From: an uncultured Bacilli bacterium
GTDB taxonomy: Bacteria > Bacillota_I > Bacilli_A > RF39 > UBA660
Assembly (NCBI GenBank): GCA_947628435.1
Contig: CANQZW010000011.1
Coordinates: 1 to 39,134 of the forward strand
Direction of reading: 5' to 3'
Length of the DNA stretch: 39,134 bases
Shown: piece by piece, positions 1-39,134 of the stretch
Numbering within the stretch: position 1 is the first letter of the stretch
Layout of the letters: the number at the start of each line of letters is the position of its first letter
Translations under genes and position numbers: made by a program
The notes under the pieces: generated by a model
Databases searched by the model: none
Seen by the model: the letters and a program-made list of their open reading frames with translations, nothing else
What the model was told of the DNA's origin: nothing

Positions 1-23
1 AAATTTTTTCAATTCAATTTGTG

Positions 24-43
24 CCTTTCAGAGGACTGAAAGG
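24..43 (+). other. Perfect 8-bp stem-loop in the gpmI leader
   Basis: CCTTTCAG and CTGAAAGG form a perfect 8-bp stem with the tetraloop AGGA. No T-run follows, so it is not a canonical terminator. It sits 26 bases before the gpmI start codon, just ahead of the AAAGGA ribosome binding site at 51-56. It could be a leader structure or an mRNA processing or stabilising hairpin from a longer glycolytic transcript whose upstream part lies outside the window. The structure is seen; the role is inferred. Confidence 0.45.
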
Positions 44-69
44 ACGATAGAAAGGAATGTTAGTTAATA

Positions 70-1575
70 ATGAAAAAACCGCTTGTTTTATGTATATTAG
101 ATGGGTGTGGAATTAATCCTGAAAGCGATGGTAATGCTTTTAAAAATGCCAATAAACCAACCTTTGATTATTTGTGGAATAATTATCCTCATAGTTTATT
201 AAAGGCAAGTGGTACTGCTGTTGGATTACCAGAAGGCCAAATGGGAAATAGTGAAGTTGGTCATATGAATATAGGAGCAGGTAAAGTTGTATATCAACCA
301 CTAGAATTAATAAATAAAAAAATAGAAGATAAGAGTTTTTTTAATAATGAAAAAATAATTGACGTTTTAAACCATGTAAAACGTAATAATTCTAAACTTC
401 ATATTATGGGACTTTTATCAGATGGGGGTGTGCATTCACACATTAATCATTTAATGGCGCTAATTGATATGTTAAAGGAAAATGGAATAAATAAAGTATG
501 TTATCACGTTTTTTTAGACGGTAGGGACGTTGATCCTAAAAGTTCTTTATCTTTTATAAAAAAACTAGAAGATAAAATAAATAATACTAATATAGGTTTA
601 ATTTCTACTATTCATGGAAGATACTACGCTATGGACCGTGATAATAACTATGATAGGATAAAAAAATCGTATGATGCAATATGCTATGGAATTGGAAAAA
701 AATATGATAATGTAGAAACTTGTATTCTAGATCATTATAAAAAAAACATAACTGATGAATTTGTTATACCTTCAATCATTAATGATGGTAAATTAGAAAG
801 TAATGATGGGGTTATAACATTTAACTTTAGACCAGATAGATTAAGGGAAATGTTTACTTTATTAACAAATCCAAAACAAAGTCCTATTGAAACTAAAAAT
901 TTAACAAATTTATGTTGTCTTACAATGATGCCTGTTGTCGATAGTGTTTTGTGTGATCATGCGTTTGAGCATGAAAAATTAAACATGACAATGGGAAAGT
1001 ATTTAAGTAAAATGGGCTTAAGGCAATTACGAATTGCAGAAACAGAAAAATACGCACATGTTACTTATTTTTATGATGGTGGAGTAGAAGAAAATTTTAA
1101 GGGTATGAATAAAATTTTAATACCTTCTTGCAAAGTTGCTACTTATGATTTGAAACCTCAAATGAGTGCGAGGGAAATTACTGATAAATTATTAGAAGAA
1201 ATAGATAAAGATTACTATGATGTTGTTATTTTAAATTATGCTAATGGTGATATGGTTGGTCATACGGGGGTATATAATGCTGCTTTAAAGGCTGTGGAAT
1301 TTTTAGATGGCTGTTTAAAAAGATTATATGATAAAATGATGGAAAAACAAGGTATTTTAATAGTAACAGCAGATCATGGTAATTGTGATGTTATGTGGGA
1401 TAAAAATCATATACCAGTAACATCTCATACGACCAATCCAGTTCCATTTATAGTAACAGATAAAAATATCAAGTTAAAAGATGGAAAATTATCTGATATT
1501 GCTCCTACCATGTTAGAGTTGTTAAATTTAAAAAAGCCTGAAGAAATGACAGGAAATAGTTTGATAAATAAATAA
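70..1575 (+). CDS. gpmI: 2,3-bisphosphoglycerate-independent phosphoglycerate mutase
   Basis: Cytosolic glycolytic enzyme that interconverts 3- and 2-phosphoglycerate through a phosphoserine intermediate, using two Mn ions. The 501 residues match the usual family length of about 510. Family landmarks are visible: metal-binding D11 in LDGCG, the catalytic serine S61 in MGNSEVGH, the HGRYYAMDRD stretch, FNFRPDR, and the C-terminal metal site TADHGNCD followed by SHTTNPVPF. The start is ATG with AAAGGA 13 bases upstream, a longer spacing than usual. It is probably the last gene of a glycolytic operon that begins left of the window, since no promoter is seen in the 69 bases available. The downstream gap to 1800 holds a possible small RNA rather than a terminator close to the stop. 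Confidence 0.97.
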   Translation: MKKPLVLCILDGCGINPESDGNAFKNANKPTFDYLWNNYPHSLLKASGTAVGLPEGQMGNSEVGHMNIGAGKVVYQPLELINKKIEDKSFFNNEKIIDVLNHVKRNNSKLHIMGLLSDGGVHSHINHLMALIDMLKENGINKVCYHVFLDGRDVDPKSSLSFIKKLEDKINNTNIGLISTIHGRYYAMDRDNNYDRIKKSYDAICYGIGKKYDNVETCILDHYKKNITDEFVIPSIINDGKLESNDGVITFNFRPDRLREMFTLLTNPKQSPIETKNLTNLCCLTMMPVVDSVLCDHAFEHEKLNMTMGKYLSKMGLRQLRIAETEKYAHVTYFYDGGVEENFKGMNKILIPSCKVATYDLKPQMSAREITDKLLEEIDKDYYDVVILNYANGDMVGHTGVYNAALKAVEFLDGCLKRLYDKMMEKQGILIVTADHGNCDVMWDKNHIPVTSHTTNPVPFIVTDKNIKLKDGKLSDIAPTMLELLNLKKPEEMTGNSLINK

Positions 1576-1656
1576 CAAAAAATACTATAAAACTAATAAA
1601 AATATTCTTAAAATGTAATATTTTGTAAAAAAAAGGCTAAAAAGCGAAAAAAATAC

Positions 1657-1684
1657 TTGCTTTTTCTTAAAAAAATAGTATCAT
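1657..1684 (+). promoter_or_regulatory. Promoter for the putative small RNA
   Basis: TTGCTT (1657-1662) and TATCAT (1679-1684) are 16 bases apart. A start about 7 bases downstream would fall at the foot of the first hairpin of the putative RNA at 1691. Sequence-only prediction. Confidence 0.45.
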
Positions 1685-1690
1685 TAATAT

Positions 1691-1757
1691 TGGAAGTACA
1701 AACATTACTTCCCTTATTGCTTAGGACATGGAACTTACCCACTGTGTCCTTTTTTTA
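1691..1757 (+). ncRNA. Putative small RNA with two hairpins and a terminator
   Basis: This intergenic stretch is less A/T-biased than its surroundings. It carries a perfect 7-bp hairpin, GGAAGTA (1692-1698) with TACTTCC (1706-1712). A short linker follows, then a second hairpin whose arms GGACAT (1723-1728) and GTGTCC (1744-1749) run into an uninterrupted T-run, like an intrinsic terminator. A plausible promoter ends at 1684, and a separate extended -10 for the next gene lies downstream (1770-1778). Together these suggest an independent RNA of about 65 nt. I do not recognise it as tmRNA, SRP RNA, 6S RNA or a known riboswitch. It could also be the 3' end of the gpmI transcript, or an attenuated leader. 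Confidence 0.4.
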
Positions 1758-1799
1758 TTTGCTTATGTATGCTATACTTTAATTAGAAAGGGTATTTAT

Positions 1800-2642
1800 A
1801 TGAAAAAAATTTTATTATGTATACTTAATATAGTACTTACATCTATTATTACACTATGTATATGTTTGTTATGTATAAGCTTTAGTATTAAAAAAGTTAT
1901 AGTTAATACTATTTCTAAAAATGTTGTAGCTAAAGAAGTAACAAAACAGATAACTCAAAATATAGAATCTATATACTCTGATGTTGATGCGGATACTTTA
2001 GAAAAAATAAAAGTTAGTGTTTTAAATAGTCAAAGTATCAATAATATAACCCAAAAATACTTTGATGAAATAGTTGATTATGTTTTAAATGATAAAAGTA
2101 TATTATCTTTAGATGTTAAAGAAGAAATAATTGAATTAGCTGATGAAAATGAAGATATTTTAAAAGATAACGACATAGAAATTACTCAAGAGCAAAAAAA
2201 AGAATTTATAGATAAAATATTATATGATAATAAAATAAATGAGGCTTATAAAGCTTTTGCTGAAAATATTAAAAAAGATATAACTAAAAAAGATATAACT
2301 ATTATAAAAACTTATAATGAAGTAATTAGTAATAAATTTAGATTTATATTACTTGGTATTATTTTTGTTATGACTTTTTTAATAGCGTTAATAAAAAAAT
2401 CGTATTATCGTTGGATCTTTAATATTTCTTTATCTTTTGTATTATCTGGTTTAATTTTATCTTTTATAGTACCATTTATAATAAATGTATTATCAAATAA
2501 TATATCAAATAAGTTTACTTTAAACGCTGATTTATTAGTTAATACTGGTTATTTATGCTTTGTTATATTTGCTTTATTAGTTATTATTTATTTAGCTATA
2601 AATAAAATATTAGTACATAATAATTCAAAATATGAATATTAA
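1800..2642 (+). CDS. Hypothetical four-helix membrane protein
   Basis: Function not recognised. The 280-residue product starts with a strong hydrophobic segment (about residues 3-24). A charged, Lys/Glu/Asp-rich predicted helical domain follows (about 30-180), probably extracytoplasmic. Three closely spaced membrane segments lie near residues 183-202, 210-232 and 248-270. This layout (one helix, extracellular domain, three helices) resembles small sensor or envelope proteins, but no catalytic motif is visible. I chose ATG 1800 because GAAAGGG lies 7-8 bases upstream; an in-frame ATG at 1728 falls inside the upstream terminator and has no ribosome binding site. The extended -10 TGCTATACT (1770-1778) is a likely promoter. 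A terminator follows directly, so the gene is monocistronic. Confidence 0.75.
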   Translation: MKKILLCILNIVLTSIITLCICLLCISFSIKKVIVNTISKNVVAKEVTKQITQNIESIYSDVDADTLEKIKVSVLNSQSINNITQKYFDEIVDYVLNDKSILSLDVKEEIIELADENEDILKDNDIEITQEQKKEFIDKILYDNKINEAYKAFAENIKKDITKKDITIIKTYNEVISNKFRFILLGIIFVMTFLIALIKKSYYRWIFNISLSFVLSGLILSFIVPFIINVLSNNISNKFTLNADLLVNTGYLCFVIFALLVIIYLAINKILVHNNSKYEY

Positions 2643-2671
2643 AATTGGAGACTGTGGCCTCTAATTTTTTT
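2642..2671 (+). terminator. Intrinsic terminator
   Basis: AAATTGGAG (2642-2650) pairs with CTCTAATTT (2659-2667), with one G-T wobble and an 8-base loop. The 3' arm runs into seven T residues. It closes the membrane protein gene at 1800-2642. Confidence 0.75.
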
Positions 2672-2707
2672 ATTTATAAACCAACTATAAAATGGGATTT
2701 TATTTAA

Positions 2708-2736
2708 TTGACTTATATTTTTTATTATGCTATTCT
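2708..2736 (+). promoter_or_regulatory. Promoter upstream of the ABC exporter leader
   Basis: TTGACT (2708-2713) and TATTCT (2731-2736) are 17 bases apart. The predicted start near 2743 leaves a leader of about 170 bases before the exporter gene. That leader contains a 21-codon ORF and a long hairpin. Confidence 0.65.
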
Positions 2737-2759
2737 ATCTTTATTAAACGAAGAAAGGA

Positions 2760-2829
2760 ACGTGATTATTATGAAAATAAGATTTAATAATAATTATTTT
2801 ATATGCAGGATTAATCACGTAAATTTTTT
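2760..2829 (+). promoter_or_regulatory. Long nested hairpin with T-run, possible attenuator
   Basis: ACGTGATTA (2760-2768) and TAATCACGT (2812-2820) are perfect 9-bp inverted arms. Inside them AAAATAA (2774-2780) and TTATTTT (2794-2800) make a second 7-bp stem. TTTTTT at 2824-2829 follows. The element lies between the 2708-2736 promoter and the exporter gene and overlaps a 21-codon ORF with its own ribosome binding site. This is the layout of an attenuator or translation-coupled switch; that reading is inference. Confidence 0.5.
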
Positions 2830-2836
2830 CCAATAA
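2771..2836 (+). CDS. Possible 21-residue leader peptide ORF
   Basis: ATG at 2771 is preceded by GAAAGGA (about 2753-2759), which is about 11 bases upstream. The ORF reads 21 codons to TAA at 2834-2836. The product is Asn/Phe-rich and basic, with no recognisable function. It lies entirely within the leader of the ABC exporter transcript and overlaps the nested hairpin. Ribosomes translating it would open or reshape that hairpin, so a regulatory leader peptide is the best reading. It is too short for coding statistics to prove translation. Confidence 0.35.
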   Translation: MKIRFNNNYFICRINHVNFFQ

Positions 2837-2914
2837 ACTTTTTGTATTTAAACGTTTTTAATCTTGCTAAAGCAATATTTTTCTTGTATAAATAAAAAGA
2901 AAGGCAATAAAATA

Positions 2915-4657
2915 ATGAAAAATAAAAGTAGGAAAAGTATTAAAGAATTAAAAAATGTATACATATTAATAAAAGATGATAAAATAAGGCTCATAGTTGC
3001 TTTTTTATGTATTTTTATAAGCTCTTTGCTATCAATTACTAACGGATGGTTTCATGGTGAAATAATAGAATATATAATAGCATTAAATGTTAAAAATGCT
3101 TTATTATTTTTAGGTGCTTATTTTGTAATTAGTGTGTTATTTAATAATACTTTAGATAACATTGGTGTTATGATTGCAAGTAAAGTTGAATCTAATTTAT
3201 CTAGAAAATTGAGTATTATAGTATACAAAAAAACACTTAATTTACCTTCTTATGCATTTGAAGAAAAAACAAGTGGTGAACTTATTAATAGGATAACATC
3301 TGATACTGAAACATTATCTAATATGTTTAATAGTATAATTCAGGTTTTGATAAATATGTTTAGTTGTCTTCTTATTTTAATTTATGTATTTTTTAATTCA
3401 TATATAGTGGGTTTTGAAATAATTTTTTTCTTAATTACTATCTTTTTAGTTGCAAAAAAACTTAATCCTAGAATCAAGCAAATTAATAAAGAACTGAAAG
3501 CTAAAAAGGATGATTTTACCGCTCTTTCAACCGAATCAATTCGTGGAATAAGAGAAATTAAAACGCTTGGTATAAAGAAAAATTTAATTAATGAAATAAC
3601 AAAATTAAGAGAGTTAATATTTAATAAAGATATTGAAGATATAAACTTGCATAGAAAATATTCAATTGTTATGTGGACAATTAGAATTGCTATGGAATGC
3701 ACTGTTTTTGCAACATGCTTGATTGAGATTTATTATGGAAAATCAAGTATAGGCTTTTTTATGGCCATGACTTGGTATATATACAAATTTACTTGGCTTA
3801 TAGATAACTTAACAAATATGAATAGGATGTATCAAAGGCTATTTGTATCACTTAGAAGAATTAATGAGATAATTGATAATTCGCTATATGATGATGAATT
3901 ATTTGGCAGTTTAAAAGCAAGAAAACCACAAGGTAATATTACTTTTGATAAAGTATGTTTTGGTTATCCAAATGAAGATATTACTTTAAAAGACTTTAGT
4001 GTTTCTTTTGAATCAGGTAAAAAAATTGCCATTGTTGGTAAGTCTGGTCAAGGTAAATCAACGCTTTTTAATTTGATTACAAGAATATTTGATGTTAATA
4101 GTGGTAATATTTATTTGGATGGAATTGACATAAGAGAATTGTCAGAAGAATCATTAAGAAAGAATATATCAATAATAAGACAAGAACCATTCTTATTTAA
4201 TAGAACAATAATTGATAACTTTAAAATAATAAAACCCACTATTACTTTAAATGAGGTTAAAAAATATTGTAAAATGGCTTATTTAGATGAATATATAGAG
4301 TCTTTGCCAAAGAAATATAACACTTTACTTGGAGAAGGAGGGGTTAATTTATCAGGCGGACAAAAACAAAGGTTATCAATTGCAAGAGCACTTGCTAAAG
4401 AAAGTAAGGTTATATTATTTGATGAGGCCACTAGCGCACTAGATAATGAATCACAAAGTTACATTAAAAAGGTTATAGATGATTTAGTTAAAGATCACAC
4501 CATAATAATTATTGCACATCGATTGTCAACAATAGTTGATTCGGATGTAATATACCTAGTTGATAAAGGTAAAATAGGGGCTTTTGGTACTCATAAACAA
4601 TTATTAGAAAAAAATAAGATATATAAAAGTTTATACGAAAACGAAGACGAAGAATAA
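2915..4657 (+). CDS. ABC exporter half-transporter (membrane + ATPase domain)
   Basis: Fused ABC exporter subunit of 580 residues, the usual size for a half-transporter that works as a dimer. The N-terminal part carries six predicted membrane helices. The C-terminal ATPase has Walker A GKSGQGKST (from G375), signature LSGGQ (479-483), Walker B VILFDE (499-504) and the switch His in IAHRLS (H535). The substrate cannot be read from the sequence; lipid, peptide and drug exporters share this architecture. It stands alone, so it is probably a homodimer. I chose ATG 2915 because GAAAGG (2899-2904) is 10 bases upstream; the longer in-frame TTG at 2864 has no ribosome binding site and coincides with a possible second -35 (TTGCTA, 17 bases before TATAAA 2887-2892). 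A terminator overlaps the stop codon. Confidence 0.92.
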   Translation: MKNKSRKSIKELKNVYILIKDDKIRLIVAFLCIFISSLLSITNGWFHGEIIEYIIALNVKNALLFLGAYFVISVLFNNTLDNIGVMIASKVESNLSRKLSIIVYKKTLNLPSYAFEEKTSGELINRITSDTETLSNMFNSIIQVLINMFSCLLILIYVFFNSYIVGFEIIFFLITIFLVAKKLNPRIKQINKELKAKKDDFTALSTESIRGIREIKTLGIKKNLINEITKLRELIFNKDIEDINLHRKYSIVMWTIRIAMECTVFATCLIEIYYGKSSIGFFMAMTWYIYKFTWLIDNLTNMNRMYQRLFVSLRRINEIIDNSLYDDELFGSLKARKPQGNITFDKVCFGYPNEDITLKDFSVSFESGKKIAIVGKSGQGKSTLFNLITRIFDVNSGNIYLDGIDIRELSEESLRKNISIIRQEPFLFNRTIIDNFKIIKPTITLNEVKKYCKMAYLDEYIESLPKKYNTLLGEGGVNLSGGQKQRLSIARALAKESKVILFDEATSALDNESQSYIKKVIDDLVKDHTIIIIAHRLSTIVDSDVIYLVDKGKIGAFGTHKQLLEKNKIYKSLYENEDEE

Positions 4658-4672
4658 TCTTTGTCTTTTTTT
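4644..4672 (+). terminator. Intrinsic terminator of the ABC exporter gene
   Basis: AAGACGAAGA (4644-4653) pairs with TCTTTGTCTT (4658-4667), with one G-T wobble, around an ATAA loop. Seven T residues follow. The stem uses the last codons of the gene. Confidence 0.8.
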
Positions 4673-4718
4673 GAATAAAAGTTAAATATTTACATAAGAT
4701 AAAATAGAAGTAAAATAA

Positions 4719-4745
4719 TTAGCACTCATACTTGACAAGTGCTAA
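4719..4745 (+). promoter_or_regulatory. CIRCE operator (HrcA-binding site)
   Basis: TTAGCACTC, nine bases, then AAGTGCTAA. The established CIRCE consensus is TTAGCACTC-N9-GAGTGCTAA, so only one of 18 arm positions differs. It overlaps the -35 of the hsp20 promoter (TTGACA 4732-4737), the classical position for HrcA repression. It shows that this small heat-shock gene is in the HrcA regulon of the organism; hrcA itself is not in the window. Confidence 0.93.
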
Positions 4746-4760
4746 TTATTGTGATATAAC
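4732..4760 (+). promoter_or_regulatory. hsp20 promoter, embedded in CIRCE
   Basis: TTGACA (4732-4737), 17 bases, TATAAC (4755-4760), with an extended TGa just upstream of the -10. The right arm of CIRCE lies in the spacer, so HrcA would block polymerase directly. Confidence 0.85.
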
Positions 4761-4785
4761 ATATAAAGAAAGGAAGATGATTAGT

Positions 4786-5178
4786 ATGAATTTAATACCA
4801 AGAGGATTTTTTACGAATGATATATTTGATGATTTTATGCCTTCAAAGGAAAATAATATGAAATGTGATATTTATGAAAAAGATGGTAACTATAATATAG
4901 AAATGGATATTCCAGGATTTGAAAAAAATGATATAAAAGTAGAGGCTAATAAAGATTATTTAACTATAACTGCTGAAAAATCTAGTGAAAAAAACGACGA
5001 TGATGATACTAAGAATTATATTCATCGTGAAAGAACATATGGAAAATATCAAAGATCATTTTATTTGCAAGGCTTAGATTCTGAAAAAATTGATGCAGAA
5101 TTTAATAATGGCGTATTAAAAATTATCGTTCCTAAAAAAGATGAAAATGAAAACAAAAAATATATTGAAATAAGATAA
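4786..5178 (+). CDS. Small heat-shock protein, Hsp20/alpha-crystallin family
   Basis: ATP-independent holdase chaperone that binds unfolding proteins in the cytosol. The product has 130 residues. A short N-terminal region (NLIPRGFFTNDIFDDF) precedes the alpha-crystallin domain, which shows the typical MDIPGFEKNDIKV strand and the conserved ending AEFNNGVLKIIVPK. The C-terminal tail carries KYIEIR, an I-x-I motif of the kind used in oligomer assembly. I chose ATG 4786 because GAAAGGA ends 11 bases upstream; the in-frame ATG at 4777 abuts the ribosome binding site. Regulation by HrcA is shown by the CIRCE element over its promoter. The gene is flanked by terminators and is therefore monocistronic. 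Confidence 0.95.
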   Translation: MNLIPRGFFTNDIFDDFMPSKENNMKCDIYEKDGNYNIEMDIPGFEKNDIKVEANKDYLTITAEKSSEKNDDDDTKNYIHRERTYGKYQRSFYLQGLDSEKIDAEFNNGVLKIIVPKKDENENKKYIEIR

Positions 5179-5191
5179 TAATTTGTTAATG

Positions 5192-5221
5192 AAGAAAATG
5201 GTTAAGCTATTTTCTTTTTTT
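5192..5221 (+). terminator. Intrinsic terminator of hsp20
   Basis: AAGAAAAT (5192-5199) and ATTTTCTT (5209-5216) form a perfect 8-bp stem with a 9-base loop, followed by a T-run. Confidence 0.7.
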
Positions 5222-5229
5222 ATTTTGCG

Positions 5230-5238
5230 TGATATAAT
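5230..5238 (+). promoter_or_regulatory. Extended -10 upstream of phosphoketolase
   Basis: TGATATAAT (5230-5238) is a perfect extended -10 with no convincing -35. A second TATAAT lies at 5244-5249. One of these drives the phosphoketolase gene 35-40 bases downstream. Confidence 0.55.
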
Positions 5239-5271
5239 TACGGTATAATAAAATAGAATAGGAAGGGTATT

Positions 5272-7581
5272 ATGAGTGAATTAGAAATTCTAGATGGTTA
5301 TTTTAGAGCTGCTAATTATCTATCAGCATGTCAACTTTATTTATTAGATAATCCTCTTTTAAAAAGACCACTTACAAAATCGGATATAAAAAAGAAAATA
5401 GTAGGACATTGGGGAACCGTTCCAGGGCAAAATTTTATATATACGCATTTAAATAGAATAATTAATAAATATGATGTAGATATGATTTATATATCAGGCC
5501 CTGGTCATGGTGGTAATTTTATGATTGCAAATACCTATTTAGAGGGTAGTTATACTGAAAAATATCCAAATATAACCCAAGATGAAGAAGGTTTAAAAAA
5601 ATTATTTAAACAGTTTTCTTTCCCAGGCGGTGTTCCTTCTCATGTTGCTCCTGAAACTCCAGGATCCATTCATGAAGGAGGGGAGCTAGGTTATAGTCTT
5701 TCACATGCTTTTGGAGCTGTTTTAGATAACCCTAATTTGATAGCGGCTTGCGTAGTAGGTGATGGTGAAGCGGAAACAGGCCCTCTTGCAACAAGTTGGC
5801 ACGGAATTAAATTTTTAAATAGAAAAACTGATGGTGTTGTTCTTCCAATACTACATTTAAATGGTTATAAAATAAGTAACCCAACTATTTTTTCTAGAAT
5901 GAGTAATGATGAGATAGCAAGTTTCTTTTATGGATGCGGGTATAAGCCTTATTTAGTTGAGGGTAGCAATGAAAATTTAATGCATAAAAAAATGATGGCT
6001 ACCTTAGATAACGTTATGTTAGATATACAAAAGATAAAATCTTCTAACGAAGATGAAAAAGTAAGTTGGCCAATGATTATCTTAAAAACACCAAAAGGTT
6101 GGACTGGGCCAAAAGAGGTAGATAATAAAAAAATAGAAGGTTCTTTTAGAGCTCATCAAGTTCCTATTTCTATGGAAAAGGAAGAACATATAAAATTACT
6201 TGAAAATTGGCTTAAAAGTTACAGACCAGAGGAATTATTTGACGAAAATGGTACTTTAATACCTGAGATTAAGTCATTATGTCCTAAGAAAGATAAAAGA
6301 ATGGGAGCAAGTTTATACACTAATGGTGGTTATTTAAGAAAAGATTTAATAATGCCTGATTTTTCTAATTATAAAGTAGATGTTGCTTATCCTGGTTCTG
6401 TTATGAAACAAGATATGCTTGTTTTAAGTAGTTTTGTTAAAGACATATTTAAATTAAATGATGAAAATAAAAACTTTAGGATATTTGGGCCTGATGAAAC
6501 TATGTCTAATAGATTGTATGATGTTTTTGATGCTACGAAAAGAACTTGGCAACTTGAAATAAAAGATAATGATGAATATTTATCAAAAGATGGAAGAGTA
6601 ATGGATTCTATGCTTTCTGAACACATGTGCGAAGGAATGCTAGAGGGGTATTTGCTTACTGGTAGGCACGGTTTTTTTGCTAGTTATGAAGCATTTATTA
6701 GAATAGTTGATTCGATGGCTGCACAACATGCAAAATGGCTTAAAGTATGTAATGAAATATCATGGAGAAAACCTATTTCTTCACTTAATTTTTTGCTAGC
6801 ATCAAACGTATGGCAACAAGATCATAATGGATTTACTCACCAAGATCCTGGCTTTTTAGATCATATTGCTAATAAAAAAGTAGATGTTGTAAGAATGTAT
6901 TTACCTCCTGATGCTAATTGTTTGTTATCATGTGTTGATCATTGTTTAAAAAGTAAAAATTATGTTAATGTGATAATAGCATCAAAGCATCCATCATACC
7001 AGTGGCTTAACATGGATGAGGCAATAAGACACTGTACTAATGGTATTGGTACATGGGATTTTGTAAGTAATGATCCTAATCCAGATTTAATAATGGCGTG
7101 TGCAGGAGATACTCCAACTTTAGAGACCATCGCAGCAACTAAAATCTTAAAAGAATATCTTCCAGATTTAAAAATAAGGTTTATAAACGTTGTTGATCTA
7201 ATGAAACTTGATTCTACTACTAACCATCCTCATGCTTTAAATGATGTTGCTTATGATTATTTATTTACTATTGATAAGCCAATAATATTTGCTTTTCATG
7301 GCTATCCAACTTTAATTCATGAACTAACTTATTTTAGACATAATCATAACATTCATGTACATGGATATATAGAAGAAGGAACTATTACAACAGCCTTTGA
7401 TATGAGAGTAAAAAATAAAATAGATCGTTTTAATTTAGTAATTGATGCTATTAATAACTTGGATTTAAAAGAATATGGTGATAAAATAATAAGTGATATG
7501 AATAAAAAATTAAAAGAGCATGAAAGCTATATAATAAATGAAGGGTGTGACTTAAAGGAAATAAGGGATTGGAAATTTTAA
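5272..7581 (+). CDS. xfp: Phosphoketolase (xylulose-5-P / fructose-6-P)
   Basis: Thiamine-diphosphate enzyme that cleaves xylulose 5-phosphate, and often fructose 6-phosphate, with phosphate to acetyl phosphate plus glyceraldehyde 3-phosphate or erythrose 4-phosphate. It is the key step of the heterofermentative or bifid shunt. The 769 residues are slightly short of the usual 790-825. The N-terminal domain shows [17 protein letters not shown] (from G76), the [23 protein letters not shown] loop (given here only to mark the family signature) and the ThDP/Mg motif GDGEAETGP (from about residue 163). The C-terminal parts include the [12 protein letters not shown] region and the [13 protein letters not shown] ending. 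Start is ATG with GGAAGGG 5 bases upstream. A lipoprotein gene follows after 29 bases and may be co-transcribed. Substrate range cannot be told from sequence. Confidence 0.96.
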
Positions 7582-7610
7582 GGTAAAAATAAAAAAGAAG
7601 GAGTTTTAAT

Positions 7611-8054
7611 ATGAAAAATGCAAAAAAAATTATTATGTCAATTGTACTAATATTATTAGTAGTTGTATTATCAGGATGTACAAGAAATCAAACACTTACG
7701 TGTGAGATGAATAAAAATCAATCAGGAATTAATATGAATACTAAGGTTGAGACAATTTTTAAAAATGATCATGTTGTAAAACTTAATTTATACATTGATG
7801 CAAAGTTAGATGAATCGCTTTCTAGTTATGCAACAACTTTTGAAAGTGTGTTAAAAAATGAATATGAAAAATATAAAAAAGAAGGTACGGTTGTTGATGT
7901 GTCAACAAGTGGTAATACTGTAAAAGCTAATTTATCATTTGATTTAAATAAAATGAGTGAAAAAGATAAAAAAGAATTAGATATTATAAATACTAAGGGC
8001 ACTAAAAATGCTACCAAAACCGAATTTGAAAAAGAAGGATATACTTGTAAATAG
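7611..8054 (+). CDS. Small lipoprotein of unknown function (YehR/DUF1307-like?)
   Basis: A 147-residue secreted lipoprotein. The N-terminus has a basic start, a hydrophobic core and the lipobox LSGC with the lipidated Cys at about residue 23. The mature part is Lys/Asp/Thr-rich. It begins with a Cys-containing strand (LTCEM) and ends in YTCK, so two Cys residues could form a disulphide. The size, paired Cys residues and strand pattern recall the YehR/DUF1307 lipoproteins, but I cannot verify this. It starts at ATG with AAGAAGGAG about 8 bases upstream and lies 29 bases after xfp with no terminator between, so it is probably co-transcribed. A terminator overlaps its stop. Confidence 0.8.
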   Translation: MKNAKKIIMSIVLILLVVVLSGCTRNQTLTCEMNKNQSGINMNTKVETIFKNDHVVKLNLYIDAKLDESLSSYATTFESVLKNEYEKYKKEGTVVDVSTSGNTVKANLSFDLNKMSEKDKKELDIINTKGTKNATKTEFEKEGYTCK

Positions 8055-8068
8055 TATATCTTTTTTTT
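8038..8068 (+). terminator. Intrinsic terminator after xfp-lipoprotein
   Basis: GATATACT (8038-8045) and AGTATATC (8053-8060) make a perfect 8-bp stem, followed by eight T residues. It overlaps the lipoprotein stop codon. Confidence 0.85.
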
Positions 8069-8116
8069 ACTCACTAAAATGGTTATGTATCATAGTATAC
8101 TAAAGGAGGTTTAATA

Positions 8117-9034
8117 ATGGGAGAATATACTTTTGGAAGAGATACATACCTTTATGATGATAATTATGGTGAAAAAATATCAAGGTACATTCCTATTGCA
8201 CCCGCTCAACATCAAGATGGCGTGGTAGGTATTGAATCGATAATGACACCAAGACCCATATATGATGATCCGTGTTATAAAGCAAGCGGAAAATTAAAGA
8301 ATAAAGTAATAATACTAACTGGTGGTGATTCAGGTCTTGGAAGGGCAGCGGCAGTTGCGTTTGCAAAAGAAGGTGCTAATTTAGTTATTCCTTATTTTAA
8401 CGAGCATGAAGATGCTTTAGAAACTAAAAAGGTAGTAGAAGGCTACGGAGCTGGATGTATGTTATTAAGTGGTGATTTAAGTAAGAAGGAATTTTGTAAG
8501 GAAGTAGTTAGAAAAACGTTAGATAAATATGGCAAAATAGACGTCCTTGTTAATAACGCTGGAGTTCAGTATCAAGCGGATAAATTAGAAGATATTACGG
8601 ATGAACAGTTCGATTGGACGATGAAGGTAAATGTATACGGAATGTTTTATTTAACTCGTGAGTGTTTACCTTATCTTCATTCTGGTAGCTCAATAATTAA
8701 CTTAACATCTATTACTACTTTTAAAGGAGAGCCACAACTAATTGATTACGTAACAACTAAAGGTGCAATAGTAGGTTTTACTAGGTCTTTAGCAAGAAAC
8801 TTAGCGTTAAAAAACATAAGAGTAAACGCAATTGCACCAGGATTTTTCTGGACACCACTTCAACCTAACTGCTGGATAAAAGATAAAATACCAACTCTAG
8901 GAGCAGACGCGGCGGTAGGACACGGAGCTATGCCTTATGAGCTTGCAGCAACATACGTATTTTTAGCAAGCGATGATTCATCATATATGACCGGACAAAT
9001 AATGCACGTTAATGGCGGAGAAGTAATGGGCTAA
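8117..9034 (+). CDS. SDR-family oxidoreductase, general-stress (GSP39/YdaD-like) type
   Basis: NAD(P)-dependent short-chain dehydrogenase of 305 residues. A 55-60-residue N-terminal extension (with the PAQHQ and MTPRP motifs) precedes the Rossmann domain, as in the Bacillus GSP39/YdaD and YhxC group. Visible motifs are the cofactor loop TGGDSGLG (68-75), NNAG (146-149) and the catalytic YxxxK (Y211, K215), then APGFFWTPL and the C-terminal GQIMHVNGG. The physiological substrate of this group is unsettled. Start ATG has a strong AAAGGAGG 7 bases upstream. Nothing in the promoter region reveals stress control. It is followed by its own terminator, then by a second, shorter SDR that shares an exact 26-bp stretch with it (8534-8559). 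Confidence 0.9.
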   Translation: MGEYTFGRDTYLYDDNYGEKISRYIPIAPAQHQDGVVGIESIMTPRPIYDDPCYKASGKLKNKVIILTGGDSGLGRAAAVAFAKEGANLVIPYFNEHEDALETKKVVEGYGAGCMLLSGDLSKKEFCKEVVRKTLDKYGKIDVLVNNAGVQYQADKLEDITDEQFDWTMKVNVYGMFYLTRECLPYLHSGSSIINLTSITTFKGEPQLIDYVTTKGAIVGFTRSLARNLALKNIRVNAIAPGFFWTPLQPNCWIKDKIPTLGADAAVGHGAMPYELAATYVFLASDDSSYMTGQIMHVNGGEVMG

Positions 9035-9036
9035 AT

Positions 9037-9065
9037 AAAGATCGTTTTTTTAAACGGTCTTTTAT
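9037..9065 (+). terminator. Intrinsic terminator between the two SDR genes
   Basis: AAAGATCGTTT (9037-9047) pairs with AAACGGTCTTT (9052-9062), with one wobble and a TTTT loop, and is followed by T-rich sequence. Confidence 0.75.
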
Positions 9066-9071
9066 TATTTA

Positions 9072-9080
9072 TGTTATAAT
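9072..9080 (+). promoter_or_regulatory. Extended -10 of the second SDR gene
   Basis: TGTTATAAT is a perfect extended -10 placed 24 bases before the start codon. No good -35 is present; the previous terminator occupies that space. Confidence 0.6.
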
Positions 9081-9104
9081 ATTTTTTAGAAAGGAAAGAA
9101 TTTT

Positions 9105-9845
9105 ATGAATAAAACAGTATTAGTAACAGGAGCATCAAGGGGAATTGGAAGAGCAACCATAATAGAGTTTGCAAAAAATGGTTATAACGTAGCAATTAAT
9201 TACGTAAAAGATGATGATGCCGCTAATGAGTTAAAAAGTTTTCTTAACGAAAACTATGATGTTAAGGTAGTAACCATAAAGGCTGACGTATCGGATGAAC
9301 AAGAAGTGAAAAAAATGGTTGATTATGTAATTAATCATTTTGGTAAAATAGACGTCCTTGTTAATAACGCAGGAATTGCAATTGATACTATGTTCGAAGA
9401 TAAAACCAAAGAAAATTTTAAAAGAATATTAGATGTTAATTTAATAGGGCCTTTTCTTGTTTCTAAAGAAGTTGGTAAATATATGATGGAAAATAAATGT
9501 GGATCTATTGTAAACGTTTCCTCTACCAACGCAATGGAAACATATTATACGTATAGTTTAGATTATGATGCTTCAAAAGCTGGATTAATATCTCTTACTC
9601 ATAATTTATCTTTGCATTTTTCTCCTTACGTAAGAGTAAACGCGGTTGCTCCGGGCTGGGTAAACACGCAAATGAATAAAGAACTAGATGATAATTACGT
9701 AAAAGAAGAATGTGAAAAGATTTATCAAAAAAGATTTGCTGAACCCAAAGAAATTGCAAAAGCAATATACTTTTTGGCAAGCGATGACGCAAGCTACATA
9801 AATAATGAGGTTTTAAGAGTAGATGGTGGAAGTAATCACGCATAA
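9105..9845 (+). CDS. SDR-family oxidoreductase, FabG-like
   Basis: A 246-residue classical short-chain dehydrogenase. TGASRGIGR (7-15) is the cofactor loop, with the Arg that usually favours NADP(H). NNAG, the active-site SS and the YDASK catalytic motif follow, with APGWVNTQM after that and the usual C-terminal VDGG. FabG (3-oxoacyl-ACP reductase) is the closest general class. The gene stands apart from any fatty-acid synthesis genes, so a different carbonyl or sugar-alcohol substrate is equally likely. ATG start with AAAGGAAAG upstream. Its KIDVLVNNA-coding segment (9345-9370) is identical at all 26 bases to the same place in the neighbouring SDR gene. Confidence 0.88.
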   Translation: MNKTVLVTGASRGIGRATIIEFAKNGYNVAINYVKDDDAANELKSFLNENYDVKVVTIKADVSDEQEVKKMVDYVINHFGKIDVLVNNAGIAIDTMFEDKTKENFKRILDVNLIGPFLVSKEVGKYMMENKCGSIVNVSSTNAMETYYTYSLDYDASKAGLISLTHNLSLHFSPYVRVNAVAPGWVNTQMNKELDDNYVKEECEKIYQKRFAEPKEIAKAIYFLASDDASYINNEVLRVDGGSNHA

Positions 9846-9862
9846 AAAGTTATTAAAATAAT

Positions 9863-9882
9863 ATATGTCGAAATATGTCGAA
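9863..9882 (+). repeat. Perfect tandem 10-bp direct repeat upstream of the BRO gene
   Basis: ATATGTCGAA occurs twice without spacing (9863-9872, 9873-9882), 76 bases before the BRO-protein start and upstream of its -10. The head-to-tail half-sites one helical turn apart look like a binding site for a regulator, possibly the BRO protein itself or a stress regulator. It does not fit the palindromic LexA box of Bacillus. The repeat is seen; function is inferred. Confidence 0.55.
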
Positions 9883-9957
9883 TAAAAAATGTAAAAAAGG
9901 GTTTCAAATCAAACAAATGTATGGTAGTATATAATTGCTAATGGCAAGGAGGCTACT

Positions 9958-10815
9958 ATGAAAGAAGAAAAATTAAAAACCATAACAAAATTATTTGAAG
10001 GTAATGAAATAAGAAGCGTTTGGGATAGTAAAAAGGAAGATTACTATTTTAGTGTTGTTGATGTAATAAGTGTGTTAACAGAAAGTGATAATCCTAGACA
10101 TTACTGGGCAGTTTTAAAATCAAGACTAAAAAAGGAAGGAAGTGAGTTGGTCACAAATTGTGACCAACTGAAATTAAAATCTTTAAAGGACGGAAAATAT
10201 TATCTAACTGATGTGCTTGCAACAGAAGGTATATTTAGACTTATAGAATCTGTTCCTTCTCCTAAAGCAGAACCTTTTAAGGTATGGTTAGCACATTTGG
10301 GTAAAGAAAGGATAGATGAAGTATTTGATCCAGAAAAAGCCATTCATAGAGGTATAGAATATTATTTTAATCATGGCTATTCCACCGAGTGGATAGAAAG
10401 AAGATTAAAAGCTATATTAGATAGAAATAAACTTACTAAGGTATGGAAGGATAATGGAATTAAAGAGGATTATGAATATGGAATTTTAACTAATGAAATA
10501 TATAAAGCTTGGTCTGGTATGAAAGCAAGTGAATATAAGGATTATAAAGGAATAAGAAAAGAATCTTTAAGGGATAATATGAGTGATTTAGAACTTTTAC
10601 TAACTGATATTGGTGAAGTAACAACAAGAGCTCTTGCCAAAGAACATAAACCTTATGGTTTAGAAGCTAATAAAAAAGTTGCTAAAGCTGGTGGCGAAGT
10701 AGCAAGTAATACCAAACTGGAAATAGAAAAGAAACTAGGTAAAAAAATTATAAATAATAAAAATAATTTGAAATATAAATATATAAATGAAAATGATAAA
10801 ATAGAAACCAAGTAG
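9958..10815 (+). CDS. BRO-N domain protein (antirepressor/DinD-like)
   Basis: A 285-residue protein of the bacterial BRO family. The N-terminal BRO-N domain (about 8-110) is recognisable from FEGNEIRSVWDSKKEDYYFSV, VISVLTESDNPRHYW and the LATEGIFRLIESVPSPKAEPFKVWL stretch. Only parts of these are needed to mark the fold. The C-terminal half, with ITDIGEVTTRAL-like and HKPYGLEANKKVAKAGGEVA segments and a final GKKIINNKNNL, resembles the shared C-terminus of these proteins and of DinD. Family members are DNA-binding antirepressors of phages or chromosomal copies of unknown role. No other phage gene is nearby, so this is probably a domesticated or free-standing copy. A TATAAT at 9930-9935 and an AAGGAGG ribosome binding site precede the ATG. 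Confidence 0.85.
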   Translation: MKEEKLKTITKLFEGNEIRSVWDSKKEDYYFSVVDVISVLTESDNPRHYWAVLKSRLKKEGSELVTNCDQLKLKSLKDGKYYLTDVLATEGIFRLIESVPSPKAEPFKVWLAHLGKERIDEVFDPEKAIHRGIEYYFNHGYSTEWIERRLKAILDRNKLTKVWKDNGIKEDYEYGILTNEIYKAWSGMKASEYKDYKGIRKESLRDNMSDLELLLTDIGEVTTRALAKEHKPYGLEANKKVAKAGGEVASNTKLEIEKKLGKKIINNKNNLKYKYINENDKIETK

Positions 10816-10886
10816 TAATATTAAAGATTGTGGATAATGAATTTGGTATAAAAGTGTAAAAAAGTGGTAAAAAGTGAGGTAGTAAC

Positions 10887-11212
10887 ATGTATGATATTTT
10901 TAAAACATTAAAAAGTAAATATATGAATTACGATATCGTCTATGATAAAAATTTAATTTTATAACTATTAAAAAAGATAATATGAAAATAGAGTGTGATG
11001 ATAGTATTTTATATCTTTATGTGAAGAATAAAGATATAACTCATGTACATTTAGATGATAAAGAAACTAAAGATATATATCAAACAATTATTTATTTTGT
11101 AAATAATTATAATAAAATAAAAAGAAATCAAATAATTATTGATGTTATATCTGTAATTGGGCCAATTATAATAGTAGCTTTAATAATATTTTTAATAGAT
11201 TTTATAAAATAA
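10887..11212 (+). pseudogene. Small membrane protein gene broken by a -1 frameshift
   Basis: ATG at 10887, with GTGAGG upstream, opens a 25-codon frame that stops at 10964. The continuation lies in another frame, open through 10982-11212. Adding one A to the A-run at about 10947-10951 joins both frames into one protein of about 108 residues, reading smoothly as YDKKFNFITIKKDNMKIE across the join. The joined protein has a soluble N-terminal part of about 80 residues and a single C-terminal membrane helix (VIGPIIIVALIIFLIDF). Function not recognised. The ATG at 10982 alone lacks a ribosome binding site. The lesion may be a real mutation, a phase-variable A-tract, programmed slippage or an assembly error. 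Confidence 0.6.
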
Positions 11213-11232
11213 ATGTTAAATAGGAGGCAGTT

Positions 11233-12489
11233 ATGTACAAAGAATTCGAAATAAGTGATAAGGCTAAGGATTTAGTTTTAAAAGCTGAAGAAAGTTTAAA
11301 AGACGAGTTTAAAAAAATAGATGAAGCATGTGATATAAATAGTTTAAGGGTGCTTAATGCTTTTCATAATAATAATATTTCAGAGGCACACTTTAATAGT
11401 ACGACGGGTTATGGTTATGATGACATAGGTCGCACCGCAATAGAAAACGTATTTAAGGAAGTTTTAGGGGCTGAAGACGCACTTGTAAGAAGTCAGTTTA
11501 TATCAGGTTCACACGCTTTGTGTGTTGCATTATTTTCATACTTAAGACCAGGTGATTTAATGCTTAGTATAACTGGAACTCCTTATGATACGCTTCATGA
11601 GGTAATTGGCATAAAGGAAAATAAAAGTTCTTTAAAATCCTTTGGGATTTTGTATGACCAAATTGAATTAGTAAGTGATGATTTTGATTATGAAAAGATA
11701 AAACATTACTTAACAAGTAAAAAAGTTAAACTAATTGAAATTCAAAGAAGTAAAGGTTATTCAACTAGAAAAAGTATTACAATCGATAAGTTAGAAAAAG
11801 TTATTAATGAAATAAGAAAAGTAGATAAAGATGTTATTATAATGGTTGATAATTGTTACTGTGAGTTTGTTGAGGAAAAATCTCCTTGCATGGTAGGAGC
11901 AGACGTAGTAGTAGGCTCATTAATTAAAAACTTAGGTGGTGGAATTGCTCCTAATGGTGCTTATATTGCTGGTAAAAAAGAATTAATTGATTTAGCAGGT
12001 GAAAGATTAACCTTACCTGGAGAAGGTAAAGAAGTTGGCCCAACCCTTGGAATAAATAAGCAAATTCTTCAAGGTATTTTTATGGCACCTAGTGTTGTTT
12101 CATCGTCATTAAAAACAGCTATTTTAACAAGTAAGGTTTTAGAAGATCTAGGCTATAAGGTTGAACCTAAATATAATGAAAAAAGAGCTGACATCGTTCA
12201 AAATATTATTTTTGGTAACGAGGATGATTTAATTCGCTATTGCGGTGGAATACAATCTGCATCACCAATTGACTCATTTTCAAAGCCACTTCCATGGGAT
12301 ATGCCAGGGTATGATGATAAGGTGGTTATGGCCGCTGGTACGTTTACGCAAGGTTCTTCTATTGAACTTTCTTGTGATGGTCCAATAAGACCTCCTTTTA
12401 TAGCTTATCAACAAGGAGGATTAACTTATTCATACGGGAAATTAGCAGTTATGAAAGCGGTTAGTATGCTATTAAATAACGACAAATAA
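11233..12489 (+). CDS. PLP enzyme, methionine gamma-lyase/aluminium-resistance family (YnbB-like)
   Basis: A 418-residue pyridoxal-phosphate-dependent fold-type I enzyme of the family named for aluminium resistance (Pfam Alum_res / Met_gamma_lyase). Typical features are the N-terminal AHFNSTTGYGYDDIGR, the EDALVRSQFISGSHAL region that contacts PLP, the MVDNCYCEFVE Asp strand, and GSLIKNLGGGIAPNGAYIAG. In that last motif the Lys of SLIKN is the Schiff-base lysine. The C-terminus ends GGLTYSYGKLAV. The family name comes from a phenotype and from distant similarity to methionine gamma-lyase; the true substrate is uncertain. Start ATG with TAGGAGG about 6 bases upstream. A terminator overlaps the stop, so it is monocistronic or ends a short unit with the broken gene before it. 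Confidence 0.9.
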   Translation: MYKEFEISDKAKDLVLKAEESLKDEFKKIDEACDINSLRVLNAFHNNNISEAHFNSTTGYGYDDIGRTAIENVFKEVLGAEDALVRSQFISGSHALCVALFSYLRPGDLMLSITGTPYDTLHEVIGIKENKSSLKSFGILYDQIELVSDDFDYEKIKHYLTSKKVKLIEIQRSKGYSTRKSITIDKLEKVINEIRKVDKDVIIMVDNCYCEFVEEKSPCMVGADVVVGSLIKNLGGGIAPNGAYIAGKKELIDLAGERLTLPGEGKEVGPTLGINKQILQGIFMAPSVVSSSLKTAILTSKVLEDLGYKVEPKYNEKRADIVQNIIFGNEDDLIRYCGGIQSASPIDSFSKPLPWDMPGYDDKVVMAAGTFTQGSSIELSCDGPIRPPFIAYQQGGLTYSYGKLAVMKAVSMLLNNDK

Positions 12490-12503
12490 TGTCGTTATTT
12501 TCT
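12474..12503 (+). terminator. Intrinsic terminator of the YnbB-like gene
   Basis: AAATAACGAC (12474-12483) and GTCGTTATTT (12491-12500) are perfect 10-bp arms, followed by a short T-rich tail. The stem overlaps the stop codon. Confidence 0.75.
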
Positions 12504-12522
12504 TTATACTTTTACTTTAACG

Positions 12523-12531
12523 TGTTATAAT
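12523..12531 (+). promoter_or_regulatory. Extended -10 of the deacetylase gene
   Basis: TGTTATAAT is a perfect extended -10, with TTTATA (12503-12508) at a 17-base spacing as a weak -35. It ends 18 bases before the ATG. Confidence 0.65.
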
Positions 12532-12549
12532 AAATGTGAAGGTGTAATA

Positions 12550-13968
12550 ATGAAAAACAAGGGATTATTAATGGTTTTATTCTTTTCAATTTTATTATTA
12601 GTAATATTAATATACTCTAATTATTTTAATAATAAAATATATTTTAAGGATTTAAAAACATATGATAAAGTAGAGGTATTTACTGATTATAAAAAAGATG
12701 ATAAAGTAGTAGCTTGCTATGGTAATACCCTTAAGTGTAAAAAGATTAAATATAAGGTTCAAGGAAGGGTAAATACTAAGAAATTAGGAGTTTATACACT
12801 AACTTATAGAGCTAAAAAAAATAATAAAGAAACATCTGCAAATAAGAAAGTAGAAGTAATAGATACTAAAGCACCATCTTTAAAAATAAATGGTGTTCTT
12901 AATAGTGTGTGTCCTAATGGAAAAACAATTGGGGCAACATATGAGGCAGTAGATAATTATGATGGCAATATAACGAATAAAATTAAATATAAGATAAAAA
13001 ATAATAAAATAATATATAAAGTAACTGATTCTTCTGGTAATACTACTAAAAAGGAGTTTGATGTTATAATAAAAGATGAAGAAAAACCAACTTTAATTTT
13101 AAATGGGGAAAGTACTATTTATATGTCTGTTGGAAATAAATATGATGAACCGGGTTATGTTGCAATAGATAATTGTGATGGTAACATAACAGGAAATGTA
13201 GTAGTAAAAGGCAATGTAGACACCTCTAAAAAAGGAACATATGAGTTGAATTATAGTGTTAAAGATGAATATGGAAATGAAACAGTTGTAAAAAGAATCG
13301 TAAGGGTATTTCCAAAAAATAATTATGTTCCAGGAGTTTCAAATAATAAAACAATTTATTTAACCTTTGATGATGGACCAGGTGCTCATACTCAAAGATT
13401 ACTTGATATATTAAGACAATACAACGTAAAAGCAACATTTTTTGTAACGGGATATGATATGCGTTATAATGAATTGTTAACTAAAGAACATGATGAGGGT
13501 CATACCGTTGGACTTCATAGTTATACCCATAATTATGGTGTAATATATACAAGCATTGATGCCTATATGCAAGATTTATTAAAAATCCAAGAAAAAGTTA
13601 AGCAATATACAAACGAAGAATCTAAAATAATTAGGTTTCCAGGAGGAAGTTCTAATACGATTAGTAGACGATATAAAACTGGAATAATGAGTGATTTAAC
13701 GAAGAAGGTAGAAGAAATAGGATTTAGATATTTTGACTGGACGATTATGTCTGGTGATGCCGGAAATACAAAAGATTCAAATAAGATAGTTCAAAATGTT
13801 ATAAATGGAATTAAAGAAGATAAAGTAAATGTTATTTTAATGCATGATACTAAATCTTATACTGTTGATTCAGTAGAAAGAATAATACAATATGGGCTTG
13901 CTAATGGATATACGTTTGCACCTATTACAATGGATAGTCCAGTAGTACACCAAAAAGTAAATAATTAG
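12550..13968 (+). CDS. Membrane-anchored polysaccharide deacetylase with Ig-like domains
   Basis: A 472-residue extracytoplasmic enzyme, probably a peptidoglycan or polysaccharide N-deacetylase. An N-terminal membrane anchor (about 5-24) is followed by two or three Ig-like/DUF5011-type domains, each with a DxxAPxL- or DEEKPTL-like start and a DNxDGNIT motif. The NodB domain starts at about residue 265. Its motifs are intact: TFDDGPG (272-278, with metal ligand D275), the His pair in HSYTH (H323, H327), RFPGGSSN, the DW motif and LMHD with catalytic H432. GlcNAc deacetylation of the wall would give lysozyme resistance, which fits the GH25 lysozyme gene next door. ATG start with GAAGGTG upstream. 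The exact substrate is inferred. Confidence 0.9.
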   Translation: MKNKGLLMVLFFSILLLVILIYSNYFNNKIYFKDLKTYDKVEVFTDYKKDDKVVACYGNTLKCKKIKYKVQGRVNTKKLGVYTLTYRAKKNNKETSANKKVEVIDTKAPSLKINGVLNSVCPNGKTIGATYEAVDNYDGNITNKIKYKIKNNKIIYKVTDSSGNTTKKEFDVIIKDEEKPTLILNGESTIYMSVGNKYDEPGYVAIDNCDGNITGNVVVKGNVDTSKKGTYELNYSVKDEYGNETVVKRIVRVFPKNNYVPGVSNNKTIYLTFDDGPGAHTQRLLDILRQYNVKATFFVTGYDMRYNELLTKEHDEGHTVGLHSYTHNYGVIYTSIDAYMQDLLKIQEKVKQYTNEESKIIRFPGGSSNTISRRYKTGIMSDLTKKVEEIGFRYFDWTIMSGDAGNTKDSNKIVQNVINGIKEDKVNVILMHDTKSYTVDSVERIIQYGLANGYTFAPITMDSPVVHQKVNN

Positions 13969-13988
13969 CACATTAAGTGCTTTTTTTT
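13967..13988 (+). terminator. Intrinsic terminator of the deacetylase gene
   Basis: AGCAC (13967-13971) and GTGCT (13977-13981) form a short stem, followed by an unbroken run of T to 13988. It overlaps the stop codon. Confidence 0.75.
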
Positions 13989-14049
13989 GGCTTAGTAATT
14001 ATTTATATTTTAAAGTATTACATCTAATATAATGAATGGGGGTAATACT

Positions 14050-15012
14050 TTGGAAAAGAAAGGTATTGATATTAGTCACCATCAAGGTGATATTGATTTT
14101 GATAAATTAAAAGGAAATATAGATTTTGCAATGGTAAGAACAAGTTACGGATCTTTTTATGAAGATAGAAAATATAAACAAAATATAAATGGATTAGAAA
14201 AAATAAACGTTCCTTATGGTTTATATCATTTCTCATATGCTACTAATGTTTACTCTGCTAAAAAAGAGGCACAAGGATTTTTAAATTTAATAAAAAATTA
14301 TAAACCAACATATCCAGTTGTAATAGATATAGAAAGTTCAAATGAAACATCAAATTTAAGATCTGATACATTAGTTGATATAGCAAATACTTTTTGTAAA
14401 ACAGTTCAAGATGCTGGTTACTACGTTATGATTTATGCAAATTTGGATTATTTTAAAAATAAACTAAATAGTAATGTATTAGATGAATATGATAAGTGGC
14501 TTGCTGAATGGAAAAATAATCCAACGTATAATAAACCATTTGGAATGTGGCAATATACATCAAAAGGTAGCATACCGGGAATAAATGGTAACGTTGATTT
14601 AGACATTGCTTATAAAGATTATCCATCAATAATAAAAGAAAAGAATTTAAATAATTATTCAGCACCAAACAATAATGAAGAAATAAAAAAAGAAGAAAAA
14701 CAAGAAATTAATTATGTAGTAAAAAAAGGAGATACACTAAGTGGTATTGCTAGTAAATATAAAACAACTTATCAGTCTTTAGCAAGTTATAATGGTATAA
14801 CAAATCCAAATAAAATATATGTAGGTCAGATAATAAAAATACCAGGTAGTATAGAAATTAAACCAACAACTTACGTAGTAAAAAAAGGAGATACACTAAG
14901 CGGTATTGCTCAAAAATATGGTGTAAATTGGAAAACTTTATATGAAAATAATAAATCTGTAATAGGTAAAAACCCAGATGTTATAAAGCCAGGACAAATA
15001 TTAACAATATAA
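14050..15012 (+). CDS. GH25 lysozyme with two C-terminal LysM domains
   Basis: Muramidase that cuts the MurNAc-GlcNAc bond of peptidoglycan. The GH25 domain (about 1-200) has the N-terminal catalytic-site GIDISHHQG (D7), the acidic pair in VIDIESS (D93, E95) and the GMWQYTSKG and DLDIAY endings. Two LysM domains (about 223-270, 275-320) both open with [13 protein letters not shown] chose TTG 14050 because TGGGGGT (14037-14043) is correctly spaced from it. The in-frame ATG at 14032 lies inside the likely -10 TATAAT (14028-14033) and has no ribosome binding site. Oddity: there is no signal peptide or membrane anchor. The enzyme may leave the cell by lysis, a holin or a non-classical route, as phage endolysins do. 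Confidence 0.92.
14716..14900 (+). repeat. Exact 26-bp repeat inside the two LysM-coding units
   Basis: The 26 bases starting GTAGTAAAAAAAGGAGA occur identically at 14716-14741 and 14875-14900. They encode the same VVKKGDTLS-like start of each LysM domain. Identity at synonymous positions suggests recent duplication or gene conversion of the module; slippage between copies could change LysM number. Confidence 0.8.
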
Positions 15013-15013
15013 G

Positions 15014-15046
15014 AGGTTAGCAAAAAGTGTTAACCTTTTTATTTTT
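15014..15046 (+). terminator. Intrinsic terminator of the lysozyme gene
   Basis: AGGTTAGCA and TGTTAACCT arms (15014-15036, 9 bp with one wobble, 5-base loop) are followed by T-rich sequence to 15046. Confidence 0.7.
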
Positions 15047-15049
15047 ATA

Positions 15050-15078
15050 TTGACTAATATTTTTCTTAAGTGTATTAT
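15050..15078 (+). promoter_or_regulatory. Promoter of the first TasA-like gene
   Basis: TTGACT (15050-15055) and TATTAT (15073-15078) are exactly 17 bases apart, 35 bases before the GTG start. Confidence 0.7.
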
Positions 15079-15112
15079 TAAATTATAAAATATAGAGAGG
15101 AGAAGTAAAAAA

Positions 15113-15652
15113 GTGAAAAAACAAAATATTGCAATAGTAGCAGTAGTAGCATTTGTATTAGCAGTAGCAGTAGGATATGCATTATTTTCAGAAACATTAC
15201 AAATTAAAGGTACTGCAACTGCAAAAGGTACTTTTGATATTGAATTTACTAAAATAGGAGAAATTATTAGTAAAGGTTATACAAAAACTGAGAGTTCAAG
15301 TGATGTTGCTGTGATAGGAGAAAATGGCAAGTCTTTGACTATAACCGTTAATAAGCTTGATTATCCGGGTGCTTATGTTGAAATTCCTGTTACAATAACT
15401 AATAAGGGAACTATTCCGGCAAAATTGAAACAAATAAGCCAAACTGGACCAAGCGAAGAGAATACGGACATAATTAAGGTTTCATATACTGGACCGGCTT
15501 CAACTGATACGCCAATTAGTTCAGAACAAACACAAGAAATGACTGTTAAAGTTGAATGGTTAGAGAATGATGCTGGTGATGATACTAAAAGTAGGGATGT
15601 AACAGCTACTTTTACAATTACACTAGACTACGAACAAGCAACTAATGAATAA
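15113..15652 (+). CDS. TasA/camelysin-like secreted protein 1 (SipW-type signal)
   Basis: A 179-residue secreted protein. Its N-terminus (hydrophobic core at 6-22, then GYALFSETLQIKGTATAKGT) matches the SipW-dependent signal class. It lines up with TasA of Bacillus around its WAAFND...ASGTLDL region. The mature part is beta-rich, with LDYPGAYVEIPVTITNKGTI corresponding to the PGD..KDFQFENNGSL strand of TasA. TasA and CalY are matrix-fibre proteins or camelysin peptidase relatives; no protease motif is seen here. GTG start with AGGAG 10 bases upstream. Own promoter and terminator, so it can be expressed at a different level from the paralogues that follow. Secretion through the linked SipW-like peptidase is inferred. 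Confidence 0.88.
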   Translation: MKKQNIAIVAVVAFVLAVAVGYALFSETLQIKGTATAKGTFDIEFTKIGEIISKGYTKTESSSDVAVIGENGKSLTITVNKLDYPGAYVEIPVTITNKGTIPAKLKQISQTGPSEENTDIIKVSYTGPASTDTPISSEQTQEMTVKVEWLENDAGDDTKSRDVTATFTITLDYEQATNE

Positions 15653-15662
15653 TGTATAAACT

Positions 15663-15692
15663 AAACAAAGCTTTAATTAGCTTTGTTTTTTT
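15663..15692 (+). terminator. Intrinsic terminator of TasA-like gene 1
   Basis: AAACAAAGCT (15663-15672) and AGCTTTGTTT (15679-15688) form a perfect 10-bp stem with a 6-base loop and a T-run. Confidence 0.85.
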
Positions 15693-15696
15693 ATGG

Positions 15697-15729
15697 TTGA
15701 CTGAAAATTTGAAATAGTGGTATTATAAT
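15697..15729 (+). promoter_or_regulatory. Promoter of the TasA-like 2 / signal peptidase unit
   Basis: TTGACT (15697-15702) is 18 bases from TATTAT (15721-15726), which overlaps TATAAT (15724-15729). It would drive genes 15756, 16279 and 16938, which have no internal terminator. Confidence 0.65.
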
Positions 15730-15755
15730 TATATAGAATAAAGGAAGACTTATTT

Positions 15756-16259
15756 ATGAAAAAGTATAATATTATTATAATTTGCCTTGTAGCTTTTTTA
15801 TTGTCATTGTCAGTAGGGTATGCACTATTTTCAGAAACGTTACAAATTAATGGTACTGCAACTGCAATGGGTACTTTTGACGTTGAGTTTAGTAGTGCTA
15901 CGATTAAAGAGCAAGTTGGTGCAACTAGTTCTACTGCTACTATAAGTTCTGATAAGAATAGTTTAGATATATCTGTTCCAAAGTTAGAGTATCCTGGGGC
16001 ATATGTTGATGTTTTGGTTACGGTTACTAATAAAGGCTCTATTCCGGCTTTTTTAGAAAGTGTGGAAGAAAATGGATTAACAACTGATGAATCTATTAAA
16101 GTGTCATATGCAGGACTTAATGAATTAAAAGATGTTGTTCTTAATCAAAATGATTCAAAAACTTTTGATATTAAAGTGTTATGGGATGAGAAATCGAATG
16201 TTTCATCTAAGGATGTTAATTTCACTATTAAATTAAATTATAGGCAAACTACTAATTAA
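15756..16259 (+). CDS. TasA/camelysin-like secreted protein 2
   Basis: A 167-residue paralogue of the 15113 product. It has the same SipW-class N-terminus (VGYALFSETLQINGTATAMG) and the same LEYPGAYVDVLVTVTNKGSI strand, with a shorter mature domain. DNA around the signal region is nearly identical between the two genes (for example GGTACTGCAACTGCAA in both), which indicates a fairly recent duplication. ATG start with AAAGGAAG upstream. The next gene begins 19 bases after its stop, and no terminator separates them from the signal peptidase gene, so all three probably form one operon. Likely a fibre subunit or accessory; function inferred from TasA. Confidence 0.87.
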   Translation: MKKYNIIIICLVAFLLSLSVGYALFSETLQINGTATAMGTFDVEFSSATIKEQVGATSSTATISSDKNSLDISVPKLEYPGAYVDVLVTVTNKGSIPAFLESVEENGLTTDESIKVSYAGLNELKDVVLNQNDSKTFDIKVLWDEKSNVSSKDVNFTIKLNYRQTTN

Positions 16260-16278
16260 AGTTTAAAGGTGGTGCGTT

Positions 16279-16869
16279 ATGCAAAATACTAATATTAAAA
16301 AAAGGCTATTTGTTATTGGATTAATAATTTTTATATATATTTTATTTATGGGAGTAGGTTATGCTTTTTTTAGTGAGTCATTAACTATTAATGGGGTTGC
16401 AAGTACGGTTGATTATTATGAGGGTGATAAATTACCAGTTGAAGCTGTTATAAGGGATACTGAGCAAAATAGATACTATACGGCTGATAATGAAAAAAAT
16501 CATGTGGTTTTTAATTCTGAGACTTGGCAGGATGATACTTATACTTTAAAGTTGAAAAAAGAAGTTGGTGTAGTAATAGGAGAAAAAACCATAACTTATG
16601 TTGTAACGTTTAAGAATCCTACAACAACAACTTTTACTAATGGTACGATTAACGCAGAAATTACTAAAAATACTAATAATCATATAAAAGAGGTAAGTGG
16701 TTCTTTATCAAAAACAGAAATTAATCCAGGTGATCAAGTAGATGTTTCATTTACTATTAGATCTAATTTTTTAACTACTTATGGAGAGGATTCTGTTAAG
16801 GCAACTATTACATATACTTATCAGAATAAGCCAAGATATTTTTACTTTATAGTTGATTATATAAATTAG
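16279..16869 (+). CDS. Divergent SipW-signal secreted protein
   Basis: A 196-residue protein with the same type of N-terminus as its neighbours: basic start, hydrophobic core, then VGYAFFSESLTINGVAST. The mature part is different. It is a predicted beta-sandwich with Thr- and Asn-rich strands (TFTNGTINAEITKNT), and its SKTEINPGDQVDVSFTIRS strand again matches the PGD..-containing strand of TasA-type folds. It may be a minor subunit, cap or anchor, comparable in position to TapA in Bacillus; that comparison is inference from gene order, not similarity. ATG start with AAAGGTGG upstream, 19 bases after the previous gene. Ends in an aromatic, hydrophobic FYFIVDYIN tail. Confidence 0.8.
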   Translation: MQNTNIKKRLFVIGLIIFIYILFMGVGYAFFSESLTINGVASTVDYYEGDKLPVEAVIRDTEQNRYYTADNEKNHVVFNSETWQDDTYTLKLKKEVGVVIGEKTITYVVTFKNPTTTTFTNGTINAEITKNTNNHIKEVSGSLSKTEINPGDQVDVSFTIRSNFLTTYGEDSVKATITYTYQNKPRYFYFIVDYIN

Positions 16870-16937
16870 TAAGTTATTATATTTGAAAAATTACAGATTA
16901 TAAATTTATTTAACCTGTTAAACTAGAAGGAGGATAA

Positions 16938-18134
16938 ATGAAAAAGAGTATTAAATTATTAATTTTATCATTAATTATTTTATCTTCATTAGCATTTGAA
17001 GTTACTAATGTATCATTAAAACTTGGCTCTTCGTATGCTTATGTTGTAAAACCTATGATTTGGATTTTTATTGGGATTATTAGTTATTTTTTCTTTAAAA
17101 ATGATAAGATAACTAATAACAAGTATAAAAAGGACGTTTTCTTTATTGTTAGTGTTACAACTCTTATATATTTTCTTTTATATTTTATATTAGGTTATAT
17201 TAAGGGTTTTGCAAATAATCCATATGATACATCTTTTAAGGGTATTGTTACTAATTTATGGATGCTTTTACCAATGTTAGTTGCAAAAGAGTATGTAAGA
17301 TATTATATGATTAATAATTGTGAACAGAAAAAAGTTTTATTAAATGCTCTTTTAATATCAATTATCTTTACTCTAGTTGAGTTAAATATATATAAATTTG
17401 ATACTTATTTTTCATCTTCACTAGCTACTTTAGAGTTTATTATGCAAACGTTTATTCCTAGCTTAATAACAAGTTTATATTTAACTTATGTATGTTATTT
17501 CGCAGGCTATTCTGCTTCTATTTTTTATGTTTTATTACCACAATTAATTATGTATGTTTTGCCAATTTTACCTGATATAGATTGGGCAACTATGTCTATT
17601 ATAAATTCTGCAATTCCATTTTTTTCTTATATATATATTAATTATAGTATTAATAAAATGGATAAGACTTTAAATAGAAAGGAAGTAAGAACCGTTGGTA
17701 TTAAAGGTTGGCTTAGTATGATTGCAATTGTTATTTTAATGGTTTGTTTTGGACTTGGAGTATTTCCTTATAAACCTTTAGTAATTGCAAGTAATAGTAT
17801 GGCTCCTAAGATTCATAAGGGTGATATTGTAATTATAAAAGATGTTGATGTTAAAAATGTTAAAAAAGGTGATGTAGTAAGATATAAAATGGAAGGTTAT
17901 TATGTTGTTCATAGAATTGTTATGGTATCTAAAGATGAAGATAATAAGAAAGTATTTATAACTAAGGGTGACAATAATGATAACGTTGATTTATATCCAG
18001 TTAGACAATCACAGTACGCTGGAGTTGTGAAACTTGATATTCCTTATTTAGGATATCCTACGCTAATTCTTAGTAAACTTTTACATACTAACGTAGATGA
18101 TAAAGTAAGTGTAGATAAAGGTAGAATCAAGTAG
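16938..18134 (+). CDS. SipW-like (ER-type) signal peptidase I fused to a multi-pass membrane domain
   Basis: Membrane protease that would remove the signal peptides of the flanking TasA-like proteins. The C-terminal third (about 255-390) is an S26B, SipW/archaeal/ER-type peptidase. It has catalytic Ser in ASNSMAP (S287), His in place of the usual bacterial Lys in YVVHRIV (H325), and the GDNND Asp motif (D345-D348). It is preceded by a membrane helix (about 258-280). SipW proteins are normally about 190 residues. Here an extra N-terminal domain of some 235 residues brings seven or so predicted helices. Its ..LVAKEYVRYYMI stretch recalls integral membrane proteases or scaffold domains, but I cannot name it. 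Strong AAGGAGGA ribosome binding site. Probably co-transcribed with 15756 and 16279. Confidence 0.87.
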   Translation: MKKSIKLLILSLIILSSLAFEVTNVSLKLGSSYAYVVKPMIWIFIGIISYFFFKNDKITNNKYKKDVFFIVSVTTLIYFLLYFILGYIKGFANNPYDTSFKGIVTNLWMLLPMLVAKEYVRYYMINNCEQKKVLLNALLISIIFTLVELNIYKFDTYFSSSLATLEFIMQTFIPSLITSLYLTYVCYFAGYSASIFYVLLPQLIMYVLPILPDIDWATMSIINSAIPFFSYIYINYSINKMDKTLNRKEVRTVGIKGWLSMIAIVILMVCFGLGVFPYKPLVIASNSMAPKIHKGDIVIIKDVDVKNVKKGDVVRYKMEGYYVVHRIVMVSKDEDNKKVFITKGDNNDNVDLYPVRQSQYAGVVKLDIPYLGYPTLILSKLLHTNVDDKVSVDKGRIK

Positions 18135-18183
18135 TATTATTTGTCATAATTTTACTTAAGCTTTTGTATAATATGTTTTTTAG

Positions 18184-18212
18184 TTGAAATTAATCTTACC
18201 TGGTGTTATACT
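18184..18212 (+). promoter_or_regulatory. Promoter of the second TasA-like unit
   Basis: TTGAAA (18184-18189), 17 bases, TATACT (18207-18212) with an extended TGt. This is one of the best promoters in the window, and it gives the 18234-19842 gene pair its own control. Confidence 0.8.
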
Positions 18213-18233
18213 TTATTACGATAGGGGTGTCTC

Positions 18234-18725
18234 ATGAAAAAGCAAAGTTTATTTATTGTTTTGATAGTGTTGTGCATTATAACTATGGCAGTGGGATATT
18301 CTATTTTTAGAACTAATGCTGAGGTAAGTGGTAAAACAGCTTCCGCAAAAGATTTTGATGTTATTTTTACTAAAATAGGGGAAATAAAGCGTGAAGGTTG
18401 TACTAAGGCTAGTGCTTTAATTTCTGAGGATAAAAAAACGGTTACAATAAATTTTGAAACTTTAAGTTATAAAGGAGCTTATGCTGATTTTCCAATCACA
18501 TTAAAAAATGTTGGTGCGATACCTGCTAAACTTCAATCAATAAACCAATATGGATTAGGTTATGATAAGGTAAACGTTAGTTATACTGGTATTGATGTTA
18601 CAGATTTGGTTTTAAATCCTGGTGATGAAAAGGAATTTTATGTTAGAGTATCTTGGAAACAGGATTTAAAAGAAGATAAAAGTAATTATAAGTTTTATAT
18701 AAAATTTAATTATATACAAGGCTAA
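18234..18725 (+). CDS. TasA/camelysin-like secreted protein 3
   Basis: A 163-residue member of the same set. The N-terminus (hydrophobic core about 7-23, VGYSIFRTNAEVSGKTASAK) is the SipW-class signal. The mature domain keeps FDVIFTKIGEI, shared word for word in part with protein 1 (FDIEFTKIGEI), and the YKGAYADFPITLKNVGAIPAKL strand corresponding to PGAYVEIPVTITNKGTIPAKL. It ends in a beta strand, KFYIKFNYIQG. ATG start with AGGGG upstream. The stop lies 13 bases before the DUF5305-like gene, whose ribosome binding site overlaps the stop, so the two are co-transcribed. Protein 3 may be the partner of that membrane protein. Confidence 0.86.
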   Translation: MKKQSLFIVLIVLCIITMAVGYSIFRTNAEVSGKTASAKDFDVIFTKIGEIKREGCTKASALISEDKKTVTINFETLSYKGAYADFPITLKNVGAIPAKLQSINQYGLGYDKVNVSYTGIDVTDLVLNPGDEKEFYVRVSWKQDLKEDKSNYKFYIKFNYIQG

Positions 18726-18738
18726 GGAGGTAATTTAA

Positions 18739-19842
18739 ATGGATAAACTAAAGTTAAATAAAATAGATATAAAAAAAATAGTAATATCTTGTCTTTTAGT
18801 TTTGGCCTTAGTTCTTCAAATTGCTTTTTTAAGTTATTTATTTAAGGCACTTACTCCAGATGAAGAAAAAAATAATGAAAACGTAATAATGAGTTACACA
18901 TCAAAAGGAAATTTTGATTATAAGGTGTATTTAAAACCTAATGAATTTATAAATGAACAATATTTAGAAGAAGATGAAGCTTATATATTAGATTTAATTG
19001 ATCATATTAAAATCGATTATTTATATAATTTTTCTTCTACTGAAAAGACTAATGTAACGGGAACTAATAAGATAATTGCAAGGTTAGTGGTATATTATCA
19101 TGAGTCTAGTGATAGAAACGGAAATCCTGAAATACTAAAGAAGGAAAATGTTATAGATGAAAAAGTTATTAACTTTAATGATAAAACTTATGGCTTAATT
19201 GATTCTTATGATTTATATTTGACTGATTATTTAAAGACTTTAAAAGAATTTCAAAGTCAAGTTAAAATATCAGTTGATGGATACTTAGAGATTTCTTCTG
19301 AAACTAAATTTAATGGTTTAGTAGGTGGTGCAACTTATGATGATAGTTATGAAAATATTATGAAAATTCCACTTAGTTCATCGGTTATAAAAATAGAAAA
19401 TAAAAAACCTAATGAAAAAAGTAATAAAGTATATGAAGGAGATCTTGTAAAAACTAATAAAACTGTAATGAGTTACATTATAGTGGCAAATATATTAATA
19501 TTTATTATAATTTGTATTTTGTTAAAAAGATTATTCTTGTTTACTAATAAATCAGAGTATGATAGACAATTACAGAAAATATTAAAAAATTATGATGATA
19601 TAATAGTTAATACATCAACTATTATTGATATTAATAATTATAAGCTAATAGAAATTGAAGAGTTTAAAGAAATATTAAACTTATCAAGGGAACTTTTATT
19701 ACCAATTATGAATTATGAATTTAAAAAAGTAAAAGAAACTTGGTTTTATGTAATTAAAGATAATGTATTATATAGATATATAGTTTCAGAAGATTCATTA
19801 AAAAAAGAAAAACTAAAGAATAAAACGAATAAGGAAAGTTAG
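18739..19842 (+). CDS. DUF5305-like two-helix membrane protein
   Basis: A 367-residue membrane protein. An N-terminal helix (about 12-34) is followed by an extracellular beta-rich domain of about 200 residues, a second helix (about 245-267, MSYIIVANILIFIIICILL) and a basic cytosolic tail of about 100 residues. The extracellular opening SKGNFDYKVYLKPNEF and the later NGLVGGATYDDSYEN fit the DUF5305 family as I know it. That family occurs near SipW-type peptidases and TasA-like proteins in archaea and Firmicutes. No enzymatic motif is visible. It could anchor, receive or regulate assembly of the small secreted proteins. Start ATG with AAGGAGG in the upstream stop region. A 14-bp terminator ends the cluster. 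Confidence 0.8.
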   Translation: MDKLKLNKIDIKKIVISCLLVLALVLQIAFLSYLFKALTPDEEKNNENVIMSYTSKGNFDYKVYLKPNEFINEQYLEEDEAYILDLIDHIKIDYLYNFSSTEKTNVTGTNKIIARLVVYYHESSDRNGNPEILKKENVIDEKVINFNDKTYGLIDSYDLYLTDYLKTLKEFQSQVKISVDGYLEISSETKFNGLVGGATYDDSYENIMKIPLSSSVIKIENKKPNEKSNKVYEGDLVKTNKTVMSYIIVANILIFIIICILLKRLFLFTNKSEYDRQLQKILKNYDDIIVNTSTIIDINNYKLIEIEEFKEILNLSRELLLPIMNYEFKKVKETWFYVIKDNVLYRYIVSEDSLKKEKLKNKTNKES

Positions 19843-19861
19843 TTTAACTTTCCTTATTTTT
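19828..19861 (+). terminator. Strong intrinsic terminator ending the TasA/SipW cluster
   Basis: AATAAGGAAAGTTA (19828-19841) and TAACTTTCCTTATT (19845-19858) form a perfect 14-bp stem with a 3-base loop, running into T residues. It overlaps the last codons of the DUF5305-like gene. Confidence 0.9.
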
Positions 19862-19891
19862 ATTTAAAATACGTAAAATAAATAAAAGTTA

Positions 19892-19920
19892 TTGTTTTTA
19901 TTATTAAAAAGTATTATAAT
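19892..19920 (+). promoter_or_regulatory. Promoter of the tRNA-Gln/tRNA-Glu unit
   Basis: TTGTTT (19892-19897), 17 bases, TATAAT (19915-19920), ending 12 bases before tRNA-Gln. Confidence 0.7.
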
Positions 19921-19932
19921 TAAGTAGCAAAT

Positions 19933-20007
19933 TGCCCTGTGGCCAAGTGGTAAGGCATCGGACTCTGACCCCGACATGCACTGGTTCGAATCCAGTCAGG
20001 GCAACCA
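19933..20007 (+). tRNA. tRNA-Gln, anticodon CTG
   Basis: Cloverleaf built by hand. Acceptor TGCCCTG pairs with CAGGGCA, and CCA is encoded (20005-20007). The anticodon loop CTCTGAC gives anticodon CTG, read against the same frame as Bacillus tRNA-Gln (loop CTTTGAC). The T-arm is ACTGGTTCGAATCCAGT. The anticodon stem TCGGA/CCCGA has an A-C mismatch at 31-39. It serves CAG codons, a minor codon in such an A/T-rich genome. Co-transcribed with tRNA-Glu 10 bases downstream. Confidence 0.93.
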
Positions 20008-20017
20008 ATAAAAATGT

Positions 20018-20094
20018 GGCTCGTTGGTGAAGGGGTTTAACACATCGCCCTCTCAAGGCGACATTCACGAGTTCAAATCTCGTACGAGTCACCA
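20018..20094 (+). tRNA. tRNA-Glu, anticodon CTC
   Basis: Acceptor GGCTCGT pairs with ACGAGTC, with CCA encoded (20092-20094). The anticodon stem TCGCC/GGCGA is perfect and the loop CTCTCAA gives anticodon CTC for GAG codons. T-arm ACGAGTTCAAATCTCGT. Bacteria of this base composition usually rely on a TTC-anticodon tRNA-Glu; this would be an additional isoacceptor. It precedes csaA and gltX, the latter encoding the enzyme that charges it. Confidence 0.93.
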
Positions 20095-20104
20095 ATTTGA
20101 TAAT

Positions 20105-20133
20105 AACTAGATTAAAAGTCTAGTTTTATTTTT
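20105..20133 (+). terminator. Intrinsic terminator of the tRNA unit
   Basis: AACTAGA (20105-20111) and TCTAGTT (20119-20125) form a 7-bp stem, followed by a T-rich tail (TTTTATTTTT). Confidence 0.6.
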
Positions 20134-20149
20134 ATAATGGAGGATTACT

Positions 20150-20479
20150 ATGATAACTTTTGAAGATTTTACTAAATTAGACATAAGGGTAGGTACTATA
20201 ATTGATGCTTGCTTTTTTCAAAAAGCGATTAAACCAGCATACAAACTTAAAATTGATTTTGGTAAAAAATTAGGTATTAAGTATTCTTCTGCACAAATTA
20301 CTGATATGTACCAAAAAGATGAATTAATTGGAAAGCAAATTATTGCGATTGTTAATTTTCCACCAAAACAAATAGCAAATTTTATGTCTGAGGTTTTAGT
20401 GCTAGGAACTTATAGCGATAATAAGGTAGTGTTAATTAAGCCTGATGTGGCAGTTGAAAATGGTGATAAGATTGGATAG
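20150..20479 (+). CDS. csaA: CsaA-like tRNA-binding/chaperone protein
   Basis: A 109-residue single OB-fold protein of the EMAP-II/tRNA-binding type. The family start MITFEDFTKLDIRVGTII is complete, and VNFPPKQIANFMSEVLVLG and the final KPDVAVENGDKIG match CsaA over its whole usual length of about 110. CsaA was described in Bacillus as a secretion-related chaperone, and structurally it is a dimeric tRNA-binding domain like that of MetRS. Its place between two tRNA genes and gltX supports a tRNA-related role here. ATG with GGAGG 6-7 bases upstream. The gap of 52 bases to gltX contains a possible -10 (TATAAT at 20499-20504), so gltX may also have its own promoter. Confidence 0.92.
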   Translation: MITFEDFTKLDIRVGTIIDACFFQKAIKPAYKLKIDFGKKLGIKYSSAQITDMYQKDELIGKQIIAIVNFPPKQIANFMSEVLVLGTYSDNKVVLIKPDVAVENGDKIG

Positions 20480-20531
20480 ATTTTAGTTACGTAATTTGTT
20501 ATAATTAAATTATTAAGAAAGGAATGATTTT

Positions 20532-22193
20532 ATGACTAATAAAGATTTAGCAGATTTAATATTTCCTGATGTAACTAAAACGATTGAAGATTATGAAAAA
20601 ATGTATCCTAAAAGAAATCTAAAAGAAGATGCGGTAGTAACACGTTTTGCACCTAGTCCAACAGGATTTGTTCACATAGGGCACGTTTTTTCATCTTTTG
20701 TTGCAAATAAAGTTGCGAAAGATACAAATGGTATATTTTATTTAAGAATAGAAGATACTGATCAAGAAAGAATTGTAGATGGTGCGATTGATAACATATT
20801 AAAAGATTTAAAAGATTACGACATAACCTTTGATGAGGGTATGATAAGCCAAACTGAGCAAAAGGGTAATTATGGACCTTACTTACAAAGTAAAAGAAAA
20901 GAAATATATCATACTTTTATTAAATATTTTCTTGAAAATGGTATGGCATATCCATGTTTTTGTTCTAAAGAAGAACTTGAGGAAATAAGAAGTGCTCAAG
21001 AAAAAAGAAAAGACAGAATAGGTTATTACGGAAGATATGCTAAATATAGAAGAAATGCAATTGAAGATTCCTATAATAGAATTAAAAATGGTGAAAAATT
21101 TGTTATTAGATTAAAATCTCCTGGTGATTTTGGAAAAAAAGTTACCGTTAAAGATTTAGTAAGAGGAACCCTTACTTTCCCTGAAAATGATATGGACATT
21201 GTAATAATGAAGCAAGATGGCCTTCCTACTTATCATTTCGCACACTTAGTAGATGATTATTTAATGCGTACTACTCATGTAATTAGAAGTGATGAATGGG
21301 TATCATCTCTTCCGGTTCACGTGCAGTTGTTTCAAATGCTAGGTGTAAAACCACCTAAATATGCACATTTATCACCAATTATGAAAGATGATAACGGAAC
21401 CAAAAGAAAACTTTCTAAAAGAAAGGATCCAGAATGTGCGATGCACTTTTATCATGAAAAAGGTATTCCAACCGAGGCAGTAAAACTTTATTTAATGACT
21501 CTTGCCAATACTAATTTTGAGCAGTGGTGGGATGCTAATAAGGATAAAACGATAGATGATTTTGAGTTTAGTTTTAATAAAATAAGTAAATCAGGTGGAT
21601 TATTTGATATTGAAAAACTTTTAAATATATCAAAAAACTATTTATCTAGAATTAAAGCTACTGAATTTTATGAAATGCTTGTAAATTATGCTAAAGAGTA
21701 TGATAAAGAGTTTTATGAACTTATAACTAAGTATAAAGACTTTACTGTTGGACTTTTAAATATTGAAAGAGAGCAAAAAAAGCCAAGAAAAGATTATGCT
21801 GCATTTAGCGAAGTAAAAGAATTAGTTTGGTATATGTATGATGAATTATTTTATGGTATCAAAAAAAATTATGAATTTACGAACATTAATGATAAAGAAG
21901 AAATATTAAAGTTAATGAAAACTTACATAGAAAAATATTATGATGAAGAAGATGACCAACAAACTTGGTTTGAAAAGATTAAAGATTTATCAGAAGAATT
22001 TGGATATGCTAAGGAAGTTAAAGAGTATAAAGAAAATCCTGATAAATATAAAGGTCACGTAGGAGATGTATCAATGGTAATAAGAGTTGCTATTACAACT
22101 AAATCTATGACTCCTAATCTTTATGACATACTAAAACTTTTAGGTAAACAAAAAATTATTAACAGAATAGAAGAATTAGAAAGAAATTTCTAA
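20532..22193 (+). CDS. gltX: Glutamate--tRNA ligase
   Basis: Class I aminoacyl-tRNA synthetase that charges tRNA-Glu, in the cytosol. The catalytic Rossmann domain has RFAPSPTGFVHIGH (HIGH signature 48-51) and the KMSKS counterpart KLSKR (293-297). RIEDTDQERIVDGA and DDYLMRTTHVIRSDEW are family-typical. At 553 residues it is longer than the usual 470-490. Extra length lies before the HIGH region (about 30 residues) and in the C-terminal anticodon-binding domain, as in some Clostridia-type enzymes. Whether it also mischarges tRNA-Gln (non-discriminating, with GatCAB) cannot be told here; no glnS or gat gene is in the window. It lies downstream of tRNA-Gln, tRNA-Glu and csaA. AAAGGA ribosome binding site. 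Confidence 0.95.
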   Translation: MTNKDLADLIFPDVTKTIEDYEKMYPKRNLKEDAVVTRFAPSPTGFVHIGHVFSSFVANKVAKDTNGIFYLRIEDTDQERIVDGAIDNILKDLKDYDITFDEGMISQTEQKGNYGPYLQSKRKEIYHTFIKYFLENGMAYPCFCSKEELEEIRSAQEKRKDRIGYYGRYAKYRRNAIEDSYNRIKNGEKFVIRLKSPGDFGKKVTVKDLVRGTLTFPENDMDIVIMKQDGLPTYHFAHLVDDYLMRTTHVIRSDEWVSSLPVHVQLFQMLGVKPPKYAHLSPIMKDDNGTKRKLSKRKDPECAMHFYHEKGIPTEAVKLYLMTLANTNFEQWWDANKDKTIDDFEFSFNKISKSGGLFDIEKLLNISKNYLSRIKATEFYEMLVNYAKEYDKEFYELITKYKDFTVGLLNIEREQKKPRKDYAAFSEVKELVWYMYDELFYGIKKNYEFTNINDKEEILKLMKTYIEKYYDEEDDQQTWFEKIKDLSEEFGYAKEVKEYKENPDKYKGHVGDVSMVIRVAITTKSMTPNLYDILKLLGKQKIINRIEELERNF

Positions 22194-22233
22194 TTTTTTT
22201 TAAAAATAAAAAAATTACTAAAAACGAATTTTT

Positions 22234-22344
22234 GTAAGAAAAATAAAAACAAAAGATAAAAAACAAGAATAGGATTCTTGTTTTTTTGTTATAAGAAAAA
22301 TAGCAAAAATCCAATTTTTGTAATTTGCAGTAAGAAAAATAAAA
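22234..22344 (+). repeat. 15-bp direct repeat flanking a terminator, plus short hairpin
   Basis: GTAAGAAAAATAAAA occurs at 22234-22248 and again at 22330-22344, each preceded by an AATTTTTGTAA-like context. Between the copies lie the 22261-22287 terminator and a 7-bp hairpin, CAAAAAT/ATTTTTG (22304-22320). The second copy is just upstream of the transposase remnant. It could mark a duplicated intergenic edge created during insertion or deletion events. The bases are low-complexity, so chance similarity is possible. Confidence 0.4.
22261..22287 (+). terminator. Intrinsic terminator downstream of gltX
   Basis: AAACAAGAAT (22261-22270) and ATTCTTGTTT (22274-22283) form a perfect 10-bp stem with an AGG loop and a T-run. 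Confidence 0.85.
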
Positions 22345-22373
22345 TGATAATATTCAAACAAAGGAGGTTAAAA

Positions 22374-22574
22374 ATGATAGAAGAAAAAATAATACCAATG
22401 ACATATGATAAGATGTTTAAAAGCGTATTAAAAAGTAAAGAAGCAGGAAAATATTTAATAGATATAATAGGAGAAATAACAGGACTACCAAAAGAAAAGA
22501 TAAGAAAGGATATAAAAAAAGATGCTACGGGATTATCTAAAGAAGAATTAGAAAGACTAGATAATGGTAATTAA
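22374..22574 (+). pseudogene. Internally deleted Rpn/PD-(D/E)XK transposase-family remnant
   Basis: A 66-residue ORF with an excellent ribosome binding site (AAAGGAGG). Residues 1-45 (IPMTYDKMFKSVLKSKEAG, LIDIIGEITGL) look like the N-terminus of the Rpn / PD-(D/E)XK-nuclease transposase family. The last 15-18 residues (DATGLSKEELERL) look like the extreme C-terminus of the same family (usual form ATGLSxEEIxxL). The nuclease core, normally some 200 residues, is missing, while start, frame and stop are kept. This is best explained by an in-frame internal deletion near 22510-22525. The remnant cannot be an active nuclease. A 15-bp direct repeat copy lies just upstream. Confidence 0.65.
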
Positions 22575-23937
22575 AAAGAAGTATTTATCTTCTTTTTTTT
22601 GTAATATTAATGGTGTTTGTTTGGATAAGAACCAGATAAAAATAGTTACTTGTAAAAGAAAAAATATATTGGTTTTAGCAGGAGCGGGTTGTGGTAAAAC
22701 TTTAACTATCGTTGCAAAAATAAAATATTTAATAAAAGTTGTTAATGTTAATCCTAAAGATATTGTTTGTATATCATTTACTAATGATGCGGTTAATAAA
22801 TTAAGAACTGATTTAAATGAGATTAAAGTAGATATTATGACTTTTCATAAATTAGCTTTAAAAATTTTAGGTAAGAAAAAGGAAGTTTTAACGGAAAATA
22901 TGTTAATTAATATTATAGAAAATTCTTTTTGTAATGATGTTTTATTTGGACTTTATAATGTTAATAAAGAAGATATGTATTTATTAGTGCAAACTTTTAT
23001 TAATTTGTTTAAATCAAAAAATTATAAAATAGATAAATTTTATGAATTTATTAATAAAGCAAATACAAAAGATAAATTATTATTAAAGGAAATAATGAAG
23101 TGCTACATATGTTATGAATCATATTTAAATAAAGAGAATTTAATGGATTTTAATGATATGATAAATTTAGCTACTGAAAAGTTAGAATCATCAAGTATTA
23201 GGTATAAATACATAATAATAGATGAATGGCAAGATACTTCTATGTCTAAATTAAGATTAATAAGTAAATTACAAGAATTATCACAAGCAAAAGTTTTTGC
23301 AGTAGGTGATGATTTTCAATCTATATATAGATTTACTGGATCTAATATAAATGTAATTACAAAATTTAAACGTTATTTTTTATTTGCAAAAATATTTAAG
23401 TTAAAACTAACTTATAGAAATTCTAATGAACTTGTAAGAGTTGCGGGTAAGTTTATTATGAAAAATAAATCACAAATAAAAAAGAAAATAAAATCCACGT
23501 TTAATTTAAAAAATCCTATTGAAATAATATATTATAATAATTTACAAAATTCCATTGATAATATATTAGAAACCGAAGATATAGATGATCTACTTATATT
23601 ATCAAGAAATAATAAAGATTTAGAATATATAAAAATTAATAAAGATATTTATTACAGAAAAATGAGTATTCATAAATCAAAAGGATTACAGTCTAAGTAC
23701 GTATTTGTTATTAATATAAATAATAATAAAAATGGTTTTCCAAATAAATACACTAATAACAATATATTAAAATATGTTAATAATTATAAAGAATACTATC
23801 CTTATGAAGAAGAAAGAAGATTATTTTACGTAGCACTTACTAGATGTATTAAGAAAGTATATTTATTTGTTCCTGAAAATAATCCTTCTATTTTTATAAA
23901 AGAAATCAAAAAGTATAAAAATGTAATTATAAGATAA
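22564..23937 (+). CDS. Compact UvrD/Rep-like SF1 DNA helicase
   Basis: ATP-dependent 3'-5' type superfamily 1A helicase, with every core motif visible. These are Q-motif LDKNQ, motif I AGAGCGKTLT, Ia SFTNDAV, TFHKLALKIL, motif II IIIDEWQDTS, motif III VGDDFQSIYRFTG, motif IV LTYRNS, motif V SIHKSKGLQ, and motif VI RRLFYVALTR. At 457 residues it is far shorter than UvrD or PcrA (about 720), because the 1B and 2B insertions are small or absent. The ATG at 22564 overlaps the end of the transposase remnant by 11 bases and lacks a clear ribosome binding site. TTG 22621 is the alternative start, but the SFFCNINGVCLDKNQ segment upstream resembles the run-in of related helicases. The N-terminus may have been lost in a rearrangement. 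Role probably repair or defence; unproven. Confidence 0.85.
   Translation: MVIKKKYLSSFFCNINGVCLDKNQIKIVTCKRKNILVLAGAGCGKTLTIVAKIKYLIKVVNVNPKDIVCISFTNDAVNKLRTDLNEIKVDIMTFHKLALKILGKKKEVLTENMLINIIENSFCNDVLFGLYNVNKEDMYLLVQTFINLFKSKNYKIDKFYEFINKANTKDKLLLKEIMKCYICYESYLNKENLMDFNDMINLATEKLESSSIRYKYIIIDEWQDTSMSKLRLISKLQELSQAKVFAVGDDFQSIYRFTGSNINVITKFKRYFLFAKIFKLKLTYRNSNELVRVAGKFIMKNKSQIKKKIKSTFNLKNPIEIIYYNNLQNSIDNILETEDIDDLLILSRNNKDLEYIKINKDIYYRKMSIHKSKGLQSKYVFVININNNKNGFPNKYTNNNILKYVNNYKEYYPYEEERRLFYVALTRCIKKVYLFVPENNPSIFIKEIKKYKNVIIR
22573..22600 (+). terminator. Terminator-like hairpin overlapping the helicase 5' end
   Basis: AAAAAGAAG (22573-22581) and CTTCTTTTT (22589-22597) make a 9-bp stem running into T residues. 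It sits right after the remnant stop codon but also inside the first codons of the helicase frame that starts at 22564, so only one of the two readings may matter. Confidence 0.5.
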
Positions 23938-24040
23938 CAATAATTATGTTATTTATAAATGTTTATGTTATAAAAAAAAATTTTAAAATAAATACACCAT
24001 AAAAATAAGAAAAGAGAGCAAAAAAAATATAAATAAAATG

Positions 24041-24068
24041 TTGAATTAAATGTTATTTATGATATAAT
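24041..24068 (+). promoter_or_regulatory. Promoter of the LRR surface-protein gene
   Basis: TTGAAT (24041-24046), 16 bases, TATAAT (24063-24068) with an extended TGa. It lies 36 bases before the ATG and probably drives both surface-protein genes. Confidence 0.75.
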
Positions 24069-24103
24069 TTTATTAGCATAGCGTAGGTAGAAAAGGAGTA
24101 ATT

Positions 24104-25633
24104 ATGAAAAAGAAAAAGACATTATTTATATCAATTGCAGTAATAATAGTTGTTATATTATTAGTAGTATTTTTATCTCCAAATTTAATAAAAAGATTAA
24201 ATGCTAATATATTTAAAGTATCAGATAATGAAAAACAAGTAATAAGCACTAATACTGTTGATGAAATATGTGGTGCCGCAATTAATAATGAAAATTTTAT
24301 TACGATAAGTGGTAATGTTATTATTAATAAAGGTAATGAGGGTGTAGCAACAGTTAATATAAAAAATGATAATCTTGTATTTACAAAAGAAATCACTGTT
24401 AAATCTAATGATTTTTCTTCATTTAATTATGTCTTACCAAAGGGAGATTACACCTTAACAATAACTAAAGATGGTTATAAAACTTATCAAGAACAAATAT
24501 CAGAAAGTAAAGATCTTACTATCACTTTAGTAAGTAATGATATGGGAAACATCTTATTTTCTAGTAGAACATTTTTAAATACTTACTATGAATATTATCA
24601 AGATGGTACTTTACATTTAAAAACAATTGGTAGTCCGTATGATTATATGGATGAAGATAAAATGGTTGATGAAAACTTTTATCTAAGTGTTTTAGCAGAT
24701 ATCTTAATAAAAAGTATAACAAGTAAAGGTTATTTAACAGAATTTTTTAACGCAGTTAAAGAAAATGAATTAACGGCCACTTTTGCAGCACTTATTTATC
24801 CAGTTTATATTCAAGATTCTGAACAAAGGAATGAGATAGTTGCAATTAGTGATAAAATAAAAAATAACGAGTGTACAAAAGAAAACTATTTAACCAATGA
24901 AAGTTGCAGGCTTAGTCTTGTTCAAATGAATGATGAAGTTAGTGATGAGTTAGAAAAATATTTTTCTTTTGACGTTTATAAAAATGTTGTAGATATTCTT
25001 ATTAATATTCCACAGCAAACTAAGTTAATTATTGAAGATGATGTGGTTACTTTGCCAATACTTGCGCATGTAACAGCTGATGAGGTTGTTATTAATAAAA
25101 ATACTCTTTTACTTTTTGATTATACATTCATGAACTCTAAAGTAAAAACAATGACTATTAATACTCCTTTATTTGGTGATTATGGAAGTGATTTTGCATT
25201 CGGTTCTAAAATAAATAATCTAATAATTGGTGAGGGTGTTACTAGCATTCCAAATAGGGCTTTTTCTGAATCTGAAATCGATAATATTAGTTTGCCTAGT
25301 ACGCTTGAAGAAATTGAATCAAGTTCATTTGAAGATGCTAAATTAAATGGAATTGTATTACAAGAAGGTTTGAAACATATTAGGGATAGTGCTTTTAGCA
25401 ACCTTGGTATTACAGATATCAAGTTGCCGGATAGTTTAATTGAAATTGGTAATTCTGCTTTTTCTGGTAATAAATTAACTAAAATAACTATACCAGCAAG
25501 TGTTAGAAAAATAGGAACGCATGCATTTTACGGTAATGACTTAAAAGAAGTTGAGATAAAGGGTAATAGAACTAGATTTAATAAAGATTGGAGTATAATA
25601 GGCTTTCCTGAAAATTTAAAACCTAATGATTAA
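24104..25633 (+). CDS. Membrane-anchored BspA-type leucine-rich repeat surface protein
   Basis: A 509-residue protein. An N-terminal membrane segment (about 6-26) after a Lys-rich start acts as an uncleaved anchor or signal. A PEGA/carboxypeptidase-regulatory-like beta domain follows (about 85-145, VLPKGDYTLTITKDGYKTY). A mixed domain of unknown type holds two Cys pairs. The C-terminal 150 residues are BspA-type (LRR_5) repeats, e.g. IPNRAFSESEIDNISLPSTL, IRDSAFSNLGITDIKLPDSL and IGTHAFYGNDLKEVEI. Such repeats mediate adhesion to host or bacterial surfaces in gut organisms. ATG with AAAAGGAG upstream. The next gene begins 33 bases later with an almost identical MKKKKxLFI start, so the two form a unit. 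Function inferred from domain class. Confidence 0.87.
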   Translation: MKKKKTLFISIAVIIVVILLVVFLSPNLIKRLNANIFKVSDNEKQVISTNTVDEICGAAINNENFITISGNVIINKGNEGVATVNIKNDNLVFTKEITVKSNDFSSFNYVLPKGDYTLTITKDGYKTYQEQISESKDLTITLVSNDMGNILFSSRTFLNTYYEYYQDGTLHLKTIGSPYDYMDEDKMVDENFYLSVLADILIKSITSKGYLTEFFNAVKENELTATFAALIYPVYIQDSEQRNEIVAISDKIKNNECTKENYLTNESCRLSLVQMNDEVSDELEKYFSFDVYKNVVDILINIPQQTKLIIEDDVVTLPILAHVTADEVVINKNTLLLFDYTFMNSKVKTMTINTPLFGDYGSDFAFGSKINNLIIGEGVTSIPNRAFSESEIDNISLPSTLEEIESSSFEDAKLNGIVLQEGLKHIRDSAFSNLGITDIKLPDSLIEIGNSAFSGNKLTKITIPASVRKIGTHAFYGNDLKEVEIKGNRTRFNKDWSIIGFPENLKPND

Positions 25634-25666
25634 TAATAATATATTTATGATAACGGAGGAGTAATT

Positions 25667-28600
25667 ATGAAGAAGAAAAAATTATTTATAGGTATTGGAA
25701 CTATTATTTTAACATTATTAATAGTATGTTTAATAGGTTTTTCTCCTGTTATATATAAAAGATTACAAGGTAATGCAAGTTCTTTTGAAAGTGATAATGG
25801 ACAAGCTGTTAAAACTGGTGTTGTTATTGATACAAAGCTTCTTAATGATGGAGATATTACATCAATTCCACTTAAAATATATAATGGTTCAGATAAAAAA
25901 ATTACTATTAAATCTATATTAGCATCAGATTGTTCTGAAGTTTTTAACCCTAGTTATAATTTTGATATGGAAAAAATAAAAGTTTCTTGTAGTGAATCAG
26001 TACCAATAGAATTAGATAAACAGATTGAAGTTGATCCATATTCTGATTATGTGTATAATTTTGAATTTTCTAGTGGGGGATTTTCTTCTTCGTTTGTAAA
26101 ACTTGGTATAAAGTATGAACTAGACAACAAAACTTATGATTTATCAACCTATACTTTAGTTGCACCTGGAATGGATTTTTTTGATGAATATTCAAAAGCT
26201 TTAATTATCAATAGTCTTAATTCAAAAAGACATGGAAGCATTGAAAATCTTACAAATTTTACTGCTAAAAAAGATCAGAATTTGGATTTAAAAGTTTTAA
26301 TGCCTGATAATGAAGTTGCTATGGATATTTCTGAAAATCTTGAAGATACAGATATGTTTTATATTGTATATGCTAATAGAGGAAGGGGTTATGGCTCAGT
26401 TAATTTAGAAGTTAGCCATCCCCAATCACAAGATTCATTAACTAAAAATATGTTAGGTGAAAGTAACCAATCTAATATTTCAGAGTATTTTAATTTTTAT
26501 GATGTAAATGAAGTTAAAAGTGTTTCTGGTAAAATGCTTGATGAAAGAGAAATTGCTAGTTATGATAGCAATACCGGAAAGTATAAGCTTACTGAAGAAA
26601 AAGATGGGAAAAAAGGAATTTACTTTTATCTTAAAGGCACTCCAAAGAAAATTGTTGAAAAAGAAAAAGTTATTCCAGGTTTTTACTTTAAAGAGGGTTC
26701 TAGTACATCAGAAGAAGATTTTATGATTTATAATTCTGGTGATGTACCAAGCTTTACATTAACTGTATATGATAAATCAAAGTTACGTGATGCGTTGGAT
26801 AGTTGGATTAATCAATTTGATAAAAAATTAAATGAAGATCAAGTTGACGTAGAAAGTTTCACAAAATCACTTTATTCATTTTTAATAGGAGCAAATGTTT
26901 ATGTGGAAAGATATGTTGATCAAGATTTAATAGATAAAGCAGTGAAAGCTATTAATGACAATCCAATTAAATTACTTAATAAAGCTGATTATACTGAACT
27001 TGATAAAATAAAAAATAGCATAGATTCTTCAAATAGAAGTTATTATCCTGAGGGGTCTTTTAATGAAATAGATGAATTATTGAAAAAATATGAAGCTGGT
27101 CTTTCTGAAAACTATCAAGTAAAGATTGATAAGTTAGCTGAAAAGCTTAAAGAAAAATATGACGCTTTAGAAATGTTAGATGCTGATTATAGCAAAGTTG
27201 ATAGTGCTATTAAAACTGCAGGTTTATTAACTAATAAAACTGATGGTGATAAGAACTTATATTCTGATGAAAGTTGGAATAACTTGCAAAATGCTATTAA
27301 AAGTGTTGTAGAAGGTAAAAAGATTAACGAACAGGATGTTGTAGATGGTTATGCGATGAGCATAACAAAAGCAATTGCAGATCTTGAATATGCTCCAGCA
27401 GATTATACTGAACTTAAAAAAATTATTGATGATTATCAAGGCGGTTTAGCATATAAAAATGATTGGTATATAAGTGAAACTAAAAAACCAGTAGATGATT
27501 ATATTGCAACAATAACTTATGATAAAAATATAACAGAACAAAAAGTTGTAGATAAATGGGTTTCTGAGTTAGAACCATTAGTTAAGGCATTAAAATTAAA
27601 AAGAGCATTAGGATATTATGATTCTGATAATTATGAATATTTGAAAACTATGAATTTAATGTCACTAGAAGGTTATAAAAATTATTTTGAAAGTTTAAAT
27701 AAAGATTATTATATTGATGAATCCGTTGAAATAATTGATGAAGTTTTAGAATCTATTGATGATTTATATAAAAATGAATTAACGATTGAAAATCAAGATG
27801 AATTTAATGAGTATTTAATACAATTTCAAGCTGGTATTTCTATGCTTAATAAAAAAATGGGTAATTATGATGAATTATGTAAGTATTACATACAAGCTTT
27901 TAATTTAAATAGTAATTATTATAAGGATTTAACTGAGTTATTGGGTGTATTATCAGATATAGATTTTGATCTAAAAATAGATGAACAAGATAAAATAGAT
28001 AGTTATACAAAAAGATTAAAGGATGCTCTTAATAATTTGGAATTAAAAGATGCAGATTATACTGAGTTTAATAAAGCATATGAAAAGGCTAAAGGACTTA
28101 ATCCAAAACATTATGTTGATTTTGAGGCTGTTGAAGATGCAATTAAAGAGGCTAATCGGGCTAAAAATCTTAAGATAGATCAGCAAAATGTAGTAGATGA
28201 GGCAACTAATAAATTAAATAAAGCAATTAAAGGTTTAGTATTAAAAGATGCAAATTATTCTCAAATAGAATCTTTAAAAGCTGTTATTGAGTCACTAGAT
28301 AGTAGTAAGTATACTAATTTTGATGTTGTTAAGGATGCTTTAGATGATATTGTGTATGGTAAAAAGGCAAATGAGCAAGATGCGGTAGATGAGATGTATA
28401 ACAAACTTAAAAAAGCGTATGATTCATTAGATAAAGTAAAGGCTAATTATAAGGAAGTTGAAAAAGCTGTTTCTAATGCTAAGAAATATGAAAGTTTAAA
28501 GGATAATTATGAAAATTATTCACAGTTATTAGATGCTCTTGCTAGTGTTAATTATGATTTGAAATGGGATCAGCAAGATATTGTTGATAGTTATGTAAAT

Positions 28601-29458
28601 AAAATTAATGATGCTATAAAGAATCTAAAGAAAAAAGGAGCTAATTATACTGAATTGGAACAGTTAGTTTCTAAAGTACCTAATGATTATTCTAATTTGG
28701 ATAAGTCACTTAGATCTCAAATTGAAGCTTTATTAAATGAAGCTAGAAATTTACCTAGAAATCTTACTTATGAAGAACAATATAGAATTGATGATTTGGT
28801 TTCTAGATTAAGAAGTTTAATTGATAAATTACCAAAAATTGATAAATATGATAATTCTAAAGAGATAATATTAAGTTATTTGAAAGTAAATGGTAATGAT
28901 GTAAATATTAAAACTTTACCATTTAGGTATGAAGTTGGTTATGATGTTACAAGTGCTAATATTGAGGTTGGATTAGCATCAAAAACAAGTACAAGTAAAG
29001 TATATGGTGGAAAAGTACTTTTACCTGGTGAAAATAACATAACTATAATTGTTACAACAAGTAATAAAAAAACATATACTTATAATCTTATTATTACTAG
29101 AAGTACTTCTAGCAATTATTTAAAGAGTTTAAAAATAAAGCAAAGTAAAATAGAATTTAATAAGACTAAGCAGGAGTATGTTGTTAAAATAAATAAAGAT
29201 GTTAATAAGCTTGATTTAACTTTAATACCAGAGGATGAAAGTGCTAAGATAACCGTAAAGGGTAACAAGAAGTTAGTAAATGGTGGTAAGGTTTATATCG
29301 AAGTTAAATCTCAAGATGGTAATAAAAGAGTATATACTTTAAATATTCAAAAGCAGGGTGGTATTAATATATGGTTAATTATATTCTGCATAATAGCATT
29401 TATTATTACTCTTGCTTTGGTTAAACGTTTAAAGGATCATAATGATTATAAAGAATAA
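25667..29458 (+). CDS. Large surface protein with FIVAR-like repeats and cadherin-like domain
   Basis: A 1263-residue protein anchored at both ends: an N-terminal helix (about 6-28) and a C-terminal helix (about 1233-1254), with a short basic tail. The first 430 residues are beta-rich and unrecognised. From about 440 to 1080 it is built of about nine helical FIVAR-like repeats of 65-85 residues. Each starts (A/N)(D/N)YTELxxxI and contains the pattern xxExNEQDxVDxxxxxLxxAIxxL. A cadherin-like beta-sandwich domain, LKSLKIKQSKIEFNKTKQEY, follows (about 1155-1225), after a similar copy at about 1065-1145. FIVAR repeats act as stalks in cell-wall proteins. No LPXTG motif is present. ATG with GGAGG. 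A terminator shared with feoB follows. Confidence 0.85.
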   Translation: MKKKKLFIGIGTIILTLLIVCLIGFSPVIYKRLQGNASSFESDNGQAVKTGVVIDTKLLNDGDITSIPLKIYNGSDKKITIKSILASDCSEVFNPSYNFDMEKIKVSCSESVPIELDKQIEVDPYSDYVYNFEFSSGGFSSSFVKLGIKYELDNKTYDLSTYTLVAPGMDFFDEYSKALIINSLNSKRHGSIENLTNFTAKKDQNLDLKVLMPDNEVAMDISENLEDTDMFYIVYANRGRGYGSVNLEVSHPQSQDSLTKNMLGESNQSNISEYFNFYDVNEVKSVSGKMLDEREIASYDSNTGKYKLTEEKDGKKGIYFYLKGTPKKIVEKEKVIPGFYFKEGSSTSEEDFMIYNSGDVPSFTLTVYDKSKLRDALDSWINQFDKKLNEDQVDVESFTKSLYSFLIGANVYVERYVDQDLIDKAVKAINDNPIKLLNKADYTELDKIKNSIDSSNRSYYPEGSFNEIDELLKKYEAGLSENYQVKIDKLAEKLKEKYDALEMLDADYSKVDSAIKTAGLLTNKTDGDKNLYSDESWNNLQNAIKSVVEGKKINEQDVVDGYAMSITKAIADLEYAPADYTELKKIIDDYQGGLAYKNDWYISETKKPVDDYIATITYDKNITEQKVVDKWVSELEPLVKALKLKRALGYYDSDNYEYLKTMNLMSLEGYKNYFESLNKDYYIDESVEIIDEVLESIDDLYKNELTIENQDEFNEYLIQFQAGISMLNKKMGNYDELCKYYIQAFNLNSNYYKDLTELLGVLSDIDFDLKIDEQDKIDSYTKRLKDALNNLELKDADYTEFNKAYEKAKGLNPKHYVDFEAVEDAIKEANRAKNLKIDQQNVVDEATNKLNKAIKGLVLKDANYSQIESLKAVIESLDSSKYTNFDVVKDALDDIVYGKKANEQDAVDEMYNKLKKAYDSLDKVKANYKEVEKAVSNAKKYESLKDNYENYSQLLDALASVNYDLKWDQQDIVDSYVNKINDAIKNLKKKGANYTELEQLVSKVPNDYSNLDKSLRSQIEALLNEARNLPRNLTYEEQYRIDDLVSRLRSLIDKLPKIDKYDNSKEIILSYLKVNGNDVNIKTLPFRYEVGYDVTSANIEVGLASKTSTSKVYGGKVLLPGENNITIIVTTSNKKTYTYNLIITRSTSSNYLKSLKIKQSKIEFNKTKQEYVVKINKDVNKLDLTLIPEDESAKITVKGNKKLVNGGKVYIEVKSQDGNKRVYTLNIQKQGGINIWLIIFCIIAFIITLALVKRLKDHNDYKE

Positions 29459-29485
29459 AAAAATGCATATAAGTGCATTTTTTTT
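29457..29485. terminator. Bidirectional terminator between convergent genes
   Basis: AAAAAATGCA (29458-29467) and TGCATTTTTT (29474-29483) form a perfect 10-bp stem with A-rich and T-rich flanks, so it can stop transcripts from both sides. The gene at 25667-29458 (+) and feoB (-) end within a few bases of it. Confidence 0.85.
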
Positions 29486-31583
29486 ATATTACTTTAAAAA
29501 TTATATTTATTAAAAAACATATTAATAGACCTACAAAGGTTGGTAAAACAAATGAAAGTAAAGTCCATAGTTTACTATTTGTTTCTTTTTTAATAGTTAA
29601 AATAGTGGTACTACATGGAAAATGAAAAAGCATAAATATTAAAGTACATAATGCAGTTTTTATAGTCCATCCATTATTAATTAATAATGTTTTTAGTTCT
29701 GTTAAACTGTTATAATCTGTTAAACCGGTTGTTTTCATATAACCCATTATCATTATTGGTATTACTATTTCGTTAGCTGGAAAACCAAGAATAAAAGCCA
29801 TTAATATGGTTCCATCTAAACCAAAAATATTTGCTATTGGATTTAGCATTTGAGTACAATAGTTTAAAATGCTATTATCGTTTATAAATATATTAGACAT
29901 TAACCATATTATTAATCCTGCTGGTGCCGCAACACTTACTGCTCTTCCTAATACAAATAGTGTTCTATCAAAAATTGATCTTATAATAACTTTTTTTATT
30001 TGTGGTTTTCTATATGATGGCATCTCAAGAACGAATGATGATGGCATACCTTTTAATATCGTACATGATAATAGTTTTGATACTATAAGTGTTGCTATAA
30101 TTGCTAGTATTATAATTAAAGTTAAAATAAGTGCTGATTTAACGTTACTAAAAGAACCAACTGTAAAAAACATAGTAATAATAGCAATAAGCCCAGGAAA
30201 TCTTCCGTTGCAAGGTACAAAAGCATTTGTAAGTATTGCTATTAATCTTTCCCTTGGAGAGTCAATAATTCTTGCCCCAACAACACCACACGCATTACAT
30301 CCAAAACCCATACACATTGATAAAGCTTGTTTACCATGACATTTAGCTTTATTAAAAAATTTATCTAAGTTAAATGCAATTCTTGGTAAAAAGCCAGAAT
30401 CTTCAAGTAGCGTAAATAAAGGAAAAAATATTGCCATAGGAGGTAGCATAACAGATATAACCCATGCTAATGTTTTTAATATACCATTTACTATTATGTC
30501 ATGAATTATTTCTGGAGTATGAATGTTAACTAAAAATTTAGATATAATATCATTAACTTTAAAAAGTAATTTTGATAATAGATTTGATGGATAATTAGAA
30601 CCTGATATAGTAAGCCAAAGAATTATTCCTAAAAATAAAATCATTATTGGTATACCAAAAAATTTTGAGGTTAATATTTTATCAATTTTTGGTATTGTAA
30701 CGTCTGTTTGATTGGTTACTTCTTTAGATATTTTATTATTTCGTTTAATTATTGAACATATTATTTTATCTTGATAATCATTTATACCATTTTTTATTAA
30801 ATAGTTATTACAATTAATATAAATGTCATTAATTTTTTTTATATCTTGTTTTTTAATCTTTAAAAAATCAAATATTTTATTGTTAAACTCTATATTATTT
30901 TCAAGTATTTTTAAAGCAAAAAAACGGTTATTTTTATTATTTGTATATTTATTAAGGGTTATTTCCATTTTATCGATAACATCTTCTATTAAATCATCAT
31001 ATTTAAATGATACAGAATTTTTTTGTTTTTCATTACATGATTTTTCTATTAATTTAACTAATTTTTCTAGGCTTTTTTTATCAGTTGCACATGTTGATAC
31101 TACCGGAACATTTAATATTTTTTGCATTTTTTTAATATCAACGTTAATACCTCTTTTTTTAGCCTCATCAATTAGGTTAACACAAATAATCACGTTATCA
31201 TTAGTTTCTATTATTTGAGTTGCTAAGTTAAGATTTCTTTCAATCATTGTAGCATCCATCACTATAATTGTTAAACAATGTTTTTCAAAGCATATAAAAT
31301 CTCTTGAGACTTCTTCTTCTTTAGATGATGAAAAAAGAGAATAAGTACCAGGTAAATCTATTAATGTGTATTTTTTATTATTATAAAAAAATGATCCAGA
31401 TGCACTTTCAACCGTTTTTCCAGGCCAATTTCCAGTATGCTGATTAAGACCGGTAAGGGCATTAAAAATAGTTGATTTTCCAACATTTGGATTACCAATT
31501 AATGCTATTACATTATTATTACTATCATAATTTAAAGAGTTTTTAAGAAGTTTATTGCCAGTTGATTTTACTGTTAATCCCAA
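29484..31583 (-). CDS. feoB: Ferrous iron transporter FeoB
   Basis: Fe(II) import protein of the cytoplasmic membrane: an N-terminal G domain followed by about eight membrane helices. G1 is GNPNVGKST (30-38 from the chosen start), G2 the HTGNWPGKT region, G3 DLPGTYSL and G4 NLIDEAKKRG. The membrane part includes GFGCNACGVVGAR, with two conserved Cys, the PCNGRFP motif and the C-terminal Gate-2-like FGFPANEIVIPI stretch. About 699 residues, slightly short for the family. I chose TTG at 31583 because AGGAGG then lies 8 bases upstream. A GTG at 31592 is in frame but overlaps that ribosome binding site and would overlap feoA. Co-transcribed with feoA, one base between the frames. Confidence 0.95.
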   Translation of the reverse strand: MGLTVKSTGNKLLKNSLNYDSNNNVIALIGNPNVGKSTIFNALTGLNQHTGNWPGKTVESASGSFFYNNKKYTLIDLPGTYSLFSSSKEEEVSRDFICFEKHCLTIIVMDATMIERNLNLATQIIETNDNVIICVNLIDEAKKRGINVDIKKMQKILNVPVVSTCATDKKSLEKLVKLIEKSCNEKQKNSVSFKYDDLIEDVIDKMEITLNKYTNNKNNRFFALKILENNIEFNNKIFDFLKIKKQDIKKINDIYINCNNYLIKNGINDYQDKIICSIIKRNNKISKEVTNQTDVTIPKIDKILTSKFFGIPIMILFLGIILWLTISGSNYPSNLLSKLLFKVNDIISKFLVNIHTPEIIHDIIVNGILKTLAWVISVMLPPMAIFFPLFTLLEDSGFLPRIAFNLDKFFNKAKCHGKQALSMCMGFGCNACGVVGARIIDSPRERLIAILTNAFVPCNGRFPGLIAIITMFFTVGSFSNVKSALILTLIIILAIIATLIVSKLLSCTILKGMPSSFVLEMPSYRKPQIKKVIIRSIFDRTLFVLGRAVSVAAPAGLIIWLMSNIFINDNSILNYCTQMLNPIANIFGLDGTILMAFILGFPANEIVIPIMIMGYMKTTGLTDYNSLTELKTLLINNGWTIKTALCTLIFMLFHFPCSTTILTIKKETNSKLWTLLSFVLPTFVGLLICFLINIIFKVI

Positions 31584-31584
31584 G

Positions 31585-31839
31585 TTATTCACCTCCTAAA
31601 TTTTCTTTAGTATCATAAGAAATTAATATTTTTTCTACATCTTGTTTTCTAAGTGCTATTACACTACCACGAATTAGATAACAAGTAGGATCATTAAGCG
31701 GACTTTTATAAAGTTTTTTTATTTTTGTACCCTTTACTAAACCAAGATCTAGTAATCTTCTTTTTAAAGTTTCATTAGTATTTATAGCGGTTACTTCACC
31801 AACGTGATTAGTTGGTAATTTATCTAACGTAATTTCCAA
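31585..31839 (-). CDS. feoA: Ferrous iron transport protein FeoA
   Basis: An 84-residue SH3-like accessory protein of FeoB, cytosolic, of standard length. Characteristic are the N-terminal LDKLPTNHVGEVTAIN, the RRLLDLGLVKGTKIKKL core and the CYLIRGSVIALRKQDVEKIL end. The start is TTG; AAAGGA lies about 10 bases upstream, and the nearby ATG frame stops after four codons. First gene of the feoAB operon. A 13-bp palindrome (31877-31889) about 40 bases upstream of the start may be an iron-regulator operator. The divergent P-type ATPase gene begins 143 bases away. Confidence 0.93.
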   Translation of the reverse strand: MEITLDKLPTNHVGEVTAINTNETLKRRLLDLGLVKGTKIKKLYKSPLNDPTCYLIRGSVIALRKQDVEKILISYDTKENLGGE

Positions 31840-31876
31840 ATTTTCACGTTCCTTTCATAATTTGGTTTCTACATTA

Positions 31877-31889
31877 GTTTATGATAAAC
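31877..31889 (-). promoter_or_regulatory. Palindrome upstream of feoAB, possible metal-regulator operator
   Basis: GTTTAT-G-ATAAAC is a perfect 6-1-6 inverted repeat in the divergent region between feoA and the calcium ATPase gene. Its core TTATGATAA is reminiscent of half a Fur box. The palindrome is seen, but the regulator is a guess. Confidence 0.4.
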
Positions 31890-31982
31890 ACATATATTGT
31901 GAAACAAAAAAGTAAATCTTTTGTCGTATAAAATAGGTGATAATTCCATAATGTTGTAAGTAACATTTATTAAGGAGGAATC

Positions 31983-34595
31983 ATGAATAATTTTAATGGT
32001 TTAAGTAAAAAAGAAGTAATTGAATCAAGAAAAAAATATGGAACTAACGAAATACAAAAAGGTAATAGCAATAGTTTTTTTTCTCTTTTATTAGAATCAC
32101 TAGCGGATCCTATTATAAAAATTCTACTAATAGCGTTAGCTATAAAAATAGTTTTTTTATTTAGAGATTTTGATTGGTTTGAAACTCTTGGAATAATGAT
32201 TGCTATTTTCTTAGCATCATTTATTTCAACTATTTCTGAATATGGTTCCGAAAAGGCCTTTAAAAGGATGCAAGAAGAATCCTCTAAAATAAAATGTAAG
32301 GTAAAAAGAGACGGGAAAATACAAGAAGTTTCAGTAGATGAAATAGTAAAAAATGATTTAGTAATTTTACAATATGGTGATAAAGTTCCTGCGGATGGTA
32401 TTTTAATAAAAGGAGAGGTAATGGTTGATGAATCCTCTTTAAATGGTGAATCTAAGGAAATACATAAAGAAGAAGTTAAAGATAAACAGGTTAAGGCTAA
32501 AAATAAATTATATAGGGGAACTATGATTTATTCTGGAAGTGCTATTATGAAAGTAACGATGATAGGTGAAGATACTTTTTATGGAAAGATAGCTAGTGAA
32601 TTAAAGGAAAAAAAAGATGATAGTCCACTTAAAATAAGACTTAGAAATTTAGCTAAAATAATTAGTACTTTTGGTTATATTGGAGCTTTTTTAGCATCTA
32701 TATCTTATTTATTTTCTGTTATAGTTATTGATAATGGATTTGTTGTAAGTAAGATAATTCAGACCATTACTAATTTTCCTTTAATGATGGAACATATTAT
32801 TTATGCTTTAACTCTTAGTGTTACTATAATAATAGTATCCGTACCCGAAGGATTACCAATGATGATAACACTTGTTTTATCATCTAATATGAGAAGAATG
32901 TTAAAGGATAATGTTTTAGTAAGAAAGTTAGTTGGTATTGAAACAGCTGGAAATATAAATATTTTATTTAGTGATAAAACTGGTACTTTAACCACTGGTA
33001 AATTAAGCGTAACAAATATTATTGATGGTTCATTAAAAAATTATAATAGTGAAGAAGAACTTAAAAGTAAGGGAAATAATTTTTATAATATGTTAAGAGT
33101 TAGCATGGTTGTTAATAATATGTCTTCTTATGGTGATAAAAATATAGTAGGTGGTAATGTAACGGATAGATGTTTATTAGAGTTTTTTAAACCTTGTGAT
33201 TTTAGTGATATAAAAAAATTAAAAACGATTGCTTTTAATAGTAAAAATAAATATATGATAACTGTTTTAGATGATAAAAAAGCGAAGAATTTAATAAAAG
33301 GAGCTCCTGAGATTATTCTTCCTAATTGTAATTATTATTATGATAATGATGCAATTAAACTTCCTTTTAAAAATAACTTTAAATTACAAGAAAAAATTAA
33401 TGAATATACAAAAAAAGGATCTAGAATAATCGCTTTAGCAACTAGTAGTAATAAGGATGAAAAGGATTTTAGTAATCTTACTTTAGTAGGTATTGTTATT
33501 ATTAAAGATGAGGTTAGAAAAGAAGCGATAAAAGGGCTTGAAATGACACGTAGTGCGGGTGTTAAAACGGTGATGATAACAGGAGATAATAAACAAACAG
33601 CAGTAGCCATTGCAAAAGAAGTTGGTATAGTAAGTAGTGATGATGATGTTATTTTAACATCTGATGAACTTAATAGCATGAGTGATTTAGAACTTAAAAA
33701 AATAATACCAAAATTAAAAGTTGTAGCACGAAGTCTTCCTCAGGATAAAAGCAGATTAGTTAGAATAACAAAGCAAATGAACCTTGTTACGGGAATGACT
33801 GGTGATGGAGTAAATGATGCACCAGCTTTAAAAAGAGCAGACGTGGGTTTTGCAATGGGATCAGGTAGTGAGGTATCAAAAGAAGCTAGTGATATAGTAA
33901 TACTTGATAATAATTTTTTATCAATTAGTAAGGCTATATTATTTGGAAGAACAATATTTAAAAGCATTAGAAAGTTTATTATTTTTCAGTTAACGGTTAA
34001 TTTATGTGCCCTTAGTGTTTCTATCATAGGACCTTTTATTGGTGTTGATACCCCAGTTACGGTAATACAAATGCTATGGATAAATATGGTTATGGACACA
34101 CTAGCAGGACTTGCATTTTCCTTTGAACCACCACTTTTAGAATACATGAATGAAAAACCTAAAACGAAGGATGAAAACATAATAAATTCATATATGACAG
34201 GGGAAATATTGATAACCGGTTTATATACAACTATTTTATGTATATTGTTTTTAAAACTACCATTTATAAAAAATTTATTTAACAGTAATTCATCATTTAT
34301 GACAGCATTTTTTGGACTATTTATTTTTAGTGGTATATTTAATTGCTTTAATGCCCATACAAGTAGAATAAACATACTAGCTAACCTTTTAAAAAATAAG
34401 ATGTTTATCATTGTAATAGCTTTTATTATAATTGTTCAAATGATTTTAATGTATTATGGTGGTGATATGTTTAGAACGGTTCCTTTAACTACGTTTGAAT
34501 TTATTATTACGCTTTTGATGTCATTTACCGTTGTTCCAGTTGACGTATTAAGAAAGATAATATGTAAAAAATATGGTAATAAAAAAGGAGTGTGA
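31983..34595 (+). CDS. P-type calcium-transporting ATPase (PMCA/SERCA-type P2)
   Basis: Cation-exporting P-type ATPase of 870 residues, the length expected for a bacterial P2 calcium pump. Visible features are the N-terminal cation-transporter motif (GLSKKEVIESRKKYGTNEI), an actuator loop with LNGESKEI in place of TGES, the M4 ion site PEGLP (P288-P292), the phosphorylation site DKTGTLT (D331), KGAPE, MITGDNKQTA, and the hinge TGDGVNDAP (about 606-614). M6 LWINMVMDTLAGLA carries the Asn/Asp calcium ligands. Ca specificity is inferred from M4/M6. ATG with AAGGAGG upstream. Divergent from feoAB; ends with TGA, which shows that TGA is a stop here. Translation ends close to the promoter of the fic gene. 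Confidence 0.93.
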   Translation: MNNFNGLSKKEVIESRKKYGTNEIQKGNSNSFFSLLLESLADPIIKILLIALAIKIVFLFRDFDWFETLGIMIAIFLASFISTISEYGSEKAFKRMQEESSKIKCKVKRDGKIQEVSVDEIVKNDLVILQYGDKVPADGILIKGEVMVDESSLNGESKEIHKEEVKDKQVKAKNKLYRGTMIYSGSAIMKVTMIGEDTFYGKIASELKEKKDDSPLKIRLRNLAKIISTFGYIGAFLASISYLFSVIVIDNGFVVSKIIQTITNFPLMMEHIIYALTLSVTIIIVSVPEGLPMMITLVLSSNMRRMLKDNVLVRKLVGIETAGNINILFSDKTGTLTTGKLSVTNIIDGSLKNYNSEEELKSKGNNFYNMLRVSMVVNNMSSYGDKNIVGGNVTDRCLLEFFKPCDFSDIKKLKTIAFNSKNKYMITVLDDKKAKNLIKGAPEIILPNCNYYYDNDAIKLPFKNNFKLQEKINEYTKKGSRIIALATSSNKDEKDFSNLTLVGIVIIKDEVRKEAIKGLEMTRSAGVKTVMITGDNKQTAVAIAKEVGIVSSDDDVILTSDELNSMSDLELKKIIPKLKVVARSLPQDKSRLVRITKQMNLVTGMTGDGVNDAPALKRADVGFAMGSGSEVSKEASDIVILDNNFLSISKAILFGRTIFKSIRKFIIFQLTVNLCALSVSIIGPFIGVDTPVTVIQMLWINMVMDTLAGLAFSFEPPLLEYMNEKPKTKDENIINSYMTGEILITGLYTTILCILFLKLPFIKNLFNSNSSFMTAFFGLFIFSGIFNCFNAHTSRINILANLLKNKMFIIVIAFIIIVQMILMYYGGDMFRTVPLTTFEFIITLLMSFTVVPVDVLRKIICKKYGNKKGV

Positions 34596-34597
34596 TT

Positions 34598-34626
34598 TTG
34601 ACTAATATCACAAAAAGTGATAGTAT
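34598..34626 (+). promoter_or_regulatory. fic promoter with operator-like inverted repeat in the spacer
   Basis: TTGACT (34598-34603), 17 bases, TAGTAT (34621-34626). The spacer contains the perfect inverted repeat TATCAC-AAAAA-GTGATA (34606-34622), which overlaps the -10. A protein bound there would block transcription of fic-queH. It could alternatively be a weak terminator of the ATPase gene, but no T-run follows. Confidence 0.55.
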
Positions 34627-34653
34627 ATAGGTGGAAGAAAAGGTGATATTGAA

Positions 34654-35388
34654 ATGTTTTTTGACTTAGCTAAAGAAATTAATTTTAAAAATGCTTATTT
34701 TGATATGTTGAAATATAGATTAGCATATGCAAGTTTAGAGTTAGAAGGAATATCAGATGATTTAGCTGATATAAAACAATCGATAAAAATATATAATCAA
34801 CTTAATGCTATCAATTATATTTTTGATAGTTATAATGAAAAAGAATTGTCTCATTTTGAGTTTACAAATCTTTTATGTGAAGTTGTTAAAAGAGTAACTG
34901 GTGAAGAAATAAGTGATTTTAGAAAAACAACTGCGTATGTTAGTGGTTCTGATGTACCAAGGTCAAAACCGCAAATGATTAGAAATGATTTATGGTATTT
35001 AATTGATGATTATAATTATAGAATACAGAATTATAAGGATCCAGAAGAAATATATGAAATAGAAGCTGACTTTCATATTAGATTTTTACATATTCATCCT
35101 TTTGAAGATGGTAATGGTAGAGTAGCTAGAATATTACTTTTATATAACTTGTGTCGGAAATCAATTGCACCATGTATAATAACAAAAGATATGAAAAGAA
35201 AATATTGTGATTTGATTGAAAAAGCTGATTCTAAAAATTTGGCCTTATTATTTAAGGAATTATCTGAAAAAGAACTTGAAACAATGGTTTCACTTTATAA
35301 GAAATTAGATGAAAAAGGATTAATTGAAAGTAATAAAATGAGTTCTGATGAATTTGATGAGTATAAAAAAAGTATTGGGGGTAAATAG
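34654..35388 (+). CDS. Fic-domain protein (AMPylase-like, class II self-inhibited)
   Basis: A 244-residue Fic/DOC-fold protein that by family transfers AMP (or another nucleotide) to a target hydroxyl. The active-site loop HPFEDGNGR (148-156) is complete, with catalytic H148 and the anion-hole GNGR. An inhibitory helix motif S-x-x-x-E-G (S27-E31-G32, in YASLELEGISDD) near the N-terminus places it in class II, where the Glu blocks ATP until relieved. Target and physiological role are unknown. ATG start with AAAGGTGAT upstream. The stop TAG overlaps the GTG start of queH by one base, so the two are translationally coupled. No antitoxin gene is adjacent. Confidence 0.88.
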   Translation: MFFDLAKEINFKNAYFDMLKYRLAYASLELEGISDDLADIKQSIKIYNQLNAINYIFDSYNEKELSHFEFTNLLCEVVKRVTGEEISDFRKTTAYVSGSDVPRSKPQMIRNDLWYLIDDYNYRIQNYKDPEEIYEIEADFHIRFLHIHPFEDGNGRVARILLLYNLCRKSIAPCIITKDMKRKYCDLIEKADSKNLALLFKELSEKELETMVSLYKKLDEKGLIESNKMSSDEFDEYKKSIGGK

Positions 35389-35975
35389 TGAAGCTATTAT
35401 TACATACTTGTTGTGCACCTTGTAGTGTATATTGCGTAGAAGAATTAAAAAAGGAAAACATAGATATTACAAGTTATTGGTATAATCCAAATATTCATCC
35501 ATACAAGGAGTATGAAGCAAGGTTAGAGTGTTTAAAAAAATATGATGAAGAAATAGGTATTCCATTAGTTATTGATGATTATTATGGATTAAAAGATTTT
35601 TGTAAAAACGTTATAGATAAACTAGATAAAAGATGTGGCTACTGTTATTTATGTAGGCTAGAAAAAACGGCACGTTACGCAAAGGAAAATGGATATGATG
35701 CTTTTTCAACAACACTTTTAATAAGTCCATATCAAAATCATGAGTTATTAAAGAAAACTGGTGAAATGCTTGAAAAAAAATATGGAATTAAATTTTTGTA
35801 CAAAGATTTTAGACCCGGGTTTAGGTATGGACAGAATAAAGCAAAAGAAATTGGACTTTATATGCAAAAGTATTGTGGGTGCGTATTTAGTGAGGAAGAA
35901 AGATACGAAAAGTTAATAAATAAAAATAAAGAAATAAATCAAAAATTTAATGAAAAGATATTGATTAGAAATTAA
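35388..35975 (+). CDS. queH: Epoxyqueuosine reductase QueH
   Basis: Enzyme that converts epoxyqueuosine to queuosine in the wobble position of tRNAs with GUN anticodons, replacing QueG in many bacteria. The 195 residues are the normal size. The N-terminal HTCCAPC (C8, C9, C12) and central KRCGYCYLCR provide the metal/Fe-S cysteines, and ARYAKENGYDAFSTTLLISPYQNH is family-typical (motif shortened in meaning, not all needed). The final YCGCVFSEEERY is also conserved. Start is GTG, sharing a base with the fic stop, with GGGGG 6 bases upstream. A promoter for the next unit (TTGATT...TATACT) lies within its last codons. Confidence 0.94.
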   Translation: MKLLLHTCCAPCSVYCVEELKKENIDITSYWYNPNIHPYKEYEARLECLKKYDEEIGIPLVIDDYYGLKDFCKNVIDKLDKRCGYCYLCRLEKTARYAKENGYDAFSTTLLISPYQNHELLKKTGEMLEKKYGIKFLYKDFRPGFRYGQNKAKEIGLYMQKYCGCVFSEEERYEKLINKNKEINQKFNEKILIRN

Positions 35976-35989
35976 CATTTTGTTATACT
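35961..35989 (+). promoter_or_regulatory. Promoter inside the queH 3' end
   Basis: TTGATT (35961-35966), 17 bases, TATACT (35984-35989) with extended TGt. Transcription would start at about 35996, just before a 24-codon ORF and a terminator, upstream of prs. Confidence 0.75.
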
Positions 35990-36009
35990 TAAATTGTAAG
36001 AGGTACGTT

Positions 36010-36084
36010 ATGAAAAATACTATGTCAAGATTTTGTATTCTTATAATTAGTTTATCATGTATGTGCCTTTTTGTGCTATTTTAA
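36010..36084 (+). CDS. Possible 24-residue hydrophobic peptide
   Basis: ATG at 36010 with AAGAGG about 6-7 bases upstream, ending in TAA at 36082-36084. The peptide has a short basic start (MKNTMSRF) and a hydrophobic stretch rich in Cys, Ile, Leu and Phe, enough for one membrane helix. It has its own promoter (35961-35989) and terminator (36087-36117), so it may be a real small membrane protein or toxin-like peptide. It could equally be a leader ORF for the downstream PRPP synthetase gene. No family recognised. Confidence 0.4.
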   Translation: MKNTMSRFCILIISLSCMCLFVLF

Positions 36085-36086
36085 TA

Positions 36087-36117
36087 AAAACTAACATTAT
36101 TTTTATGTTAGTTTTTT
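36087..36117 (+). terminator. Strong intrinsic terminator between the peptide ORF and prs
   Basis: AAAACTAACAT (36087-36097) and ATGTTAGTTTT (36105-36115) form a perfect 11-bp stem, followed by T residues. The prs ribosome binding site starts 9 bases later. It either ends a short transcript or works as an attenuator for prs. Confidence 0.85.
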
Positions 36118-36137
36118 GTATTTTTAAGGAGGTATAT

Positions 36138-37244
36138 ATGAGTAGTAAGTATCAAGATGAATTAGGGCTTATAGTTATGGATAATATAAAGGAATTTGGA
36201 GAAAGTGTTGATAAGCATTTAATGAAAAAAAGAAACACAACTCAAAGTTTTATAATTCCAAAAGAAGAAATTAGGTTTTCTAGTGGAGATGGTAAAATAA
36301 TGCTTAAGGACTCCACAAGGGAAAAGGATTTATATATTATATCTGATGTTGGAAATAATGGTATGGTGTATAAAATGGCTGGATATATAAATCATATGAG
36401 TCCAGATGATCATTTTCAAGATATTAAAAGAGTTATTTCTGCAGATGGAGGGGAGGCTGCAAGATTAAGTGTTTTTATGCCTTTACTTTATGCAAGCAGA
36501 CAACATAAAAGACATGCTGGAGAATCACTTGATTGCCCATTAGCGCTTCAAGAATTAGAACGACTAAATGTGAAGGAAATAATAACCTGTGATGCCCATG
36601 ATCCAAGGGTTGAAAATGCTTTATCTACTAGTACAAGTTTCGATTCTTTTTATGTAACTAACGAACTAGTACATTCGTTCATTGTCAATGAAGACTTTGA
36701 TCCTGATAAGATAATTATTATATCACCAGATACAGGTGCAGTAGAAAGAGCAATATATAATGCAGGATATTTTAATTCGGACGTTGGAATGTTTTATAAA
36801 AGAAGAGATTACTCTAAAATGGAAAATGGTAAAAATCCAATAGTTGCACATGATTATTTAGGAACAGATTTAATTGGTATGACTGTTATAATAACAGATG
36901 ATATGATTTCATCTGGTGGTTCTATGATAGATACTGCAAAAAATGTAAAACAAAGGGGTGCTACAAAAGTTATTATGATAACTACATTTGCTATGTTTGT
37001 AGAAGGATTAGAAGAATTTGATAAGGCCTATGAAAATGGAATATTTGATGCCGTATATTCAACAAATTTGACTTATGTAGATCAAGAAGTTAACAAAAGA
37101 CCTTGGTATCATCAGGTAGATTGTTCTAGTTTTGCAGCGGATATTATAGATACTTTAAATTCTGGAAACTCAACAGCAAATTTAAAAAATGGAAAGCAAA
37201 AAGTAATGGAGATGCTAGATAAAAAGAAGAAAGGAGAATTATAA
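36138..37244 (+). CDS. prs: Ribose-phosphate pyrophosphokinase (PRPP synthetase), divergent long form
   Basis: Makes phosphoribosyl pyrophosphate from ribose 5-phosphate and ATP, for purine, pyrimidine, His and Trp synthesis. The 368 residues are longer than the usual 315. Recognisable are the ATP-side PRPP fold with RHAGESLDCPLALQEL, CDAHDPRVENAL in place of the DLHAxQ motif, ISPDTGAVERA, and the PRPP loop DDMISSGGS (254-262), which corresponds to DDxIDTGGT. It is therefore a divergent clade, and a related pyrophosphokinase is possible. ATG 36138 has a perfect AAGGAGG 5-6 bases upstream; a longer in-frame ATG at 36057 runs through the terminator and is rejected. Confidence 0.88.
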   Translation: MSSKYQDELGLIVMDNIKEFGESVDKHLMKKRNTTQSFIIPKEEIRFSSGDGKIMLKDSTREKDLYIISDVGNNGMVYKMAGYINHMSPDDHFQDIKRVISADGGEAARLSVFMPLLYASRQHKRHAGESLDCPLALQELERLNVKEIITCDAHDPRVENALSTSTSFDSFYVTNELVHSFIVNEDFDPDKIIIISPDTGAVERAIYNAGYFNSDVGMFYKRRDYSKMENGKNPIVAHDYLGTDLIGMTVIITDDMISSGGSMIDTAKNVKQRGATKVIMITTFAMFVEGLEEFDKAYENGIFDAVYSTNLTYVDQEVNKRPWYHQVDCSSFAADIIDTLNSGNSTANLKNGKQKVMEMLDKKKKGEL

Positions 37245-37297
37245 TATTTTAATTTTTCTTTTTTTTGTAGTATAATGTGTGTATGGAGGGATGAATT

Positions 37298-37888
37298 ATG
37301 ACAAATATTTTATTAATAATTATTTTAGTAATGGTATTAGTAACTATGATTAGTTCTATAATAGGTACTGTTATAATTGTAAAAGACAATAAAGCAAAGG
37401 ATATGGTAAAGAAAGTATTAGCAATAGCAAGTATTGTATTATTAATAGTAATAGTTATAGCAGGTGCTATTGGTGTTTCTTATTTGAAAAAAGATAATTC
37501 TAAAACAAACGATAATAATACGGTTACTTTGGAAAATGCTGGATTTAACGAAGTTACTTTAAATGATTATCTTGATTTAATAAAAAAAGATGAGAAAAGC
37601 ATTGTTTTAGTAGCAAGACCAACATGTGGTTTTTGTGAAAAATTTACTCCAATATTAAAACAAGCAAAAGATGATATGAACTTAACTATTAATTACATTG
37701 ATACTGATAAATTTTCAAGTGATGATTGGACAACTTTCAATTCTTCTTTAGCTTATTTAAATAGCGAAGAGTGGGGTACACCTCTTGTGCTTATTGTTCA
37801 AAATGGTGAAGTTTTAGCAGAAAATAATGGTTATGTTGAACTAGATCAAATAAAAGAATTTTTCACTTCAAACGGATATGGTGAATAA
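37298..37888 (+). CDS. Membrane-anchored thioredoxin-like protein
   Basis: A 196-residue protein with two N-terminal membrane helices (about 4-28 and 40-63), then a linker and a thioredoxin-fold domain (about 75-196). The active-site CGFC (C110-C113) is preceded by VLVARPT, and the cis-Pro loop is WGTPLVLIV. The redox motif and topology suggest a thiol-disulphide protein at the membrane; which side carries the domain depends on helix orientation and is not settled here. A TATAAT at 37271-37276 and GGAGGG precede the ATG. Followed after 3 bases by the PH-like gene, so the two are coupled. Confidence 0.82.
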   Translation: MTNILLIIILVMVLVTMISSIIGTVIIVKDNKAKDMVKKVLAIASIVLLIVIVIAGAIGVSYLKKDNSKTNDNNTVTLENAGFNEVTLNDYLDLIKKDEKSIVLVARPTCGFCEKFTPILKQAKDDMNLTINYIDTDKFSSDDWTTFNSSLAYLNSEEWGTPLVLIVQNGEVLAENNGYVELDQIKEFFTSNGYGE

Positions 37889-37891
37889 GCT

Positions 37892-38335
37892 ATGTCTTAT
37901 AAGGTATATGATAGTTGTAAAGATTTTCTAAAGAAGTATCCTAAAACAGTGGCATGGCGAATTAAGACGCATTCTAATGTAGTTGAACAACATATAAATG
38001 ATGATGAGGTTGTATTGTTTACTTTTGTTGGACAAAAAGATACTAATTTATTATTACCATTTTATACAACTGTTGTAGTTTTTACTAATAAAAGAATGTT
38101 ATTAGGAAGAAAAAGATGTCTTGGAAGATACTTTTATTCATCAATTACACCAGATATGTTAAATGATTTTGAAATAAGAACAAATATTTTATTTGGAAGT
38201 GTTGAAATTGATACAGTAAAAGAAAAATTCATAATGGGATGTTTAGATAAAAGATCACTAACCATAATAGAAGATGCTTTATCTAAATACTTAGTAGATG
38301 AAAAATTAAAATATTTAAAAAAAGAAAAGAGTTAA
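37892..38335 (+). CDS. PH-domain-like (YokE/bPH-type) cytosolic protein
   Basis: A 147-residue protein with no signal or membrane helix. The central region (DDEVVLFTFVGQKD, FYTTVVVFTNKRMLLG, DFEIRTNILFGSVEID) resembles bacterial pleckstrin-homology-like domains of the YokE/bPH type. These are mostly of unknown function. ATG follows the stop of the thioredoxin-like gene by 3 bases without a strong ribosome binding site of its own, so translation is probably coupled. A terminator overlaps the end. Confidence 0.75.
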   Translation: MSYKVYDSCKDFLKKYPKTVAWRIKTHSNVVEQHINDDEVVLFTFVGQKDTNLLLPFYTTVVVFTNKRMLLGRKRCLGRYFYSSITPDMLNDFEIRTNILFGSVEIDTVKEKFIMGCLDKRSLTIIEDALSKYLVDEKLKYLKKEKS

Positions 38336-38350
38336 AAAACTCTTTTTATT
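38325..38350 (+). terminator. Intrinsic terminator of the trx/PH unit
   Basis: AAAAGAGTT (38325-38333) and AACTCTTTT (38338-38346) form a perfect 9-bp stem with an AAAA loop and a short T tail. Confidence 0.75.
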
Positions 38351-38377
38351 TACAAAATAAGTTTTTCATTATATAAT
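38349..38377 (+). promoter_or_regulatory. Promoter of the last protein gene
   Basis: TTTACA (38349-38354), 17 bases, TATAAT (38372-38377), 17 bases before the ATG. Confidence 0.75.
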
Positions 38378-38394
38378 TTTTTGTGAGGTGTTTT

Positions 38395-38829
38395 ATGACT
38401 AAAAAATTAAATAAAGAACAAATATTTATAAATAATATAAAAAAAGTATTAAAGTTTCTTTCTATTATAGTAGGTGTTGTATTATCAGCAATGTATTTAA
38501 TAAATGGTGGTTTATATTCATTATTATTTGATTTAAGAGAATCTAAAACTGTAATAATATATAGTATAGTAATAATAGTTTTATTATGCATTTTAGTAAT
38601 ATTAAATATATCAGATGAATCATTACCTAACAATAGCAAAAAAATAACGTCTAATAGTTATGTAACAGTTGCAACAATTATTTTTATTATTATATTTGCT
38701 CTATTATTAATTTTTACTTTAATTGATTTTTTCTTGCCAATAATAGTTCTTACCTTATTTTTAGTAATAGCATATCATTTAATAATAAAACTTATTACAA
38801 CTATAATAAATAAATATGGAATAAAATAA
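38395..38829 (+). CDS. Hypothetical four-helix small membrane protein
   Basis: A 144-residue protein of unknown function with a Lys-rich start and four predicted membrane segments (about 20-38, 46-65, 80-105 and 110-135). It has short polar loops and no motif I recognise. I chose ATG 38395 with GTGAGGTG upstream; a GTG at 38383 in frame lies inside that site. It has its own promoter and precedes the tRNA pair; no clear terminator follows. Confidence 0.7.
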   Translation: MTKKLNKEQIFINNIKKVLKFLSIIVGVVLSAMYLINGGLYSLLFDLRESKTVIIYSIVIIVLLCILVILNISDESLPNNSKKITSNSYVTVATIIFIIIFALLLIFTLIDFFLPIIVLTLFLVIAYHLIIKLITTIINKYGIK

Positions 38830-38870
38830 TAATTTTTAATATATTCACATAAAATATAAAGAAATAATAC

Positions 38871-38900
38871 TTGATATTTATTTATTGAGTATGTTATAAT
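38871..38900 (+). promoter_or_regulatory. Promoter of the tRNA-Cys/tRNA-Gly unit
   Basis: TTGATA (38871-38876), 18 bases, TATAAT (38895-38900), ending 10 bases before tRNA-Cys. Confidence 0.75.
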
Positions 38901-38910
38901 TTCTTTACAC

Positions 38911-38985
38911 GGGGCTATAGCCAAGTTGGTAAGGCATTGGACTGCAACTCCACGATCGCCGGTTCAAGTCCGGCTGGCCCCTCCA
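38911..38985 (+). tRNA. tRNA-Cys, anticodon GCA
   Basis: Acceptor GGGGCTA pairs with TGGCCCC, discriminator T, CCA encoded (38983-38985). The anticodon loop CTGCAAC gives GCA. T-arm GCCGGTTCAAGTCCGGC is perfect. The anticodon stem TTGGA/TCCAC lacks the outermost pair (T-C). Confidence 0.95.
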
Positions 38986-38994
38986 ATTTATTAT

Positions 38995-39069
38995 GCAGGT
39001 GTAGTACAACGGCTAGTACGTGGCCTTGCCAAGGCTAAGACGTGGGTTCGATTCCCATCACTTGCTCCA
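38995..39069 (+). tRNA. tRNA-Gly, anticodon GCC
   Basis: Acceptor GCAGGTG pairs with CACTTGC (one G-T), discriminator T, CCA encoded (39067-39069). The anticodon loop TTGCCAA gives GCC. T-arm GTGGGTTCGATTCCCAT. Nine bases after tRNA-Cys and co-transcribed with it. Confidence 0.94.
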
Positions 39070-39080
39070 GTGACGTTTCT

Positions 39081-39103
39081 GTTCGAACTTTTATAGTTTG
39101 AAC
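39081..39103 (+). other. Stem-loop after tRNA-Gly
   Basis: GTTCGAAC (39081-39088) and GTTTGAAC (39096-39103) pair with one G-T wobble around a 7-base loop. No T-run follows, so it is at best a weak terminator or processing hairpin. The window ends 31 bases later. Confidence 0.35.
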
Positions 39104-39134
39104 TTAACATATATAATCAATCCGTTCGGGTTGA

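Follow-up and report, generated by a model that had tools for sequence, protein, structure and literature searches.

A conserved locus encoding TasA/AbpX-like small proteins, an ER-type signal peptidase and a DUF5305 protein in an uncultured Bacilli bacterium, and its proposed role in donor-strand fibre assembly

In the TasA fibre of Bacillus subtilis each subunit is completed by the N-terminal strand of a neighbouring one (PMC9674648), and the fibre is started by TapA, which almost repeats the first five residues of TasA (AFHDI versus AFNDI) (PMC10151520). The P2′ phenylalanine of TasA makes its cleavage site a poor one for LepB, and processing is left to a dedicated peptidase of archaeal-like type (PMC10269814). 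Donor-strand exchange has also been described for the bundling fibre of AbpX (ABPx) from Pyrodictium abyssi (PMC11952670). The locus described here, which an earlier note had read as a TasA/SipW-like system for export and assembly of a surface fibre, resembles the B. subtilis TasA-TapA-SipW system (PMC9674648, PMC10151520) in its dedicated ER-type signal peptidase, its SipW-type signals with phenylalanine at the presumed P2′ position, its subunit modelled as a beta-sandwich and the presence of a second protein that has just the N-terminal strand in common with that subunit. It differs from that system in having three subunit paralogues, a multi-pass domain in the peptidase, a DUF5305 partner and no match to the camelysin model, and in the adhesin fusions found in relatives. 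AbpX and the archaeal bundling pili, the closest solved sequence relatives of the small proteins A, B and D with an N-terminal strand that aligns to theirs, differ in being archaeal. As judged from its description, the sipW-bsaABCRSD operon of Clostridium perfringens (PMC7395162) is comparable in specifying SipW-dependent, SDS-resistant filaments and accessory secreted proteins, while it has its own two-component system and its gene list names no DUF5305-like membrane protein. The Bacillus cereus TasA-CalY-CapP system (PMC13082335) is alike in its two copolymerising paralogues and SipW-processed assembly factor, though that factor, CapP, consists of DUF4047 and repeats, and DUF5305 is not named.

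The window, that is the whole stretch of 39,134 nucleotides that was analysed, represents contig C11 of a 0.98 Mb genome which is 95% complete. Open reading frame calls on the window placed six genes, all open and on the + strand, within 15113-19842, and the features of this locus are as follows:

15113..15652, + strand: protein A, 179 aa, GTG start; SipW-type signal (VGYA↓LFSETL, presumed cut at the arrow) and TasA/AbpX-like beta-sandwich
15182..15226, + strand: putative N-terminal donor strand of A, residues 24-38, LFSETLQIKGTATAK
15663..15688, + strand: terminator-like hairpin and T run, 3′ of A
15756..16259, + strand: protein B, 167 aa, paralogue of A
16279..16869, + strand: protein C, 196 aa; A-type signal and N-terminal strand on a different body; TapA-like candidate
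16938..18134, + strand: signal peptidase of 398 aa, with an ER-type S26 domain fused behind a multi-pass N-terminal domain (~1-245)
17706..18077, + strand: ER-type S26 catalytic domain, residues 257-380; Ser287, His325, Asp345
18234..18725, + strand: protein D, 163 aa; A/B family, own clade; adjoins DUF5305
18739..19842, + strand: DUF5305 protein, 367 aa; last gene of the locus
19144..19779, + strand: PF17231 (DUF5305) match inside the last gene
19827..19859, + strand: terminator-like hairpin at the end of the locus

The locus is flanked by a GH25-LysM gene (14032-15012, + strand) on one side and by tRNA-Gln/tRNA-Glu on the other. Elsewhere in the window, an Ig-like and polysaccharide deacetylase protein is encoded at 12550-13968 (+) and a Fic/DOC-family protein at 34654-35388 (+). 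The 1263-aa product of 25667-29458 (+), which is probably a large protein of the cell surface, has a single cadherin-like beta-sandwich domain close to its C-terminal end. Five terminator-like hairpins were found as compared to 0.9 expected, and these are located 5′ of A, 3′ of A and 3′ of the DUF5305 gene. The earlier proposal of at least three transcription units agrees with these positions, but it gains nothing from the promoter scan of the locus, which was uninformative as promoter-like sites occurred at background level.

Proteins A, B and D represent one family, with 39-48% identity to A, so that the common domain suspected in three of the small proteins is confirmed and C falls outside it. 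All four small proteins carry the SipW-class signal that had been assigned to them (VGYALF in A and B, VGYAFF in C, VGYSIF in D), although the SipW-type signal model TIGR04088 gave no match in A-D at E<=1 and only a weak match in 3 of 34 relatives (best 0.016). Invariant columns in 34 family members include Tyr22, Phe25, Phe45 and Gly99; the signal peptidase probably cuts between VGYA and [L/F]F, in which case Phe25 is the aromatic P2′ residue, as in TasA. The putative strands that follow are ALFSETLQIKGTATAK in A, ALFSETLQINGTATAM in B, AFFSESLTINGVASTV in C and SIFRTNAEVSGKTASA in D, with 14 of 16 residues identical to A in B, 8-9 of 16 in C and 2 of 16 in D. The N-terminal strand (2.58 bits) is not more conserved than the body (2.68 bits), which counts against the fibre reading given below. 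In the tree D forms its own clade (support 99), found beside DUF5305.

The kinship of A, B and D to known fibre proteins was assessed by profile searches and structure comparison. The A/B/D profile matched two PDB entries, 9SJ2 and 9RHP, with E=1.1e-4 and 2.8e-4, while all other PDB matches stayed at 0.18 or worse; from their names we take both entries to be the AbpX protein; the N-terminus of AbpX (TLSLSATI-STGSLDV) aligns with the proposed strand of A/B/D. These proteins therefore have profile similarity to a solved donor-strand fibre protein. The camelysin/TasA model PF12389, by comparison, had no match in A-D or in their own genome and was absent among the families listed for 34 relatives. 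When proteins of relatives that were found with PF12389 were aligned as a camelysin-like comparison set, the A/B/D body without its signal matched this set with P=1.6e-4 (best of 20 column shuffles 0.019), in an alignment that runs through the motif PGAYVxIPVTITNKGTIP. The AF2 model of A (mean pLDDT 84) comprises the signal helix, residues 27-42 without regular structure, and a sandwich at 43-175. The unplaced N-terminal segment is the one feature of this monomer model that fits polymerisation by donor-strand exchange. The TasA fibre 8AUR superimposes on this model with a Z of 6.3 and an rmsd of 3.0 over 115 residues; the fold by itself proves no kinship with TasA, however, because unrelated Ig-like folds reach the same Z.

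For protein C, a TapA-like fibre starter is a better reading than a TasA-domain protein. Comparison of the C and A family profiles aligned just 36 columns, corresponding to the signal and the first mature strand; with the signals removed, the alignment was confined to the first 15 columns (P 9.8e-4), and with the strand also removed, profile comparison gave no alignment of the C body with the A-family body. C was accordingly rejected as a fourth TasA-domain protein. The reading as a starter follows from this pattern, as only the N-terminal strand is common to C and A/B/D, and C, like TapA, thus combines the N-terminal strand of the main subunit, here a putative donor strand, with another body. 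The C profile had no match among solved structures at E<=10.

The presence of an ER-type Ser/His peptidase in the cluster was borne out, the peptidase scoring 97 bits against TIGR02228 (ER-type signal peptidase I; cut-off 51.85) and E=4e-23 against SEC11C, with Ser287, His325 and Asp345 invariant in 34 homologues. With NF046067, the Bacillus SipW equivalog model, it reached 63.6 bits and not the cut-off of 190. As regards profile checks with TasA/CalY and SipW models, then, the AbpX match speaks for the earlier proposal, but PF12389 gave nothing and NF046067 remained below its cut-off. Residues ~1-245 of the peptidase constitute a multi-pass hydrophobic domain in which Gly86, Glu118, Arg121 and Pro212 are invariant and for which no match to any known family was found in Pfam. 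Just one other type I peptidase match is present in the genome, a weak one at C1, and therefore this enzyme probably serves all SipW-type substrates of the genome. The named relatives of the peptidase gene are from metagenome assemblies, three of them from an 'uncultured Bacilli bacterium', two of these with 'Lapin' isolate names (read here as rabbit).

That the cluster closes with a DUF5305-like two-helix membrane protein also proved correct: the last gene scores 57.2 bits against PF17231, above the cut-off of 29, and its product has two hydrophobic helices. The model shows a helix at 11-38, a beta-sandwich ectodomain at ~49-232, a second helix at 241-268 and an alpha/beta domain at 273-350, which is presumably cytoplasmic. 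It resembles the transglutaminase C-domain and arrestin-like sandwiches with Z ~7-8, a level that is commonly met. Homology of the ectodomain to A/B/D was considered and rejected, as profile comparison gave no match although both are beta-sandwiches. In 59 related genomes, 36 of the 43 DUF5305 genes have an S26 peptidase gene no more than 2.5 kb away, and several of the seven unpaired ones sit at contig ends. An adjoining DUF5305 gene was found for 35 of 41 long S26 genes as compared to 1 of 33 short ones, the latter being cut by a contig end. The pair also occurs on two distant contigs, L161 and L162, where the S26 domain is N-terminal and the multi-pass domain was not detected. L161 (G118:C49) is assigned to a Bacilli bin, yet its proteins look haloarchaeal and it may be contamination. 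No paper in the literature collection that was searched names DUF5305.

The locus is a real, conserved system. The order A-B-C-peptidase-D-DUF5305 is kept, completely or mostly, in genomes of the same genus, and the neighbourhood is thus conserved together with the peptidase, as had been anticipated. Several genomes contain a second, divergent module consisting of a small signal protein, a peptidase, a DUF5305 protein and a large signal protein, and in most family loci genes for SipW-type signal proteins flank the peptidase-DUF5305 pair.

Contrary to the earlier description, the system is not self-contained, because its own genome encodes further substrates at other places and relatives encode many more. 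Two additional A/B-like genes with full signals, and with strands nearly identical to that of A, are present at C5:30889 and C5:33117, and matches to the A/B/D profile number 2-32 per genome in the genus. Many of these fall in ORFs of 250-1000 aa, in which the head (signal and domain) is fused to LRR_5, DUF285, GLUG or other domains, and dozens of proteins in relatives join it to BspA/DUF285 leucine-rich repeats or other adhesin-type domains. In a non-exhaustive sample of genus ORFs with a complete N-terminus, the head is carried by 12 of 13 DUF285 proteins (6 of these 12 from one genome) and by 8 of 21 LRR_5 proteins; in the tree the DUF285 heads form a single clade, while the LRR_5 label requires several changes. 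A headed large protein lies directly 3′ of DUF5305 in 11 of 17 loci checked, mostly with DUF285, Listeria-Bacteroides repeat, glycine-rich or fn3 domains. A literature search found no paper joining BspA, LRR and SipW. Local expansion of the family is seen in L153 (527-5124, - strand), where six complete small SipW-signal genes lie in tandem with a seventh cut by the end of the locus. LRR_5 or DUF285 adhesins with type IV pilin-like N-termini (GFTLIELLA), paralleling the TasA-like heads, are found in L187, L188, L201, L211 and L215, and such N-termini fit the idea that these adhesins dock to fibres. In the window itself, 24104-25633 (+) encodes a 509-aa protein with C-terminal BspA-type LRR_5 repeats, similar to proteins in several genomes of the same genus; an A/B-like head on this protein was rejected, as its N-terminus is a plain membrane helix that lacks a SipW-type signal (judged with its orthologue in L071).

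Taking gene content, conservation, profile matches, predicted folds and fusions together, we infer a cleavage site, strand exchange and a division of roles that make up a TasA/AbpX-like donor-strand fibre system, an explanation we consider probable. Proteins A, B, C and D would be exported by Sec, after which cleavage by the dedicated ER-type peptidase would release the N-terminal strand (LFSETLQIxGTATA). This strand would fill the groove of the next subunit, so that chains of A and B grow as the fibre. C, having the same strand on a different body, is probably the donor of the first strand, as TapA is. As the strand of D differs and D always lies beside DUF5305, these two proteins probably hold the fibre at the membrane, and the peptidase may be coupled to DUF5305 through its N-terminal membrane domain; the roles given to D, DUF5305 and this domain were assigned from gene order alone. 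The unlinked A/B-like gene products, and in relatives the adhesins with leucine-rich repeats fused to the same module, would join the same fibre. The surface-fibre proposal with DUF5305 thus stands as regards the AbpX profile match and the conserved neighbourhood, but not as regards the curated camelysin/TasA and SipW models or self-containment.

The foremost alternative, which we regard as unlikely, is that A, B and D form a beta-sandwich coat at the membrane or wall, or act as single adhesins, with no fibre being made and with signal and strand conserved solely for the peptidase. The conserved N-terminal stretch indeed overlaps the cleavage region that the peptidase has to recognise, the sandwich fold is common, its Z of 6.3 lying among many unrelated matches, and the fusions with DUF285 and LRR could act as adhesins on their own. 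However, AbpX, the nearest relative of solved structure, is a fibre protein with donor-strand exchange, and the identity of the A and B strands far exceeds the 48% seen overall and reaches ~15 residues beyond the presumed cut. Furthermore, no LPXTG motif was present in 15 sampled members, and the C-termini of the sampled adhesin fusions, judged by eye, have no membrane helix. An exported matrix or coat that is mainly linked to the cell wall, and that acts together with the GH25 lysozyme-like and peptidoglycan deacetylase genes found upstream, is very improbable: genes of GH25-LysM and deacetylase size, one or both, do lie immediately upstream in most same-genus loci with upstream sequence covered (by size and order only), but the second, divergent peptidase-DUF5305 modules have no such gene pair upstream. 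Least probable of all is that DUF5305 and the peptidase serve as a pair in general quality control or export and have nothing to do with fibres, A-D being incidental neighbours, since, even though the pair occurs without A1-family matches alongside (e.g. L161, L162), SipW-type signal proteins flank it in most family loci and D is a dedicated clade adjoining DUF5305.

Beyond the donor-strand fibre system itself, we tentatively raise the possibility, to which we give somewhat less than even chances, of a fibre of interchangeable parts in these ~1 Mb gut Bacilli, in which the TasA-like head would be a universal plug, DUF5305 and the multi-pass peptidase the platform, and the BspA/DUF285 adhesins a changing repertoire. 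The start and surface anchoring of TasA-type fibres are poorly understood, and the locus provides two new candidate parts with strong genetic linkage, namely DUF5305 and the membrane domain of the peptidase. On the reading with interchangeable parts, the peptidase-DUF5305 pair would represent a base for TasA-type fibres that has not been described before and is possibly common to archaea. The TasA-like head on leucine-rich-repeat adhesins suggests how gut bacteria with reduced genomes could display many adhesins in a sortase-free manner.
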